Assembly: GCA_903905455.1 (NCBI GenBank)
Contig: CAIVGN010000024.1
Coordinates: 1-64,000, forward strand
DNA from: an uncultured Archangium sp.
GTDB taxonomy: Bacteria > Myxococcota > Myxococcia > Myxococcales > Myxococcaceae
Reading direction: 5' to 3'
Length of the DNA: 64,000 nt
Shown here: piece by piece, positions 1-64,000 of the stretch
Layout: the number at the start of each line of letters is the position of its first letter
Position numbering within the stretch: position 1 is the first letter of the stretch
Notes under the pieces: generated by a model
Told to the model about the DNA's origin: nothing
The model's input: the letters and a program-made list of their open reading frames with translations, nothing else
Databases searched by the model: none
Translations under genes and position numbers: made by a program

Positions 1-963
1 GCGCAGTCGCAGACCATCACCAGCACCACCGACTTCGCTGCGGGCGTCTCGTACAACAAGACCGGGCCGGTGGTGGCGGGCCGCTACAAGGGCGGCACCT
101 GCGCGACCACGCCCTGCCTCAGCGCGTTCGGGCTTCGCAGCCTGGAGCCCCAGGCGGAGACTTCTGTGACCGCGTCGGCGAACGCCTCGACGATGCGTCG
201 CGCCTTCTCGGTCGGTGGCAACAGCTACTACTGGGTCAGCGACGCGCAGGTTGCGGGGCGGTCCGGGAGCACCACCGGCGCCTGGCTCGGATGGGGGACG
301 CCTCCAGGCCCGGTGCTCAGCGACGGGTTCGGCCTGTGGGCCTTCGCGTGGTCGGCGAGCAATGTCGCCGTGACTTCGTACACGGGCAGCGTCTGGGGCT
401 CAGACGGGAGCTTCACCACGACAGGCGCGCCGGCGAACCCACCCAACATCCACGGCGCCGCGTTCGGCACCACGCGCTACGCGCTGGCCATCGACACCTT
501 CCAGAAGGCGACCGTGTACGTCGCGACCATCGGCACCATGTTCACCTCGTTGGGTAGTTCCCTGAGCGGGGTGAGCAGGGGGCGCATCGCGGTGACCTCC
601 ACGGGCCCGGTGTTGGCGCTGCTCAGCACCTCGAACGCGCTGACGCTCTACCGCTTCGACGGCACCAACTGGGTCGCCAGCCCGTCGCCACTGACCGCGT
701 CGAGCTTCGACCTCGTGGCGCGAGGGGGCACCGCGTTCCTCGCCGCGGGCAACGGCAACACCCTGTCGGTTTCCGCGGTCGACCCCCTCACGCTGGCGCT
801 CACGCAGATCAACTCCATGACCAGTGGCAACCACGCCTCGGGCCCGGGGCTGCAGGTCGGCGAGGTCGAACTGGCCGTGGGGCCCTGGGGCGAGCTGGCC
901 ATGGGCTGGAGCGAGAAAGACTCCGTCAGCGCCTGGCGCCTGTGGCTCAGCGAACTGCGATGA
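1..963 (+). CDS. C-terminal part of a propeller-like surface protein (5' end outside window)
   Basis: The reading frame is open from base 1, so the start lies outside the window; 320 residues are visible, ending in TGA at 961-963. The protein is rich in Gly, Ser, Thr and Ala, with short recurring segments of the type expected for beta-propeller or beta-sandwich blades (aromatic-Asp/Gly turns, repeated Val-Ala-Val strands). There is no catalytic motif. The stop overlaps the ATG of the next gene (ATGA), so the two are probably co-transcribed and translationally coupled. The next gene is a propeller lipoprotein, which fits an exported cell-surface pair. I do not recognise a named family; the propeller call is inference from composition. 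Confidence 0.6.
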   Translation, partial: AQSQTITSTTDFAAGVSYNKTGPVVAGRYKGGTCATTPCLSAFGLRSLEPQAETSVTASANASTMRRAFSVGGNSYYWVSDAQVAGRSGSTTGAWLGWGTPPGPVLSDGFGLWAFAWSASNVAVTSYTGSVWGSDGSFTTTGAPANPPNIHGAAFGTTRYALAIDTFQKATVYVATIGTMFTSLGSSLSGVSRGRIAVTSTGPVLALLSTSNALTLYRFDGTNWVASPSPLTASSFDLVARGGTAFLAAGNGNTLSVSAVDPLTLALTQINSMTSGNHASGPGLQVGEVELAVGPWGELAMGWSEKDSVSAWRLWLSELR

Positions 964-2513
964 CGCGCACGGCCTTCGGTGCGTGGCTGGCCGTTGCCGT
1001 GCTCGTCACCGCCTGTCGCCAGCCCGGCACCAGCGCCTCGCTGAGTGAAATCTCCGCCGCCCCGCTGGGCGTCCAGTTCGGGCCCACTCCGCTGGGCCTC
1101 GAGGTGACGAAGACCCTCACCCTCATGAACTCCGGCCGCACCACGCTGCAGGTCGACGCCCTCGAGCTCACCGGCACCGACGCGGCACGCTTCACCGTCG
1201 ACCCCGCGGGTCCCCTCGCGCTGGTCGACCCGCTCACCGTGCACGTGCGCTACACGCCGACCCGCGAAGGGCTCGACGTCGCGCAGCTCACCGTGCAGAG
1301 CAACGCGAGCAACACCATGAGCCTGCAGATCGCCCTCTCGGGCGTGGGCATCGTTCGTGACGCCGGCACCTCGCTGCTCGACGGCGGCACCACGCCGGGC
1401 GACGCAGGAACCACGATCCCTCCCGCGCGCGATGCCGGCTTCTTCACCGACGAGAGCGGCTGTCCTCCGACGTGGGCCAGCGGCACCGAGGCGACCACGT
1501 ACCAGGTCAACCCCGGGCACACCGGCGCGCAGCCCGACGATCGCCTCACCCTGCCCTTGTGCCAGCGCTGGCGTCGCGACCTCGGGGGCTGGGCCAGCTA
1601 CGCGGTCGCCGCACAGGGCCTGGTCTACGTCGCGACCGCCGGCGCGCAGGGCCGCCAACTCTGGGCACTCGACCAGTACAGCGGCGCCACGCGCTGGGGC
1701 CCCACGTCCCTGGGCGGCACCTACAGCTGGCTCGCCCTCGCGCTCGGGGACGGCGCCGTCTACGCCCTCTCCGACAGCGGCATCCTCGTGGCCGTCGACG
1801 CGCTCACCGGCCAGCAGCGGTGGATCCAGCAGGTCGGCCGGACCGACTCCGCGCCCACCGCGGTGCCCGGCGGGCTCTTCGTCTCGGTGCAGCTCGCGGT
1901 GCGATCCCTCGACCCCGCCACCGGCGCCACGCGCTGGTCGAAGCCCGTCATCAACGGAGACACGAGCTCGCCTTCCGTCGGCGCAGACCTCGTCGCCACC
2001 TCGTATGCCTGCAACCAGGCCTTCGGCTTCTCGCTCGACGGCGCCTCGCGCTGGCACGCGACGAGCTCGTGCTCGGGCGGCGGCGGCAAGACCACCGCGC
2101 TCCACCTGGGCCGCGTCTACACCCGCGACTCGGGCGGCAACCTCGTGCTCGACGGCGCGAACGGTGCGTTGCGGGGCACCTATTCCAGCCGCTTCATTCC
2201 CGCCTTCGCCGGCGACCTCGCCATCACCTCGGCCGGCACCGCGACGCAGGGGCTCGCGCTGGCCAACAACCAGGTGCGGTGGACCTCCGAGGCCGTCATC
2301 GCCGCGCCGCTCGTGGTGGGCAGCCACGTGGTGCTCCCCACCGGCACCGGCCTCGTGGTGCTCGACGCGGTGACCGGCGTGGAGGTCGATCGCCGCCCCC
2401 TCGCGGACATCCGCGGCACCGACGAGCAGAACCTCTCGTCACCCCTCGCCGGCCTCAGCGCCGCCAACGGCATGCTCTTCGTCCCCGCGGGCACGGCCCT
2501 CGTCGCGTACTGA
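960..2513 (+). CDS. Lipoprotein with HYDIN/ASH-like domain and PQQ-like beta-propeller
   Basis: A 517-residue exported lipoprotein. The ATG at 960 overlaps the previous stop; it is preferred over the in-frame ATG at 942 because it puts the signal peptide at the very N-terminus, with lipobox VTAC near residue 20. Residues about 30-130 look like an HYDIN/ASPM-SPD-2 (choice-of-anchor D) Ig domain: a strand-rich segment, then GTDAARFTV and RYTPTREG, typical of this fold. A short linker holds Asp-Ala-Gly repeats. Residues about 190-517 form a PQQ-type propeller with recurring blade motifs such as LWALDQYSGATRW and LVAVDALTGQQRW, as in BamB-like proteins. The likely location is the membrane surface or periplasm, as a binding scaffold; no substrate can be inferred. 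Confidence 0.82.
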   Translation: MTRTAFGAWLAVAVLVTACRQPGTSASLSEISAAPLGVQFGPTPLGLEVTKTLTLMNSGRTTLQVDALELTGTDAARFTVDPAGPLALVDPLTVHVRYTPTREGLDVAQLTVQSNASNTMSLQIALSGVGIVRDAGTSLLDGGTTPGDAGTTIPPARDAGFFTDESGCPPTWASGTEATTYQVNPGHTGAQPDDRLTLPLCQRWRRDLGGWASYAVAAQGLVYVATAGAQGRQLWALDQYSGATRWGPTSLGGTYSWLALALGDGAVYALSDSGILVAVDALTGQQRWIQQVGRTDSAPTAVPGGLFVSVQLAVRSLDPATGATRWSKPVINGDTSSPSVGADLVATSYACNQAFGFSLDGASRWHATSSCSGGGGKTTALHLGRVYTRDSGGNLVLDGANGALRGTYSSRFIPAFAGDLAITSAGTATQGLALANNQVRWTSEAVIAAPLVVGSHVVLPTGTGLVVLDAVTGVEVDRRPLADIRGTDEQNLSSPLAGLSAANGMLFVPAGTALVAY

Positions 2514-2514
2514 A

Positions 2515-3111
2515 GTGATCGCTTTTCCGCGCGCCCCGACACGAGGGGGCGTGGAGTCGCTTCTTCAAGACGCGCAGGTCGCAGCCCGGTTGGCCCTGCA
2601 ACTGGTGGTCACCGTGGTGCAGTTTCACCACCCGCGCACACACCGCCTCGAGCAGGCGGTCGTCGAGCGCCTCCAGGCCCTGGGCGCGGCGCGGGCACGC
2701 CCGGAGTGGCGCCAGGTCATCGCCGCCTGGGAGGTCTTCTCGCGCGAGCTGGGACGCCACATGCACGAAGAGCAGGACTTGATCCTCGACCCGCTGCAGT
2801 TCCTCATGGTGCGCCGGCGCCTCGTCGACGGCGCGCTGAGCGACGCGCGGGAGCCCTTCGAAGCGCTGATGCTGGAGCGTGAGCGGCAACGCGTGCTGCG
2901 CCGCCGGCTCGAGCTCGAGTTGACCCACACCGTGGCCTTGCAGCACGACAGCCCCGAGGCCGCGTCCGTGCGGCAGTCCGTCCGCGAACTGCTGACCGCC
3001 AGCGACGAGCACCACGACTTCGAGCAGCACGCGCTGGTGCCCGCCCTCGAGCGCTTCCTGCACGACGAAGAAGCCGCGCGCCCGTGGCCCCGGCCTGCGT
3101 GCGTGGGCTGA
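2515..3111 (+). CDS. Hemerythrin-like HHE domain protein
   Basis: A helical 198-residue protein. His and acidic residues are spaced as in HHE hemerythrins: FHHPRTHRLE near residue 40, HMHEEQDLI near residue 82, and EHHDFEQHALVP near residue 165. Family members use such residues for a di-iron site that binds O2, NO or iron. The N-terminal HH of the first helix and the HxxxE-type pairs are visible, although the spacing is looser than in canonical hemerythrin. The GTG at 2515 sits one base after the previous stop. An alternative GTG at 2551 follows a GAGGGGG stretch but too closely for ideal spacing. Two further hemerythrins occur at 49907 and 50385. Confidence 0.68.
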   Translation: MIAFPRAPTRGGVESLLQDAQVAARLALQLVVTVVQFHHPRTHRLEQAVVERLQALGAARARPEWRQVIAAWEVFSRELGRHMHEEQDLILDPLQFLMVRRRLVDGALSDAREPFEALMLERERQRVLRRRLELELTHTVALQHDSPEAASVRQSVRELLTASDEHHDFEQHALVPALERFLHDEEAARPWPRPACVG

Positions 3112-3116
3112 CGTCG

Positions 3117-3428
3117 CTACGGCAGGTCTTCCCCCCCACGGTAGAGCGCGCCGTTGCAGCGCCCGAGGCGAGACCCCGTGCGCGCCACGCCGCGCCACAG
3201 CCCGTGACGCTTCAGCGAGCGCAGCCCGTAGAGCGAGCACGACGGCGAGTAGATGCACCGCCGCTTGAGGTGGTTCGGCCACAGGCGCCGGTAGGCCTCG
3301 ATGCAGAGCACCAGCAGCACCACCACGGGGTTGAGCCACCACGGCACGTGCGAGTCAGGCGGTGCGGGCGCCGCCTCGACGACGCGCTGCTCGAGCGGAA
3401 ATCGCGCGTTGCCCGAGAACGGGCTCAC
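3117..3428 (-). CDS. yidD: YidD-type membrane protein insertion efficiency factor
   Basis: A 103-residue protein ending in the YidD signature: RRCIYSPSCSLYGLRSLKRH, then GLWRGVARTGSRLGRC and a GG-D/E-LP end. YidD is a small amphipathic protein thought to assist YidC/Oxa1-dependent membrane insertion. Residues about 36-48 (WWLNPVVVLLVLCIEAY) form the membrane-associated helix before the Cys-containing motif. The GTG start at 3428 overlaps the TGA of the DUF4177-like gene (GTGTGA), which argues for coupling and for this start rather than a longer frame. The usual rpmH-rnpA-yidD-yidC neighbourhood is absent, so this could be a second copy or a relocated gene. Its N-terminus of about 30 residues is longer than usual. 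Confidence 0.85.
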   Translation of the reverse strand: MSPFSGNARFPLEQRVVEAAPAPPDSHVPWWLNPVVVLLVLCIEAYRRLWPNHLKRRCIYSPSCSLYGLRSLKRHGLWRGVARTGSRLGRCNGALYRGGEDLP

Positions 3429-3652
3429 ACGCCGCGCTCGAAGACGCACACCAGCCACGAGCCGGTGCTGCGCAGGCACCCCGCGCCGGCCGTCACCGAG
3501 CGGTACTCGCACGACTGCAGCCGCCAGCCCTTCGTGGCGTAGCCGTTGAGAAACGTCCCGAAGTCGGCGCAGCGCCGCGGGTCCCACCCGGCGTCGGATT
3601 TTCCACAGCCAGGCGCAGCGGGGACGAAGGCATCGACGTGGTACTCGAACAT
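3425..3652 (-). CDS. DUF4177-like small protein
   Basis: A 75-residue protein that begins MFEYHVDAF, continues FLNGYATKGWRLQSCEY, and ends in a hydrophobic strand LVCVFERG. This is the usual DUF4177 pattern (an N-terminal MYEYK-like strand, a NxYxxxGWxL helix-turn, and a final strand). The family has no assigned function. Four Cys residues (C16, C28, C48, C59) are more than usual. The gene lies 56 bases downstream of the acetyltransferase gene and overlaps the yidD start by four bases, so it probably belongs to the same minus-strand transcript. Confidence 0.6.
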   Translation of the reverse strand: MFEYHVDAFVPAAPGCGKSDAGWDPRRCADFGTFLNGYATKGWRLQSCEYRSVTAGAGCLRSTGSWLVCVFERGV

Positions 3653-3708
3653 GCAGGGCTCCGTTGAAGAGGGAGCCCCGGCTTCTCACCCGGTGCTGAC
3701 AGCTGGGG

Positions 3709-4158
3709 TCATGCGGGCGAACGCAGCAGCGGCTGACCGAGCTCGTTGGCCGGGCCGTCGTCCCGAAACCCCAGCCGGCGGTACAGCCGCACCGCGGGGT
3801 TCCCATGCTCCACGTTCAGGCGCACCGCGCGCTGCTCCGCGTCGGCGCGGGCGAGCACCTCCTGCAACGCCGCCGTGCCCAGGCCCTGGCCGCGCCGCGA
3901 CTGCGAGACCACCATCTCGGCCACGTGCAGCGCCCCGGGCGTGATGCCCACGAGCACCTGCCCCACCGGCACCTCGCCGTGCACGATGACCCACGACTCG
4001 AGGCCCGCGAGCGCCTGCGCCCGCACCGCGGCCTGCGACTGGAGGAACGCCGCGAGGACCGGCGGAGGCCAGCCCAGCGCGGCGAACTCGACCTGCTTGC
4101 GCTCGAAGAAGAGCCCGTCGAGGAACGCCCGGTCTTCTTCGCGCGCCGCCCGCAACAT
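3709..4158 (-). CDS. GNAT family N-acetyltransferase
   Basis: A 149-residue single GNAT domain. The acetyl-CoA pyrophosphate-binding motif A is visible as VSQSRRGQGLGTAAL (R-x-x-G-x-G/A type), preceded by the strand ALHVAEMVV and followed by the C-terminal RLNVEHGNPAVRLYRRLGF motif that closes most GNAT folds. It probably acetylates a small amine or a protein N-terminus or side chain; the substrate is not readable. The start ATG shares bases with the stop of the upstream tail-collar gene (TGATG), so the two are likely translationally coupled. Confidence 0.88.
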   Translation of the reverse strand: MLRAAREEDRAFLDGLFFERKQVEFAALGWPPPVLAAFLQSQAAVRAQALAGLESWVIVHGEVPVGQVLVGITPGALHVAEMVVSQSRRGQGLGTAALQEVLARADAEQRAVRLNVEHGNPAVRLYRRLGFRDDGPANELGQPLLRSPA

Positions 4159-4685
4159 CAGTTCCGCGAGGGGAAGATGCCCTGAAGCGCGATGCAGAAG
4201 TTCACCACCAGGTAGGGGTTCTGCACCGAGAGCGGCTGGTTCCCGCCGGCGATGCCCGTGTTCATCGCCGCCATCGTCACGTCGGGCGTCTCGGCGGCGA
4301 AGCGCGCTTCACCGGTGCCCAGGCCGGCCGCCAACACGCCGCCCGCGGGCGAGACCTGCGTCGCCAGCCCGCTCGACGCGGTGAGCGCGAAGGGGTGCGT
4401 GTGCTGGGGGAGGTTGGTGGTCAGCACCGAGGTGGTCGGCGAGCCAGAGACCTCTCCGATGCTCTTGAACGTGAGGCCCGGCCCCTGGCCCTGGTGCATG
4501 GGGAAGCGACCCCGGAGGTCGGGCAACCCGAAGGTTTGCACCCCGTTGCCGCCGTACTGGGTGCCCAGCAACGAAAAGAGCGCCGTGTTCTGCGCGATGG
4601 ACAACAACTGCCCGTCGCACGTCGCCCAGCCGACAGGCGCGAAGTTGAAGCCGAACATCCGAATTTCACCAATGAAGGGATCCAT
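4158..4685 (-). CDS. Tail-collar domain protein (microcystin-dependent protein family)
   Basis: A 175-residue protein with a phage tail collar domain. It starts MDPFIGEIRMFGFNFAPVGW, has ATCDGQLLSIAQNTALFSLLG and YGGNGVQTFGLPDLRGRFPMH, and ends with NPYLVVNFCIALQGIFPSRN. These are the hallmarks of the MdpB-like family, which occurs both in phage tail fibres and in free-standing bacterial genes. Here it sits between an exported binding-protein-like gene and a GNAT gene, with no phage structural genes nearby, so an adhesin or extracellular tip-like role is more likely than a prophage remnant. The stop overlaps the GNAT start by one base, and only 15 bases separate it from the upstream gene. Confidence 0.88.
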   Translation of the reverse strand: MDPFIGEIRMFGFNFAPVGWATCDGQLLSIAQNTALFSLLGTQYGGNGVQTFGLPDLRGRFPMHQGQGPGLTFKSIGEVSGSPTTSVLTTNLPQHTHPFALTASSGLATQVSPAGGVLAAGLGTGEARFAAETPDVTMAAMNTGIAGGNQPLSVQNPYLVVNFCIALQGIFPSRN

Positions 4686-4700
4686 GAAGTCTCCTGGGGC

Positions 4701-5630
4701 TCAACAGCCCGTGAAGGGGAAGGTGCTCCGGTTGCGGAGCGAGAGGTCAGCCCTCGAAGCGAGCGTGACGTCTTCGGCCGAACCCAGCCCGATGACCCGA
4801 CCCGAGGGAGTGGTGAGGTGAAGCGGTGAAGCCACGCCGCGCTGCCCCAGGATGCGGGCCACGGTGCGCTGCGCCAGCACGTCGAGCGCAGGCAGCGCCT
4901 CGTGCACCACGTGGCTGCGGCCTTCGCCGCCGGAGAACGCGTGGGTGACGGTGGGCAAGCCCGCGGGCGCGTGACGCCAGAGCTCCGCGGCGCTGCGACC
5001 GGAGGCCAGCACGGCGACCACGTCCGGCCGTGACGCCTGGACCTGGGCCCAGGCGTCGGCCTCGAAGCCCGCGTGGGCCACGACGACCTGCACCGCGTCG
5101 CCCCCCGCACGCTCGAAGCCGTGCTGGTAGGCGAACGACAGGTCGGTGGCCGCCTGGTCGCCGGCGACGAGCACCGCCGCACGACGCCCGAACTGCGCCG
5201 CGCTGAAGGCGCCGCCCAGCTCGAGGCCCTGCCACAGCGAGGGGCTGATGGCCGCGTCGGACACTTCGAGGTCCGCGCCCAACGAGAGCTGCCACACCCG
5301 CGTCGACTTCGGCAACGCGCGGGTCCATGCCGCGGCCCAGCTCGCGCCCGCGAAGACCAGCGCGTCGGCCGAGGCCTTGCCCGAGAGCACCTCGAGGTCC
5401 GCGTGGCGCTCGGCGACGACCGGCGTCACGCGCGTGGGCCGACCCGCAGTGATGAACGCCGCCTCGAGCCGCTCGACCAACTGCGCGAGGAACGGGGCCG
5501 GCACGCCGCGGGCCTGGGTGAACAACGCGAGCCGCTCCCGCGAGGCCCAGTCGATGACCGGCGCCGCGGTGAGACCCGCTCCGACGGCGAGCAGCGCTCG
5601 CCGGCTGATGCGTGGTGAGGGGCTCTTCAC
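4701..5630 (-). CDS. TAT-exported periplasmic-binding-protein-like protein
   Basis: A 309-residue protein. The GTG start at 5630 overlaps the preceding stop (GTGA) and gives a short N-terminus with a twin-arginine signal, [17 protein letters not shown]. The rest alternates strands and helices as in type I periplasmic binding folds ([20 protein letters not shown] and [17 protein letters not shown]), as in ABC branched-chain amino acid receptors or LacI-type sensor domains. No ABC permease or ATPase is adjacent. Co-expression with a collagen-like lipoprotein and a tail-collar protein suggests a surface or envelope function. An in-frame extension upstream exists but would overlap the collagen gene by more than 70 bases. 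Confidence 0.62.
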
Positions 5631-6811
5631 TGGAAGGTCAGGGGGCCGGCGATGGAGGAAGGCAGGCCGACGAGCACCCGCGTGGTGGTGGACAACGCCC
5701 ACCCCTGCGAGCCGACGGTCGACGCGCGGCAGGCGCCGTCGTTGTCCACGGCCACGGCCGTCATGGCTGCCGAGGTGGTCGCCGTGGGCACGTAGAGCTG
5801 CCCGGTGAGCTTCGAGTAGGCGACGCGGCGCACGAACACGCGGCGGCTGACCGCGGTGCGCGAGTTCAAGTACACGGCGCCCGTGCAGCCCAGGGCCCCG
5901 AAGGCGATGGGCGAGGTCTCGAGGCTGCCATCCCAGCGCAGCGTCACGAGGTGACCCGTGCTGGTGAGCACCGTCACCGTGTCATCGGTGGCGCTGACCG
6001 CGCGGCCCAGTGACACGCTGGTGGCGTCGAGCACCGCCGGGCCACCAGGCAGGCCGGTGATGCCCTGCGCGCCCGTCGCACCCGTCGGGCCGGTCGGTCC
6101 CGCGGGGCCGGTGGAACCCGTGGGCCCCGTCGCGCCCGTGGGGCCAAGGCCGCCCGTGAGCCCGGTGGCGCCGGTCAGACCCTGCGGACCAATCGGCCCC
6201 GTGGGCCCCGTCGCGCCCGTCAGCCCGGTCAGGCCGATGAGCCCCTGCGGCCCCGTCGGCCCGATGACCCCGGGAAGGCCGGTCGGCCCCGTGGGTCCCG
6301 TCGGTCCGGTCGGTCCCGTCGCGCCCGCAGGCCCGGTCGCACCGACGAGGCCCTGGGGGCCGATCGGCCCGAGGGGCCCCTGCGCACCTGCGGGACCCGT
6401 CGCGCCGGTCTGGCCCGCGGGACCCTGCACGCCCGCATCACCCTGGGGACCCGCGATGCCCTGCGGCCCCTGGAGACCTTGCAGGCCCTGCGCACCCACG
6501 TCGCCAGCGCGCGCCAGCAGCATCCACGCGCTGCCCGTGCCGGGCGCTTCGCCCGTCGACGCGCTCACCGCGATGTAGCTCGAGCCACCCTGCGCCACGC
6601 CGTCGAGCGGCACGTAGGCCGTCGTCGCGTCCCACGCGCCCCGCCAGGTGAGCCCCGGGCTGCCAGGCGCGCCCGTCGGCCCTGCGTCGCCCTGCGGGCC
6701 AACCGGGCCCGTGGCACCAGCCGTTCCCTGCGCACCCACGTCGCCCTGCGGACCTGCGGAGTTACACGCGGAAATGATCAACACCATCGCGGCGAGCAGC
6801 GCGTTTCGCAT
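5627..6811 (-). CDS. Collagen-like triple-helix repeat lipoprotein
   Basis: A 394-residue lipoprotein. Residues 1-16 form a signal peptide ending in lipobox ISAC. Residues 20-53 are Gly-X-Y repeats. Residues 54-102 form a small domain ([15 protein letters not shown] and [11 protein letters not shown], then WMLLA) that resembles the CBM5/12-like modules often found in tail and surface proteins. Residues 103 to about 265 are a long uninterrupted Gly-X-Y tract rich in Gly-Pro-Thr and Gly-Pro-Gln. The last 130 residues form a beta-rich globular head. Bacterial collagens of this plan form trimeric stalks with C-terminal heads, so a surface-anchored trimeric fibre is likely. The gene leads the minus-strand run down to yidD. 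A GAGG six bases before the ATG can serve as ribosome binding site. Confidence 0.85.
6045..6499 (-). repeat. Gly-X-Y (GGN-rich) coding repeat
   Basis: About 50 consecutive Gly-X-Y triplets, encoded by near-repetitive GGC-CCC-ACG/CAG 9-mers. Reading the opposite strand gives a spurious Pro-Val-Gly-rich open frame (5958-6578). Repeat-length polymorphism between strains would be expected. Confidence 0.9.
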
Positions 6812-6849
6812 TCGACCTCGTGAAGGGAGAAGGCGCGCACCTTAGATTC

Positions 6850-6861
6850 CGTACGTACGTG
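6850..6861. promoter_or_regulatory. CGTACGTAC motif upstream of the collagen operon
   Basis: The gap 6812-6909 between two minus-strand genes holds CCGTACGTACGTGCC, which contains overlapping CGTACG palindromes. It lies about 40 bases upstream of the collagen-like gene's ATG. A similar GTACGT-rich palindrome is the core of the dyad upstream of the toxin-antitoxin pair at 41096-41125. Regulator binding is inference; a shared 9-base motif can also arise by chance. Confidence 0.25.
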
Positions 6862-6909
6862 CCGGCGAAAAATGTGCGCCCTACACGTCGCACCCGCGCC
6901 GACGTCGTC

Positions 6910-8334
6910 TCACTCGACGGGCGCGAACCGCAGCACCGCGTCGCTGGCGTCATCGAACCAGCGTGGCTCGACGGCGACGGTCACCTGGGCGCTGCCGCCT
7001 CGCGGGGTGACCACGGAGATCTTACAGGGCGCGCGCTGGTTGCTGGCGGCGCTCACCACTTCACAGCGCCACGCCGGGGTGGGCACCGCGCCGCGCACCG
7101 TGCCCCTGGCCCAGGCCTCGAAGTAGATCAACGCCGCGAGCCCTTCGCCGCGCTTCACCGGGGCGCCCTCGGCGCGAGACCGCATCACCAGGCCCACGGT
7201 CTCGGCCACGAGGGCGGCCTGGCTGCCGTCCGCCTTCGTCACCGTGCCCAGCGCCTGCTTGGACTTCACCCGCTGCGCCTCGTCGACCGTCCACGCGAGC
7301 ACTCCGTCGGCCGGGGCCACCAGCTCGGACATCTTCACGCGCCCGCGCGCCTGCACCTCGGCCTCGAACCAGCCGCCCGGCTTCACGCCCGCGTCGACGA
7401 CGGCCGCGAGCGCAGGACGGCCCGCATCGACCGGCGCGGCGACGGCCACCACCGGCACTCCCGCGTCGACGGCCACCGCGAGCGCGGGCCTGCCCGCATC
7501 GACCGGCGCGGCCACCGCCACCGGCGCTCCCGCATCGAGGACCACCGCGAGCGCGGGCTTCCCCCCATCGACCGGGGCTCCCGCATGGAGGGCGGCCACG
7601 GCCACCAGCGTCGGCGCTCCGGCATCGGGCGGCGCGACCACCGCGGCCCCTGCGTCGGCGGGCCCCACGCTCACCTCGGGCGTCGGCTCTCCACCCCGGC
7701 GCAACACCACGCTGGCCACCACGCCGAGCACCAGCAGCGCGACCCCCAGCACGGTGAGCGCGGTGGAGCGCCCCGCCTCGGAGACGGGCGCGGCCACGGG
7801 CGTCGAGGGCGCGACAGCGGCGACGGGGGCGGCGATCCCCAGCTCCTGCGCGGCCTCGTCGAGGAGCGCGGCGACCTCTTCCCGGGTGGGCGCGGGCCTG
7901 GCCTGCTCGAGTGCCCGGCGCAGGTTTTCTTCCTGCGAGAGCTGGGGCGCCGCCGCCTCGACCTCGGGCACGGCGACCGGGGGCGCGGGCTCCTCGGCCG
8001 GGGCCGCGGACCGCGCGAGGGCTCGGCGCAGCTCGTCCTCCGCCTCGGAGCGCACGGGGCTGATGCTCGGCGCGAGCGGGGGCGCGTCTTCGATGTCGAG
8101 CTCGTAGAAGCTCCGCGAGCTCTGGAGCGCCTGCACCAGGAACGGCCGGTACCTCGCCAGGACGTCGGCGGCGCCGGGCGCGGTGTCGTCGAGGCCACCC
8201 GTCGCGGCGGTCATCAACACCGGCACGTCGGCCCCGGGCACGACCAACACGTCGCCGGTGGGCATGTCAGTCAGATGACCGACGCCCTCGGCCGGCACCA
8301 ACGAAAACCCCGTCCGTAGCATGTAGCGCGTCAT
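6910..8334 (-). CDS. Membrane protein with Asp-Ala-Gly-rich linker and biotinyl/lipoyl-like barrel
   Basis: A 474-residue protein of no family I recognise. The first 110 residues look globular (MTRYMLRTGFSLVPAEGVGH, then a predicted helix FLVQALQSSRSFYELDIED). Residues about 110-185 are acidic and Ala/Pro-rich with helices. One membrane segment lies near 190-210 (ALTVLGVALLVLGVVASVVL). Residues about 215-325 carry several PVDAG/VDAG repeats. The C-terminal 140 residues resemble a barrel-sandwich hybrid (VKMSELVAPADGVLAWTVD, then VKSKQALGTV and VKRGEGLAALI), the fold used by HlyD-like adaptors and biotinyl domains, but no biotinylated Lys motif (MKM) is present. The topology suggests a cytoplasmic N-terminus and a periplasmic barrel. 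The gene stands alone and is divergent from the DUF4388-like gene at 8402. Confidence 0.6.
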   Translation of the reverse strand: MTRYMLRTGFSLVPAEGVGHLTDMPTGDVLVVPGADVPVLMTAATGGLDDTAPGAADVLARYRPFLVQALQSSRSFYELDIEDAPPLAPSISPVRSEAEDELRRALARSAAPAEEPAPPVAVPEVEAAAPQLSQEENLRRALEQARPAPTREEVAALLDEAAQELGIAAPVAAVAPSTPVAAPVSEAGRSTALTVLGVALLVLGVVASVVLRRGGEPTPEVSVGPADAGAAVVAPPDAGAPTLVAVAALHAGAPVDGGKPALAVVLDAGAPVAVAAPVDAGRPALAVAVDAGVPVVAVAAPVDAGRPALAAVVDAGVKPGGWFEAEVQARGRVKMSELVAPADGVLAWTVDEAQRVKSKQALGTVTKADGSQAALVAETVGLVMRSRAEGAPVKRGEGLAALIYFEAWARGTVRGAVPTPAWRCEVVSAASNQRAPCKISVVTPRGGSAQVTVAVEPRWFDDASDAVLRFAPVE

Positions 8335-8401
8335 CGCCGTCCGGCCGCCACTCTACCCGCACTCGCTTCGGCCGGCCTGACGAGTAGCCTTGGGGTCTCA
8401 A

Positions 8402-9076
8402 GTGACGACGTTCGCCCTCAATCGCATCGTGCTGCTGGTCTTGCTGGATCTCGAGCGCCGGGAGGACAGCGCCTGCGTCAGCGTCGTCGGTAGTAAGGCC
8501 AAGCGCGCGGTGCACGTGCGCCGCGGCCACGTGGTCGGCGCCGACAGCAACCTCAAGGCCGAGCGCCTGGGCGACATGCTGGTGGGCGAAGGGCTGCTCG
8601 ACCCGGTGCTGCTCGAGCCCGTCGCCGCCGAGGGCATGCGCCAGAAGCGGCTGCTGGGTGACCAGCTGGTCATCGACGGGCTGATGACCGCGGGAGAGCT
8701 CGGCCACGCCCTCGAGCGGCAGGTCGCGCTGCGCACCGGCTCCATCCTCTCCATGCGCGGCGAGGTGACGGTGGAAGAGCCCCGCACCCTGCTGCCGGTC
8801 AGCGACGTGCCGGTCACCGTGGCGGTGGTCACCGCCTTCCGCACCACCGTGCCCCTGGGCGCCATCGAGGCCCAGCTCGCCGAGCCCGCCGACGCAGAGA
8901 CGCCGCTCCAACCGGCGGACGACCTGCTGCACCTCGAGCTGGGCCCCGCCGAGCTGCGCCTGGCCCGGCGCCTGACCGGCGGCGAGACCCTCGACTCCCT
9001 GCTCGAGAGCGGCGCGCCCCGAGAGCGGGTGCTGCGGCTGGCCGGGGCGCTGCGCGCCGTCGGGCTGTGGCGCTGA
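8402..9076 (+). CDS. DUF4388/PATAN-like protein
   Basis: A 224-residue cytoplasmic protein. The N-terminus RIVLLVLLDLERREDSACVS, followed by KRAVHVRRGHVVGADSN and then LGDMLVGEGLLD, follows the DUF4388 (PATAN) layout: a strand-rich domain that reports on effector recruitment, followed by helical repeats of the type RLGDMLV/LLGDQLVIDGLMT. Such proteins in Myxococcota and Cyanobacteria accompany response regulators and type IV pilus or gliding systems. The GTG at 8402 is chosen over an upstream in-frame TTG at 8390. Its TGA directly abuts the stop of the convergent gene as TGATCA. The paralogue-like gene at 10466 has the same N-terminal domain. Confidence 0.62.
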   Translation: MTTFALNRIVLLVLLDLERREDSACVSVVGSKAKRAVHVRRGHVVGADSNLKAERLGDMLVGEGLLDPVLLEPVAAEGMRQKRLLGDQLVIDGLMTAGELGHALERQVALRTGSILSMRGEVTVEEPRTLLPVSDVPVTVAVVTAFRTTVPLGAIEAQLAEPADAETPLQPADDLLHLELGPAELRLARRLTGGETLDSLLESGAPRERVLRLAGALRAVGLWR

Positions 9077-10333
9077 TCAACGGAACGTGTAGCGGGTGAG
9101 CACCGGGTAGTGATCCGTCGTGGTCGCCGCGTAGCTGGCGATCGCCGGCACCACCACCGCCGCCGAGCCGACGACGTACGCGGGGAAGAGGGCCGCGTTG
9201 TAGAGCTGGTGATCGATGGTCGAGCTCGCGCTGACGGTGGTGCCGCGGTGCGCGTCTGACAGCTCCCTGGTGGCGAAGCGCACGTGCGCGCCGTCGGCCA
9301 CGAAGTTCGCGTAGGGCGTGGCGTTGGGTGTGGCGATGGACACGTCGACGTCGTCGTTCCAGTCACCGATGACCATCACCGCGTCGCTCGCGCGCGTGCC
9401 GTCGAGGTACGCCTTCAAGGCCGTGGAGGCCGCGAGCCGCCGGTTGTAGCTGTCGAGGTCGGCGTAGGCCTTCATGTGCAACACGATGACGTAGAGGTCG
9501 CGCGTCACGCCGCTGCCGGTGAGCCGCACGCGCACCTCGAGCGGTGGCCGCCCGCCGAAGTCGTAGCCCGAGGTGGTGAGGACGAGCTGCGCCCCGAGCA
9601 CCGACACCTTGTTGGTGCGGTAGAGCAGCCCGACCTTCTGCTCGGCGAAGGCGTAGTAGAAGGAGCCCCCGCTGACGTCGGTGGCGAGCACCTTCCCGAA
9701 GCCCGGGAGGTTCCCCGCCAGCGTCGAGAACTCGGTCGTGCCCACCACCTCTTCGAGGCCCCACAGGTCGACGTCGGGCCGCGACTGCAGCACCGTGAGC
9801 ACGTTCGCGGCCTGCAGCGCGTTGTCGCGCGGGCCGAGGTAACCGCCGTCGGCCTGCACCGGGTCCGAGAACCAATCGAGGTTCCAGCAGCCCACCGTCA
9901 AGGACAGCCCGCCGTCGACGCCCGCGTCCACCGCGCCGCCGCCCGCGCCGCCGCCGGTCGTCCCGCCACCTGCACCGCCGCCGCCCGCGGCACCACCGCC
10001 GCCCACGCCACCGCCGCTCGAGACGCCACCACCGCCTCCGGCACCACCACCGCTCGCGCCACCGCCGCCGCCCGACGCGAAGCCGCCTCCGGTGGAGCCG
10101 CCGGGCGCCGAGTAGACACAGAAGCCGCCCCGGCACTCCTGGGCGATGGGGCACGCGACGCAGGCGACGCCGTTGGCGCCGCACGACGCGGTGATGAGGC
10201 GGGTATCGCAGTGATCATTGAGGTCGCAGCACCCGCCGCACGTCTCGGCCGAGCACTGCGCCTCGGTGAAGCAGCCCCCGAGCAGCGCCCCGCCGCCCAC
10301 CATCATCAGCACCAGCCACGGGCGAGACGTCAT
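9077..10333 (-). CDS. Lipid-anchored endonuclease/exonuclease/phosphatase family protein
   Basis: A 418-residue lipoprotein. It has a signal peptide with lipobox LGGC (Cys 21), a Cys-rich segment up to residue 73 with about a dozen Cys, a Gly-rich linker (residues about 78-130), then a DNase I-like EEP domain. Visible EEP motifs are GCWNLDWFS, GLEEVVG (metal-binding Glu), LHMKAY, VIGDWNDD (catalytic Asp/Asn), STIDHQLYN and TTDHYPVLTRY (catalytic Asp-His). Family members hydrolyse DNA, RNA or phosphoesters. With all key residues present, this is likely an active extracellular nuclease or phosphodiesterase tethered to the envelope. The Cys-rich N-terminus is probably a small disulphide-bonded domain. 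Confidence 0.85.
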   Translation of the reverse strand: MTSRPWLVLMMVGGGALLGGCFTEAQCSAETCGGCCDLNDHCDTRLITASCGANGVACVACPIAQECRGGFCVYSAPGGSTGGGFASGGGGGASGGGAGGGGGVSSGGGVGGGGAAGGGGAGGGTTGGGAGGGAVDAGVDGGLSLTVGCWNLDWFSDPVQADGGYLGPRDNALQAANVLTVLQSRPDVDLWGLEEVVGTTEFSTLAGNLPGFGKVLATDVSGGSFYYAFAEQKVGLLYRTNKVSVLGAQLVLTTSGYDFGGRPPLEVRVRLTGSGVTRDLYVIVLHMKAYADLDSYNRRLAASTALKAYLDGTRASDAVMVIGDWNDDVDVSIATPNATPYANFVADGAHVRFATRELSDAHRGTTVSASSTIDHQLYNAALFPAYVVGSAAVVVPAIASYAATTTDHYPVLTRYTFR

Positions 10334-10465
10334 CGCGGCTTCTTACCAGCCTTCTGCACCGGGGGCAGGCCGCGCCCAGCGCGGGGCGAAAGAGGCGGCA
10401 CCCCAATCGACTTCAGGCGGGCGCAGAATTTCGGGCCCCGCCCCACCGCGCGTACACTGGCCCGC

Positions 10466-11974
10466 GTGTTCGCCGCCCGTCGTGACGTGTTGCGCGCGAA
10501 GTCCGGTTCCCTCGCGCAGACCCCGCTGCCCCTGCTGCTCCACGCGCTGCTCGCCGAGGAGCGCTCGGCCACCCTCGAGCTCAAGCTGCGCAACCTCGAG
10601 AAGCGCGTGCACTTCGACGCCGGCGTACCCGTGGGCTGCGACTCGAACCTGCTCCACGAGTCGCTCGGGGCCTCGCTCGTCTCGAAGCAGAAGCTCACCG
10701 CGCCCCAGCTCCACGCCCTGCTGGGTGACAGCGCCGCGTCCGGCAAGGCGCTCCAGGCGCTGCTCGTCGAGCGCCAGCTGGTCTCCGGCTTCGAGCTCTT
10801 CAAGCTGCTGCAGGCCAACCTCGGCCACACGCTGCTCGACATCTTCCGCTGGGACGACGCCCAGTGGCGGCTGCTGCCCCTCGAAGACGTGGCCACGCCC
10901 ATTCGCATGAACACCACGCAGCTGGTCTTCACCGGCGCGGCGCAGCTCCCGGCCGAGACGCTCGCGGCGCACTTCGCCCTCGACGACGGGCAGCAGCTCG
11001 CCCTCGCCCGCAACCCGCAAGACGAGCTCAAGCTCTCGGCGAAGGACACGCGCCTGGTGCAGGCGCTCAAGAAGCGCTCCACCGTGGGCGCGCTGTGCGC
11101 CCTGCCCGCGCTGAGCCGCGACGAGGTCCTGCGCAAGCTCTACGCCCTGTGCGTGCTCGACTTCGCCGACCTCGCCGAAGGCGTCGACGCGCGCCTCACC
11201 CACCCCACCCCGCCGCCCGAGGCAGCCGTCGCTCCTCCGCTGCCCCTCACCAGCGGCGTGCCGCTGCTCGACGACGACGAGGCGGTGATGAACCTGCTCG
11301 CCAGCGAGTACCTCTCGTTTCGCAGCAAGGACGCCTTCGACCAACTCGGGGTGAAGCCCGACGTGCCTGCCGCGCCGCTGCAGAAGGCGTTTCTCCAGAA
11401 GTGCGCCGCCCTCTCCCCGACGCGCTTTGCCGGCGCCGACGCGAAGACCAAGGCCGAGGTGCTGCTCATGGTCTACGCCCGGGCCTTCGGGGCGCTCAGC
11501 GACCCCGAACAGCGCGCGCTGCACCTCAAGCGCCGCGAGCACCACGAGGCCGCCCGCCGCGCCGGGGGCGCCCCCCCGAAGGCCGCCGCCGAGCAGTTCA
11601 AGATTCGCACCGAGCTGCTCGACGCCCAGGCGCAGTTCGACGAGGGCCGCCGGCGCCTCGACGCGGGCCAGCACCAGTCGGCCGTGGAGCACTTCGAGTT
11701 CGCGGCCGACATCGAGCCCAAGGGGCGCACCCTGGCCTGGTTGGCGCTCGCCCGCTTTCGCCTCGCGCCCGACTTCGCCGGCCCACGCTCGCTGTCGCTG
11801 CTCGCCGACGCCTGTACCCGCGACCCGTCGTGCGAGGAGGCCTGGGCCTTTCGCGCCGACCTCGCGCTGGCCCTGGGCCGGTGGGAAGAGGCCGCCGACG
11901 CCTACCGCCGGGCCGGCAAGCTGAACCCCGCCCAGCCGCGGTACCTCACGGCGCTGCGGGGGCTGGGCCCCTGA
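10466..11974 (+). CDS. DUF4388-like protein with degenerate J domain and TPRs
   Basis: A 502-residue cytoplasmic protein; GTG start at 10466. Residues about 1-150 resemble DUF4388/PATAN (LLHALLAEERSATLELKLRN, then KRVHFDAGVPVGCDSN). Residues about 280-360 look like a J domain (AFDQLGVKPD, a long second helix, then ALSDPEQRALH), but the HPD motif needed to stimulate Hsp70 ATPase is SPT (ALSPTRF). The C-terminal 120 residues contain TPR-like helices (FDEGRRRLDAGQHQSAVEHF and WEEAADAYRRAGKLNPAQPR). Similar DUF4388-DnaJ-TPR proteins are common in myxobacteria and are thought to act in signalling. It is probably a protein-interaction scaffold, not an Hsp70 co-chaperone. Confidence 0.72.
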   Translation: MFAARRDVLRAKSGSLAQTPLPLLLHALLAEERSATLELKLRNLEKRVHFDAGVPVGCDSNLLHESLGASLVSKQKLTAPQLHALLGDSAASGKALQALLVERQLVSGFELFKLLQANLGHTLLDIFRWDDAQWRLLPLEDVATPIRMNTTQLVFTGAAQLPAETLAAHFALDDGQQLALARNPQDELKLSAKDTRLVQALKKRSTVGALCALPALSRDEVLRKLYALCVLDFADLAEGVDARLTHPTPPPEAAVAPPLPLTSGVPLLDDDEAVMNLLASEYLSFRSKDAFDQLGVKPDVPAAPLQKAFLQKCAALSPTRFAGADAKTKAEVLLMVYARAFGALSDPEQRALHLKRREHHEAARRAGGAPPKAAAEQFKIRTELLDAQAQFDEGRRRLDAGQHQSAVEHFEFAADIEPKGRTLAWLALARFRLAPDFAGPRSLSLLADACTRDPSCEEAWAFRADLALALGRWEEAADAYRRAGKLNPAQPRYLTALRGLGP

Positions 11975-12062
11975 GCCCGGGGGCGGGGTTGTCCTTCCAT
12001 CCCGGTGGAGGGCACACTACAGGGCGCCCCGGTTCATCGGCTGGCAGCTCGGAGAGGCGCCC

Positions 12063-12446
12063 TTGGAAGTCGACATCACCTGGGAGCCGCGTGGCGTCTG
12101 CAGGACGTTTCGCGGCGACGTCACGGGCCGAGACGTGCTCGAGAGCTTCGTGCTGATCAACAGCGACCAGCGCTACGATGACGTCCGCTACAACATCCTC
12201 GACTTCACCCACGTCGGCCAGTGGCAGACGAACGAGGAAGAGCTCCGGGTGCTCGGCGCCCACAACGTCGGCCCGGGCATCTACAACCCCCACGTCCGGG
12301 TGCTGGTGGTGACCGCCGACCCGCAGCTGGAGACGACGGCCCGTCGCTACGCCTCCCTGGGCCTGAGCCCGTACCCCCACGAGTTCTTCGCCTCGCTGGA
12401 GCAGGCCCGAGCGTGGATCGCCCAGAACCTGCCCACCCGGGCCTGA
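12063..12446 (+). CDS. SpoIIAA/STAS-like small protein
   Basis: A 127-residue protein with a TTG start at 12063. The pattern R-x-F-x-GDVTGRDVLESF, then RYNILDFTHVG, then NPHVRVLVVTADPQLETTARRY and YPHEFFASLEQARAWI matches SpoIIAA-like/STAS-type single-domain proteins, with alternating strand and helix and a conserved DF in strand three. The function of such stand-alone proteins is unknown; some bind lipids or act in signalling. No anti-sigma factor lies next to it. Confidence 0.55.
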   Translation: MEVDITWEPRGVCRTFRGDVTGRDVLESFVLINSDQRYDDVRYNILDFTHVGQWQTNEEELRVLGAHNVGPGIYNPHVRVLVVTADPQLETTARRYASLGLSPYPHEFFASLEQARAWIAQNLPTRA

Positions 12447-12461
12447 ACTCCGGGGCCGGCG

Positions 12462-12929
12462 TCAGCCCAGCGACGGCGTGGCCAGCAGCATCAGCGCGAT
12501 GGCGAAGCAGTAGCAGGCGAAGCCGGCGATGAAGACCACCAGCGACGAGGCGAGCCACCGCGAGCGCCGGTCGCGCAGGTCGAGCATGCGCACCAGGGTG
12601 GTCTCGGGGTCGTCGGTGATCTCCTGGGTGAGCCAGCGCAGCCGCAGCACGCCGCCCAGGGCCATGGCGGCGGCGAGCAGCACGATGACGATGCCCGACG
12701 AGACCAGCACCCGCGCCAGTACGCTGGTCTGGGCGATGGTGCGGCCCGAGAACCCGGTGACGGTGATCACGATGCCCGAGAGCGAGAGCATCACCTGGGC
12801 GCGCAGCACCAGCACCGAGAACTGCCCCTGCACCAGCTCGTAGGCCTTCGCCGGGTCGTCCTTCGTCAGGCTGAGGATGCGCTTCACTTCGTCTGCGGCG
12901 GCCATGGCGCGCGTCCGTACCAAAGACAT
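12462..12929 (-). CDS. Small multi-spanning membrane protein of unknown function
   Basis: A 155-residue protein with three or four hydrophobic stretches (LVLRAQVMLSLSGIVITVTG, VLARVLVSSGIVIVLLAAAM and SLVVFIAGFACYCFAIALML) and a charged N-terminal helix. Between the second and third stretches lies a polar region ITDDPETTLVRMLDLRDRRS, probably cytoplasmic. I recognise no family. The start at 12929 leaves 64 bases to the divergent hydrolase gene. Confidence 0.62.
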   Translation of the reverse strand: MSLVRTRAMAAADEVKRILSLTKDDPAKAYELVQGQFSVLVLRAQVMLSLSGIVITVTGFSGRTIAQTSVLARVLVSSGIVIVLLAAAMALGGVLRLRWLTQEITDDPETTLVRMLDLRDRRSRWLASSLVVFIAGFACYCFAIALMLLATPSLG

Positions 12930-12993
12930 GCCCGTCAGTGTGGTTTCCTCACCGCCACTTCCCTTCGCGGGCCGCGGCCACTAGCAGCGCGCC

Positions 12994-14964
12994 ATGCGAA
13001 CGCTCGCCCTGCTCAGTCTGCTCGCCCTGTGTGCCTGCCCGAAACCGTACGTCGAGCGCGCCACGCAGGTGACCTTCGATCCCGAGGGCAACAGCTTCTG
13101 GTCCGTGCCGCTGCCCAGCGAGCTGCGCGTGCAGGCCGACGGCACCTCGAACCTGGAGCGCTGGCCCGGCGAGCGCCCAGCCCTGGTGAAGATGTGGCTC
13201 TCCACCATCGACGCGCGGGTGCCCTCGGGCTGGGGGGTGAACGCCGGCGCCTTCTTCACCACCAACGCCGCCGTCGACGTGGCCTCGCTCCCCGCGGCCG
13301 CGCAGACGCTCACCGCCGAGTCGCCCATCCAGCTGATCAACATCGACCCCGCGTCGAAGGAGTACGGCCAGCGCACGCCGGTGGACTCCGCGTACACCGC
13401 AGAGGCCATCACCTACCGGCCCGCCTCGCTGCTCGCGGTGCTGCCGGTGCAGGGCTTCCCCCGGCGCGCGAACACGCTCTACGCGGTGGTGCTGCTGGAC
13501 GGCCTGAAGGACACCGCCGGCCAGCCGCTGGGGGCGAGCCCCGCCTTCCGCGCCGCCCTCGAGCAGTTCCCCGAAGCGAACGAGGCCGCCCGCACCGCGC
13601 TCGCGCCCCTGCGCAGCTTCCTCGACGCCACGCACCTCAACCGCGAGCACGTGGTGGGCGCCACGGTGTTCCGCACCATCGACCCCAACGCCACGCTCCA
13701 GAAGCTCGCCGCCTGGGTCGAGACGCTGCCCGCGCCGGTGCTCGAGCAGCCCTGGGCCCGGGCCGACGAGTACCCCGACTACGTGCTCTTCACCGCGCGC
13801 TACCTCGTGCCCCAGGTGCAGGCCGGGCCGCACCCCGGCAAGGGCCGCATCGTGTGGAGCGCCGACGGCACCACGCCGGTGCAGCAGGGCACCCAGTCGG
13901 TGCGGCTGTCCATCGCCATGCCCAAGCGCGCGCCCCCCGCGTCGGGCCAGCCGCTCACCGTGTACTTCCACGGCAGCGGCGGCGAGTACCGCGAGCTGAT
14001 GGACCGCGGGCCGCTCGCGCCCACCGGGCCGCGCAACACCCTGGGCGAGCCGCCGCTGGGCAGCGGGCCCTCGGCGTACCTCGCGCGCCGCGGCCTGGCG
14101 ACGATGGGCTTCGACTTCCCGCTGCACGGAGATCGCGACACCCCGCCCGACACCACCGGCCTCAAGCTCTACGACCTGTTCGGCGACATCGACTCCACCG
14201 TGGACAACATGTCGGTGGCCGCCATGGAGGCCGTGTACCTCACGCGCCTGCTCCCTGCCCTCGAGCTGCCCCTGCCCGCGGGCGGCACGGCGCGCGTGGA
14301 CATGGCGCGGCTCTCGGCCATGGGCCACTCCATGGGCTCGACCATCGGCATCCCGGTGGCCACCGTCGACCCGCGCATCAAGGGCTACGTGTTCTCCGGC
14401 GCCGGCGGCCTGCTCATCGAGGTGGCCACCGAGACCACCTGGCCGGTGAAGCTGGGCGACACCCTCGAGCTGCTGCTGGGCTTCAAGGACGGCGAGCAGC
14501 TCGATCGCGGGCACCCGCTGCTCCACGCCTTCCAGACCTTGTGGGACGCGATCGACCCCGTGGCCAAGGCGCGCCACGTCGCCCGCGAGCCGTTCGAGGG
14601 CCAGGTGCCCAGGCCGTACTTCCTGCCGCAGGGGCTCACCGACGGCTACTTCCATGCCGGGGCCCAGGCGGCCATCGGCGGCGCCCTGGGCACCACCGTC
14701 GTCGGCGACGAGCTCGACGCCACCTTGCCGCGCACGCTGCGCCTCGACGGCCGCGGCACCACCGCTGGCTTCCCCCTGCGCGGCAACCTCAACGGGGTGA
14801 CCGCGGGCACGGTGCAGCTGCAGACGCCCTTCGAGCTGGGGCACTACGTGATGTTCGACGTGGCCACGATGGGCGCGCAGGTCGGCTGCTTCCTCGAAGG
14901 CGTGGGGACGCCGGCGGGCCCGGCCATCGTCTCGCCCCGCGCGCTCGACGCGGCGTGTGACTGA
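12994..14964 (+). CDS. Alpha/beta-hydrolase lipoprotein
   Basis: A 656-residue exported lipoprotein with a short signal peptide and lipobox LCAC (Cys 15). The N-terminal 290 residues contain Ig-like or jelly-roll strands, including TDPNATL-like turns and the phrase LYAVVLLDGLKDTAGQPL, often seen in surface proteins with a bacterial Ig-like N-terminus. The C-terminal half holds the hydrolase: an oxyanion segment VYFHGSGGEY, the nucleophile elbow GHSMGS with Ser446, and a downstream region with Asp and His candidates (DPRIKGYVF and GHPLLHAFQ). An esterase or lipase acting outside the cell is likely. It converges on the histidine kinase gene with 9 bases between stops. Confidence 0.82.
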   Translation: MRTLALLSLLALCACPKPYVERATQVTFDPEGNSFWSVPLPSELRVQADGTSNLERWPGERPALVKMWLSTIDARVPSGWGVNAGAFFTTNAAVDVASLPAAAQTLTAESPIQLINIDPASKEYGQRTPVDSAYTAEAITYRPASLLAVLPVQGFPRRANTLYAVVLLDGLKDTAGQPLGASPAFRAALEQFPEANEAARTALAPLRSFLDATHLNREHVVGATVFRTIDPNATLQKLAAWVETLPAPVLEQPWARADEYPDYVLFTARYLVPQVQAGPHPGKGRIVWSADGTTPVQQGTQSVRLSIAMPKRAPPASGQPLTVYFHGSGGEYRELMDRGPLAPTGPRNTLGEPPLGSGPSAYLARRGLATMGFDFPLHGDRDTPPDTTGLKLYDLFGDIDSTVDNMSVAAMEAVYLTRLLPALELPLPAGGTARVDMARLSAMGHSMGSTIGIPVATVDPRIKGYVFSGAGGLLIEVATETTWPVKLGDTLELLLGFKDGEQLDRGHPLLHAFQTLWDAIDPVAKARHVAREPFEGQVPRPYFLPQGLTDGYFHAGAQAAIGGALGTTVVGDELDATLPRTLRLDGRGTTAGFPLRGNLNGVTAGTVQLQTPFELGHYVMFDVATMGAQVGCFLEGVGTPAGPAIVSPRALDAACD

Positions 14965-14973
14965 CGTCCCGGC

Positions 14974-16209
14974 TCAGGCGACGCGCAGCGGCTCGTCGCC
15001 CTTCGCCGCGCGCTCGGGGAGCGGCACGCACAGCTCGACCTTCGTTCCCTGACCCCGGCGCGAGGTGACCGTGAAGGTGCCGCCCAGGCTCAGGATGTGC
15101 TCGCGCACGCCGAAGAGGCCGAAGCCCGCGCGGCCGTCGGGGCGCTCGAGGCGCCCGGCATCGAAGCCAGCGCCGGTGTCCGCCACCACCACGCACAGCC
15201 TCCCGCCCTCCGTCTGCAGCGTCACCGAGGCCACCGTGCTCGAGGAGTGCTTGACCACGTTGGTCAGCAGCTCGCGCACCATGAGGAAGAGGATCGCCGA
15301 CAGCTCGCCGTCGAGGCTGGGGATGCTCGAGGGGGCGTCGACGCGCACGTGGACCTGGTGATCGTCGCTGAAACGCTCGCTCAACCAGCCCAGGGCCGCG
15401 GGCAGCCCCAGGTCGTAGAGCAGCGGAGGGCTCAGCTCGAACGTCAGGCTGCGGGTGTCCTGCACGGCGCCGTCGAGGAGCTCGATGCCCTGGGCGAGCG
15501 ACTGCGCGGACTGGGGGTCGCCCGGCCGCTGGGAGTCCCGGAGGCGCAGCAGCGCCACGGCCAGGCGCTGGCCCACGCCCTCGTGGAGCTCCACCGCGAC
15601 GCGGCGGCGCCGGCGCTCCGAGACCTGCGTCAAGTTGAACACCATGCCCCGCAGCTTCTCGCGGTGGCTGCGCGCCGCCAGGCGGTTGCGCGCGTGGGCC
15701 CGCTCGGTGCTCAGCGCAAAGAGCGAGACCATCACCAGCGGGGTGCCCACGTTGAGCACCTTGGCGATGAGCGGCGCCTCGCCCGCGAGCGCCACGGTGA
15801 AGCCGAAGTGCCCCAGCACCATCGCCGCGACCGCGACCACGACGGTGAGCGCCGACCACCGCGCCGCGCTCGCCCCGCCCAGGGTGTACCCGGCCGCCAG
15901 CGGCACGACGCAGGCGAAGAAGATCGCCGTGTCGTCGAAGGGAGTCCGCAGAAGAATGCCCGGGCCGTACGCGAGCAGCGTCGCGCCCAGCGAGAGCTGC
16001 ACCCACGGCGCCAGGCGCCCGGTCCGCTTGAGGCCCGACAGGACCAGGGGGCCGAGCACCACGAGGAGTCCGTTGAGCGCGACCTGCACCCACAGCCGCT
16101 GGCTCGCGTAGATCGCCACCGCGACGACGGTCATCGGCCAGCCGATGAACCAGGTCTGGATCAAGAAGCGGCTGCGGCTGCGAACCTCGGGGTCGTCGAC
16201 CCGGGGCAT
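14974..16209 (-). CDS. NarL/UhpB-type membrane sensor histidine kinase
   Basis: About 411 residues. The N-terminal 170 residues contain five or six membrane segments (VQVALNGLLVVLGPLVLSGL, then FFACVVPLAAGYTLG and ALTVVVAVAAMVLGHFG). A HisKA_3 dimerisation domain follows with the phospho-His in RRVAVELHEGVGQRL. A GHKL ATPase carries ELLTNVVKHSSS (N box), VADTGAGFD (G1) and GRAGFGLFGVREH (G2). Such kinases phosphorylate NarL-type regulators, but none is adjacent, so the partner is orphan. The ATG at 16209 is preferred; longer in-frame starts at 16248 and 16329 are possible and add only polar residues before the first membrane segment. Confidence 0.85.
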   Translation of the reverse strand: MPRVDDPEVRSRSRFLIQTWFIGWPMTVVAVAIYASQRLWVQVALNGLLVVLGPLVLSGLKRTGRLAPWVQLSLGATLLAYGPGILLRTPFDDTAIFFACVVPLAAGYTLGGASAARWSALTVVVAVAAMVLGHFGFTVALAGEAPLIAKVLNVGTPLVMVSLFALSTERAHARNRLAARSHREKLRGMVFNLTQVSERRRRRVAVELHEGVGQRLAVALLRLRDSQRPGDPQSAQSLAQGIELLDGAVQDTRSLTFELSPPLLYDLGLPAALGWLSERFSDDHQVHVRVDAPSSIPSLDGELSAILFLMVRELLTNVVKHSSSTVASVTLQTEGGRLCVVVADTGAGFDAGRLERPDGRAGFGLFGVREHILSLGGTFTVTSRRGQGTKVELCVPLPERAAKGDEPLRVA

Positions 16210-16379
16210 CCACCATGCTGAGAGTGCCCTGACCCAAGCCCACATCATGGGGCAATGAGTAGTGAAGAACGCGGTTCGCGGACAACTGTCAGGGGGCTGA
16301 TCACTGATCTTTGGTGGCCCCCTCCCCAAACATGGGGAGCGCCCTGACGCAACGCGACGTGAAAAGCGGGGCCCCGGCG

Positions 16380-16790
16380 TCAGAACCGGGCGCTGAAGAC
16401 GAACGCACCGCCGCCGGCCGTGGGCGCGAACACCACCGACGCCGGGGTGCCACCATCGAGCACGAGGCAGGTCAGGCCACCGGCCAGCGCGAGCCCGCCG
16501 AGGATGAAGCCCAGCATCGACATCGTGGTGCCCGTGGTCAGCCGCGCCTCGACGGCCTTGTAGGCCGGCGCCTCGGTCTCGGGCAGCGGGCTCTGGAACG
16601 CGGCCAGGCGCCCGGTGGCGTCGCTGGCCTGCACCGCGCCGGCGACGCCGAAGCCCACGCCCGTCAACCCCCCGACCAGCAACCCCAGGCCCAGGCCCGT
16701 GAGGAAGCCGCGCCCCTTCACCGGGGCCTCTTCGGCCCGCGCAGGCGACGCACCGAGGACGACGAGGAGCACGAGCGCAGTGATCTTCAT
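16380..16790 (-). CDS. Small exported membrane protein of unknown function
   Basis: A 136-residue protein. The ATG at 16790 gives a clean signal peptide (MKITALVLLVVLGASPARA). Two Gly-rich hydrophobic segments follow (GFLTGLGLGLLVGGLTGVGF and MSMLGFILGGLALAGGLTCL), separated by a polar loop. The C-terminus ends in beta-like strands with a terminal Phe (VFSARF), typical of outer-membrane or envelope proteins in this phylum. No family is recognised. The gene is divergent from the ABC transporter pair. Confidence 0.62.
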   Translation of the reverse strand: MKITALVLLVVLGASPARAEEAPVKGRGFLTGLGLGLLVGGLTGVGFGVAGAVQASDATGRLAAFQSPLPETEAPAYKAVEARLTTGTTMSMLGFILGGLALAGGLTCLVLDGGTPASVVFAPTAGGGAFVFSARF

Positions 16791-16866
16791 GGCGTGGGCG
16801 GCGCGTCTACAGCACCCGGGCCACGTTTGTCTTTCGCCAGCCACGCCTTGGTGCCAAGGGGCGCCC

Positions 16867-17781
16867 ATGGCTCCCGTGCTCGAGGTCGCTGGCCTCGTCA
16901 AACATTACGGCACGCACCGCGCGCTCGACGGCGTGTCGCTGCAGATCGAAGCGGGGGAAATCTTCGCCCTGCTGGGCCCCAACGGCGCCGGCAAGACCAC
17001 GCTCATCGGCGCGGCGTGCGGGCTGGTACGCAAGACCAGCGGCACCATCAAGATCTTCGGCCTGGACCTCGACCAGGACCCCATCTCGCCGCGCTACCGC
17101 ATCGGCCTGGTGCCGCAGGAGATCAACTTCGACCCTTTCTTCACCGTGCGCGAGTCGCTGCGCATCCAGCAGGGTTACTTCGGGCAGAACCCCGATGACG
17201 CGCGCATCGACGAGCTGCTCGCGGCGCTCTCGCTGACCTCCAAGGCCGAGGCCCAGACGCGCCAGCTCTCGGGCGGCATGAAGCGTCGCCTGCTCATCGC
17301 CAAGGCCCTGGTGCACCGCCCGAAGCTGGTGTTCCTCGACGAGCCCACCGCCGGCGTCGACGTCGAGCTGCGCCGCGACCTGTGGACCTACGTGCGCAAG
17401 CTCAAGGCCGAGGGCACCACGGTGGTGCTCACCACGCACTACCTCGAAGAGGCCGAGGAGCTCGCCGACCGCGTGGGCATCATCGACCAGGGCCAGCTGC
17501 TGCTGCTCGAAGAGAAGCACGCGCTGATGAAGCGCCTGGGCGAACGCACCCTGACCGTGCGCTTCACCTCGCGCGTGGCCGCGCTGCCCCCGGGGGTGGA
17601 AGGGGTGCTGGCCGCGGATCAACTCTCGTTCAGCTTCACCGAGCGCACCGGCACCCAGACCTCGGCCGAGGTGCTCTCGGTGCTCTTCGCCGCGAAGCTC
17701 CCGGTGGCCGACGTGTCCATGCAGCCCGCGAAGCTCGAAGACGTATTGCTGCGCGTCCTCAAGGGGGGCCCCGCCTCGTGA
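16867..17781 (+). CDS. ABC-2 type transporter ATP-binding protein
   Basis: A 304-residue ATPase. The Walker A motif GPNGAGKTT spans residues 37-45; the Q-loop is VPQEINFD; the signature is LSGGMKRR; Walker B is LVFLDEPTAG; and the H-loop His is in LTTHYLEEAEEL. The C-terminal 80 residues form the extension typical of ABC-2 exporters. The arrangement closely follows the YadG-type group that pairs with a single permease. It drives export of an unknown substrate (drug, lipid or polysaccharide) together with the next gene, whose GTG overlaps this stop (GTGA). Confidence 0.93.
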   Translation: MAPVLEVAGLVKHYGTHRALDGVSLQIEAGEIFALLGPNGAGKTTLIGAACGLVRKTSGTIKIFGLDLDQDPISPRYRIGLVPQEINFDPFFTVRESLRIQQGYFGQNPDDARIDELLAALSLTSKAEAQTRQLSGGMKRRLLIAKALVHRPKLVFLDEPTAGVDVELRRDLWTYVRKLKAEGTTVVLTTHYLEEAEELADRVGIIDQGQLLLLEEKHALMKRLGERTLTVRFTSRVAALPPGVEGVLAADQLSFSFTERTGTQTSAEVLSVLFAAKLPVADVSMQPAKLEDVLLRVLKGGPAS

Positions 17782-18536
17782 ACCTCATCGGCGCGAAGAC
17801 CCTGTTCATGAAAGAGGTGCGCCGCTTCCTGCGCGTGCCCGGCCAGACGGTGCTCCAGCCGTTGATCAGCACCGCGCTGTACTTCGTGGTGTTCGCCTAC
17901 ACCCTCGGTGGTCGCCAGAGCGAGCTCGAGGGCGTCCCCTACATCCAGTACATCGTGCCGGGGCTGGTGTTCCTGGGCGTGGCCAACAACGCGTTCCTCA
18001 ACGCCTCGAGCTCGTTCTTCATCACCAAGATCCAGGGCACCCTGGTGGACCTGCTCGTCGCGCCGCTGGGGCCGGTGGAGCTGCTCATCGGTTTCATCTC
18101 CGGCGCCATGACCCGCGGCCTGCTGGTGGGCCTGCTCACCTGGGCGGTGACGCTGTTCTTCACCGGCGCCCACCTGGTGCACGTGGGGGGCACCCTGGTG
18201 TTCCTGCTGCTCTCCGCCTACGTGTTCTCCATGCTCGGGCTGGTGGCCGGGGTGTGGGCCGAAAAGTTCGAGCAGATCAACTTCTTCCCGACCTTCCTGA
18301 TGATGCCCCTGACCTTCCTGGGCGGCGTCTTCTACTCGGTGCGCCACCTGCCCGAGCCGTTCCGCACCATCAGCCTCCTGAACCCCGTGGTGCACATGGT
18401 CGAGGGCCTGCGCGCGGGCATGCTGGGGCTGCCCGAGGGCTCGCCGCTGGGCCTGGGCCTGCTGCTGGTGCTCGCCGTCGGGTCGACGCTCACCGCGTGG
18501 CAGCTGCTGCGCGTGGGCTACAAGTTGAAGACCTGA
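17778..18536 (+). CDS. ABC-2 type transporter permease
   Basis: A 252-residue membrane protein with about six hydrophobic segments and the ABC-2 permease hallmarks: an amphipathic N-terminal helix with EVRRFLRVPGQTVLQPLIST, the LVFLGVANNAFLNAS region, and the segment PLTFLGGVFYSVRHLPEPFR-TISLLNPVVHMVEGLR, a conserved family motif. It matches YadH-type permeases in length and motif order. It overlaps the ATPase gene by four bases, so the two form an operon and one transporter. Confidence 0.93.
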   Translation: MNLIGAKTLFMKEVRRFLRVPGQTVLQPLISTALYFVVFAYTLGGRQSELEGVPYIQYIVPGLVFLGVANNAFLNASSSFFITKIQGTLVDLLVAPLGPVELLIGFISGAMTRGLLVGLLTWAVTLFFTGAHLVHVGGTLVFLLLSAYVFSMLGLVAGVWAEKFEQINFFPTFLMMPLTFLGGVFYSVRHLPEPFRTISLLNPVVHMVEGLRAGMLGLPEGSPLGLGLLLVLAVGSTLTAWQLLRVGYKLKT

Positions 18537-18590
18537 AACACTTCGACCGCGCAGGGAACCTCTCCTTGCGGCTACAGTGTTCCCCTTCGC

Positions 18591-20135
18591 ATGGGCATCC
18601 CCTTCGGGCGCTACCAGCTGCTGAAGAAGATCGCCTCCGGTGGCATGGGGCAGGTCTTGCTCGCCAAGAAGGGCGAAGACGACTTCGAGAAGCTCGTCGT
18701 CCTCAAGCGCATCCTCCCGCACCTGGTCGAAGACGAAGAGTTCTTCACCATGTTCCGCGACGAGGCGAAGATCACCATGCGCCTCGACCACCCGAACATC
18801 GCTCGCATCAACGAGTTCGGCGTCGAGAACGGCGTCCACTACATCGAGATGGAATACGTCGCCGGTGAAGACCTGCGACGCATCGAGAAGCGCGCCGCCG
18901 CCGTGGGCAAGGGCATCCCCATCGGCATCATCATCCGCATCATCGCCGAGGCCGCCGCGGGCCTCGACTTCGCCCACAAGGCGCGCGACGCGAAGGGCGA
19001 ACCGCTGCACCTCGTGCACCGCGACGTGAGCCCCCAGAACGTGCTCGTGGGCTTCGACGGCTCGGTCAAGCTCATCGACTTCGGCGTGGCCAAGGCCGCC
19101 GGCCGCGCGCAGCACACCGCCACCGGCATCTTGAAGGGCAAGTTCCCCTACATGTCGCCCGAGCAGGCGCACGGCGAGGACCTCGACGCCCGCAGCGACG
19201 TCTTCGCCCTGGGCATCGTGCTGTGGGAACAGCTCACCGGCCGCCGCCTCTTCAAGGGCGACAACGACCTCGCCACCCAGCGCCTGGTGCGCGCCTGCCA
19301 GGTGCCCGCGCCCTCGAGCGTCGAGCCCTCGGTGCCCGCCGGCCTCGACCCCATCACCATGAAGGCCCTGGCGCGCGAACCCAAGGACCGCTTCGCCGAC
19401 GCCGGCGAGCTGCGCGCCGCGCTGGAAGACTTCGCGCTGCACAACGCCATCCCCACCTCCTCGGCGCACCTCTCGGCCTTCATGAAGGAGCTGTACGCCG
19501 AGCGCATCGCCAAGGAAGCCGACCCGCGGTTCTTCGAAGAAGACTCGGGCCTCACGGACCTCGACGTGGGCGGGCTGCCGCGCGCCACGGGCAACGCCAC
19601 CGTCGTCGACCGCAACAAGCTGCCCGGCGCCAGCGGCCCGCAGACCGCCATCGCCGGCGGGGCCACCCGCATCGTCGCGCCGCCCGCGGGCGGGCTCTCG
19701 GTGCCCAAGCTGGTTGCGGCCGGCGCGGTGCTGCTGACCCTCATCGGCGGCGGCGTCTACTTCGCGACCCGCCCCGCCCCGCTGCCGCCGGTCGTCGTCG
19801 ACGAGACCCCGAAGTCCAGGCCGGTGGTGGTGGTGCCCGTCGAGCCGACCCCGCCCCCGGTGGTCGCCCCGCTGGTGGTGCGCATCGAGTCGGAGCCCCC
19901 GGGCGCCACGGTGGAGCTCGCCGGCGTCAGCGTGGGCCAGACGCCCTTCGAAGCGCGCGTCGAGAAGGTGAAGCTCCCGGTCGCGCTGCGCCTGTCCGCC
20001 GAGGGCTACGAGCCGACGGACGCCACGCTCACCGACATGACCAGCACCAGCCTGTCGTTCGCGCTCAAGAAGAAAGCGACCGCGCCGAAGCCGGGCGGCA
20101 CGGGGAAGAACCCGGTCATCAAGACCACGCGATGA
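18591..20135 (+). CDS. Hanks-type Ser/Thr protein kinase with PEGA domain
   Basis: A 514-residue kinase. The Gly-rich loop is ASGGMGQV, the ATP Lys is K39 in VVLKR, the C-helix Glu is in FRDEAKI, the catalytic loop is HRDVSPQN, the metal-binding DFG is LIDFGVAKA, and the P+1 loop is GKFPYMSPEQ. All essential residues are present. A membrane segment near 367-387 (LVAAGAVLLTLIGGGVYFA) is followed by a Pro-rich linker and a PEGA domain (VRIESEPPGATVELAGVSVG) that would lie outside the membrane. The HRDVSPQN form is typical of myxobacterial kinases. The next gene begins at its stop (ATGA), suggesting a functional partner. Confidence 0.93.
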   Translation: MGIPFGRYQLLKKIASGGMGQVLLAKKGEDDFEKLVVLKRILPHLVEDEEFFTMFRDEAKITMRLDHPNIARINEFGVENGVHYIEMEYVAGEDLRRIEKRAAAVGKGIPIGIIIRIIAEAAAGLDFAHKARDAKGEPLHLVHRDVSPQNVLVGFDGSVKLIDFGVAKAAGRAQHTATGILKGKFPYMSPEQAHGEDLDARSDVFALGIVLWEQLTGRRLFKGDNDLATQRLVRACQVPAPSSVEPSVPAGLDPITMKALAREPKDRFADAGELRAALEDFALHNAIPTSSAHLSAFMKELYAERIAKEADPRFFEEDSGLTDLDVGGLPRATGNATVVDRNKLPGASGPQTAIAGGATRIVAPPAGGLSVPKLVAAGAVLLTLIGGGVYFATRPAPLPPVVVDETPKSRPVVVVPVEPTPPPVVAPLVVRIESEPPGATVELAGVSVGQTPFEARVEKVKLPVALRLSAEGYEPTDATLTDMTSTSLSFALKKKATAPKPGGTGKNPVIKTTR

Positions 20136-21574
20136 CGGCCGAGGCGCCGCTGCGCTGCCAACGCCACGGCGCCGTCGCCGGCTGGGAGTGCACGCGGTGC
20201 AACCACGCGCTGTGCCCCGACTGCGTGGCGCTGAAGATCATCACCCCCACCACGCTCGTGGCCTGCACCCTGTGCGGAGAGTTCGCCGAGCCGCTGGTGC
20301 GCAAGCGCGGAGACGGCGCCTCGCTCGCCCAGCGCCTGCCCGGGGCCTTCCTCTTCCCCTTCCGGGGCGAGGGGTTGCCGGTGTGGCTGGGCATCGCCCT
20401 GTGGCTGTGGGCCCTGTCCTTCCTCGGCCTCACCGGCGGGCTGGTGGGCTGGAGCGTGGTGCTCGGCAGCCTCTTCGGCCTCACCCGCTCGACCGCGCGC
20501 GGCAGCGGGCAGATGGAGCTGTCCGACTTCCAGGACTTCTTCCAGTCGGTGGCCATGCCGGTGGTGCGCTTCGTCATCGCCATGGTGCCCGCCTGGGGCG
20601 GGGCGCTGCTCGCCGCGTGGCTCCATCAACCCTGGCTCTCGTGGCTGTCGCTGGGCCTCGCCGTGGTGTGGAGCCCCACCGCGTACATCGGCGCGGCCAC
20701 CAGCGCCGGCCTCGTGGACCTGCTCAACCCCATGCGGGTGCTCGGCGCGTCGGCCCGCCTGGGCAAGGACCTGGGCGTGTACGTGGGCGCGCTGGCGGGC
20801 GTGGCGGCGGTGATGTTCGTCTCGCTGCCCGTGGCGTGGCTCGCCTCGCGGCTGTGGGTGCCGGTGCTGTCCGGCGTGCTCGCCCAGATGGCGCTGCTGG
20901 TGGGCCCGATCATCGGCGCGCGCGTCGCCGGGTTGGTGCTGCTGCTCCACGGGTCCATCTTCGGCTGGGGCGACGACGTCGACTCCTACGAGCCGGTGCT
21001 CAAGGGCGTCGAGCCGCGCGGCGTGCTCCCCGAGCCGACCCGCACCCTGCCCGCGCACCTGCCCGAGTCCATCGAGCTCGAGCCCGAGGCCCTGCCCGAG
21101 GCCGTCGCCGGTCGCGCCGTCGATCGCTTCGCCGCCCTCGAGCTGAACCCCGACGCCGAGCGCCCGCCCGACGTGGCGCCCTTCGACGTCACGCTCCTGC
21201 CCAGCCTCGCCGACCAGTCGGCCCACGCCATTCGCCGCGCCATGCGCGCCGGCACCCCGGACGTCGCCCTCGATGGCTTCCGCGCCACCGGGCTGACCGC
21301 CGCCGAGGTGCTCACCTTCGACGAGCTGCTGTGGCTGGGCCAGACCGCCGCCGCGCACATCGACTACGAGTCTGCCGAGCTCGCCTTCCGCAAGGCCACC
21401 GAGAAGCCGGCCGACCCCGAGCCCCTGGCCCGCGCGCAGGTGATGCTCGCCCGCCTGCTCGCCGAGCGCCTCAACCGCGCCCCCGAGGCCAGGACGTGGA
21501 TGGAGCGCATCGTCGCCGAGCACCCCGGCACCGCCGCTGCCAGCTACGCCGAGCGCTGGCTCCAGCGCCCCTGA
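20132..21574 (+). CDS. B-box zinc-finger membrane protein with TPR-like C-terminus
   Basis: A 480-residue protein. Residues 1-50 form a B-box-type zinc finger (CQRHGAVAGWECTRCNHALC, then CPDC and CTLC). About six hydrophobic segments follow between residues 80 and 285 (YIP1-like layout), and then a soluble C-terminal 190 residues with two or three TPR-like helix pairs (LLWLGQTAAAHIDYESAELA and VMLARLLAERLNRAPEAR). B-box plus membrane domains are a recurrent myxobacterial architecture of unknown function. The ATG overlaps the kinase stop, so it may be a kinase substrate or scaffold. Confidence 0.72.
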   Translation: MTAEAPLRCQRHGAVAGWECTRCNHALCPDCVALKIITPTTLVACTLCGEFAEPLVRKRGDGASLAQRLPGAFLFPFRGEGLPVWLGIALWLWALSFLGLTGGLVGWSVVLGSLFGLTRSTARGSGQMELSDFQDFFQSVAMPVVRFVIAMVPAWGGALLAAWLHQPWLSWLSLGLAVVWSPTAYIGAATSAGLVDLLNPMRVLGASARLGKDLGVYVGALAGVAAVMFVSLPVAWLASRLWVPVLSGVLAQMALLVGPIIGARVAGLVLLLHGSIFGWGDDVDSYEPVLKGVEPRGVLPEPTRTLPAHLPESIELEPEALPEAVAGRAVDRFAALELNPDAERPPDVAPFDVTLLPSLADQSAHAIRRAMRAGTPDVALDGFRATGLTAAEVLTFDELLWLGQTAAAHIDYESAELAFRKATEKPADPEPLARAQVMLARLLAERLNRAPEARTWMERIVAEHPGTAAASYAERWLQRP

Positions 21575-21688
21575 GGCCGAGTGTCGCGCTGCGTTACAGT
21601 TTCACTTTTGCAGTGGAGCAGGTACGCCAGATTGACCGAAGTCAGGGCAGCGGGTCAGGATAACCGCATGAATTCGCTTCAGTAAATC

Positions 21689-21704
21689 TGGCATGTGTCG
21701 TGCT
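21689..21704 (+). promoter_or_regulatory. Candidate sigma-54 promoter
   Basis: TGGCATGTGTCGTGCT fits the consensus TGGCAYG-N4-TTGCW with GG and GC ten bases apart and only one mismatch in the -12 box. It sits in a locally AT-rich patch. The problem is distance: the ATG at 21720 is only 16 bases from the -12 GC, leaving almost no leader. Confidence 0.35.
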
Positions 21705-21719
21705 CAGTGCCGGGCCACG

Positions 21720-22259
21720 ATGCGAACGTCTTTCGGAATCTGGGTCGTGGCAGCAGTGCTGGCGGGTTGTGGCGCGGAGTCAGGCAGCCCGGCGGTCCCC
21801 AGCACCACGGTCCAGGCGCTCGACCTGTCGCAGGCTGCCCGTGAGGCCGCGGTCATCGACGCGGCGAGCCTGCGCTTCAAGCAGTCGGTGCAGGACCCCT
21901 TTCTCGCGCGGGGCATGACGGTGCGCGGGCTGACGCGCGCGGTGGGCCAGAAGAGCAGCCTCACCCAGTCGACGGGCCCGGCGACGCTGCACCCCGCCAA
22001 GTACAACGCCAGGAGCGGCTCGTGCGCGAAGCTCGAGGTGGTCGAGGGCAAGGTGGTCTACACCGCCATCGCCCGGTCGATCGCCGACGGCGCCGCGGTG
22101 CTGCAGGCGCCCCCAGGCTCGCCGTCGTGGGTGGTGTCCTACGAGGTCGAAGCCGAAGTGACGCCGGACGGTGAGCTGACCCACTTCGTGTTTCGCCAGC
22201 TCGGGGAAGCGAAGCAGGCGCTGCCCGGCGAGAACGACACCGGGCAGTGCCACGGCTGA
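21720..22259 (+). CDS. Small lipoprotein of unknown function
   Basis: A 179-residue lipoprotein with lipobox LAGC (Cys 17). The ATG at 21720 is preferred over an in-frame ATG at 21693 because it starts the signal peptide directly. The mature part has one Cys pair candidate (SGSCAKLEVV and the C-terminal GQCHG), a helix (DAASLRFKQSVQDPFLARGM) and strands near the end (SWVVSYEVEAEVTPDGEL). I recognise no family. Its TGA abuts the stop of the convergent gene as TGATCA. Confidence 0.65.
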   Translation: MRTSFGIWVVAAVLAGCGAESGSPAVPSTTVQALDLSQAAREAAVIDAASLRFKQSVQDPFLARGMTVRGLTRAVGQKSSLTQSTGPATLHPAKYNARSGSCAKLEVVEGKVVYTAIARSIADGAAVLQAPPGSPSWVVSYEVEAEVTPDGELTHFVFRQLGEAKQALPGENDTGQCHG

Positions 22260-25200
22260 TCAGTACCGGGTGAGCATCACCGCGCCGGTCGCGGTGCTGA
22301 CGTAGACCACCCAGATGTTGCCCGCCGCGTCGAGGGTGATGCCCGGCTCCGAGGCGGCCGCGATGGTGCCCACCAGCGTCAACACCGGCGCCGCGTTGCA
22401 CGCGCTGTTCTGCGGCGTCTTGTAGATGAGCACGCTGCCCCCGAACTCCCCGGCCACCACGAAGAGGTTGGCGTTGAAGGCGCTGGCGAGCGGGCTCGCC
22501 GTGGCGGCTCGCGACGGCAGGGTCACCGTGGTCGAAAGCCAGTTGGGCGTGGTGGCGAAGGGCGTGGCGCTGCAGGCGATGCTCAGCTTGCCGTTGCTCA
22601 GCGAGTCTTCGACGTAGGCGACGGAGGCCGCGGTGGTCGCCACCGCGCGGCCCGTGCGGTCCGTGGTCTTGAGCGGAGCCTGGGCGGTCGCCGCGCCGAC
22701 GGTGGTGCTCGCCCCCACCACGCTCGACGAGGCCCCGTCCCAGAAGCGCACCGTCTTGAGACCCGTCGTGGTGCCCTCGACGCTCGCCCGGCCCTCGAGC
22801 GAGCGGAAGCTGGTCAGCGCGCCCACGCTGGTGTTCCCCCAGGCGCTCGCGCCCTCCTCGAGCGAGTACATCGCGCTCGCGGTCGCGCCGGGGGTGACCA
22901 CGGTGCGCGTGACGACCGGGCCACCGAGCAAGGGCCGGGAGGGCACCAGCTCCAGCGTAGGCCGCAACGCGCCCCGGGCCACGACCGGCGCCGCGGTCAG
23001 CGAGACCCACGGCCCGATGTAGTTGTTGCCCTCGGTGACGTCAGCGATCTCGAGGTCCAACGGCCCGGCCGCGCTGACGAACAGCCCGGTGAAGGTGTTC
23101 TGCAGGCGCCGCGAGGGCAACTGGGTGCTCGAGGACAGGCGGAGGTCGACCAGCGTCGAGCTCCATGCGCGCACCGAGAAGCCCAGCGCTGAGAAGGTAC
23201 GCACCCCGTCGTACGCCACCACCGCCGAGAGGACGTCGGGCCCGGTCTGGGTGAGCCCCACGGCCGGGCGCCCGTCGGCGTCGACGGCCACGCGCGGGAG
23301 CCGGTTGACGTAGTTGGGGGACACCGAGGCCACCACCGCGGGGAAGGCCAGCGGCGCCAGCTCCGTGAGGAACGACGCCGAGGCGGTGGCCGCGAGCGGG
23401 TTGCCGGCCTGGTCCGTCGCGCCGCTGATGGTCATCGCGTAGGGCGTGTAGCCCGCGAGGCCGGTGGTGAAGGAGAAGCTCCGCCGGTCCGGGGTGGAGA
23501 GCTCCGCGCCCGTCACGGCCGGGGTGAAGCTCGTCGCGGTGCGCACCGAGACGATGCCCATGGGCTCCGAGAACACGGCCAGCGTCGCGGTGCGCGAGAC
23601 GAGGCGCTGACCATCGACGGGAATGGTGACCGTCGGGGCCACGGTGTCGACCCAGAAGTGGCGCACCGCCTCCGCCGACACGTTGCCCGCGGCGTCGGTG
23701 GCCACCACGTGCAACTGGTAGCTGGCGCCGTTCACCCCCGCGGGGATGGAGGACCACGTGAAGTTCCAGTTGTTCGCGCCTGCCACCGCCGGGTCGGTGG
23801 CCGTCGTCACCGCCGTGCCCGAGAGGCTCTCGACGATGGTCCGGCGAATCGAGACCGAGGCCATGGGCTCACCGTCGATGACCGTGCCCTGGAAGAGGGC
23901 CGTGGTGCTCGCCGCGTTGAGCACCAGGCCCACGCAGGTGTCGTAGTTCAGGCAGACCGCGTCGCTGCTCCCCACGATGGCCACGCGCGGGGCGACGCGG
24001 TCGGCGGTGTAGCGGGTGGTGGCGCTGCGCGTGTTGCCCACCAGGTCCACGGCGCGCACCGAGAGCACCTGCTCCACCGCGTCGACGGTCGGGACGGCGA
24101 GGACCCCGACCCAGTCACCGTTGGCGTCGAGCGTCGCCGCGGTCCACGGACCGGCCGGGTCGCGGGCGAGCTCCACCGCCTTGAGGCCGTGGCCGTCGGT
24201 GGCCGAGGCGTTCACCGTCACCTGCGAGGTGCCCACCAGTGTTCCCTGCCGCGGCGAGTTCACCAGCAGGCTGGGGTTGACGCGATCGACGAGCACCACC
24301 AGCGCGCGCGTGGCGACGTTGCCCGAGCTGTCGGTGGCCGTGACCTCGAGGGAATAGAAGCGGCCGTCGACCAGCGGCACCGTCGACCAGGTGAAGCTCC
24401 ACGTCGAGCCGCTGGCGAGGGTCATGTTCGTCGAGGGCACCACGACGGAAGCGCCGTCGAGCACGCGCACCTTCACCGGGTTCGTCGCGGCGAGCGCGAG
24501 GCCATCGGTGACGTCGGCGCTCAACTGGAACGAGTTCGCGTTGGCGGCGATCACCGCACCGGAGCAGCCCGTCGCGCTGCAGGCCGCGTCCTGCGAGGGC
24601 GAGAGCGTGATGGTCGGAGGCACCACGTCGATGGTGCGGCTCGCGGTGGCCTGCGCCTGGTTGCCCGAGCGGTCGGCGGCCGTGGCGGTCACCGTGAAGA
24701 CGTTCACCGCGCCCATGAGCGTGATGGGGAGATCCGCCTGGTAGGCCCCGGCCTGCACCATCACCGCGACGGCAGGGCCGTTGCCCAGCGCCAGCGTCAC
24801 CAGCGCGAGGCCCGACTCGTCATCGGCGGCGGTGCCGGTGACGTGGAGCTGGGTGTGGAGCGCGTTCGGCGCCACCTGCACCGTCACGCGCGGCGGGACG
24901 GGGTCGCTCACGCAGCGGTCGAGCGCGTTGCAGTAGTTGGGCAGCGGGCAGACACAGCCCGCGTCGGGGAGCATCACGCCCGCATCGGGCACCACGACGC
25001 CTGCGTCCGGCACCACGACGCCCGCGTCGACGACCACCACGCCCGCGTCGGCGCTCGCTACGCCCGCGTCGGCGACCACCACGCCCGCATCGGCGACCAC
25101 CACGCCCGCATCCACCACCGCAGCGCCCGCGTCCATCGAGGGCGCGCCCGCGTCGGGAACCAGCAGGCCTGCGTCGGAGCGGGTCTCGCCGGCATCGAGC

Positions 25201-25316
25201 ACCTCGACACCGCCAGCATCCCGCTGCGGCTCGAGCGGTTCAGGGAAGGCCGTGGGAGCCGCGGGACCACACGCGACGAAGCAGGAGAACAACAAGACGG
25301 TGGCGAACGAACGCAT
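22260..25316 (-). CDS. Large Ig-like-domain lipoprotein with Asp-Ala-Gly linker
   Basis: A 1018-residue lipoprotein. The ATG at 25316 puts lipobox FVAC at residue 16. Residues about 30-130 are a low-complexity stalk of VVVxDAGV repeats. A CxCPLPNYCNALDRC knot follows, then four or five bacterial Ig-like domains, each ending with phrases such as VTATAADRSGNQA, LEVTATDSSGNVATR, LSVRAVDLVGNTR and LHVVATDAAGNVSAE, and a Big_5-like domain (TLAVFSEPMGIVSV, then YTPYAMTISGATDQAGNPL). The C-terminal 330 residues are a separate strand-rich, probably propeller, domain (GRPAVGLTQTGPD). This is the plan of a surface adhesin or structural protein. Confidence 0.85.
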   Translation of the reverse strand: MRSFATVLLFSCFVACGPAAPTAFPEPLEPQRDAGGVEVLDAGETRSDAGLLVPDAGAPSMDAGAAVVDAGVVVADAGVVVADAGVASADAGVVVVDAGVVVPDAGVVVPDAGVMLPDAGCVCPLPNYCNALDRCVSDPVPPRVTVQVAPNALHTQLHVTGTAADDESGLALVTLALGNGPAVAVMVQAGAYQADLPITLMGAVNVFTVTATAADRSGNQAQATASRTIDVVPPTITLSPSQDAACSATGCSGAVIAANANSFQLSADVTDGLALAATNPVKVRVLDGASVVVPSTNMTLASGSTWSFTWSTVPLVDGRFYSLEVTATDSSGNVATRALVVLVDRVNPSLLVNSPRQGTLVGTSQVTVNASATDGHGLKAVELARDPAGPWTAATLDANGDWVGVLAVPTVDAVEQVLSVRAVDLVGNTRSATTRYTADRVAPRVAIVGSSDAVCLNYDTCVGLVLNAASTTALFQGTVIDGEPMASVSIRRTIVESLSGTAVTTATDPAVAGANNWNFTWSSIPAGVNGASYQLHVVATDAAGNVSAEAVRHFWVDTVAPTVTIPVDGQRLVSRTATLAVFSEPMGIVSVRTATSFTPAVTGAELSTPDRRSFSFTTGLAGYTPYAMTISGATDQAGNPLAATASASFLTELAPLAFPAVVASVSPNYVNRLPRVAVDADGRPAVGLTQTGPDVLSAVVAYDGVRTFSALGFSVRAWSSTLVDLRLSSSTQLPSRRLQNTFTGLFVSAAGPLDLEIADVTEGNNYIGPWVSLTAAPVVARGALRPTLELVPSRPLLGGPVVTRTVVTPGATASAMYSLEEGASAWGNTSVGALTSFRSLEGRASVEGTTTGLKTVRFWDGASSSVVGASTTVGAATAQAPLKTTDRTGRAVATTAASVAYVEDSLSNGKLSIACSATPFATTPNWLSTTVTLPSRAATASPLASAFNANLFVVAGEFGGSVLIYKTPQNSACNAAPVLTLVGTIAAASEPGITLDAAGNIWVVYVSTATGAVMLTRY
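24940..25210 (-). repeat. Asp-Ala-Gly coding repeat array
   Basis: About twelve tandem copies of a 24-27 base unit encoding (V/P/A)DAGVVV, part of the lipoprotein stalk. Units differ mainly at synonymous positions, so the array is under protein-level selection rather than a recent slippage product. Confidence 0.85.
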
Positions 25317-25361
25317 GGCGGAGAGCACTCCAGGGGGTGAGGGGAACTGGCCCGCCCCCCC

Positions 25362-25378
25362 GAGCACGCCCCGTGCTC
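25362..25378 (-). terminator. Short GC hairpin between minus-strand genes
   Basis: GAGCACG-CCC-CGTGCTC forms a perfect 7-bp stem with a 3-base loop. It lies 80 bases after the stop of the coiled-coil gene and 46 bases before the lipoprotein start. There is no T-run, so it is a weak intrinsic terminator at best; it could also be an operator. Confidence 0.35.
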
Positions 25379-25458
25379 ACCCAACCGACCGCACTTGCTC
25401 AGGCCCTTCGCGCCGGGACTCTGCGCCGACGGACTTCGGGTCTGCGCCCGGAGACGGC

Positions 25459-25764
25459 TCACCGCTTCGCGAGGCGCTCGTTCTCCAGCAGGCTGCGCAG
25501 CCGGTCCTGCTCGCGGCGGGCGATGTCGAGCTCGCGCCGCAGCGACTGCAACCGGGCGTCCCAGGTGACGCGCACCTTGTCGGCGCGCTCGAGCCGTTGG
25601 CGCAGCACGGTGTTGTCGTGCTCGAGGCGATCGATCTCCGCGTGCAGCTCCTCGGGCTTGAAGGCGGAGAGCTCGGCGACCAGGCCGCGCAGGCCCTTGT
25701 TCTCTTGCTGGCTGCTCTCGAGCGCGTCACGCAGTCCGCGCGCCTCGGACACGGAGGAGTCCAT
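25459..25764 (-). CDS. Small coiled-coil protein
   Basis: A 101-residue protein that is almost entirely helical, with heptad-like leucines and charged residues (ELHAEIDRLEHDNTVLRQRL, then LQSLRRELDIARREQDRLRS). No signal peptide or membrane segment is seen. Such proteins in this phylum resemble ZapB-like or scaffold coiled coils, but no specific family is recognised. It is divergent from the methyltransferase with only 22 bases between the starts. Confidence 0.62.
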   Translation of the reverse strand: MDSSVSEARGLRDALESSQQENKGLRGLVAELSAFKPEELHAEIDRLEHDNTVLRQRLERADKVRVTWDARLQSLRRELDIARREQDRLRSLLENERLAKR

Positions 25765-25786
25765 TGCGGCGAGTGTACCGGCTACG

Positions 25787-26446
25787 GTGCCGCATGCGCC
25801 GACGTCCTTCGTGCTGATCCCCACCGACGTCCGCGCGTACACCTCGCGCACCCTGAGCGTGGCGGTCAGCGAGGCGCTCACCTTCCAGATGCACGAAGTG
25901 CTCGCCCAGCCCCGGCCCAACCACTGGTCGCGGGTGTGGCCGACGTCGGTGGCGATGAGCGGCTGGCTGCTCGACCAGGCCATCGGCTCGCTGCCCCAGG
26001 CCGCCCTCGAGCTGGGCTGCGGCATGGGCCTCGTGAGCATGACGCTCGCGCACCTCGGCCTGCGCATCGAGGGCACCGACCGCGAACCCGTGGCGCTCGC
26101 CTTCGCGATCAAGAACGCGGCCCGCAACGCGCTCACCGGCTTCAGCGCCAGCCTGCTCGACTGGGGCGGCGACACCGGCACGCCGACCCAGCTGCTGGTG
26201 GCCTCGGACATCGTCTACGAAGAGAGCGCCCCGGAGCGGCTCTTCACCCTGATGCAGACCTCCGGCCTGCTCGCCCCCGGCGGTCGCCTGCTGCTGGGCG
26301 TCCCGCACGCGCGCACCGAACTGCTCGACGCGCTCGTCGCCCGGCTGCAGGACCACGGCTACACCCACCTGCTGGAGACCCGCGTGGTGCCCTGGGAAGG
26401 GCGCGACGAGGCCATCGACCTGCACGTGCTGGTGCGCCCCACGTGA
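25787..26446 (+). CDS. SAM-dependent methyltransferase (lysine/nicotinamide methyltransferase-like)
   Basis: About 219 residues. SAM-binding motif I is ALELGCGMGLVSMTLAHLG, followed by the acidic residue in GTDREPVAL and motif IV-like LVASDIVYEE. The order, with an N-terminal strand region and a WPTSVAMSGWLLD helix before motif I, resembles the Methyltransf_16 (EEF1A/VCP lysine or nicotinamide N-methyltransferase-like) group. GTG starts at 25787 and 25811 are both possible; the ATG at 25794 is out of frame. The substrate is unknown. Confidence 0.82.
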   Translation: MPHAPTSFVLIPTDVRAYTSRTLSVAVSEALTFQMHEVLAQPRPNHWSRVWPTSVAMSGWLLDQAIGSLPQAALELGCGMGLVSMTLAHLGLRIEGTDREPVALAFAIKNAARNALTGFSASLLDWGGDTGTPTQLLVASDIVYEESAPERLFTLMQTSGLLAPGGRLLLGVPHARTELLDALVARLQDHGYTHLLETRVVPWEGRDEAIDLHVLVRPT

Positions 26447-26468
26447 GGCGCGCCCTGCCCGGAGGTGC

Positions 26469-27530
26469 ATGGCACAGTGCGCCGCCATGGCTGACCGCAT
26501 CGCCGAATTCTTCGCTGAAAAGACCGCTCGCCGCGCGCTGACGCTGGGCCTGTTCCTGGGCCTCATCGTCGGCTTCCGGCACCTCGCCGTGCTGCTGGTG
26601 TTCTTCGTGTCCTTCGAGCGGGGGCTCTTCTTCACCGCGGGCTCCCTGTCGCGGCGCTTCAAGTGGAAACGGCTGACGGGCCTGTTGCTGGTGCTCGGCG
26701 TCGGTGCGCTGTTGCTGGGCCTCGTGGGCTACGTGTCGGCCGGGCGCCTCGCCTCGCTGGTGGTGGAGACCCGCGAGACGTTGCCCCAGCGCATGGCCGC
26801 GCTCCGCGAGCACCCCTGGTACGTGCAGCTGCAGCAGCACCTGCCGGACTCCGAAGACCTCGCGCAGTCCGCGGAGCACTACGCCGCCGACGTCGCCAAG
26901 TCGGCCGCGGCCATCGGGCGGGGGCTGCTCTCCGCGCTCATCGGCCTCATCCTCGCCATCGTGTACTTCCTCGACGAGGAGCGCATCCGGGCCTTCCGTG
27001 ACTCGCTGTCGGGCAAGACGTTGTTCGGCACCCTGGTGCGCTGGTTCGAGCACCTCGCGGAGTCGGTGAGCCTCACGGTGCAGTTGCAGTTGGTGGTGGC
27101 CGGCTGCAACGCGGTGCTCACCCTGCCGGTGCTGTGGTTCATCGGCGTGCCCCACGTTCCCGCGCTGATGGTGCTGATCTTCGTCTCGGGCCTCATCCCC
27201 GTGGTGGGGAACCTCATCTCGGGCGCGGTGCTGGTGGTGCTCGCGTACCAGGTCAAGGGCTGGGGCGGCGTGGGCCTCTTCGTGGCGCTCACCTTCGTGC
27301 TCCACAAGATCGAGTCGTACTACTTGAACCCCAGGCTCACGGCCCGCCACGTGGCCCTGCCCGGCTTCGTGCTCATCCTCTCGCTGCTGGCCTGGGAGCA
27401 CCTGCTGGGCTTCGCCGGCCTCTTCGTGTCGTTCCCCTTCCTCTACCTGCTGGGGAAGATCCGCTCCGAGTTCGCCGCCGAGGACGCGCCGCCCCCCGTC
27501 GAGTTGCCCGCTCCTGCGCAGGTCGGCTGA
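26469..27530 (+). CDS. AI-2E family transporter (PerM/TqsA-like)
   Basis: A 353-residue membrane protein with seven or eight hydrophobic segments. The C-terminal half carries the family core: VPHVPALMVLIFVSGLIPVV-GNLISGAVLVV, then KIESYYLNPRLTARHVALPG and HLLGFAGLFVSFPFLY. Members include TqsA and PerM; substrates range from AI-2 to Na+/H+, so the exact role is open. A GGAGG at 26461-26465 lies just before the ATG at 26469; a second ATG at 26487 would remove six residues and is also plausible. Confidence 0.9.
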   Translation: MAQCAAMADRIAEFFAEKTARRALTLGLFLGLIVGFRHLAVLLVFFVSFERGLFFTAGSLSRRFKWKRLTGLLLVLGVGALLLGLVGYVSAGRLASLVVETRETLPQRMAALREHPWYVQLQQHLPDSEDLAQSAEHYAADVAKSAAAIGRGLLSALIGLILAIVYFLDEERIRAFRDSLSGKTLFGTLVRWFEHLAESVSLTVQLQLVVAGCNAVLTLPVLWFIGVPHVPALMVLIFVSGLIPVVGNLISGAVLVVLAYQVKGWGGVGLFVALTFVLHKIESYYLNPRLTARHVALPGFVLILSLLAWEHLLGFAGLFVSFPFLYLLGKIRSEFAAEDAPPPVELPAPAQVG

Positions 27531-27562
27531 GCGACCAGGCGAGCTCCACCGCGCCTGGTCGC
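27531..27562. terminator. Strong hairpin between convergent genes
   Basis: GCGACCAGGCG and CGCCTGGTCGC form a perfect 11-bp stem with a 10-base loop. It starts on the base after the AI-2E gene stop, and the opposing gene ends at 27602. No T-run follows on either strand, so it would be a bidirectional, U-tract-less terminator, common in very GC-rich genomes. Confidence 0.65.
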
Positions 27563-27601
27563 CGCGCACAGGGCGCCTCCTCGGCCCGAAGAACCGTCAC
27601 C

Positions 27602-29359
27602 TCAAGGCTGTTCCCGGAAATAGTCGCCCTGCGCGTTGTTCGAGTACGTGTTGCCCGACACGCTGCCCGTCTGCCCCGAGTTGAACCAGATGCCGTACGT
27701 CGCGCTGTAGCGAACGGTGCTGTTGGTCACCGAGACCGTGACCCCGTGGCTGTCGGAGTGGGAGAAGATCATCCCCTTCCACCCCAGGCGCGTGGCGCCG
27801 CCGCCGTACTCCACGATGCAGTGGTCGAGCGCGTTGGCGGGGTTGTTGTCGCCGTCGAAGGTGATGCCGTCCCAGAAGCCCGCCGTCTTGGTGACGCCGG
27901 TGAAGGTGATGGGCAGCGCCGCCGTGCCCACCGCGTGCAGCCCCGCCACGTCGTCCGTCCCCGCCACCGAGATGGCCGACTGCTCCGTCAGCTCGATGGT
28001 CGTCCCCGGGGCGATGGTGAGCACCTTCTGCGGGCGGAGCTTTCCGTCGAGCCGGTAGGGCACGTCGAGCGCGTTCCAGGTGACCGAGTCGTTGACCCAG
28101 TTCGCGCCTACCTGCACGCGGTCGAGGTCGTTGCCCGCGTAGGTCGAGGTGGGGAGCAGCTGGTGCACCGTCTCCGAGCCGACGTACGCCGGCCCCGAGC
28201 CGTTGCGGGTCAGCACGTTGCCGTTGAAGTCGGTGAGGATCGCGCTCGCCGAGAGGTACAGCCCGAAGCCCTCGCTGTCGGTGAGCCGGGTGTTCGCCAT
28301 GCGCAGCTGCGCGCCGCGGCTGTCGGCGATGACCTTCACGGCCGAGCCGGTCCAGTCCGAGGTGATGTCCCCGGCCCACTCGATGGTGACGTGGTCGAGC
28401 ACGTTGCGCGCGTCGTTGGAGCCGAACACCAGGCCCTTCCACGCGCCGCGCGTCTTCGTCACGCCCGTCATCACGATGGGCTTCTCGGCGGTGCCCGCGG
28501 CGTTGAGCGTGGACCCTTCCGGCACCTCGAAGCCCGAGCCGTCGGCCATGTGCAGCGTCACGCCGGGCTGCAGGGTGAGGTCGGCGGTGGAGAGCGCGAT
28601 GCGCTTGGAGACGTAATACGGAACGTCGATCGCCTTCCACGTCGCGCTGTCGGTGAGGCTCATGCCGTACACCACGAGCTCGTCCCGGGTATTGCCGGCG
28701 AAGCCGGAGGCCGCGTCGAGGACGCCCACGACCGGCGCGTCGAGGGCCGCGGGGCCCAGCGTGTTGAGGGTGAAGGTGTTGGCCTCGAACTGGGGAAAGA
28801 CCGACGAGCCGCTCGCGCTCAGGCCCCAGCCCTGGCTGTGGCGCACGATGGTGTGGGTGAGGCCCACGCGCACGCCGCGGCTGTCGGCGCTGAGCTTGAT
28901 GCCTGCCGCGTCGCGATCGGCCGTGGTGTTGCCCCCGTACTCGACGATGACCCAGTCGAGGCGGCTGGGCGTGCTGGTGCCCTCGAAGCCCAGGCCCTTC
29001 CAGAACCCGCGCTCCGGCAGCAGCGCGGTGAACACGATGGGGTGCTCGGCGGTGCCCTGGGCCAGGAGCACCTGGTCAGCGGAGATGCTGAAGTCCACGT
29101 CGCGCGAGAAGACGATCTTCACCCCGGGCTGCATGGTGAGGGTGACCCCGGCGCTGATGACGGGCGTCTTCTGCGCGAGGTAGCACCCCCCGGCGAGCGT
29201 GGTGCTCACCGGGAATCGCTCGGGGAGCAGCGTGACGCAGACCTCTGGCTGGGTGCCCGCATCGACCCCCGCGTCGACGCCGGCATCGGTGGTGGGTTCC
29301 CCCGGGTTGCAGCCCATCACGGCGATGGCGGCGACGAGTCCGACGATGATCCGTCTCAT
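27602..29359 (-). CDS. Right-handed beta-helix lipoprotein
   Basis: A 585-residue lipoprotein with lipobox VMGC (Cys 17) and a short VDAG-repeat stalk. The mature part contains three similar units of about 170 residues, each reading: TLQPGV or TIAPGT, then AxGTAExPIVFTxV, FWKGLxF, and LDHxxVEYGG, followed by SxSxGVxxxxTxS strands. These are the hallmarks of parallel beta-helix domains found in polysaccharide lyases and adhesins. Catalytic residues of a lyase are not evident. It is likely a surface-exposed binding or structural protein. Confidence 0.85.
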   Translation of the reverse strand: MRRIIVGLVAAIAVMGCNPGEPTTDAGVDAGVDAGTQPEVCVTLLPERFPVSTTLAGGCYLAQKTPVISAGVTLTMQPGVKIVFSRDVDFSISADQVLLAQGTAEHPIVFTALLPERGFWKGLGFEGTSTPSRLDWVIVEYGGNTTADRDAAGIKLSADSRGVRVGLTHTIVRHSQGWGLSASGSSVFPQFEANTFTLNTLGPAALDAPVVGVLDAASGFAGNTRDELVVYGMSLTDSATWKAIDVPYYVSKRIALSTADLTLQPGVTLHMADGSGFEVPEGSTLNAAGTAEKPIVMTGVTKTRGAWKGLVFGSNDARNVLDHVTIEWAGDITSDWTGSAVKVIADSRGAQLRMANTRLTDSEGFGLYLSASAILTDFNGNVLTRNGSGPAYVGSETVHQLLPTSTYAGNDLDRVQVGANWVNDSVTWNALDVPYRLDGKLRPQKVLTIAPGTTIELTEQSAISVAGTDDVAGLHAVGTAALPITFTGVTKTAGFWDGITFDGDNNPANALDHCIVEYGGGATRLGWKGMIFSHSDSHGVTVSVTNSTVRYSATYGIWFNSGQTGSVSGNTYSNNAQGDYFREQP

Positions 29360-29593
29360 GGCGTGCTCCTGTGGTTCGACGAGGCTGCAGGCGGGCGGTG
29401 CAAGCGCGTCGCCATGAACGTGACGTCGAATCGTGCGCGGCGGGTGATGGCCTGGCGGAACCTGCGCGCGGTCTGGCCCGGCGCGTACGGGGCGCGCAAA
29501 AGCCCCTGCGGCGAAGGAGCGCAAAGGCGAGACCGCAGGCGCAGACCCAGCGTCCAACGAAACCGCTGCGCTCGACGCCGACCGTCGCCCCCG
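29360..29593. other. Intergenic region, 234 bases
   Basis: It lies between the start of the beta-helix lipoprotein and the end of the epimerase-like gene, both on the minus strand. I see no convincing gene, RNA, hairpin or repeat. It presumably holds the lipoprotein promoter. Confidence 0.5.
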
Positions 29594-30583
29594 CTACCGA
29601 CGCCGGCCGAGCCGCTCACCGATGCCCTGGATGAGCGCCTCTTCGATCCGACCCGCTACCCCTCGCAACCCCTGGAGCGGGGGCTCGGTTTCCAGCGCAC
29701 GGCGGGCTGCGGCCTCGAAGGTGTGTGTCGGCCGGTGTTGGATGAGGCCCCAGTACCTGTCATCGACGGGGAGCAGGTCGCAGCTGAACCCCAGCACCAG
29801 TTCCCGGGCGAGCGAGAAGTCAGCGCGGGTCACCAGCTTGAGCCACCACGACGAGAGCGAGGGGCTCAACAGCGGCACGCGGAGCGCCGGGACGTAGCGC
29901 CCGCGCAGCGCCGCGATCTTCAGCAGCATCTGGCGACCGTTGAGCACCTCCGGGCCTGGAAGGTCGAACCACGCGCCCTCGGGCAGCTCGAGGCCCAGGC
30001 CTCCGACCAGGGCGAGGATGACGTCCTCGAGGGCGATCGGCGAGGTCCGAGATTCGGTCCACTTCGGGAGCACCAGCGCCGGAAGCCGCAGCGCGAGATC
30101 GCGAACGATCTGCCAGGACGCACTCCCGACGCCGATGATCAACGAGGCGCGCAACTCGAGCGTCGGCACCCTGCCGGCCCGAAGCACCCGCCCCACCTCC
30201 AGCCGGCTCGCCAGGTGCTCCGAGGGTTCACCGGCGGGCGCGACGCCACCGAGGTAGATGATCCGCCGCACGTTGGCGCGGTCGGCCGCGGCGGCGAAGA
30301 TCTCGGCGGCCTGTCGGTCGGCCTCGCGGAAGCCGTGACGCCCCCCGCCCATGCCGTGCACCAGATAGTACGCGGCATCGATGCCCTCGAGCGCAGCCTC
30401 GACCTCTTGCGGCACGTCGAGGTTCGCCTTCACCCACGCCACCCCCGGCTGAGGCGAAGCCCGGGAGAGATCGCGCGTGGTCGCCCGGATCGAGTGACCT
30501 GCCGCGACGAGCGGGGCCACCAGGGACCGTCCGATGAAGCCGGTCGCGCCGGTGATGAGGATCCGCTGTGGCACGAGGGACAT
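29594..30583 (-). CDS. NAD(P)-binding epimerase-like protein (atypical SDR/NmrA type)
   Basis: A 329-residue protein. The N-terminal Rossmann motif is ILITGATGFIGRSLVAPLVA (TGxxGxxG). It continues AGHSIRATTRDLSR, VKANLDVPQEVEAALEGIDA-AYYLVHGMG, and RRIIYLGGVAP, which follow the extended atypical SDR group related to YbjT/DUF2867 proteins. The Tyr-x-x-x-Lys catalytic pair of classical SDRs is not present, as usual for this group. It may act on a sugar nucleotide, a quinone or a carotenoid-type substrate, or be a redox sensor. The first ATG giving the Rossmann start is 30583. Confidence 0.82.
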   Translation of the reverse strand: MSLVPQRILITGATGFIGRSLVAPLVAAGHSIRATTRDLSRASPQPGVAWVKANLDVPQEVEAALEGIDAAYYLVHGMGGGRHGFREADRQAAEIFAAAADRANVRRIIYLGGVAPAGEPSEHLASRLEVGRVLRAGRVPTLELRASLIIGVGSASWQIVRDLALRLPALVLPKWTESRTSPIALEDVILALVGGLGLELPEGAWFDLPGPEVLNGRQMLLKIAALRGRYVPALRVPLLSPSLSSWWLKLVTRADFSLARELVLGFSCDLLPVDDRYWGLIQHRPTHTFEAAARRALETEPPLQGLRGVAGRIEEALIQGIGERLGRRR

Positions 30584-30819
30584 CGGGGCGACCTCCAGGA
30601 TTTTGCGTACACCGCTCTCGGACTGAATGCGCTGACGACAGAGGGCGCGCCAGCCCCTTGTCCCCACGCGGGCAGACGGACGGGATGGTAGGGCTTCCCC
30701 TTTGTTTTCCACGAGGAATCGAACCAGTACGTTTCCTGGCGGTGCGCAGGGGTGCCACGCGAGCGGCCCCAGGGTCGAACCCCACCAGCGAGGGTCGACG
30801 TCAGGCACGCGCTCTTCGT

Positions 30820-30838
30820 GCAGGTGGTCGACACCTGC
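30820..30838. promoter_or_regulatory. Dyad upstream of ppdK
   Basis: GCAGGTG-GTCGA-CACCTGC, a perfect 7-base inverted repeat, about 190 bases before the ppdK start. It could be an operator for an upstream-acting regulator; there is no independent support. Confidence 0.3.
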
Positions 30839-30907
30839 GTCGGCGCTGACTTCACCCGGGTGATGCTCAGCGAAGTCCCGTAGCTGCCTCCATTCCAGTG
30901 CCCCACG

Positions 30908-30955
30908 GGCGCAGAAGCACGGTCGCGAATTTCACCGTTCCGCAGTTTCTGCGCC
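30908..30955 (+). promoter_or_regulatory. Nested stem-loop in the presumed ppdK leader
   Basis: The outer arms GGCGCAGAA and TTCTGCGCC (30908-30916, 30947-30955) enclose the inner arms ACGGT and ACCGT (30919-30923, 30934-30938). The loop contains an AT-rich core GCGAATTTC. The structure ends 71 bases before the ATG. It could be a folded RNA leader or a nested operator. Confidence 0.4.
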
Positions 30956-31026
30956 GGAGCTTCGACGCAGCCTGACGAACCACGGGGAAAACAAGGGCTC
31001 ACGGATCTTGCACGGCTGATCCGCCC

Positions 31027-33780
<2,754 letters not shown>

Positions 33781-33800
33781 GCTGCTAGGCGACCTGCGCG

Positions 33801-34340
33801 ATGGCCCAAAACGTCTACACCCAGGTCGCCAGTTCGATGGTGATGCTCACGGAGATCGTCACCGGCCGGCTCTCGGTGACCCCCATCGGCCTGTCGAAGC
33901 GGGTGCTGACCATCACCCCGCCCGCGGGCCCCAGCTCCAACGCCGGCGCGCTCGCCCGGCAGCCGCTGATGCTCTCCAACGGCGCCGAGCAGACGGTGTG
34001 CGGCTGGGTCGACTTCGCGGCCGCCGTCGCCGAGGTGCGCGACTTCGCCGCTTCGAAGGCCGGCTACGAGGCCCGCTACCGCAAGACCTTCGACGTCAAC
34101 GAGGCCGAGTACCGGGTCTGGCTGCAGAAGCTCTTCGCGGTCTTCACCGAGCTGGGCGTGCGCGCCACCGTCACCGGGGAAGCCGAGTCCTACGCCCCGA
34201 CCGACCCGGCCACCACCCAGCCTCCGGGCGCCCCGCGAAGGGCCGCCGCCGCCCCCTCGAGTTCGCTGGTCCCCGTGCTGGTGGGCATGGTGCTGGTGAT
34301 GGTCGGCCTCGCCGTGGCCATCGTGGTGCTGATGCGCTGA
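33801..34340 (+). CDS. Tail-anchored protein of unknown function
   Basis: A 179-residue protein with a soluble N-terminus of about 130 residues (helix MAQNVYTQVASSMVMLTEIV; then a mixed segment with FAAAVAEVRDFAASKAGYEA), a Pro/Ala-rich spacer, and a single membrane helix at the extreme C-terminus (LVPVLVGMVLVMVGLAVAIV). This is the layout of a tail-anchored inner-membrane protein with a cytoplasmic head. No family is recognised. It follows ppdK by 20 bases and converges on a Ser/Thr kinase gene. Confidence 0.62.
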   Translation: MAQNVYTQVASSMVMLTEIVTGRLSVTPIGLSKRVLTITPPAGPSSNAGALARQPLMLSNGAEQTVCGWVDFAAAVAEVRDFAASKAGYEARYRKTFDVNEAEYRVWLQKLFAVFTELGVRATVTGEAESYAPTDPATTQPPGAPRRAAAAPSSSLVPVLVGMVLVMVGLAVAIVVLMR

Positions 34341-34343
34341 AGG

Positions 34344-35957
34344 CTAGCGGCCCCCGGGCAGGGTCTCGGCCTCGGAGCTCGACACCCGCGCCGGCGACAC
34401 GCGCTTCAAGTCCGGCGTGCTGGGGGCGGTGGTGAGCAGCGTCGTGGCCACGGCCCCGGCCAGCGCCCGCGCTCCGTCACCCGCGGCCCCCGGGTCGATG
34501 CCACGCAGCGCCTGCAGCATCACCCGCGCCGTGGGCGTGCGCCGCGACACGTCGCGCTCCAGCAGTTGCATCACCAGCGCCTCGAGCGCGGGGGGCACCT
34601 CGGGCCGCTTCTGGCGCAGCGAGGGCACCGGCTTCTCGAAGGTGTTCTGCAGCATGGTGGTGGGGTCGAGGGCGCCGAAGAGCTGCTCGCCGCTCAGGCA
34701 TTCCCACAGGGTGACGCCCAGCGCGAAGAGGTCCACCCGGCCGTCGATGGCTTCCCCCCGGGCCTGCTCCGGCGCGAGGTAGCCGGGCTTGCCCTTGATG
34801 AGCCCGGCCTCGGTCAGTTGCAGGTGGCTGGCCGAGCGCGCGATGCCGAAGTCGGTGAGCTTCACCTCGCCGAAGCGCGAGAGCAGCACGTTGGGCGGGT
34901 TCAGGTCGCGGTGCACCAGGTGCAGGGGCTGGCCGTCGACGCCGTGGCGCTCGTGCACGTACTGCAGTGCTTCGCCCAGCGAGGTGGCGAGGTGGAGCAC
35001 CGCGGGCACCGGCAACCCGAGGCCCCGGTGCGCGCGCAGCACGCGGCCCAGGGGAGGCCCGTCGAGGTACTCCATGGCGAGGAAGTAGCTGTCGCCGAAG
35101 AGGCCGAAGTCGAAGACCTGCACCACGCCGGGGTGCGAGAACTGGCTGCACAGCGCCGCCTCGCCGCGGAACATGGCGATGAAGTGCTCGTCCTGCGCGA
35201 ACTGCGGCAGCACCCGCTTGAGCGCCACCACCTTCTGGAAGCCGCCCTCGGGGTTGTAGGTCGCGCGGAAGACCTCGGCCATGCCGCCCATGCCCAGGCG
35301 CTCGTGGAGCAGGTACTTGCCGAACACGTCCTTCGCGCGCACCGCCGCGAGCGCCTGCTCGGCGCGCCCGTTGAGCAGCTTCACGAAGAGCACCGTGAGG
35401 ATCGACGACGAGAAGAGCAGCACCACCCGCGTGGCGAAGAGCGGCGGCCGCAGGGTCACCAGGGCATCGGCGGGTAACGCCGGCACGGCGACGAACACGT
35501 AGAGCAGCACGTACTCCAGCGAGGCCAGCGCCCCGGCCCCCAGGCTCAACGCCGTGCTGCTGCGCAGCCCCGAGAGGGCGATGAGCGTGCCCCACAGCAC
35601 CAGCGGAGGTGCGGTCAGGGCGTACTCCACCCCACCTTGCCGGGCATCGAGGACGAAGATGAGCGCCGGCGCCGAGACCTCGAGCGCCACGTTCACCCAG
35701 GCCACCGCGGGGTGAAACCAGCCTCGCGCGATGAGCCGGGTGAGCCCGAAGTAGTAACCGCTCAGCACGAAGAGCAAACCACCGAGCGCGAGGCCCAGTT
35801 GGAGCCCGATCCACGGCAAGAGCAGCAGCGCGAGCAGGCCGCTGACGCCTGCCACCCCGGCCATGAAGCGCGCGACCGACGCTTCGCGCTGGGGAGCGTC
35901 GTTTGCGAGGTGGTCCCGCAGGAGCTGCGCGGCGACAGTGGTCGGGGTGGGGGACAA
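34344..35957 (-). CDS. Ser/Thr protein kinase with N-terminal membrane sensor
   Basis: A 537-residue protein; the TTG at 35957 is the outermost start and uncertain. Residues about 28-190 contain six hydrophobic segments (FMAGVAGVSGLLALLLLPWI and similar). A Hanks kinase follows: GMGGMAEVF loop, VVALKRVLPQ (Lys), HRDLNPPNVL catalytic loop, LTDFGIARS, and GKPGYLAPEQ. All essential residues are present. The Ala/Thr-rich C-terminus lacks PASTA or PEGA repeats. An N-terminal membrane domain before the kinase is the reverse of the PknB plan and is common in Myxococcota, where it may sense membrane state or a hydrophobic ligand. Confidence 0.9.
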   Translation of the reverse strand: MSPTPTTVAAQLLRDHLANDAPQREASVARFMAGVAGVSGLLALLLLPWIGLQLGLALGGLLFVLSGYYFGLTRLIARGWFHPAVAWVNVALEVSAPALIFVLDARQGGVEYALTAPPLVLWGTLIALSGLRSSTALSLGAGALASLEYVLLYVFVAVPALPADALVTLRPPLFATRVVLLFSSSILTVLFVKLLNGRAEQALAAVRAKDVFGKYLLHERLGMGGMAEVFRATYNPEGGFQKVVALKRVLPQFAQDEHFIAMFRGEAALCSQFSHPGVVQVFDFGLFGDSYFLAMEYLDGPPLGRVLRAHRGLGLPVPAVLHLATSLGEALQYVHERHGVDGQPLHLVHRDLNPPNVLLSRFGEVKLTDFGIARSASHLQLTEAGLIKGKPGYLAPEQARGEAIDGRVDLFALGVTLWECLSGEQLFGALDPTTMLQNTFEKPVPSLRQKRPEVPPALEALVMQLLERDVSRRTPTARVMLQALRGIDPGAAGDGARALAGAVATTLLTTAPSTPDLKRVSPARVSSSEAETLPGGR

Positions 35958-36034
35958 GGGGCCACTTACAGCGTGAGGGGGCCCCCTGCGTCAACGCTCG
36001 CAGCACGGGAAGTTGAACTGCATACTCCCGGGCC

Positions 36035-39753
<3,719 letters not shown>

Positions 39754-39757
<4 letters not shown>

Positions 39758-40479
39758 GCTCCGGCGGCGCCACGCTGATCGACGTCACCTTCGTCGACGA
39801 CGAGACGGGCCAGCCGTTCTTGAAGCTCAAGCTGCCCGCGCGGCTGTTGCCCTCGGCCTTCGCCGCGCACACCCTGATGGCGCTGGGCACGGACGACTGG
39901 GCGGTGCTGCGCGCCACGCCGGGCACCGCCGACGAGTTCATCGCCGCGGGGCGCCTCGAGTTGGTGATGCGCAAGGTGCAGCCCGTCGACCCCAGCACCC
40001 TGCTCTTCTCGCTCCCCACCGTGGCCGACGAGATCCCCCAGGTCGAGGAGCCCGCGCCGGCCGACGCCCCGGTCTTCCGCCTCACGGAGGACGACTGGCT
40101 GCAGCTCGAGCTGATTCCCACGGCGCAGCGGCCGCAGGTGCAGGCCGACCTCGACGCGGTGCAGGCGGTGGTCACCCATGAGCGCGCGGGGGTGGGCTTC
40201 AAGCAACTCCACGTGCGCAAGGCGCTGCCCGCGCCGTTCGCCCGAGCCCCGCTGCCGCTCGCTGACCTGCGCGCGCGCTTCGGGCCCGAGCGGCCGGTGG
40301 CCTGGGTCGACCACGCGGGCGTGCTGACCGGCTGCTTCGCCTTCACCCTGCCCTCGGGCGCGGTGCTCTACGGCCAGGCGCGCGACGGCCTGGTGGTGGC
40401 CCTGGGCCTCTCGGCGCTCGAGCCGGAGGTGGCGGCGAGCCTGGGGCTGGCGCTCATCGACTGGTGCGCGGCCCGCTAG
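39754..40479 (+). CDS. Partner gene of the PilZ-Hsp70 fusion, unknown function
   Basis: A 241-residue soluble protein with no signal peptide or membrane segment. Segments include ATLIDVTFVDDETGQPFLKL, FRLTEDDWLQLELIP, VGFKQLHVRKALPAPF, and a C-terminal strand-rich part (WVDHAGVLTGCFAFTLPSGA). I recognise no family. The ATG lies inside the stop of the Hsp70 fusion (ATGA), so translation is almost certainly coupled and the product is likely to act with it, perhaps as a nucleotide exchange factor, client or adaptor; this is inference. Its TAG shares two bases with the stop of the convergent vapC-like gene (CTAG). Confidence 0.7.
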
Positions 40480-40850
40480 CTCCAGCGCGCGCACGAGACG
40501 TTCGCGCGCAGCGTCTCGTCGACGGTGAGCAGCGACGCCCCGGACGCGAGGGCGTGGGCGGCGATGAGTCGATCGTACGGGTCGCGGGTGAAGCTGAGGT
40601 CGAGCGACCGGTCCACGGCCTCGGCGAGCTGCGCGGTGTGCACCAGCACCTCGTGGTCCTCGGCCAGACGCTCGGCGATCCACCGACCGGTCTCGCGCAG
40701 CCGACCGATCTCGAAGAGGGCCTGGAGCTCGAGCACCACGAACGGCGAGATGCGCAGCTCCGATGACGCGAGCACCTTGCGAATCGGCTTGAGCCGCTTC
40801 TGGTCGCCCGCGCGGAGCCACACGGCGACGTGCGTATCGAGATGAATCAC
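40476..40850 (-). CDS. vapC: VapC-type PIN domain toxin
   Basis: A 124-residue PIN ribonuclease. The acidic active-site residues are visible: Asp5 in MIHLDTHVAVWL, a Glu in VVLELQALF, Asp residues in FTRDPYDRLIAAHAL, and the terminal LLTVDE. This is the standard VapC pattern, and members cleave specific RNAs such as tRNA or rRNA loops. The GTG start overlaps the stop of the antitoxin gene (GTGA), giving antitoxin-first coupling, as is usual for such pairs. Confidence 0.93.
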   Translation of the reverse strand: MIHLDTHVAVWLRAGDQKRLKPIRKVLASSELRISPFVVLELQALFEIGRLRETGRWIAERLAEDHEVLVHTAQLAEAVDRSLDLSFTRDPYDRLIAAHALASGASLLTVDETLRANVSCARWS

Positions 40851-41089
40851 AGCGTGGGCTTCCAGTGCGAGACCCAGTCGAAGTGCACGAGCTCGTCCGG
40901 GTCGCCGACCACCAGGTCGGGGTTCGGGCGCGGCCTTCGTTTCGCGGGCCGCGCGCGCTTCTCGGAGACCAGGGGCTTGATCACCACGGTGCCCTCCGCG
41001 CGGGTGACCTCCACCGACTCCCCCGTCTCGAGCACCCGGTCGAGGATCTGGTACAGCTCGGATCGCAGGCGGGTCGCGGTGATCTTCAT
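40847..41089 (-). CDS. Phd/YefM-like antitoxin
   Basis: An 80-residue protein. The N-terminus MKITATRLRSELYQILDRVL followed by EVTRAEGTVVIKPL is the Phd/YefM DNA-binding fold. The basic middle (KRARPAKRRPRPNP) and acidic C-terminus would wrap the toxin. The ATG at 41089 is favoured over an upstream in-frame start at 41131, which would run the protein through the operator palindrome. It neutralises the PIN toxin and probably represses its own promoter. Confidence 0.88.
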   Translation of the reverse strand: MKITATRLRSELYQILDRVLETGESVEVTRAEGTVVIKPLVSEKRARPAKRRPRPNPDLVVGDPDELVHFDWVSHWKPTL

Positions 41090-41095
41090 GAGACC

Positions 41096-41125
41096 GAAGC
41101 GTACGTCCGCACGTACGTACGCTTC
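41096..41125. promoter_or_regulatory. Operator palindrome of the toxin-antitoxin pair
   Basis: GAAGCGTACGT and ACGTACGCTTC form a perfect 11-base inverted repeat with an 8-base spacer (41107-41114). It begins 6 bases upstream of the antitoxin ATG and lies between the divergent antitoxin and queE genes. It is the expected site of antitoxin autorepression and may also affect queE. Confidence 0.75.
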
Positions 41126-41171
41126 AAGCACGGCCCCGCCGAGCCTGCGACCCTGCTACACGGGCCAGGCG

Positions 41172-41864
41172 ATGCTCACCGCCCGTCCCCACATCGAACC
41201 CCGCCGCGTGGCCTCCGCCGACTCGGTGGTGGTCAAGGAGCTGTACCTCTCGCTGCAGGGCGAGAGCTCGCACCAGGGGCTGCTGTGCGCCTTCGTGCGG
41301 CTGACCGGCTGCCACCTGCGCTGCTCGTACTGCGACTCGGAGTTCGCCTTCCGCGGGGGCACGCGCACCAAGAACGTCGACGTGCTGCGCGCGGTGCTGG
41401 AGATGAAGGCGCCGATGGTCGAGGTGACCGGGGGCGAGCCGCTGCTCCAGCCGGGGGTGTACCCGCTGATGGAGTCGATGCTCGACGCGGGGCTCACGGT
41501 GCTGCTCGAGACCAGCGGGGCCATCGACGTGCGCGAGGTGCCCGACGCGGTGCACGCCATCGTCGACATGAAGACGCCCTCGTCGGGCGAGTCGTCGCGC
41601 AACGACTTCAAGAACTTCGACTCCATGGACGCGCGCGACGAGCTCAAGTTCGTCATCGGCTCGCGCGAAGACTACGAGTGGAGCCGTGCGTTGATCGCCG
41701 ACCACGGCCTGGGCCGGCGGCCCTTCGGCCTGTTGTTCTCCACGGTGTTCAGCAAGCTGCAGCCGCAAGCGCTCGCGCAGTGGATCGTCGACGACCGGCT
41801 GCCGGTGCGCTTCCAGCTCCAGCAACACAAGTACGTGTGGGAACCCAACGCCCGCGGGGTGTGA
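41172..41864 (+). CDS. queE: 7-carboxy-7-deazaguanine synthase (QueE)
   Basis: A 230-residue radical SAM enzyme that converts 6-carboxy-tetrahydropterin to 7-carboxy-7-deazaguanine in queuosine/7-deazaguanine synthesis. Visible: ELYLSLQGESSHQGLLCAFV substrate region, the CX3CX2C cluster motif in TGCHLRCSYCDSEFAF, the SAM-binding VEVTGGEPLLQ, LETSGAIDV, and the C-terminal QLQQHKYVWEP. Length is typical. queC, queD and queF are not in the window, so the pathway is dispersed. The ATG at 41172 lies 47 bases from the toxin-antitoxin operator. Confidence 0.93.
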   Translation: MLTARPHIEPRRVASADSVVVKELYLSLQGESSHQGLLCAFVRLTGCHLRCSYCDSEFAFRGGTRTKNVDVLRAVLEMKAPMVEVTGGEPLLQPGVYPLMESMLDAGLTVLLETSGAIDVREVPDAVHAIVDMKTPSSGESSRNDFKNFDSMDARDELKFVIGSREDYEWSRALIADHGLGRRPFGLLFSTVFSKLQPQALAQWIVDDRLPVRFQLQQHKYVWEPNARGV

Positions 41865-41908
41865 CGCGGCGCGAGGAATAGCGGGCCGCGCCTCGGGTTT
41901 GCTGGGGC

Positions 41909-43039
41909 ATGACGAAGCCGCCCCGCGCCGTGCAGTTCGCCCTCGCCGAACGCCTCGCCCACCTCGACCGCGGCGCCTGGGACGGCTTGACCCGCGAGGC
42001 GGGCGTCTTCATGCAGCGCCCCTTCCTCACGGCCCTCGAGGCCGCGGCGCCCGAGAACGTCTCGCCCCGCTACGCGCTGATGTACCGCGGTGACGAGGCG
42101 ATCGCGGCGCTGCAGCTCCAGCTGGTGCGCGTCGAGGGGCGCTCGGCGCTGCCCACCACCGGCGTCGCGCAGCTGGTGAACGAGCGGGCGCTGGTGCTGG
42201 GGAACCTCGCGGCCTGGGGCGAGACGGGGCTGGTGGTGAAGCCCGGGGCCGACCGCGCGCTGGCGTGGCGCGAGGCGCTGCGCCTCATCGACCGGCTGCG
42301 CCGCTTCGAGAAGCCCGAAGGGGTGATCAACGTGTCCTTCGTGAAGGACGCGGCCTGCGAAGAGGACGAGGTCGCGTTGCGCCAGCAGGGCTACCAGCGC
42401 GCGCCCTCGGGCCCCGACATGCAGCTGGACCTCGACCCGGCCTGGGGCACCCTCGACGACTACCTCGGCAAGCTCGCCTCGAAGCGGCGCCGCGCGGTGA
42501 AGAAGACGCTCGAAGACCTCGACCTCGCCGGCTACCGGGTGCGGCGGCTCGACGCGCCCGAGCTGGAGCTCCACGTCGACCGCCTCGACGCGCTCTACGG
42601 GCAGGTGTGGGCCAACGCCGACGTGCGGCCGCTGCGCCTGTCGGGGCGCTTCTTCGTCGAGCTGCAGCGGCGCCTGGGCGACGACTGCGTGATCACCGGC
42701 CTCGAGCGCGACGGGCGCCTCGACGGCTTCGGGGTCTCGCTGCGCAGCGGGGGGCAGTGCGTGGGCTACTACCTCGGCTACGACAAGTCGGTGGCCGCGC
42801 CGCTGTACCTGCGGCTGCTGGTGTCGATCCTCGAGCAGGCCATCGCCTGGCGGTGCACGCGGGTCTCGATGGGGCGCACCGCGGAAGAGCCCAAGGCGCG
42901 GCTCGGCGCGGTGCCCGGGGCGTCGGCCTTGTGGGTGAAGCACCGCACGCCGCCGCTCAACTGGGCGGTGGGGGCCATCCTCGGCTCGCTCGAGATGCCC
43001 GGGGTCACGGCGCACCGGGTGTTCAGACAAGACGGCTGA
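41909..43039 (+). CDS. FemAB/GNAT-like acyltransferase
   Basis: A 376-residue protein with the two-lobed GNAT-like fold of the COG3146/FemAB-related group (Acetyltransf_6): VFMQRPFLTALEAAAPENVS, then MYRGDEAIAALQLQLV, SKRRRAVKKTLEDLDLAGYR and DGFGVSLRSGGQCVGYYLGY with the following Asp-Lys. Family members transfer acyl or aminoacyl groups to cell-wall or lipid amines; the actual substrate is unknown. It lies between queE and a hybrid kinase with short gaps of 30-44 bases, all plus strand. Confidence 0.75.
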   Translation: MTKPPRAVQFALAERLAHLDRGAWDGLTREAGVFMQRPFLTALEAAAPENVSPRYALMYRGDEAIAALQLQLVRVEGRSALPTTGVAQLVNERALVLGNLAAWGETGLVVKPGADRALAWREALRLIDRLRRFEKPEGVINVSFVKDAACEEDEVALRQQGYQRAPSGPDMQLDLDPAWGTLDDYLGKLASKRRRAVKKTLEDLDLAGYRVRRLDAPELELHVDRLDALYGQVWANADVRPLRLSGRFFVELQRRLGDDCVITGLERDGRLDGFGVSLRSGGQCVGYYLGYDKSVAAPLYLRLLVSILEQAIAWRCTRVSMGRTAEEPKARLGAVPGASALWVKHRTPPLNWAVGAILGSLEMPGVTAHRVFRQDG

Positions 43040-43069
43040 CGGCGTCGCGAGGCCGTATGCTGCCACTTC

Positions 43070-45172
43070 GTGAGTCCCCCAGCCACGGAGCCGGCGGTCC
43101 AGGAGGCGCAGCGCAGCATCCTCCGCGACGTGGTGCGCACGGCGCTGCCCACGGCGATGGGCATGGCGACGGTGACGCTGACCACGTCCATCGCCACGGG
43201 CATGTTCGAGGCGTTGTGGTCGCGCGGGGTGCCCAGCTTGGTGTTGCTGGGCTTCGCGGGGCTGGCGTGGGTCGACGCCCGGCGAGGGCGCTTCGAACGC
43301 GCGCTGGGGTTGATCATCTCGGGCGTGGCGGTGGTGGTGCTGATCGCCTTGACCTTCAACGGCGGGGTGCGCGCGCCGGCGGCGATGTTGTTGGCCTGGC
43401 TGGTGTCGTTGTGCGGTTGGATCTTCGGGCGGCGCGGGGCGAGCGTGATGCTGCTCATCTCCTTCACCCTCACCACGTTGGCCTTCCTGCTGGGGGTGAC
43501 GAAGGTATTGCCCGAGCCGCCCGCGCTGCCGCTGGTGGGGCAGTACGTGATGCTCCTGGTGCTCAGCGGGTTGATGTGGACCACCTCGGCCTCGCCGCCG
43601 GAGCGGTTGCGCGCGGCGTTGCTCGAGGCGACGGTGCGCGAGCGGGAGCTGAAGGCGGAGCAGGAGCGCCGGCTCCAGTTCCAGGCGGTCTACGAGCAGA
43701 CCTCGTACCTCGTGGCGTTGATCAGCCCCGAGGGCGTGCTGCAGAGCGCCAACCGCGCGGCGCTCGACTTCGTGGGCCTGGCGTCGGCCGAGCTCGTGGT
43801 GGGGCAGCGCTTTTCCCAGGCGCCGTGGTGGGGCGAGGCCAATCGCGCGCCGCTCGAGGAGCGCATCGCCCGGGTGCGCGAGGGCCAGGGGGTGCAGCGC
43901 TTCGACTCGACGCTCGTCGACGCGCAGGGGCGCACGCGCCACCTCGACGTCTCGCTCTCGCCGTTTCGCGACGCGGCGGGCGAGCTCAAGTCGCTCATCG
44001 CCGAGGGCCGGGACGTGACGGACGCGGTGCTCAGCCGCGAGCGCCTGCACACCACCCGGCGGCTCGAGCTGGTGGGGCAGCTGGCCGGCGGCGTGGCCCA
44101 CGACTTCAACAACGTGCTGATGGCGATCCTCTCGTCGGCGGAGCTGCTGCGCCTCGACCTGGGGAGCGCGGGGGTGCGCTCCGAGAACATCGACGACAGC
44201 CTGCGCACCATCGCCCAGTCGGGGCAGCGGGCGAGCGACCTCACGCGGCGGCTGTTGAGCTTCGGGCGGCGCAGCTCGGTCGAGAAGCGGGCGCTGTCGG
44301 TGCATGCGCTGCTCGAGGCGACGCGCAAGCTGTTGGAGCGCACGCTGCCGGCGAACGTGCACGTGAAGTGCGAGCTCCACGCGACGGCGGACCTCGTGGA
44401 GGGTGACCTCGCGTCGCTCGAGAGCGCGTTGATCAACCTGGCGTTGAACGCGCGCGACGCGATGCCCGGGGGCGGCACGCTGACCTTCAGCACGGGGCAG
44501 GCGACGCTCGACGCCGACGCGTGCCGGCGCAGCGGCTTCGACGTGCAGCCCGGCGCGTGGCTCAAGGTCTGGGTGCGCGACACGGGCACGGGCATCTCGC
44601 CAGAGCACGTGGCCCGCGTGTTCGAGCCGTTCTTCACCACCAAGCCCGAGGGCAAGGGCACGGGGCTGGGCCTGGCGTCGGTGTTCGGGGTGATGCGTGA
44701 GCACCAGGGCATGGTGCACCTCGAGTCGGAGCTCGGCCGGGGCACGACCTTCGAGCTCTCGTTGCCGCTCTCGAGCGGCGTGCCGGCGGCGGAGCTGAAG
44801 CCGGCGCTCGAGCGTGGGTTTCCCGGGGTGCGCGCGCTGGTGGTGGACGACGAGGTGGCCTTGCGCGCGACGCTCCCGCGGCTGTTGGGGCGAATGGGGA
44901 TCACCTGCACGGCGACGGGCAGCGCCGAGGAGGCGCTGCGGGGGTTCGACCCGGAGATGCAGTTGCTGGTGAGCGACATCGTGTTGCCGGGGCGGCGCGG
45001 CACGGAGCTGGCGGCGGAGTTGTTGGCGCTGCACCCGCGGCTCAAGGTGCTGTTGATCTCGGGCTTCCCGAAGGACAGCGAGGTGTCGGCGCTCCCGGCC
45101 GACCGGGTGCGCATGCTGGCCAAGCCATTCGGGATTGCTGAACTGCAGCGCGCGCTGGGCGAGTTGTTGTGA
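43070..45172 (+). CDS. Hybrid sensor histidine kinase (membrane - PAS - HK - receiver)
   Basis: A 700-residue protein with a GTG start. Six hydrophobic segments lie within residues 25-165, then a coiled linker and a PAS domain (FQAVYEQTSYLVALISPEGV, LQSANRAALDF). HisKA follows with the phospho-His344 in LAGGVAHDFNNVL, then GHKL ATPase motifs NLALNARDAMPGGG, VRDTGTGISPE and GKGTGLGLASVFG. The C-terminal receiver has VDDE near residue 590, the phospho-acceptor Asp636 in VSDIVLPGRRG, and LAKPF. It can self-phosphorylate its own receiver. No separate output regulator is adjacent. Confidence 0.93.
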   Translation: MSPPATEPAVQEAQRSILRDVVRTALPTAMGMATVTLTTSIATGMFEALWSRGVPSLVLLGFAGLAWVDARRGRFERALGLIISGVAVVVLIALTFNGGVRAPAAMLLAWLVSLCGWIFGRRGASVMLLISFTLTTLAFLLGVTKVLPEPPALPLVGQYVMLLVLSGLMWTTSASPPERLRAALLEATVRERELKAEQERRLQFQAVYEQTSYLVALISPEGVLQSANRAALDFVGLASAELVVGQRFSQAPWWGEANRAPLEERIARVREGQGVQRFDSTLVDAQGRTRHLDVSLSPFRDAAGELKSLIAEGRDVTDAVLSRERLHTTRRLELVGQLAGGVAHDFNNVLMAILSSAELLRLDLGSAGVRSENIDDSLRTIAQSGQRASDLTRRLLSFGRRSSVEKRALSVHALLEATRKLLERTLPANVHVKCELHATADLVEGDLASLESALINLALNARDAMPGGGTLTFSTGQATLDADACRRSGFDVQPGAWLKVWVRDTGTGISPEHVARVFEPFFTTKPEGKGTGLGLASVFGVMREHQGMVHLESELGRGTTFELSLPLSSGVPAAELKPALERGFPGVRALVVDDEVALRATLPRLLGRMGITCTATGSAEEALRGFDPEMQLLVSDIVLPGRRGTELAAELLALHPRLKVLLISGFPKDSEVSALPADRVRMLAKPFGIAELQRALGELL

Positions 45173-45195
45173 ACGGGTGGTGCAGGTCGCGGGGA

Positions 45196-45374
45196 GGCTT
45201 CGATGGGAGGGTTGCGTCTCCTGCGATCGGCACAGGTCGTCTCTTTGTTTGGGTGCCCGGGATCGCCCCTATCCCTTCCTTTCCCCCCGGGGAAAGGGGA
45301 GCGCCCATCTGCCGCGCGGGCTAGACGAGCGCACAGAAATTCGGGGCAAGGCCTCAATTTTCAGGAACGGTCGG
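45196..45374 (+). repeat. Left copy of a long intergenic inverted repeat
   Basis: It begins 24 bases after the hybrid kinase stop. The outer 135 bases closely match the reverse complement of 45603-45737, including GCGTCTCCTGCGATCGGCAC, GTCGTCTCTTTGTTTGGGTG, and an internal palindromic hairpin TTTCCCCCCGGGGAAA. The inner 45 bases match patchily. No coding signal is seen. Confidence 0.88.
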
Positions 45375-45560
45375 TGGGGTTGATCCACCGTCGGCCCTCG
45401 ACGGTTTTCGTGGACGGCGACGCGGGGCGCTGAGGCAGCAGCATCTTGCAGCTGCAGGTGCTGCCCTTCGGCAGCCACGACGGGAAGTCAGATGTTGCTG
45501 CCTGGGCGGTGGATCAGGCGCATTCCAAGACCATCGAGAAGAAGCGTCGGCGATCTGCGC

Positions 45561-45737
45561 TGCGGCCGGTCCTGCACATCGAGGCCACGCCCCGTCTCCC
45601 TCTGAATCCCGTCTGGCCCGCGCGGCGAGCGCTCCCCTTTCCCCGGGGGGAAAGGAAGGGATTGGGGCGAATCCCGGCACCCAAACAAAGAGACGACCTG
45701 TGCCGATCGCAGGAGACGCAAACCTCCCACCGAAGCC
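45561..45737 (-). repeat. Right copy of the long intergenic inverted repeat
   Basis: It is the inverted counterpart of 45196-45374. It ends 9 bases after the stop of the small minus-strand gene at 45746, so each copy begins immediately downstream of one of two convergent genes and in the same orientation relative to it. The centre between the copies (near 45466) holds a small stem-loop CTGCC-CTTC-GGCAG. Confidence 0.88.
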
Positions 45738-45745
45738 CGGACGCC

Positions 45746-45970
45746 TTACGACCCGCCCGCCCCGCCCGCCCCGACCCGCGCGACGAACACCTCGTACTCC
45801 AGCTCCACCCACGCATGCCGGCACCGCGCCGCGGCCCCGGTGCGCACCCGTCGCCACGGCCCCTTGCCCGCGATGCCCCCGCACAACGAGCCACAGCGCG
45901 GACACGAGAACGCACACCGCGCGATGGGCGGCAGCGCCCGGCCCCACGGAGGCAGGTCGATCCCCCGCAA
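45746..45970 (-). CDS. Small zinc-ribbon-like protein (tentative)
   Basis: A 74-residue frame with a TTG start. It has four Cys in a ribbon pattern (RCAFSCPRCGSLCGG) and a C-terminal part RHAWVELEYEVFVARVG that reads like a real strand. Third codon positions are strongly G/C from about the TTG onward. The frame stays open upstream to 46059 without ATG or GTG and with weaker codon bias. The Trp-rich upstream stretch (RRRGWLEWLRG) could be part of the protein if a rarer start is used. No family is recognised. It may be a gene remnant. Confidence 0.42.
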   Translation of the reverse strand: MRGIDLPPWGRALPPIARCAFSCPRCGSLCGGIAGKGPWRRVRTGAAARCRHAWVELEYEVFVARVGAGGAGGS

Positions 45971-46063
45971 CCACTCGAGCCAGCCCCTGCGCCTCCAACG
46001 AAAACGCGCGCGACCCGCCTCCAGGTCACGCGCGCCACGGTACTGCGAATGGTCAGGGCCTTC

Positions 46064-46621
46064 TCAGCGGCGCGCGCGGGCCGTGCGCGCCGAGGCCCGC
46101 GCCGGCGCGGTACGACGCGCGACGGTCGTCGCGGCCGGCTTGCGCGGAGCCGCCTTCGCCGCCGGCGCCGCCTTGGTCTGCTTCACCACCGGCTTGCTGG
46201 GCGTCGCCTCGGGCGCGAGCCGAACCACCGGCATCTGCGAGACCGACACGCGCTGCTTCATGCGCTCGGTGCGGGCGACCAGCTCCATCTTCACCTGGTT
46301 GAAGTACTCGCGACCGCCGGGCACCTCGGACGTGCCGTCCATCTCCGGCGCGGACTGCACCACGATGGGCCAGGCCGGGGTGCGCGTGTCGAGCTGCTTG
46401 AGCCGCTGGGTGAGCAACTGCCGGAAGACGGTGAGCACCTCCAGCTCCACGATCTTGCCCGGCGCGAGCAAGATGGCGGCGAACAACCCCGGCCGGCCCC
46501 CCTCGTCGAGGCCCTTCATGGTGAAGGCGTCCGCGATGGCGAAGCCGGGCACCAGCGAGCGCATCGTCAGCTCACGAGACAATTCCAGGAGTTTTCCGTC
46601 CAACCGGGTGTCGTCCAACAT
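46064..46621 (-). CDS. Unknown protein with histone-like basic tail
   Basis: A 185-residue protein. The first 125 residues are mixed and soluble (LAPGKIVELEVLTVFRQLLT, then PIVVQSAPEMDG). The last 55 residues are Ala/Lys/Arg/Pro-rich with many AAPRKPAA- and ARTARARR-type runs, like histone H1-like or other nucleic-acid-binding tails. I recognise no family for the head. It has a good upstream promoter candidate at 46673-46701. Confidence 0.65.
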   Translation of the reverse strand: MLDDTRLDGKLLELSRELTMRSLVPGFAIADAFTMKGLDEGGRPGLFAAILLAPGKIVELEVLTVFRQLLTQRLKQLDTRTPAWPIVVQSAPEMDGTSEVPGGREYFNQVKMELVARTERMKQRVSVSQMPVVRLAPEATPSKPVVKQTKAAPAAKAAPRKPAATTVARRTAPARASARTARARR

Positions 46622-46672
46622 AGGCGGGCTGTGTACATGATCTGCCCGCAGCGACGCACCGACGCCGTGTAA

Positions 46673-46701
46673 AATAATTCCAACCTACTGGAACAACTCA
46701 A
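46673..46701 (-). promoter_or_regulatory. Candidate promoter with spacer dyad
   Basis: On the minus strand, TTGAGT (46696-46701) and ATTATT (46673-46678) are 17 bases apart in an unusually AT-rich patch. Between them lies the dyad TTCCA-N6-TGGAA, a possible repressor site. It would drive the gene starting at 46621. Confidence 0.42.
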
Positions 46702-46720
46702 GAAATTTCGTCAGGTTTTC

Positions 46721-47593
46721 TCAGCGCCCGAGAGTGAGCTGTTCGAGCAAGGCGGCGCCTGCCTTGCCCAGGTTGCCGCGGGTCACCACCCGGGGCTCGA
46801 AGACATGCACCGCACCCTGGGCCAGTTGCAGGGGCCGCAGCTCCTTCTTCGCCAGCTCTTTTTCGATGAGCCACTCGGGCAGCCAGCCAAAGCCGATGCC
46901 CCCCAGGATGGCCGACTTCTTGGCGTGAAAATCAGACAGGTGCACCGTCGACTGGGTGTCGAGGTCGGCCGTGGCCAGCTGCAACCGCGGGTCGCTGCCG
47001 CGCACCGTGAGCAACACGTGCCGGGCCAATTCTTCGGGCGTGACCCGGCCCAGCTTCGCCAGCGGGTGCCGGTGGTGCGCCACCAGCCGCGCCTTCAACT
47101 TGGGCAACGCGCGAATGGTCAACGAGGGGCCCGGCTGCGGCGGCAACACCGTCACCATCACCTGGGCCTGCTCCGCCTCGAAGCGCGCGGCCACGCCGTC
47201 GAGCGAGTCCACCGAGAGCATCACCCGCGTCGGCGCCCCCTCGTCGCGCACCCGCCGCACCACCTCGAAGAACGGGGTCAACGGCACCACCGCGTCGAAG
47301 ACCACCCGCAGCACCGGCTCCCAGCCCGAGAGCAGCACCGCGCAGGTCGCCTCGAGCGAGCGCTCGGCCTCGAGCATCACCCGGCAGTGGCGCAGCACCG
47401 CGTCGCCGGCTGGCGTCAGCCGCGTGCGGTAGCCACTGCGGTCGAACAACGAGAGCCCCGTCTGCTGCTCCAGCTGCTTGAGCGCGTACATCACCGCCGG
47501 GTGCCCCTTGTGCAGCCGCTTCGCCGCCGCCTGCAGCGTGCCCTCGCGGGCGAAGGCGTCGAGCGTGCGGGCCTGGTCGAGGGTGACGTTCAT
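46721..47593 (-). CDS. LysR-family transcriptional regulator
   Basis: A 290-residue regulator. The N-terminal winged helix-turn-helix is MNVTLDQARTLDAFAREGTL-QAAAKRLHKGHPAVMYALKQ-LEQQTGLSLFDRSG. The C-terminal 200 residues are the LysR substrate-binding fold. The ATG at 47593 is favoured; another at 47605 adds four residues and overlaps the first palindrome. It is divergent from hmgA with several palindromes between them, so it probably controls tyrosine/homogentisate catabolism, with homogentisate or a related aromatic as effector (inference). Confidence 0.9.
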   Translation of the reverse strand: MNVTLDQARTLDAFAREGTLQAAAKRLHKGHPAVMYALKQLEQQTGLSLFDRSGYRTRLTPAGDAVLRHCRVMLEAERSLEATCAVLLSGWEPVLRVVFDAVVPLTPFFEVVRRVRDEGAPTRVMLSVDSLDGVAARFEAEQAQVMVTVLPPQPGPSLTIRALPKLKARLVAHHRHPLAKLGRVTPEELARHVLLTVRGSDPRLQLATADLDTQSTVHLSDFHAKKSAILGGIGFGWLPEWLIEKELAKKELRPLQLAQGAVHVFEPRVVTRGNLGKAGAALLEQLTLGR

Positions 47594-47604
47594 GGTGCGC
47601 TGCA

Positions 47605-47655
47605 TTGTCGAATTCTTCGACAAAGAAGCGCAACTCTTTGTCACTATCTCGAGAT
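47605..47655. promoter_or_regulatory. Cluster of three palindromes between the LysR gene and hmgA
   Basis: The dyads are TTGTCGAA-TTC-TTCGACAA (47605-47623, perfect), CAAAGA-N8-TCTTTG (47621-47640, perfect) and ATCTCGAGAT (47646-47655, perfect palindrome). They fill the space just upstream of the LysR start and 30-80 bases before hmgA, the expected position for LysR regulatory and activation sites. Confidence 0.72.
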
Positions 47656-47684
47656 CGACTGCACACCTTACGAACCCGGTCACC

Positions 47685-48800
47685 ATGGACATCCCCTGGA
47701 TCCGCGGTCGTGTCGCAGCGCAGGCCCACGTCGGTCTCCCCGAAGGAACGGTCGAAGAAGAGTACGCACGCAACGGCTTCTTCGGCCGCTACGCCCACCT
47801 CTACCGCCAGCACGCGCCGGTCGGCTGGAGCCGCATCGAAGGCCCGCTCAAGCCCCGCGCCTACGACCTGCGCAAGCTCGAGGGCGCCAGGGGTGACGAC
47901 TGGCTGGAAGCGCGCCACGGGGTGCTGGGCAACGCCGACGTGAAGCTCTCGCTGGCGACGCTCGCCACGCCGATGCCCTACCTGTTCCGCAACGCCGACG
48001 CCGACGAGCTGCTCTTCGTGCACGCCGGCGCGGGCCGCCTCGAGACCGACTTCGGGCCCCTGTCCTACGAGCCGGGTGACTACCTGCTGCTGCCCCGCGG
48101 CACCGCGTACCGCCTGGCGCCCACCAGCCCCTCGCGGCTGCTGGTCATCGAGGCCTACAGCGAGATCGAGTTCCCCGAGAAGGGCATGCTCGGCCAGCAC
48201 GCCCTGTTCGATCCCGCGGTGGTGCAGGTGCCCACGCCCGAGGGCTCGTCGCTCACCCCCAACGGCGCCGGCGAGTTCGAGCTGCGCATCGTGCAGCAGG
48301 GCGCGCTGACCCAGGTGTTCTACCCCTTCAACCCGCACGACGTGGTGGGCTGGAAGGGCACGCTCTCGGCGCTCAAGCTCAACGTGCGCGACATTCGCCC
48401 GGTGCTCAGCGACCGCTACCACCTGCCGCCGTCGGCCCACTCGACCTTCGTGATGAAGAACGCGGTGGTGTGCAGCTTCTTGCCCCGGCCGCTGGAGAAC
48501 GGGGACCCGGCCGCGCTGAAGGTGCCGTTCTACCACTCGAACATCGACTTCGACGAGGTGCTCTTCTACCACTCGGGCGAGTTCTTCAGCCGCGCCGGCA
48601 TCTCGCCCGGCATGCTGACCTTCCACCCCCAGGGCATCCACCACGGGCCGCAGGCCGCCGCCTTCGAGCGCAGCCGCGCCGCCACGCGCACCGAAGAGGT
48701 CGCGGTGATGTTCGACACCAAGAACCCGTTGCAGGTGCTCTCGCCCGTGACGAAGACCGAAGTCCCCGAGTACTGGAAGAGCTGGAAGGAATCGAAATGA
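47685..48800 (+). CDS. hmgA: Homogentisate 1,2-dioxygenase
   Basis: A 371-residue Fe(II) enzyme that opens homogentisate to maleylacetoacetate in tyrosine degradation. Landmarks: ARNGFFGRYAHLYRQHAPVG near the N-terminus, GPLSYEPGDYLLLPRGTAYR (cupin), FYHSNIDFDEVLFYHSGEFF, and FHPQGIHHGPQ with the iron-binding His residues. It is shorter than the eukaryotic and pseudomonad enzymes of about 430 residues but matches the shorter bacterial form. It overlaps hppD by four bases (ATGA), giving a two-gene operon. Confidence 0.93.
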   Translation: MDIPWIRGRVAAQAHVGLPEGTVEEEYARNGFFGRYAHLYRQHAPVGWSRIEGPLKPRAYDLRKLEGARGDDWLEARHGVLGNADVKLSLATLATPMPYLFRNADADELLFVHAGAGRLETDFGPLSYEPGDYLLLPRGTAYRLAPTSPSRLLVIEAYSEIEFPEKGMLGQHALFDPAVVQVPTPEGSSLTPNGAGEFELRIVQQGALTQVFYPFNPHDVVGWKGTLSALKLNVRDIRPVLSDRYHLPPSAHSTFVMKNAVVCSFLPRPLENGDPAALKVPFYHSNIDFDEVLFYHSGEFFSRAGISPGMLTFHPQGIHHGPQAAAFERSRAATRTEEVAVMFDTKNPLQVLSPVTKTEVPEYWKSWKESK

Positions 48801-49876
48801 GCCACCCCCTGCCCCCGCAGTTCCCCGTCTCCGCCGTGAACCCCTGTGGCCTCGACGGCCTCGACTTCGTGGAGTTCGTCTCCAACGAGCCCGCGAAGCT
48901 CGACGCGCTCTTCAAGGGCTTCGGCTTCTCGAAGACCATGCGGCACCAGAGCAAGCCCATCGACCTGTACGCCCAGGGCGACATCACCTTCCTCGTCAAC
49001 CGCGAGCCCCACTCGTTCGCCGCCGGCTTCTCCAGGCTGCATGGCCCGAGCATCTGCTCCATGGGCTGGCGCGCCGTCGACGCGAAGAAGGCCCAGGCCG
49101 CTGCCGTCGAGCGCGGCGCGAAGTCGCGCCCCGAGGGTGACTTCATGGTCGACGGCCAGCCGCTGCCCGCCATCTTCGGCATCGGCGACAGCCTCATCTA
49201 CTTCGTGGACACCTATACGAAGTCGGACAGCTGGAGCCGCCGGGGCTTCGTGCCGCTGGAGCAGCCCGAGCGCGTGGCCGACAAGGGCTTCATCGCCCTG
49301 GACCACCTCACCAACAACGTCGAGAAGGGGACGATGGAGCGGTGGGCCACGTTCTACAAGCAGGTCTTCGGCTTCGAGGTCGTGCGCTACTTCGACATTC
49401 GCGGCGACAAGACCGGCCTGACCTCGAACGCCCTGCGCTCGCCCTGCGGCCGCTTCTGCATCCCCATCAACGAGGCCGACGAGAAGAAGTCGCAGATCAA
49501 CGAGTACCTCGAGGAATACAAGGGCCCGGGCATCCAGCACCTGGCCTTCATCACCCACGACATCCTCGGCTCGCTCCAGAAGCTCGAGGGCTCGCCCATC
49601 GAGATGCTCGACATGGACGACGCGTATTACGCCGAGGCCTTCGGCCGCGTGCCCAACGTCACCGAGGACAAGGTCGAGATCCGCAAGCGCAACGTGCTCG
49701 TGGACGGCGACGAGAAGGGCTACCTGCTGCAGATCTTCACCAGGAACCTGGTGGGCCCCATCTTCATCGAGCTCATCCAGCGCAAGAACCACAGCTCGTT
49801 CGGCGAGGGCAACTTCGGCGCCCTCTTCCGCAGCATCGAGCGCGACCAGCAGAAGCGCGGCGTGTTCGATACCTGA
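48797..49876 (+). CDS. hppD: 4-hydroxyphenylpyruvate dioxygenase
   Basis: A 359-residue enzyme converting 4-hydroxyphenylpyruvate to homogentisate, the step before HmgA. Two VOC half-domains are visible. Iron ligands are His170 in ALDHLTNNV, the His in IQHLAFITHDI, and the Glu in GPIFIELIQRKN. The C-terminal QRKNHSSFGEGNFGALFRSI-ERDQ is the helical gate region. Length is typical. The start overlaps the hmgA stop. The later enzymes (maleylacetoacetate isomerase, fumarylacetoacetase) are not in the window. Confidence 0.96.
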   Translation: MSHPLPPQFPVSAVNPCGLDGLDFVEFVSNEPAKLDALFKGFGFSKTMRHQSKPIDLYAQGDITFLVNREPHSFAAGFSRLHGPSICSMGWRAVDAKKAQAAAVERGAKSRPEGDFMVDGQPLPAIFGIGDSLIYFVDTYTKSDSWSRRGFVPLEQPERVADKGFIALDHLTNNVEKGTMERWATFYKQVFGFEVVRYFDIRGDKTGLTSNALRSPCGRFCIPINEADEKKSQINEYLEEYKGPGIQHLAFITHDILGSLQKLEGSPIEMLDMDDAYYAEAFGRVPNVTEDKVEIRKRNVLVDGDEKGYLLQIFTRNLVGPIFIELIQRKNHSSFGEGNFGALFRSIERDQQKRGVFDT

Positions 49877-49900
49877 GCGCCGGGCTTTGCCTGTAGAGAC

Positions 49901-49917
49901 GGGGGCATGAAGCCCCC
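49901..49917 (+). promoter_or_regulatory. Hairpin with the start codon in its loop
   Basis: GGGGGC-ATGAA-GCCCCC is a perfect 6-bp GC stem whose 5-base loop is the ATG of the hemerythrin gene plus AA. The 5' arm also contains the only Shine-Dalgarno-like G-run. If formed in mRNA, it would hide the ribosome binding site, making translation conditional. Confidence 0.5.
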
Positions 49918-50332
49918 CGACCTGAAGCTGCGGTTGCTGGCTGATCACCACCGCCTCGAGAAGCTGTTCACCCTCGTGATGGACGCGTTCGAGGCGGACG
50001 CCCGCGAAGACACGCAGCGCCTGTGGACGGAGCTGGAGCACGGCCTCGAGCGGCACTTCGCCGCCGAGGAGCGCTTCCTCTTTCCGCAGTTCGACCCGCT
50101 CGACCCCGCGGAGACCGCGGCGCTGAGGGCCGAGCACGTGACCATCATGCGGCAGCTCGAGGAGCTCGGCGTGGGCGTCGACTTGAAGCTGGTGCGCGCC
50201 GAGGTGGCCCGGGCCTTCATCGATTCGCTGCGGGCCCACGCTACGCGCGAAGACGCGGTGCTCTACCGCTGGGCAGACGAGTCGCTCGAGACCGGCGCCT
50301 CGCAGATCGTCGAGGCCCTGTCAGACGACTGA
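49907..50332 (+). CDS. Hemerythrin HHE domain protein
   Basis: A 141-residue four-helix protein: LLADHHRLEKLFTLVMDAFE, then LERHFAAEERFLFPQFDPLD with HxxxE, and AEHVTIMRQLEELG with a further His, ending ATREDAVLYRWADE. The His and Glu positions fit the HHE di-iron site. It probably handles O2, NO or iron. The start codon lies in a hairpin loop, suggesting control of translation. The next gene is a second hemerythrin of the bacteriohemerythrin type. Confidence 0.85.
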   Translation: MKPPDLKLRLLADHHRLEKLFTLVMDAFEADAREDTQRLWTELEHGLERHFAAEERFLFPQFDPLDPAETAALRAEHVTIMRQLEELGVGVDLKLVRAEVARAFIDSLRAHATREDAVLYRWADESLETGASQIVEALSDD

Positions 50333-50384
50333 CGTCCCCGCACTCCCGGTTGCATGCCCGGCCGGCCCCAGTGATGCATTGGGG

Positions 50385-50774
50385 ATGATCGACGTGACCA
50401 AGCTGCTCGTGGGCGTCCCGGTGATGGATGAGCAGCACGCCTCGCTGGTCGAGCTCTACAACGCACTCGAGGCCCCGGGCTCGGACCTCGAGGCGCTGTG
50501 GGGCGCCTTCGCGGCCTACGCCGACTTCCACTTCGAAGAGGAAGAGTCGTTGATGCGCCAGTATGCCTACCCGGGCACCCAGGCCCACGTCGCCGGCCAC
50601 CAGGCCTACCGGGCCACCTTCGAGCGCATGCTCAACGAGCCGGGCGGAGGCCCCGGGGCGGGGCGCGAGGCGATGCTGGCCTACGTCGCGACCTGGCTGG
50701 CCGAGCACATTCTCGGGGTCGACAAGCACTTCGCCGCGTTCCTGCTCGCAGCCGGCTACGCGCCGCGGCGCTGA
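50385..50774 (+). CDS. Bacteriohemerythrin-type protein
   Basis: A 129-residue protein; the ATG at 50385 is chosen over an in-frame TTG at 50379. It follows the bacteriohemerythrin pattern: VGVPVMDEQHASLVELYNAL (first His), FAAYADFHFEEEESLMRQYA (HxxxE), HVAGHQAYRATFERML (His), and LAEHILGVDKHFAAFL (HxxxxD), giving the five His and two carboxylates of the O2-carrying di-iron site. Bacteriohemerythrins deliver O2 to membrane oxidases; HmgA and HPPD both use O2, but co-function is speculative. It ends in TGATCA shared with the convergent gene. Confidence 0.9.
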   Translation: MIDVTKLLVGVPVMDEQHASLVELYNALEAPGSDLEALWGAFAAYADFHFEEEESLMRQYAYPGTQAHVAGHQAYRATFERMLNEPGGGPGAGREAMLAYVATWLAEHILGVDKHFAAFLLAAGYAPRR

Positions 50775-51068
50775 TCAGGCCTTGGCAGGCGGGGGCGTGG
50801 TGGCCACCGCGGACTTGCGGCGCATCACCGCGAAGGCGATGCCCAGCGCGGCGCCGAGGCCCGCGCCGACCGCGCAGCCGGTCATCTGGAAGGAGATCAT
50901 CCGCTGGGCGCCCTGGAAGGCGACCTCCTGGCAGATGCACATCGCCGAGGCGCCCGAGCCGACGGTGTTGTCCCACGAGATGTACTTGGGGCCCACGAGG
51001 CTGACCGCGAGCACCCCGAGCAGCGCACCTGCCACCATGAAGTTCAGCACCAACCGGACGAAGGCCAT
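50775..51068 (-). CDS. Small two-span membrane protein
   Basis: A 97-residue protein; the ATG at 51068 gives an N-terminal hydrophobic segment (FVRLVLNFMVAGALLGVLAV). A middle loop with two Cys (AMCICQEVAF) and a second segment (GCAVGAGLGAALGIAFAVM) follow, then a basic tail. Longer in-frame starts (51140, 51170) would overlap the divergent gene. No family is recognised. Confidence 0.6.
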   Translation of the reverse strand: MAFVRLVLNFMVAGALLGVLAVSLVGPKYISWDNTVGSGASAMCICQEVAFQGAQRMISFQMTGCAVGAGLGAALGIAFAVMRRKSAVATTPPPAKA

Positions 51069-51138
51069 GGGCGTCGCATACCACGCGGGCACCCGCCCGG
51101 AATCACCACGCGCCCCCAGTCGTTGATATGGCACCCCC

Positions 51139-51393
51139 ATGACCTCGAGCGTGCTGGGCCTGCTCCTCATCTTCGTGTCGGTGCTCTGCTACGCGCTGGT
51201 GCTGGTGCATGCCTTCTCGCGCAGCGTGGGCACGGGCTTCATGGTGCTCTGCCTGCCGGTGTACACGCTGTATTACGCGTTCTCCCAGTTCGACCACCGC
51301 CGCAAGGGCCTGGTGCTCGCCGGCTGGCTGGGCGCCTTCGTGCTCGGCGTGGTGCTGCGCGTGGTGGGCGTGAGCCTCTCGGCCCAGGGCTGA
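51139..51393 (+). CDS. Small membrane protein with three hydrophobic segments
   Basis: An 84-residue protein: VLGLLLIFVSVLCYALVLVH, MVLCLPVYTLYYAFSQF, and LVLAGWLGAFVLGVVLRVVG, with a basic loop DHRRKG between the second and third. It is typical of short inner-membrane proteins in this phylum; no family is recognised. Confidence 0.65.
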   Translation: MTSSVLGLLLIFVSVLCYALVLVHAFSRSVGTGFMVLCLPVYTLYYAFSQFDHRRKGLVLAGWLGAFVLGVVLRVVGVSLSAQG

Positions 51394-51520
51394 CGTTTCC
51401 ACCGGGCGCGCGCGGGGTCGCCCCCCCAGGTTGTGGAGCCTCGGCACTCCAATGTCAGCCGCGCTGCAGCCTGATCCGCACACCTGCGTGGTGGCCCGCT
51501 TCGTGCTTTTCGCGGGCGCC

Positions 51521-51916
51521 ATGACCCGGCTCTCCTGCATCGCGGTGCTCGTCCTCGCCTCGGCGGCCTTCGCCACCGGCGAGCGCATCTCCATCACCGG
51601 CGCCGCGGCCCCCCTGAAGGACACGCTGTGCTTCTCCATGACCTGCGTGCCCGGCGGTGGCCGGGACTTCACCGTGGCCGGCCGCGCGGTGAAGGGCGGC
51701 CTCGAGCTGACAGTCACCAGCAGCGCGGGCCAGGTGCGCCTGACCCACGTGGCGCGGCTCAACGAGTCGGGCCAGGTCAGCTCCACGGACCTGGTGCACG
51801 CCACCTCGCTGGTGGTGCAGGCCATTGAAAAAGGCCCCCTCGCCGCCCCCGCAGCGCCCGCGAAACAGGCCGCCGCGGCCCGCAAACTGCCCAAATCAGC
51901 CGTCGCCAAGCGCTGA
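51521..51916 (+). CDS. Small exported protein of unknown function
   Basis: A 131-residue protein. The ATG at 51521 gives a signal peptide (MTRLSCIAVLVLASAAFA). The mature part has two Cys (DTLCFSMTCVPGGG, possible disulphide) and strands (RDFTVAGRAVKGGLELTVTS, GQVRLTHVARL), ending in an Ala/Lys/Pro tail. It may be periplasmic. No family is recognised. Confidence 0.6.
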   Translation: MTRLSCIAVLVLASAAFATGERISITGAAAPLKDTLCFSMTCVPGGGRDFTVAGRAVKGGLELTVTSSAGQVRLTHVARLNESGQVSSTDLVHATSLVVQAIEKGPLAAPAAPAKQAAAARKLPKSAVAKR

Positions 51917-51953
51917 GAACTTCAGGGTTTCGATGTCGTTTCAGGTAGGTGAG

Positions 51954-51959
51954 TTGACA
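51954..51959 (+). promoter_or_regulatory. Candidate -35 box
   Basis: A perfect TTGACA occurs 47 bases before the PilZ gene start in the only AT-richer part of the gap. A convincing -10 box 16-18 bases downstream is not visible, so the assignment is weak. Confidence 0.25.
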
Positions 51960-52005
51960 TACACCGACACACAGGAGCATGGATGTCCCAACAAAGGGGA
52001 CGCAC

Positions 52006-52440
52006 ATGCTCGGCGACTTTACGAAATCGGCTTCGCTCTCGACGGTCATCAACCGCACTGGCCGCACCTCCGCCTCGGACAAGTTCTCGCCGAGCTTCGG
52101 GGTGCGCCGCGGGCTCATCAAGGACCCCAACTGGCCGCCGGCGCACTTCCCGGAGCACGGGAGCGCGGCCTCGCGCCGCTTCCGCCGGGTGGACTCGACG
52201 TTCGACGTCGCGCTGCGCGGTGAGCAGGTCACGGTGACGGGCGACATCTCGGAAGGGGGGGCGATGTTCCTCCTCGACCGCAAGGTGGACACCAAGGTGG
52301 TGGACGTGGTGGTGCAGGGCAAGGCGGCCCGGGCCGAGGTGCTGTCCGCCTCGAAGAAGGGCCTGCTCTTCGCGCACCACTGCCGCTTCCTCGACGCGGC
52401 CGAGTCGCTGCCGGTGTGGGAAGCGATCGCGGTCAGCTGA
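52006..52440 (+). CDS. PilZ domain protein
   Basis: A 144-residue protein. AAAGGGGA ends 5 bases before the ATG at 52006, which decides this start over an ATG at 51979. The C-terminal 100 residues form a PilZ domain: SRRFRRVDSTFDVAL (RxxxR-type c-di-GMP motif), then VTVTGDISEGGAMFLLDR ((D/N)xSxxG) and AEVLSASKKGLLFAHHCRFL. The main c-di-GMP motifs appear intact. Its N-terminal 45 residues are polar and unordered. Confidence 0.8.
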   Translation: MLGDFTKSASLSTVINRTGRTSASDKFSPSFGVRRGLIKDPNWPPAHFPEHGSAASRRFRRVDSTFDVALRGEQVTVTGDISEGGAMFLLDRKVDTKVVDVVVQGKAARAEVLSASKKGLLFAHHCRFLDAAESLPVWEAIAVS

Positions 52441-52463
52441 GTTTCGGGTAGCTTCCACCCATC

Positions 52464-53825
52464 GTGTCCAACAAGGTCGGCGACGAGACCATCCGCAACG
52501 TGAACCTGGTCTCGTTCACCGACCCGCTGCTGGGGACGGTGGTCGGGCAGTACAAGATCGAGTCGCTGGTGGGCAGCGGCGCGATGGGCATGGTGTACCG
52601 CGCCATGCACCAGGTCATCGGCAAGGCCGTGGCCATCAAGGTGCTCAAGGCCGACTTCGCCGACGACCCGGAGATGGTGCAGCGCCTGGTGCGCGAGGCC
52701 CGCTCGGTCAACGCCATCCGCCACCCGGCCATCGTCGACATCTTCGACTTCGGCACCCTGCAGCGCACCGGGCAGTCGTACATCGTGATGGACCTGCTCG
52801 AGGGTGACCCGCTCGACGAGTACCTGAAGCGGTTCGCGCCGATGAAGTTGAAGGAGCTGGCGCCCTTCATCGACGAGCTGCTCTCGGCGCTCTCGGCGGC
52901 CCACGCGGTGGGCGTCATTCACCGTGACCTGAAGCCCGGCAACGTCTTCGTGGAGTCGAAGCCCGACGGCCAGAAGGGCATCAAGGTCATCGACTTCGGG
53001 CTCGCCAAGCAGGCGGATCGCGCCGGCGGCTCGGTCAAGCCCACCAACCCCGGCACGCTGCTGGGCACGCCGGCCTTCATGGCCCCCGAGCAGGTGATGG
53101 GGGCGAAGGTGACGCCGGCCACCGACCTCTACGCCGTGGGCGGCATCGTCTACCAGGCGCTCACCAACCACCTTCCGCACGAGGCGCCCTCGGCCATCGA
53201 GATGCTCACGCAGAAGATGGCCCACGACCCGATTCGGCCGCGGCAGTGGCAGCCCGGCATCGACGAGGAGCTCGACGCCTGGGTGATGAACCTGCTCTCG
53301 CGCGAGCCCGACCAGCGCATGCAGGACGCCGACGAGGCCCGCCGGGCGCTGCGCCGCATCGTCGACGGGCGCACCTCGGGCGTGCGGCCGGCGCTCGCGC
53401 GCCCCGCGTCGACCACCGGCGTGGTGCCCCGGCGCGACTGGGGCGAGGCCAGGACGCTCATCACCGAGGCCAGCGCGCCCTCGGTGGCCGAGAAGGCCGC
53501 CGACGTCAGCACCGGCGACCACGTCTCGCCGTGGGCCAACACCAGCATCGAGCACCCGGTGACCTCCGAGCTCGAGCCGACGGCGCCGCCCATGCGCTCG
53601 CCCTTCGAGACCGCCCGCGGCGAGGTGGTCACCGTGGCCATCGACGCCCAGGCCGTGGCCGCGCCGCCGAAGAAGCGCGAGAGCCAGGCCCGCCTCATCT
53701 CCGTCGAGGTGCCGGCCGAAGAACCCGTGGCCCAGGTCCCCTCGCGCACCCCGCTCTACGTCGCCCTGGGCACGGCCATCGCCGCGCTGTTGCTGGGCCT
53801 CGCGTGGCTGCTGAGCAGCCGATGA
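52464..53825 (+). CDS. Ser/Thr protein kinase with C-terminal membrane anchor
   Basis: A 453-residue kinase with a GTG start. Motifs: VGSGAMGMVYRA (loop), AIKVLKADF (Lys), EARSVNAIRHP, HRDLKPGNVF (catalytic), VIDFGLAKQ, and GTPAFMAPEQV. All residues needed for activity are present. A long Pro/Ala/Thr linker follows, and a single membrane helix ends the protein (LYVALGTAIAALLLGLAWLL), so the kinase is cytoplasmic and tail-anchored with no outer sensor domain. The upstream PilZ gene is 23 bases away. Confidence 0.92.
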   Translation: MSNKVGDETIRNVNLVSFTDPLLGTVVGQYKIESLVGSGAMGMVYRAMHQVIGKAVAIKVLKADFADDPEMVQRLVREARSVNAIRHPAIVDIFDFGTLQRTGQSYIVMDLLEGDPLDEYLKRFAPMKLKELAPFIDELLSALSAAHAVGVIHRDLKPGNVFVESKPDGQKGIKVIDFGLAKQADRAGGSVKPTNPGTLLGTPAFMAPEQVMGAKVTPATDLYAVGGIVYQALTNHLPHEAPSAIEMLTQKMAHDPIRPRQWQPGIDEELDAWVMNLLSREPDQRMQDADEARRALRRIVDGRTSGVRPALARPASTTGVVPRRDWGEARTLITEASAPSVAEKAADVSTGDHVSPWANTSIEHPVTSELEPTAPPMRSPFETARGEVVTVAIDAQAVAAPPKKRESQARLISVEVPAEEPVAQVPSRTPLYVALGTAIAALLLGLAWLLSSR

Positions 53826-53897
53826 CCGGGTGGGGGCCCCGAGATTCGTGCCCTTCGGTCATGAAAGGCCGTAATGTCGAGTCGTTGGCGAGCCTGA

Positions 53898-53968
53898 TGG
53901 GGCGTCGTCCAAGGGTAGGACATCAGACTTTGACTCTGAGTATCGTGGTTCGAATCCACGCGCCCCAG
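53898..53968 (+). tRNA. tRNA-Gln (anticodon TTG)
   Basis: The cloverleaf reads: acceptor TGGGGCG / CGCCCCA (53898-53904 and 53961-53967), D arm GTCC...GGAC, anticodon arm TCAGA-CTTTGAC-TCTGA with TTG at 53930-53932, and T arm GTGGTTCGAATCCAC. The discriminator is G at 53968. CCA is not encoded. It is the only tRNA seen; no integrase or repeated 3' end is nearby. Confidence 0.96.
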
Positions 53969-54060
53969 ATGTAGCGAAAGCGCGCAGGTGTGTCGTCGGC
54001 GCGAAGTGAGACACAATCGTGAGCAGTTCGTAGCCGTTGCCTTCGCTCTGGGGGAGCAGC

Positions 54061-54585
54061 ATGGCGGTCAGGGAGCTGCAGTTGGTGCCGGTGGGTCCCG
54101 TTCAGGGGACCTTCCTCATGGAACTCGAAGCGCCCATCGCGCAGGTGCTCGGTGTGAGCGCCTACGTGGGCAAGGCGTCGCTCGGGCAACCGACGTTCGC
54201 CTTCAACAAGGATCGAAACCAGTACCACACCACGGCGATCATGCGCCGGCTGCTGACGCTCAAGGACGCCGGCACGCCGCTGATCATCGGGGTGGCGGAC
54301 GTCGATCTCTTCGTGCCCGACTCGCCCTTCGTCTACGGCGAGGCCGACCGCGAGTCGCACGCCGCGGTGATGTCGCTGTGGCGGCTCAAGGGCGAAGGCG
54401 AGGCGTGGAAGCGGCGCACCTTCGTCGAGGCGGTGCACCAGGCCGGGCACCTCATCGGGCTGTCGTATTGCGAAGACGCGCGCTGCGCGATGTACCTCGC
54501 GACGACCATCACCGACGCCGAGCGGCGGCAGCTCCACCTGTGCAACAACTGCCGAAACGAGCTGGTGAAGATTCGAAGAGTTTGA
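54061..54585 (+). CDS. Archaemetzincin-like protein with altered catalytic residue
   Basis: A 174-residue protein; GGGGGAG five bases before the ATG supports the start at 54061. The family signature HEXXHXXGX3C-X4-C-X-M-X17-C-XX-C is nearly complete: VHQAGHLIGLSYC, then EDARCAM, 16 residues, and CNNC. The zinc-binding His residues are H126 and H130, but the general-base Glu is Gln127 (CAG at 54439-54441). The N-terminal half (LELVPVG-type strand, then TTAIMRRLLTLKDAGTPLII-GVADVDLFVPD) is also typical. The fold and metal sites look intact, so it may bind but not hydrolyse peptides, or act by a changed mechanism. Confidence 0.88.
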   Translation: MAVRELQLVPVGPVQGTFLMELEAPIAQVLGVSAYVGKASLGQPTFAFNKDRNQYHTTAIMRRLLTLKDAGTPLIIGVADVDLFVPDSPFVYGEADRESHAAVMSLWRLKGEGEAWKRRTFVEAVHQAGHLIGLSYCEDARCAMYLATTITDAERRQLHLCNNCRNELVKIRRV

Positions 54586-54600
54586 ACGACATTGCGTCCC

Positions 54601-55542
54601 ATGTCCGTGCGCGCCCTGACCGTCGGCCTCCTCTCGCTCTTCGTCCTCTCGGGTTGTGACCTCTTCGGCGGGGGTGGCGGTGGGGGAGGCGGTACCGGCG
54701 GTGGCGGCGGCGCGGCGTTCACCTTCAACAAGGGCTTCACCTTCGTCCGCAAGGACGACCGCAACGTCTACCTCGCCGACGACAGCGACGTGCAGACCAC
54801 GACCACGCTGACCCAGTCGGGCAACGTGCGCACCCCGGCGCTCTCGGTGGACGGCACGCGGGTGGTCTTCGTGCGCGGCGGCACCACCGACTCGGAGCTG
54901 GCCACGGTGGCCACCACCGGCGGCGTGGTCCGCACGGTGCTCGCGGCGACCAGCACGGTGAAGAACTTCAAGACCCCGGTGTTCTCGCCCGACGGCGCGC
55001 GCATCGTCTTCGGCTTCGACGACGGGGCCTCGACGAGCATCGGGCTCATCAACGCCGACGGCACGGGCTTCCAGAAGCTGGCCACCGGCGGCCTGGCGCA
55101 GGCGTTCCCCTCGTTCACCCCCGACGGCGCGGCGGTCATCGTGGGCGCGGGCAGCTTCGGCCTGGGCTACCGGCAGATCGAGCGCATCGCCCTCGGCACC
55201 AACAGCGTGACCAACGTGACCAACGACCTGGGCCTCGAGGTGCAGAGCATCGCCAACCGGCTGCTGGTCTCGCCCGACGGGGTGCACGCGGTGTTCGACG
55301 CGCGCGGGGCCTCGGGGGTGACGCGGCTCTTCCTCATCGACCTCTCGACGAAGGTGGTCACCCAGCTCTACGCGGGCGAGGCGGGCACCAACGACAGCTT
55401 CCCGTGCTGGATGGGGAACGCCGCGGTGGGCTTCTCGTCGGACTCGGGCGGCAACGACAACGTCTACAAGGTGAACCTGCCTTCGAGCACCTCGGCCTCG
55501 CTGTTGGTGCCCAAGGCCATCGAGCCCTGGTACGGGCCGTAA
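54601..55542 (+). CDS. TolB-like beta-propeller lipoprotein
   Basis: A 313-residue lipoprotein; the ATG at 54601 gives lipobox LSGC (Cys 19). A Gly-rich stretch (residues about 23-38) links to a six-bladed propeller with PD40/WD40-like repeats: ALSVDGTRVVFVRGG, VFSPDGARIVFGFDDG, SFTPDGAAVIVGAG and LVSPDGVHAVFDARG. This matches TolB-type periplasmic propellers but with a lipid anchor. It may sense or scaffold envelope components. Confidence 0.87.
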   Translation: MSVRALTVGLLSLFVLSGCDLFGGGGGGGGGTGGGGGAAFTFNKGFTFVRKDDRNVYLADDSDVQTTTTLTQSGNVRTPALSVDGTRVVFVRGGTTDSELATVATTGGVVRTVLAATSTVKNFKTPVFSPDGARIVFGFDDGASTSIGLINADGTGFQKLATGGLAQAFPSFTPDGAAVIVGAGSFGLGYRQIERIALGTNSVTNVTNDLGLEVQSIANRLLVSPDGVHAVFDARGASGVTRLFLIDLSTKVVTQLYAGEAGTNDSFPCWMGNAAVGFSSDSGGNDNVYKVNLPSSTSASLLVPKAIEPWYGP

Positions 55543-55565
55543 GCGGCGGTGGTAGGAGGCGGGCC

Positions 55566-55925
55566 ATGCCCCACCCCCACGAGGTCCTCGCGCAGGCCTG
55601 GCTCGACGCCTTCAACGCCGGTGACGTGCCGCGGCTGGTCGCGCTGTACGCGGAAGACTGCACCCACACTTCGCCGAAGATTCGGGCGCTCCACCCGGAG
55701 ACCGGGGGCAAGCTGGTGGGCCGGGCGGCGCTGACCACCTGGTGGGCCGACGCGCTGAAGCGGCTGCCGGGGCTGCGCTACGAGAAGACGTCGCTGACGG
55801 CGAACGAAGACCGGGTGTTCCTGGAGTACGTGCGCCACGCCCCCGACGGCGCGCCCATGCCCATCGCCGAGGTGTTCGACATCGGCGCGGGGAAGATCGT
55901 CGCCTCGCGCGTCTACCACGGCTGA
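55566..55925 (+). CDS. NTF2/SnoaL-like protein
   Basis: A 119-residue single-domain protein: HEVLAQAWLDAFNAGDVPRL-VALYAEDCTHTSP, then GRAALTTWWADALKRLPGLR and DGAPMPIAEVFDIGAGKIVA. This is the SnoaL-like/NTF2 cone fold. Members include ketosteroid isomerase-like enzymes and binding proteins; no substrate is readable. It is followed after 3 bases by the spermidine-synthase-like gene. Confidence 0.82.
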   Translation: MPHPHEVLAQAWLDAFNAGDVPRLVALYAEDCTHTSPKIRALHPETGGKLVGRAALTTWWADALKRLPGLRYEKTSLTANEDRVFLEYVRHAPDGAPMPIAEVFDIGAGKIVASRVYHG

Positions 55926-55928
55926 CCG

Positions 55929-57437
55929 GTGATGAACCGCTCGCTGCTCTTCGTCACCGTGCTGGTCATCGCCACCTGTGGGCTCATCTACGAGCTCATC
56001 GTGGGCACCCTCGCCAGCTACCTGCTGGGCGACAGCATCACCCAGTTCTCGACGGTCATCGGGGTGTACCTCTTCGCCCTGGGCATCGGCGCGTGGCTCT
56101 CGGGCTTCATCGACAAGGGCGTGCCGCAGCGCTTCGTGGAGATCGAGCTGGCGGTGGCCTTGTGCGGGGGCATCTCGGCGCCCTTCCTCTTCGCCACCTT
56201 CGCCGCGGGGGCCAACTTCCGCGTGGCGCTCTACGGGCTGGTGATCGTCATCGGCTCGCTGGTGGGGCTCGAGATTCCCCTGCTGATGCGCATCATGAAG
56301 GAGCAGCTGGAGTTCAAGGACCTGGTCTCGCGGGTGCTGACCTTCGACTACCTCGGCAGCCTCTTCGCCTCGCTGCTCTTCCCCATCGTGCTGGTGCCGC
56401 ACCTGGGGCTGGTGCGCACCTCGCTGGTGTTCGGGTTGCTCAACGCGCTGGTCGGGCTGTGGAGTACCTGGCTGCTGGCGCCGGTGCTGGGCTCGGTGAC
56501 GCGCCTGCGGGTCAAGGCGATCATCGTCTCGGTGCTGTTGATCATCGGCGTGGTGATGGGCGACGCGATGACCTCGCTCTTCGAAGAGCACCTCTACAAC
56601 GACGAGGTGGTGCACGCGCAGTCGACGCCCTACCAGCGCATCGTGGTGACGCGCAGCCACCGGGGCTTCTCGCTGTTCTTGAACGGCAACCTGCAGTTCT
56701 CGTCGGTGGACGAGTACCGGTACCACGAGGCCCTGGTGCACCCTGCGTTCCAGGCGGCGGAGAAGCGAGAGAACATCTTGATCCTCGGCGGCGGTGACGG
56801 GCTCGCGGCGCGCGAGGTGCTGCGCTACGGCGACGAGGTGAAGAAGGTGACCCTGGTCGACCTCGACGGGGCGATGACCAAGCTGGCCCTGGGCGCGCTG
56901 GAGCTGGCGGAGCTCAACGGCCGCTCGCTGGCCGACCCGCGGCTGCACGTGATCAACGACGACGCCATGCAGTGGCTGACGCAGACCGACGAGCACTTCG
57001 ACGTGGTGATCGTGGACTTCCCCGACCCCAACAACTTCTCGCTGGGCAAGCTGTACACCACGCGCTTCTACGACTCGCTGAAGCAGCACCTCGCGCCGGG
57101 CGGGGCGGCGGTCATCCAGTCGACCTCGCCGCTGTTCGCGCGCAAGAGCTACTGGTGCATCGACACCACCATTCGCGCCTCGAAGTTCGAGACGCGGCCG
57201 TACCACGTGTGGGTGCCCAGCTTCGGCGAGTGGGGCTACGTGCTGGCCGGCGTGGGCGAGGGGTCGCTGGAGCCGAAGCACCCGCTGCCCGGGGGCCTGC
57301 GCTTCCTGAGCGACGACACCATGCCCTCGCTCTACCAGTTCCCCAAGGACATGGACCGCGTGCCCGCCGAGGTGAACCGGCTCAACAACCAGGTGCTGGT
57401 GCACTACTACGAAGAAGAGTGGAGACGCTGGAACTGA
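55929..57437 (+). CDS. Membrane-bound spermidine synthase-like aminopropyltransferase
   Basis: A 502-residue protein. The N-terminal 210 residues contain seven hydrophobic segments (CGLIYELIVGTLASYLLGDS start). The C-terminal 280 residues form a spermidine-synthase domain: TPYQRIVVTRSHRGFSLFLN-GNLQFSSVDEYRYHEALVHP, the decarboxy-SAM-binding ILILGGGDGLAAREVLRY, then LVDLDGAMTKLA and VIVDFPDPNNFSLGKLY. Such membrane-fused SpeE homologues are widespread but mostly uncharacterised. It is likely an aminopropyltransferase or related alkyltransferase. Its TGA abuts the next stop as TGATCA. Confidence 0.9.
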   Translation: MMNRSLLFVTVLVIATCGLIYELIVGTLASYLLGDSITQFSTVIGVYLFALGIGAWLSGFIDKGVPQRFVEIELAVALCGGISAPFLFATFAAGANFRVALYGLVIVIGSLVGLEIPLLMRIMKEQLEFKDLVSRVLTFDYLGSLFASLLFPIVLVPHLGLVRTSLVFGLLNALVGLWSTWLLAPVLGSVTRLRVKAIIVSVLLIIGVVMGDAMTSLFEEHLYNDEVVHAQSTPYQRIVVTRSHRGFSLFLNGNLQFSSVDEYRYHEALVHPAFQAAEKRENILILGGGDGLAAREVLRYGDEVKKVTLVDLDGAMTKLALGALELAELNGRSLADPRLHVINDDAMQWLTQTDEHFDVVIVDFPDPNNFSLGKLYTTRFYDSLKQHLAPGGAAVIQSTSPLFARKSYWCIDTTIRASKFETRPYHVWVPSFGEWGYVLAGVGEGSLEPKHPLPGGLRFLSDDTMPSLYQFPKDMDRVPAEVNRLNNQVLVHYYEEEWRRWN

Positions 57438-58265
57438 TCAGTCGTCGTCGGGCTGATCAGCGCCGGTGTCACCCGCGTCGCCTTCGCGCAGCCAGGCCAG
57501 GCCCCCGGACCTCGCGTCGGCCAGGGCGAGCATGGTGGCCAGGGTGCCGTCGGCGAGCGTGAGCAGCCGCGTGGGGTCGAGGCGGTACGCGAGGTGGGGG
57601 CTGCCCTCGCCGAAGAGCTCGAGCAGCAGCGTGCGGGCCCAGAAGCGCAGGCCCTGCACCGCCTCGTTCACCTTGCCCTTGGTGGCGGCGGCGGCGCGAT
57701 CGAAGCCCTCGGCGGCGACCGAGCGCAGGAGCTCCTCGAGGTCTTCGTCGGCCTCGAGCGACTTGGGGTCTTCCTTCAGGCTGCGCGCGTAGACCTCGGA
57801 GCGCAGGGCCTCGTTGAGCGCCTCGTAGAGCTGGGCCTTGTCTTCGACCTCGTCGGCCGGGCGGAGGGTGACGGCGGCGAGGAAGGCCGCGGGCTCGCCC
57901 AGCAGCGGCACCTTCGGGAGCAGCGCGGCGCCGTCGGCGGGCACCTCGAGCGAGGGGAACTCGACCTGGCCCAGGGCCCACAGCAGCAGCTGCAGCTCCT
58001 CGGTGGTCCAGCCCACGGCGTCGACGTCGTCCTCCGACCAGGTGCCCAGGGGGGCGTCGAAGAGCTCGATCCCGTCGGCGCCGAGGTTGGTGAAGAGGCC
58101 GTGCGCCTTGACCCAGGTGGAGAGCGCCTGGAAGCGGGCCGGGTCACGCGCGGTCTCGAGGCGGGCGCGCTCCATGAGGGCGGCGACCATCAGCGCGCGG
58201 CTGGCGACGACGGCGGCCCCGGGAGGCGTGGGTTCGGCATCGGAGGGCTTTCGGGAGGTGGCCAT
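57438..58265 (-). CDS. DUF4272-like protein
   Basis: A 275-residue soluble protein. Segments such as RALMVAALMERARLETARDP, the LFDAPLGTWSEDDVDAVGWT-TEELQLLLWALGQVEF block, and EALNEALRSEVYARSLKEDP follow the DUF4272 pattern, including the conserved WRxEAL/LLWALG-type helix. The function is unknown. The ATG at 58265 lies 24 bases from a divergent lipoprotein gene, so both share a small promoter region. Confidence 0.72.
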   Translation of the reverse strand: MATSRKPSDAEPTPPGAAVVASRALMVAALMERARLETARDPARFQALSTWVKAHGLFTNLGADGIELFDAPLGTWSEDDVDAVGWTTEELQLLLWALGQVEFPSLEVPADGAALLPKVPLLGEPAAFLAAVTLRPADEVEDKAQLYEALNEALRSEVYARSLKEDPKSLEADEDLEELLRSVAAEGFDRAAAATKGKVNEAVQGLRFWARTLLLELFGEGSPHLAYRLDPTRLLTLADGTLATMLALADARSGGLAWLREGDAGDTGADQPDDD

Positions 58266-58289
58266 GGGCCTCGTATACACTCCGCGGCC

Positions 58290-59147
58290 ATGCGAGTCCT
58301 TGGGGGCACCGTGGCGCTGCTGATCTTGCTCGCCACGGGGTGTGGGCCGAAGACGATGGAGGCGCGCATGCGGGACGCCGAGAAGCTGGCGGACCGGGCG
58401 GCCGGGTACCTCGACGACGCCGAGAAGGCCATGGCGGCCCTCGAGCCGAAGCAGATGCAGTCGGCCCTGGAAGACGCGAAGGACGTGCTGGCCAGGAAGG
58501 ACATCGAGCTCTACCCCGAGGCGCAGATGCACCTCGATCGCTACCGCGAGCTCAACGGCAAGCTGGCCGAGGTGAAGGCCACCCGCGAGAAGCGCGACCT
58601 CGAGAAGCGGCTCAACCAGGCGCGCGACAAGATCGTCCCCCGGGCGCAGGCGCTGCTCGAGGCCCAGGAGGCGCTGGTGCCCGGCGCCCCCACCCGCGCC
58701 GCCTGTGACACCCTGGAGGCGAAGGCCAAGGCCCTCAAGGACGCCGTCGACGACGACCTCGACCTCTTCGTCAAGGACAGCGACTTCGCGGCCTGGGCCA
58801 GGTCCCAGCGCAACAAGGTGGACAAGGCCCTCGACGCCGCGGCCCACGCGCGCGTCGCCCTCGCCTTCCTCGAGGGGCCGGTGACCTCGTGGCGCGAGGG
58901 CGTGACGCTGCAGAAGGACGCGAAGGCGAAGAAGTCAGCCGGAGACCGCGAGACCGCGCTGCGCGAGGCGAAGAACCGGTTCGCCGACTGCGCCAAGGCC
59001 GCCACGCCGGTGGCCGAGCTGAAGGTCACGGTGGACGGCAAGCCGATGAGCCCGGCCCAGCTGGTCACCGTGTGTGACAAGGCGCTGAAAGGTGTGGAAG
59101 GGGAGTGGAAGAAGGCCGCCGCCGCCCTGAAAAAGCCGAAGAAGTAG
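58290..59147 (+). CDS. Coiled-coil lipoprotein
   Basis: A 285-residue lipoprotein with lipobox ATGC (Cys 18). The mature protein is mostly helical with heptad-like Leu/Lys/Glu (ARMRDAEKLADRAAGYLDDA, then EVKATREKRDLEKRLNQARD) and has four further Cys. It resembles periplasmic coiled-coil lipoproteins that bridge envelope layers; no family is recognised. Confidence 0.7.
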   Translation: MRVLGGTVALLILLATGCGPKTMEARMRDAEKLADRAAGYLDDAEKAMAALEPKQMQSALEDAKDVLARKDIELYPEAQMHLDRYRELNGKLAEVKATREKRDLEKRLNQARDKIVPRAQALLEAQEALVPGAPTRAACDTLEAKAKALKDAVDDDLDLFVKDSDFAAWARSQRNKVDKALDAAAHARVALAFLEGPVTSWREGVTLQKDAKAKKSAGDRETALREAKNRFADCAKAATPVAELKVTVDGKPMSPAQLVTVCDKALKGVEGEWKKAAAALKKPKK

Positions 59148-59251
59148 TCGGTGTCTGTCGGCAGGTGTGGGCATCTTCTGATCGGGCACAACCCGCCACG
59201 CCTTTTCGCGATACTCGAGAAGTTGCTCTGAATTCCTGAAGGGGATCACCC

Positions 59252-61105
59252 ATGGCCCGCATCGACTCTGGCTCTAGCGCCTCCTCCTCTGCCGCGAGCC
59301 AGGCCGCCGCTGCTGCCGCCGCCAAGCAGGCCGCCGCCGCCGCCGTGAAGAAGGCCGCTGCCGACGCCGCGAAGAAGGCCGCCGCCGACGCCGCCAAGCG
59401 CAAGGACGGCTTCGAGAAGAAGCACCTGGGCAAGCTCGACAAGCACCACGTGGGCGGCAAGTCGGCCGACCTGCAGAAGCTCGCCGCCGGCAAGGGCACC
59501 ACCAGCCGCAACGCCGACGGTTCGACGGCCACCTCGCTGGAGGTGACGAAGAAGGGCACCAGCACCAGGCAGGACCTCACCACCGAGCGCAACAAGTTCA
59601 CCGGTGAGACCAAGCTCAAGTTCGAGTCCACGGCGACCACCCAGGCGTCGAAGACCAACTCGCGCGAGACCAAGCACACCTTCGAGGCCGCGACCGACCT
59701 GCTGGGCCGCACCACGTCGACCCAGTCGAAGGAGGTGAGCCTCCAGAAGGGCCACACCACCACCGTCGACAGCCGCGCCACCGCGACCGACGAATACGGG
59801 AACAAGAAGGTCACCACCGGCCTGTCGACCGCGGTCGAGAAGAACGGGGTCACCGCCACCGACGGCAAGTCGACCACCAGGGGCGCGTTCGGCACCCGGC
59901 AGTCGGTCAGCGAGAAGAAGCTCGAGACCTTCAAGGGCACCGGCACCATCGAAGAGATGAAGAAGGGCGACACGCTGAGCAGCACGAGCTCCAAGTCGAC
60001 CACCGGCACCGACTTCGCGTTGAGCCACTCCAGGGAGTTCGCGGACGGCACCTTCACCCTCAAGGACTCGGCCGACTGGAAGAAGAACTCCTTCAACAAG
60101 CAGGGCAGCAAGGAGAAGTCGTGGCAGCTGAAGGACGCCAAGACGCCCGACACCGGCTTCACCCAGCAGAAGACCACCGGGGTGCAGGGCGCCACCGACA
60201 AGGTGAAGCTCGCCGGTGACGCGCTGGGCGCCGCGGGCCTGAAGAAGGAATGGAAGGGCAAGGAGTGGGACACCGCCAAGCTCGGCGAGCTGGGTGACGA
60301 GAAGACCCACTTCGTCGGCACGAAGCGCGGCACCTCGGGCGCGTCGTCGGTGAGCGTGGGCGCCAACGGCGTCGACGCGAAGTTCAAGCGCGAGGCGAGC
60401 GCCGGGGCGTACGCGCAGCACAACACCTCCGTCGAAGGCAGCCACGGCAAGGCGAGCTCCCAGGCAGGCGCCCGGCTCGAGGCGAAGGCCGGCGTCGATG
60501 CGGCGGGCAAGCTGAACCTCAACGGCCTCGACGCGAGCGCGGGCGCGCGGGTCGGCGTGTCGGCCGAGGCGTCGCTCAAGGGCGCGGTCGAGACCAAGTC
60601 GGTGAAGTTCGCCGGCGTGGACCTGAAGGCCGGCGCCGAGGGCACCGTGAAGGCCTCCGCGGTAGCCGCCGCCGAAGCCCGGGGGAGCGTGAAGTTCACC
60701 CGCAACCCCCCGGCGGCCATCATCGAGGGCAGCGCGGGCGCCTCCGCGGTGGTCAAGGCCGAGGCCGAGGTGAAGGTCTCCGCCGGCCCCTTCGCGCTGC
60801 GTGCGTCGGGCTACGGGAGCGCGGGCGCCGAGGCGAAGGCGTCGGGCGTGCTGGGCTACGACCACGGCAAGCTGAAGATCGGCGGCTCGCTGGGCGCGGC
60901 CGTCGGCCTGGGCCTCGGTGGCGCGGTCAACGTCGAGGTCGACGTGAAGCAGATCGGCGACATGGCCAAGCACGCGGCGGATCAGAACGGCGACGGCAAG
61001 CTGGGCCTCGACGACGTGTCGGCCGGGGCGAAGCACCTCGGGCACGCGGCGGCGAGCGCGGTGAGCAGCGCGGCGAAGACGGCGCGCTCGTGGTTGCCCT
61101 GGTGA
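59252..61105 (+). CDS. Large repetitive Ala/Lys/Thr-rich protein with EF-hand-like loop
   Basis: A 617-residue protein; AAGGGG lies 8-9 bases before the ATG. Residues 1-60 are an Ala/Lys helix (KKAAADAAKKAAADAAKRKD). Residues about 75-330 are Thr/Ser/Lys-rich with loose repeats (KGTSTRQDLTTERNKF, then ETKHTFEAATDLLGRTTSTQ). Residues about 400-570 are Ala/Gly amphipathic strands (SAGAEAKASGVLGYDHGKLK). Residues 577-588 (DQNGDGKLGLDD) are a canonical EF-hand calcium loop, and the protein ends in RSWLPW. There is no classical signal peptide. Composition differs sharply from its neighbours. It looks like a secreted structural or toxin-type protein, possibly exported by a leaderless route; this is inference. 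A papain-like protease gene follows 76 bases later. Confidence 0.8.
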   Translation: MARIDSGSSASSSAASQAAAAAAAKQAAAAAVKKAAADAAKKAAADAAKRKDGFEKKHLGKLDKHHVGGKSADLQKLAAGKGTTSRNADGSTATSLEVTKKGTSTRQDLTTERNKFTGETKLKFESTATTQASKTNSRETKHTFEAATDLLGRTTSTQSKEVSLQKGHTTTVDSRATATDEYGNKKVTTGLSTAVEKNGVTATDGKSTTRGAFGTRQSVSEKKLETFKGTGTIEEMKKGDTLSSTSSKSTTGTDFALSHSREFADGTFTLKDSADWKKNSFNKQGSKEKSWQLKDAKTPDTGFTQQKTTGVQGATDKVKLAGDALGAAGLKKEWKGKEWDTAKLGELGDEKTHFVGTKRGTSGASSVSVGANGVDAKFKREASAGAYAQHNTSVEGSHGKASSQAGARLEAKAGVDAAGKLNLNGLDASAGARVGVSAEASLKGAVETKSVKFAGVDLKAGAEGTVKASAVAAAEARGSVKFTRNPPAAIIEGSAGASAVVKAEAEVKVSAGPFALRASGYGSAGAEAKASGVLGYDHGKLKIGGSLGAAVGLGLGGAVNVEVDVKQIGDMAKHAADQNGDGKLGLDDVSAGAKHLGHAAASAVSSAAKTARSWLPW

Positions 61106-61129
61106 GCGCGCGGTTCGACTGATGAGGGA

Positions 61130-61145
61130 TGGCACATCTGGGGCT
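61130..61145 (+). promoter_or_regulatory. Candidate sigma-54 promoter
   Basis: TGGCACATCTGGGGCT has the invariant GG and GC exactly ten bases apart (TGGCAC at -24, GC at -12). The -12 TT is GG. It lies 36 bases before the protease ATG, giving a leader of about 25 bases. Sigma-54 promoters are frequent in myxobacteria. Confidence 0.4.
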
Positions 61146-61181
61146 TGATCCCGCCGTCCCGCGTGGGAGCGTGCGGTCCCG

Positions 61182-62837
61182 ATGCCCATCCAGATGACGG
61201 AAGATGACGACTCGAGCTCGACGAACAACGATGACTCGGGTGGTGGTGGAGGCGGCGGACGCGGCGGTGGTGGCGGCGGTGGAGGGGGAAGCGGCGGTGG
61301 TGGCGGTGGCGGCTTCGCGCTCATCGTCGCGCTGCTGACGTTCTTCTGGCGCTACCCCAAGCTGGGCGCGATCGCCCTGGTGCTGGCCACGGGCTACTAC
61401 TTCTGCGGCGGTGACTCGCCTTCGCCCTCAGCCGACCCGAGCGCCCCGAAGAAGTCGGCGTCGACGGGCAAGAAGAACAAGGCGTCGCACCAGGACAACA
61501 AGGGGCCCGGCACGCTGGGCACCGGCGCGACGCTCGACCCCGAGGTCTACGACACGGCGTTGGTGCACGAGCCGCTCGACGAGAACGGCAACCCCGGGCT
61601 GCCGCGGCGGGTGTCCTTGAGGGAGTTCGCACCTCCGCGCGGAAACCAGGGGCACCAGGGCTCGTGCGTGGGCTGGTCGACCTCCTACGCGGCCCGCTCG
61701 ATCCTCTACGCGCAGCAGACCGGCAAGGACCCGGCGACGACGCGGTTCAGCCCGTCGTTCGTCTACAACCCCATCGCCAAGCCCGGCTGCCACGGCACGT
61801 ACATCATCCGCGCGCTCGAGGCGATGCAGGGCGTGGGTGACGTGCCGTGGGACGAGTTCGCCTACGACCAGGACTCCTGCAGCAAGAAGCCGAGCAGCGA
61901 CCTGAAGGAGCGCGCGGCCGAGTTCCGCATTCGGGGCTTCGATCGCCTCTCGGTCGACGACGACGACTACGCGACCAACGCCGCCGCGGTGAAGCAGCAC
62001 CTCGCGCAGCGGGCGCCGGTGGTCATCGGCATGGACGTGGGCGGCACCTTCGAGACCGAGATGAACGGCACGCGGGTGTGGCACCCCACGCAGGCGGACC
62101 GCGACCGCGACGGGGACTGGGGCGGGCACGCGCTGGCGGTCATCGGCTACGACGACACCCTCGAGGGCGGGGCCTTCGAGATCATGAACTCGTGGGGCAA
62201 GAAGTGGGGCGAGGACGGGGTGGCCTTCGTTCGCTACGAAGACTTCTCGGAGTTCGTGCACGAGGCCTACGGCCTGTACCCGATGGGCGTGGCGAAGGAC
62301 GTCGCGGACCAGCCGCAGCACATCACCTTCGGCCTGGTGGAGAACAAGAAGCAGCAGCGCATCGCCCTCGAGTCGCAGGGCGGCATCACCTGGCGCACCA
62401 CCGCGGCGCTCAAGAAGGGCACGCGCTTCAAGGTCGAGTACTCGAACGGCAAGCCGACCTACACGTACATCTTCGGGCAGCAGACCGACGGCAGCTCCTA
62501 CGTGCTCTTCCCCTACAACGCGAAGCACGACCCCTACTGCGGCACCACGGGCACGCGCATCTTCCCGCGCAAGCAGAGCCTCACGGTGGACGACGTGGGC
62601 ACGCGGGACTCCATCGCGGTGGTCATCTCGCCCGAGCCGCTCGACTTCAAGGCGCTCAACGAGCAGATCACCACCGAGGCCGGCGACACCTATGCCGAGA
62701 AGCTGACCGGGGTGTTCGGGGACCAGATGATCAGCGAGCCGTCGGTGAGCATCGAAGACGACCTGCTCTCGCTGACCTCGGAGGCGGACCAGGCCGACAA
62801 GCTGTACGTGATGGTCATCGAGGTCGACAAGAAGTGA
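61182..62837 (+). CDS. Membrane-anchored papain-like (C1A) cysteine protease with DUF4384-like domain
   Basis: A 551-residue protein. The acidic N-terminus (TEDDDSSSTNNDDSG) is followed by a Gly run and one membrane segment near residues 45-75 (FALIVALLTFFWR, then LGAIALVLATGYYFCGG). The C1A catalytic domain has GNQGHQGSCVGWSTSYAARS (Cys162), WGGHALAVIGYDD (His316) and IMNSWGKKWGEDGVAFVRY (Asn336), so the triad is complete. The C-terminal 170 residues resemble DUF4384 (TRFKVEYSNGKPTYTYIFGQ, then SYVLFPYNAKHD). An extracytoplasmic protease that processes or degrades an exported protein is likely. The neighbouring repetitive protein is an obvious candidate substrate (inference). Confidence 0.9.
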   Translation: MPIQMTEDDDSSSTNNDDSGGGGGGGRGGGGGGGGGSGGGGGGGFALIVALLTFFWRYPKLGAIALVLATGYYFCGGDSPSPSADPSAPKKSASTGKKNKASHQDNKGPGTLGTGATLDPEVYDTALVHEPLDENGNPGLPRRVSLREFAPPRGNQGHQGSCVGWSTSYAARSILYAQQTGKDPATTRFSPSFVYNPIAKPGCHGTYIIRALEAMQGVGDVPWDEFAYDQDSCSKKPSSDLKERAAEFRIRGFDRLSVDDDDYATNAAAVKQHLAQRAPVVIGMDVGGTFETEMNGTRVWHPTQADRDRDGDWGGHALAVIGYDDTLEGGAFEIMNSWGKKWGEDGVAFVRYEDFSEFVHEAYGLYPMGVAKDVADQPQHITFGLVENKKQQRIALESQGGITWRTTAALKKGTRFKVEYSNGKPTYTYIFGQQTDGSSYVLFPYNAKHDPYCGTTGTRIFPRKQSLTVDDVGTRDSIAVVISPEPLDFKALNEQITTEAGDTYAEKLTGVFGDQMISEPSVSIEDDLLSLTSEADQADKLYVMVIEVDKK

Positions 62838-62906
62838 CGCGGGGCTGAGTGGGGGCGATCCGCGCGCTCGCGTTCGCCCACCCACTGGGTCACACTTCGC
62901 GGCCGC

Positions 62907-64000
62907 ATGGCACAGACCGAACTGTTTCGTCAGGGGCTCACGGAGCTCAAGGCTGGGCGTTTCGCCGAGGCGCGGCGCCTCTTCGTGGAGAACGAAGAGA
63001 AGGCCGGCACCGCGGCGCAGACGAAGGAGCTGTTGCGCCAGGCCGAGGCCAACCTCGCCGCCGGCAAGCTCGACGTGGGCGCGCAGCAGCTGGCCACCGT
63101 GCTCGAGCGCAACCCCACCATCCCCGAGGTGTACGTGGGCCTGGCGCGGGTGGCGCTGTTCACCGGCCAGCTCGCCGACGCGCGCACCCACGCCCTGGGC
63201 GCGGTGAAGGTCGGCCCGCAGCAGCCGCTGGGGTGGACGCTGCTGGGCCTGGTGCACGAGGCCGAGGGCGACGTGAAGGGCGCGCGGCCCCACCTCGAGA
63301 AGGGCGCGCAGTTCGGGCAGAACGTGTTCCTCTGCCAGTTCAACTACGGCCGCGCGTTGACCAGCGAGGGCCGCGCCGCCGAGGGCGTGCCGTTCCTCCT
63401 CAAGGCGACCGAGCTCGAGCCGAAGAACCCCGACGCCCTCGTCGCCCTGGGCTTCGCGCTGCGGCAGCTCAAGCAATACGAGAAGGCGCTCGAGACGCTG
63501 GAGAAGGCGAAGGACGTGGCGCCCAGGAGCGTCGACGCCTGGGCCTCGCTGGCCGACCTGTTGTTCGAGTTGAAGGAGTTCAAGGCCGCGCGCGACCTCC
63601 TCGACCGGGGCCTCACCGCGGTGGGCGAGCACCCTGCCCTGCTGGAGAAGGCCGTCGCCTGCGCGATGCTGCAGGAAGACCCCGCCGGCGCCGTCGCCTA
63701 CCTCGAGCGCGAGGTGAAGGTGGTGCCGAACCACGAGCAGGCCTGGCTCAACCTGGCGCACCTCTCGTTGCTCACCGAGAACCTCGACCGCAGCGAGTCG
63801 GCCGCGCGCGAGCTGCTGCAGAAGAACCCGAAGAACTGGGAGGCCTGGTTTCACCTGGGCAACCTCTTCGACGCGGTGCCCGACGAGGCGAAGGCGGAAG
63901 ACGCGTACCGCAAGGCCCTCGCGCTGCAGCCGGAGAACTGGAAGGTGCTGATGAACCTCGCCACCGCGCTGGTGCAGACGAAGGTCGCGGCGAAGCACCA
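62907..64000 (+). CDS. TPR repeat protein (3' end outside window)
   Basis: It starts at ATG 62907 and is still open at the window end; 364 residues are visible. Ten or so TPR-like helix pairs run through it: FRQGLTELKAGRFAEARRLF, NPTIPEVYVGLARVALFTGQ, PKNPDALVALGFALRQLKQY, AWASLADLLFELKEFKAARD, and PKNWEAWFHLGNLFDAVPDE. No signal peptide is present. It is probably a cytoplasmic assembly scaffold. It follows the protease gene by 69 bases in the same direction. Confidence 0.9.
   Translation, partial: MAQTELFRQGLTELKAGRFAEARRLFVENEEKAGTAAQTKELLRQAEANLAAGKLDVGAQQLATVLERNPTIPEVYVGLARVALFTGQLADARTHALGAVKVGPQQPLGWTLLGLVHEAEGDVKGARPHLEKGAQFGQNVFLCQFNYGRALTSEGRAAEGVPFLLKATELEPKNPDALVALGFALRQLKQYEKALETLEKAKDVAPRSVDAWASLADLLFELKEFKAARDLLDRGLTAVGEHPALLEKAVACAMLQEDPAGAVAYLEREVKVVPNHEQAWLNLAHLSLLTENLDRSESAARELLQKNPKNWEAWFHLGNLFDAVPDEAKAEDAYRKALALQPENWKVLMNLATALVQTKVAAKH

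Follow-up and report, generated by a model that had tools for sequence, protein, structure and literature searches.

The window analysed here, a stretch of 64,000 nucleotides from an uncultured Archangium sp., carries on its forward strand a tRNA-Gln(UUG) (53898..53968, identified by ARAGORN) directly upstream of a gene for a 174 aa protein of the archaemetzincin family (54061..54585, +). This gene runs from an ATG at 54061, which has the purine-rich sequence GGGGGAG immediately 5' of it, to a TGA at 54585. On the same strand, 15 bases after the stop codon, begins a gene for a PD40 beta-propeller lipoprotein (54601..55542, +; Pfam PF07676, lipobox LSGC). The 174 aa protein matches Peptidase_M54 (Pfam PF07998) with 49.6 bits against a cut-off of 24.4, and its motif reads HQAGHLIGLSYCEDARCAM...CNNC, that is, the pattern HQx2Hx2Gx2YCx4CxM. 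By profile, fold and Cys4 site (Cx4CxM...CxxC) it is an M54 archaemetzincin; it lacks two hallmarks of an active peptidase, the Glu of HExxH (here Gln127) and the third-ligand His of HExxHxxGxxH (here Tyr136).

The first of these departures had been picked out in an earlier sequence-only reading of this DNA, and the open reading frame bears it out. The segment H126-Q127-A-G-H130 (54436..54450, +) is an HExxH motif with Gln in place of the catalytic Glu, spelled CAC (54436-54438) for His126 and CAG (54439-54441) for Gln127, with His130 at 54448-54450. That reading had also listed both His, the C-x4-C-x-M and the distal C-x-x-C as retained, and each is indeed there: His126, His130 and the residues of the structural Cys4 zinc site with its Met-turn (Cys137, Cys142, Met144, Cys161 and Cys164; 54469..54552, +). 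Its account of the catalytic site stopped short of the third zinc ligand, however. Metzincins bind their catalytic zinc through the three His of HExxHxxGxxH, the third being position 11 of the motif. In the Archaeoglobus fulgidus archaemetzincin AmzA, His117, His121 and His127 hold the catalytic zinc while Glu118 serves as the base (PMC3427221). Sequence alignment to the solved archaemetzincins (3zvs, 4axq, 2x7m) places Tyr136 (54466..54468, +) opposite His127 of AmzA, so that two active-site positions have changed, not one, and only two of the three catalytic ligands are left. The window gene is thus more degenerate than was first thought.

Since a single base (C for G at 54439) separates Gln from Glu, a sequencing or assembly error could in principle account for Gln127. 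We put the chance of this close to nil: CAG stands at the same place in independent assemblies of sibling species that are 90–94% identical, and Gln is the residue in 58 of the 67 family members compared. These 67 distinct Myxococcaceae orthologues, picked by Tyr or Phe at position 136 and recovered as the same set in a tree built without that column, form one clade with an SH-aLRT support of 95, the only support measure of this 'quick' tree, from which the active-site columns had been removed. Gln is thus near-fixed in the clade, the alternative that all close relatives carry Glu being contradicted by the alignment: besides the 58 Gln, position 127 is Leu in six sequences, His in one and Glu in only two (L017/L045 and L064), which may be holdovers or reversions. 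Position 136 is Tyr in 59 and Phe in eight, and even His126 has become Asn or Thr in two species, while His130, Gly133, the four Cys and Met144 do not vary.

The sister lineages show a different pattern. All 17 of their sequences have His at position 136, with Glu (8), Ala (6), Gly (2) or Gln (1) at position 127, and across the combined 84 sequences Cys137, Cys142, Met144, Cys161 and Cys164 are invariant. On the tree, position 127 must have changed at least 12 times. The simplest course is a single loss of His136, in the ancestor of the Myxococcaceae, and a loss of Glu both in that ancestor and, separately, in the Anaeromyxobacteraceae, where Ala, Gly or Gln took its place. Orthologues of the latter family (L117–L124) show this separate loss of Glu, to Ala or Gly, with the third His kept; in one of them, L124, the second His is lost too.

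These substitutions bear on the earlier proposal that the protein should bind zinc, which fares less well. With the third catalytic ligand replaced by Tyr or Phe in all 67 sequences and the first His also lost in two species, binding of a catalytic zinc by the window protein is doubtful, and we expect the structural Cys4 zinc alone. The sequence-only interpretation is therefore partly supported.

The predicted structure is that of an intact archaemetzincin. An AlphaFold2 model of the protein chain alone, based on 31 orthologues, reached a pLDDT of 93.2 and a pTM of 0.90. Its best matches among solved structures are archaemetzincins (TM about 0.8, Z 21.9–23.5; highest for 2x7m, with TM 0.84 and Z 23.5), whereas other metzincins score a Z of about 14. 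The likeness to AmzA (2x7m, 3zvs, 4axq, 3lmc) extends over the whole predicted fold, the Cys4 site, the Met-turn and the first two His; what the window protein lacks are the equivalents of the catalytic Glu118 and the third ligand His127. Human AMZ1 is a partial parallel, and unlike the window protein it keeps the catalytic Glu. Its third His is replaced too (by Asn, Ser or Thr), and it has been reported as an aminopeptidase, although this activity has been questioned (PMC3427221).

We consider it probable (roughly 0.7) that the product of the window gene is a conserved pseudopeptidase, probably cytosolic, which acts through binding. Its archaemetzincin fold would be held together by the Cys4 zinc, while the peptidase centre would be disabled because Gln has replaced the Glu that acts as general base and Tyr the His that is the third zinc ligand. 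Peptide hydrolysis would then be absent and the protein would act by binding another protein or some other ligand, much as its distant relative CarG binds CarD. Two catalytic positions lost family-wide alongside a retained Cys4 site, Met-turn and predicted fold support this reading, as do the low dN/dS of close pairs, the near-universal retention of the gene and the group-specific conserved residues described below. The varied replacements (Gln, Leu and His; Ala and Gly in the sisters) fit a residue 127 that no longer takes part in any chemistry. The loss of normal hydrolysis, which had been predicted from Gln127, agrees by analogy with AMZ-tk, in which E183Q leaves minimal activity and the third-ligand mutant H192D about 20% (PMC4681839). 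That single-ligand mutants of AMZ-tk keep this much activity also leaves room for a protein that still cuts by unusual chemistry, Tyr136 binding the zinc and some other residue or a water network acting as base, as do the nearly invariant His126 and His130, the Met-turn and the intact predicted fold. We regard such a peptidase as unlikely, since nothing catalytic is fixed at these positions: Tyr gives way to Phe in 8 of the 67 sequences, Gln to Leu or His in seven and His126 to Asn or Thr in two. The old site of the pseudopeptidase may nonetheless keep some role in metal or ligand binding, given that two sequences carry Glu, that His126 and His130 hardly vary and that Gln is much favoured over other replacements.

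Loss of two catalytic residues, repeatedly and by different routes, might instead mark a decaying gene without function. This is very improbable, and the earlier judgement that simple decay is not at work holds. The Cys4 site is intact, the protein search found no internal stops in any orthologue copy, and 36 residues are invariant among 65 orthologous proteins. Purifying selection is seen in dN/dS values of mostly 0.02–0.2 in close orthologue pairs, which alone are informative; distant pairs were set aside because their values are inflated, synonymous sites appearing saturated at this GC content. The gene is moreover retained family-wide: a protein search found an orthologue in almost all Myxococcaceae genomes searched, with loci in named records from Archangium, Myxococcus (with M. 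xanthus AM003), Pyxidicoccus, Hyalangium and Citreicoccus. Three reduced genomes (2.1–2.7 Mb) from a single genus are among the Myxococcaceae in which that search gave no orthologue and matched other M54 proteins only weakly. Ten residues (N49, H56, R62, R63, D96, R97, L131, S135, D139 and R155) are conserved in Glu-bearing and Glu-less orthologues alike but are found in no more than about a quarter of other M54 sequences, which points to a constraint of the group's own, independent of the catalytic Glu.

A non-cutting archaemetzincin is already known from the myxobacteria. In CarG of M. xanthus the catalytic Glu is replaced by Gln, and the protein is reported to lack protease activity (PMC3427221, PMC8156234); it has the motif HQx2Hx2Ex2HCx4CxM, binds two zincs and is coupled to CarD through carD-carG (PMC8156234), carG always lying directly after carD (PMC8156234, PMC9304148). 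It was our first identification of the window gene, taken from PMC3427221, and was ruled out by the published motif and by the genome's own carD-carG locus. The two do resemble each other: both proteins are of M54 type by sequence, similar in length and myxobacterial, and both have Gln in HQxxH, with CarG reported as a non-peptidase. Yet CarG has the third His, with Glu in place of the motif Gly, whereas the window protein has Gly133 and no third His, and the two are only 30% identical over 83 residues. Further, carG adjoins carD, while the window gene lies away from carD, behind tRNA-Gln, in genomes that have CarG as well. The window genome's own carD-carG pair (G000:C166) encodes a CarD of 319 aa with three AT-hooks followed by a CarG of 170 aa. 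No CarD-like open reading frame was found within 6 kb at 62 loci orthologous to the window gene, in contrast to 29 of the CarG-type loci, where one is present, and the CarG and window-gene groups are separate clades (SH-aLRT 98 and 100). That the window gene is simply CarG, with its known CarD partner, in another species is thus extremely improbable, and together the separate locus and clades imply that Myxococcaceae carry two different degenerate archaemetzincins. For the pseudopeptidase proposed here, CarG offers a precedent as to the type of role but no evidence of a shared partner; the partner here is probably not CarD.

The CarG of the window genome (L168, G000:C166:23719-23775) reads MHEVAHTYGLHHC, a complete HExxHxxGxxH, where sibling species read MQEVGH and Myxococcus HQLGHLWEL. 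By its residues this CarG may have regained a possible active site.

The neighbourhood of the window gene is itself conserved. In 59 of 62 orthologous loci, across two families, the gene is immediately preceded on its own strand by the tRNA-Gln(UUG), at a median of 61 bases before the aligned gene start, and no terminator was found between the two genes; the one other tRNA-Gln match found in the window genome has the anticodon CUG. At about 50 of 60 loci the next gene downstream encodes a lipoprotein of the PD40 family. The gap to it, 15 bases in the window, is often about 100 bases elsewhere, which makes an operon less than certain. Anaeromyxobacter and early-branching Myxococcaceae have the gene behind putative dnaN, recF and gyrB genes (read from their open reading frames), probably its old position. 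Its usual neighbours, the tRNA-Gln(UUG) and lipoprotein genes, suggest steady housekeeping expression. The order of tRNA-Gln and archaemetzincin might also reflect a role tied to tRNA-Gln or to translation, for which the breadth of the linkage and several conserved basic residues specific to the orthologous group can be cited. We think this unlikely, as co-transcription for convenience explains the linkage equally well, the protein carries almost no net charge (20 K+R, 19 D+E), and the tRNA is absent at two related loci outside these families. A wider proposal built on the pseudopeptidase is tentative and somewhat less unlikely: these proteins would be a second class of non-catalytic archaemetzincin regulator, independent of CarD and fixed Myxococcaceae-wide, that arose through parallel active-site loss in two sister families, with its expression and perhaps its function coupled to the preceding tRNA-Gln(UUG) gene.

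While the general idea of a non-cutting archaemetzincin is known from CarG, the window lineage is a separate one. The open literature searched gave no description of this paralogue, though the key CarG papers of 2006, 2009 and 2010 may mention it. The archaemetzincin fold has thus apparently turned non-cutting more than once in myxobacteria, in CarG and in the window-gene group, and the coexistence of Glu-bearing and Glu-less members in sister families makes it possible to ask what function survived the loss of catalysis. For the window gene, and for its copy in the model organism M. xanthus as well, an automatic label of 'zinc protease' is probably mistaken.

Relatives of the window genome (L144–L147, L141–L143, L149) also have another M54 group, about 340 aa long and with the motifs HEIGHMFQL.HC or HELGHM.GL.HC, which was not found in the window genome itself. 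Finally, one record titled Comamonas sp. KCTC 72670 (L068, BNCN01000009.1) holds a Myxococcus-type copy of the window gene in a Myxococcus-type neighbourhood; its name is probably wrong.
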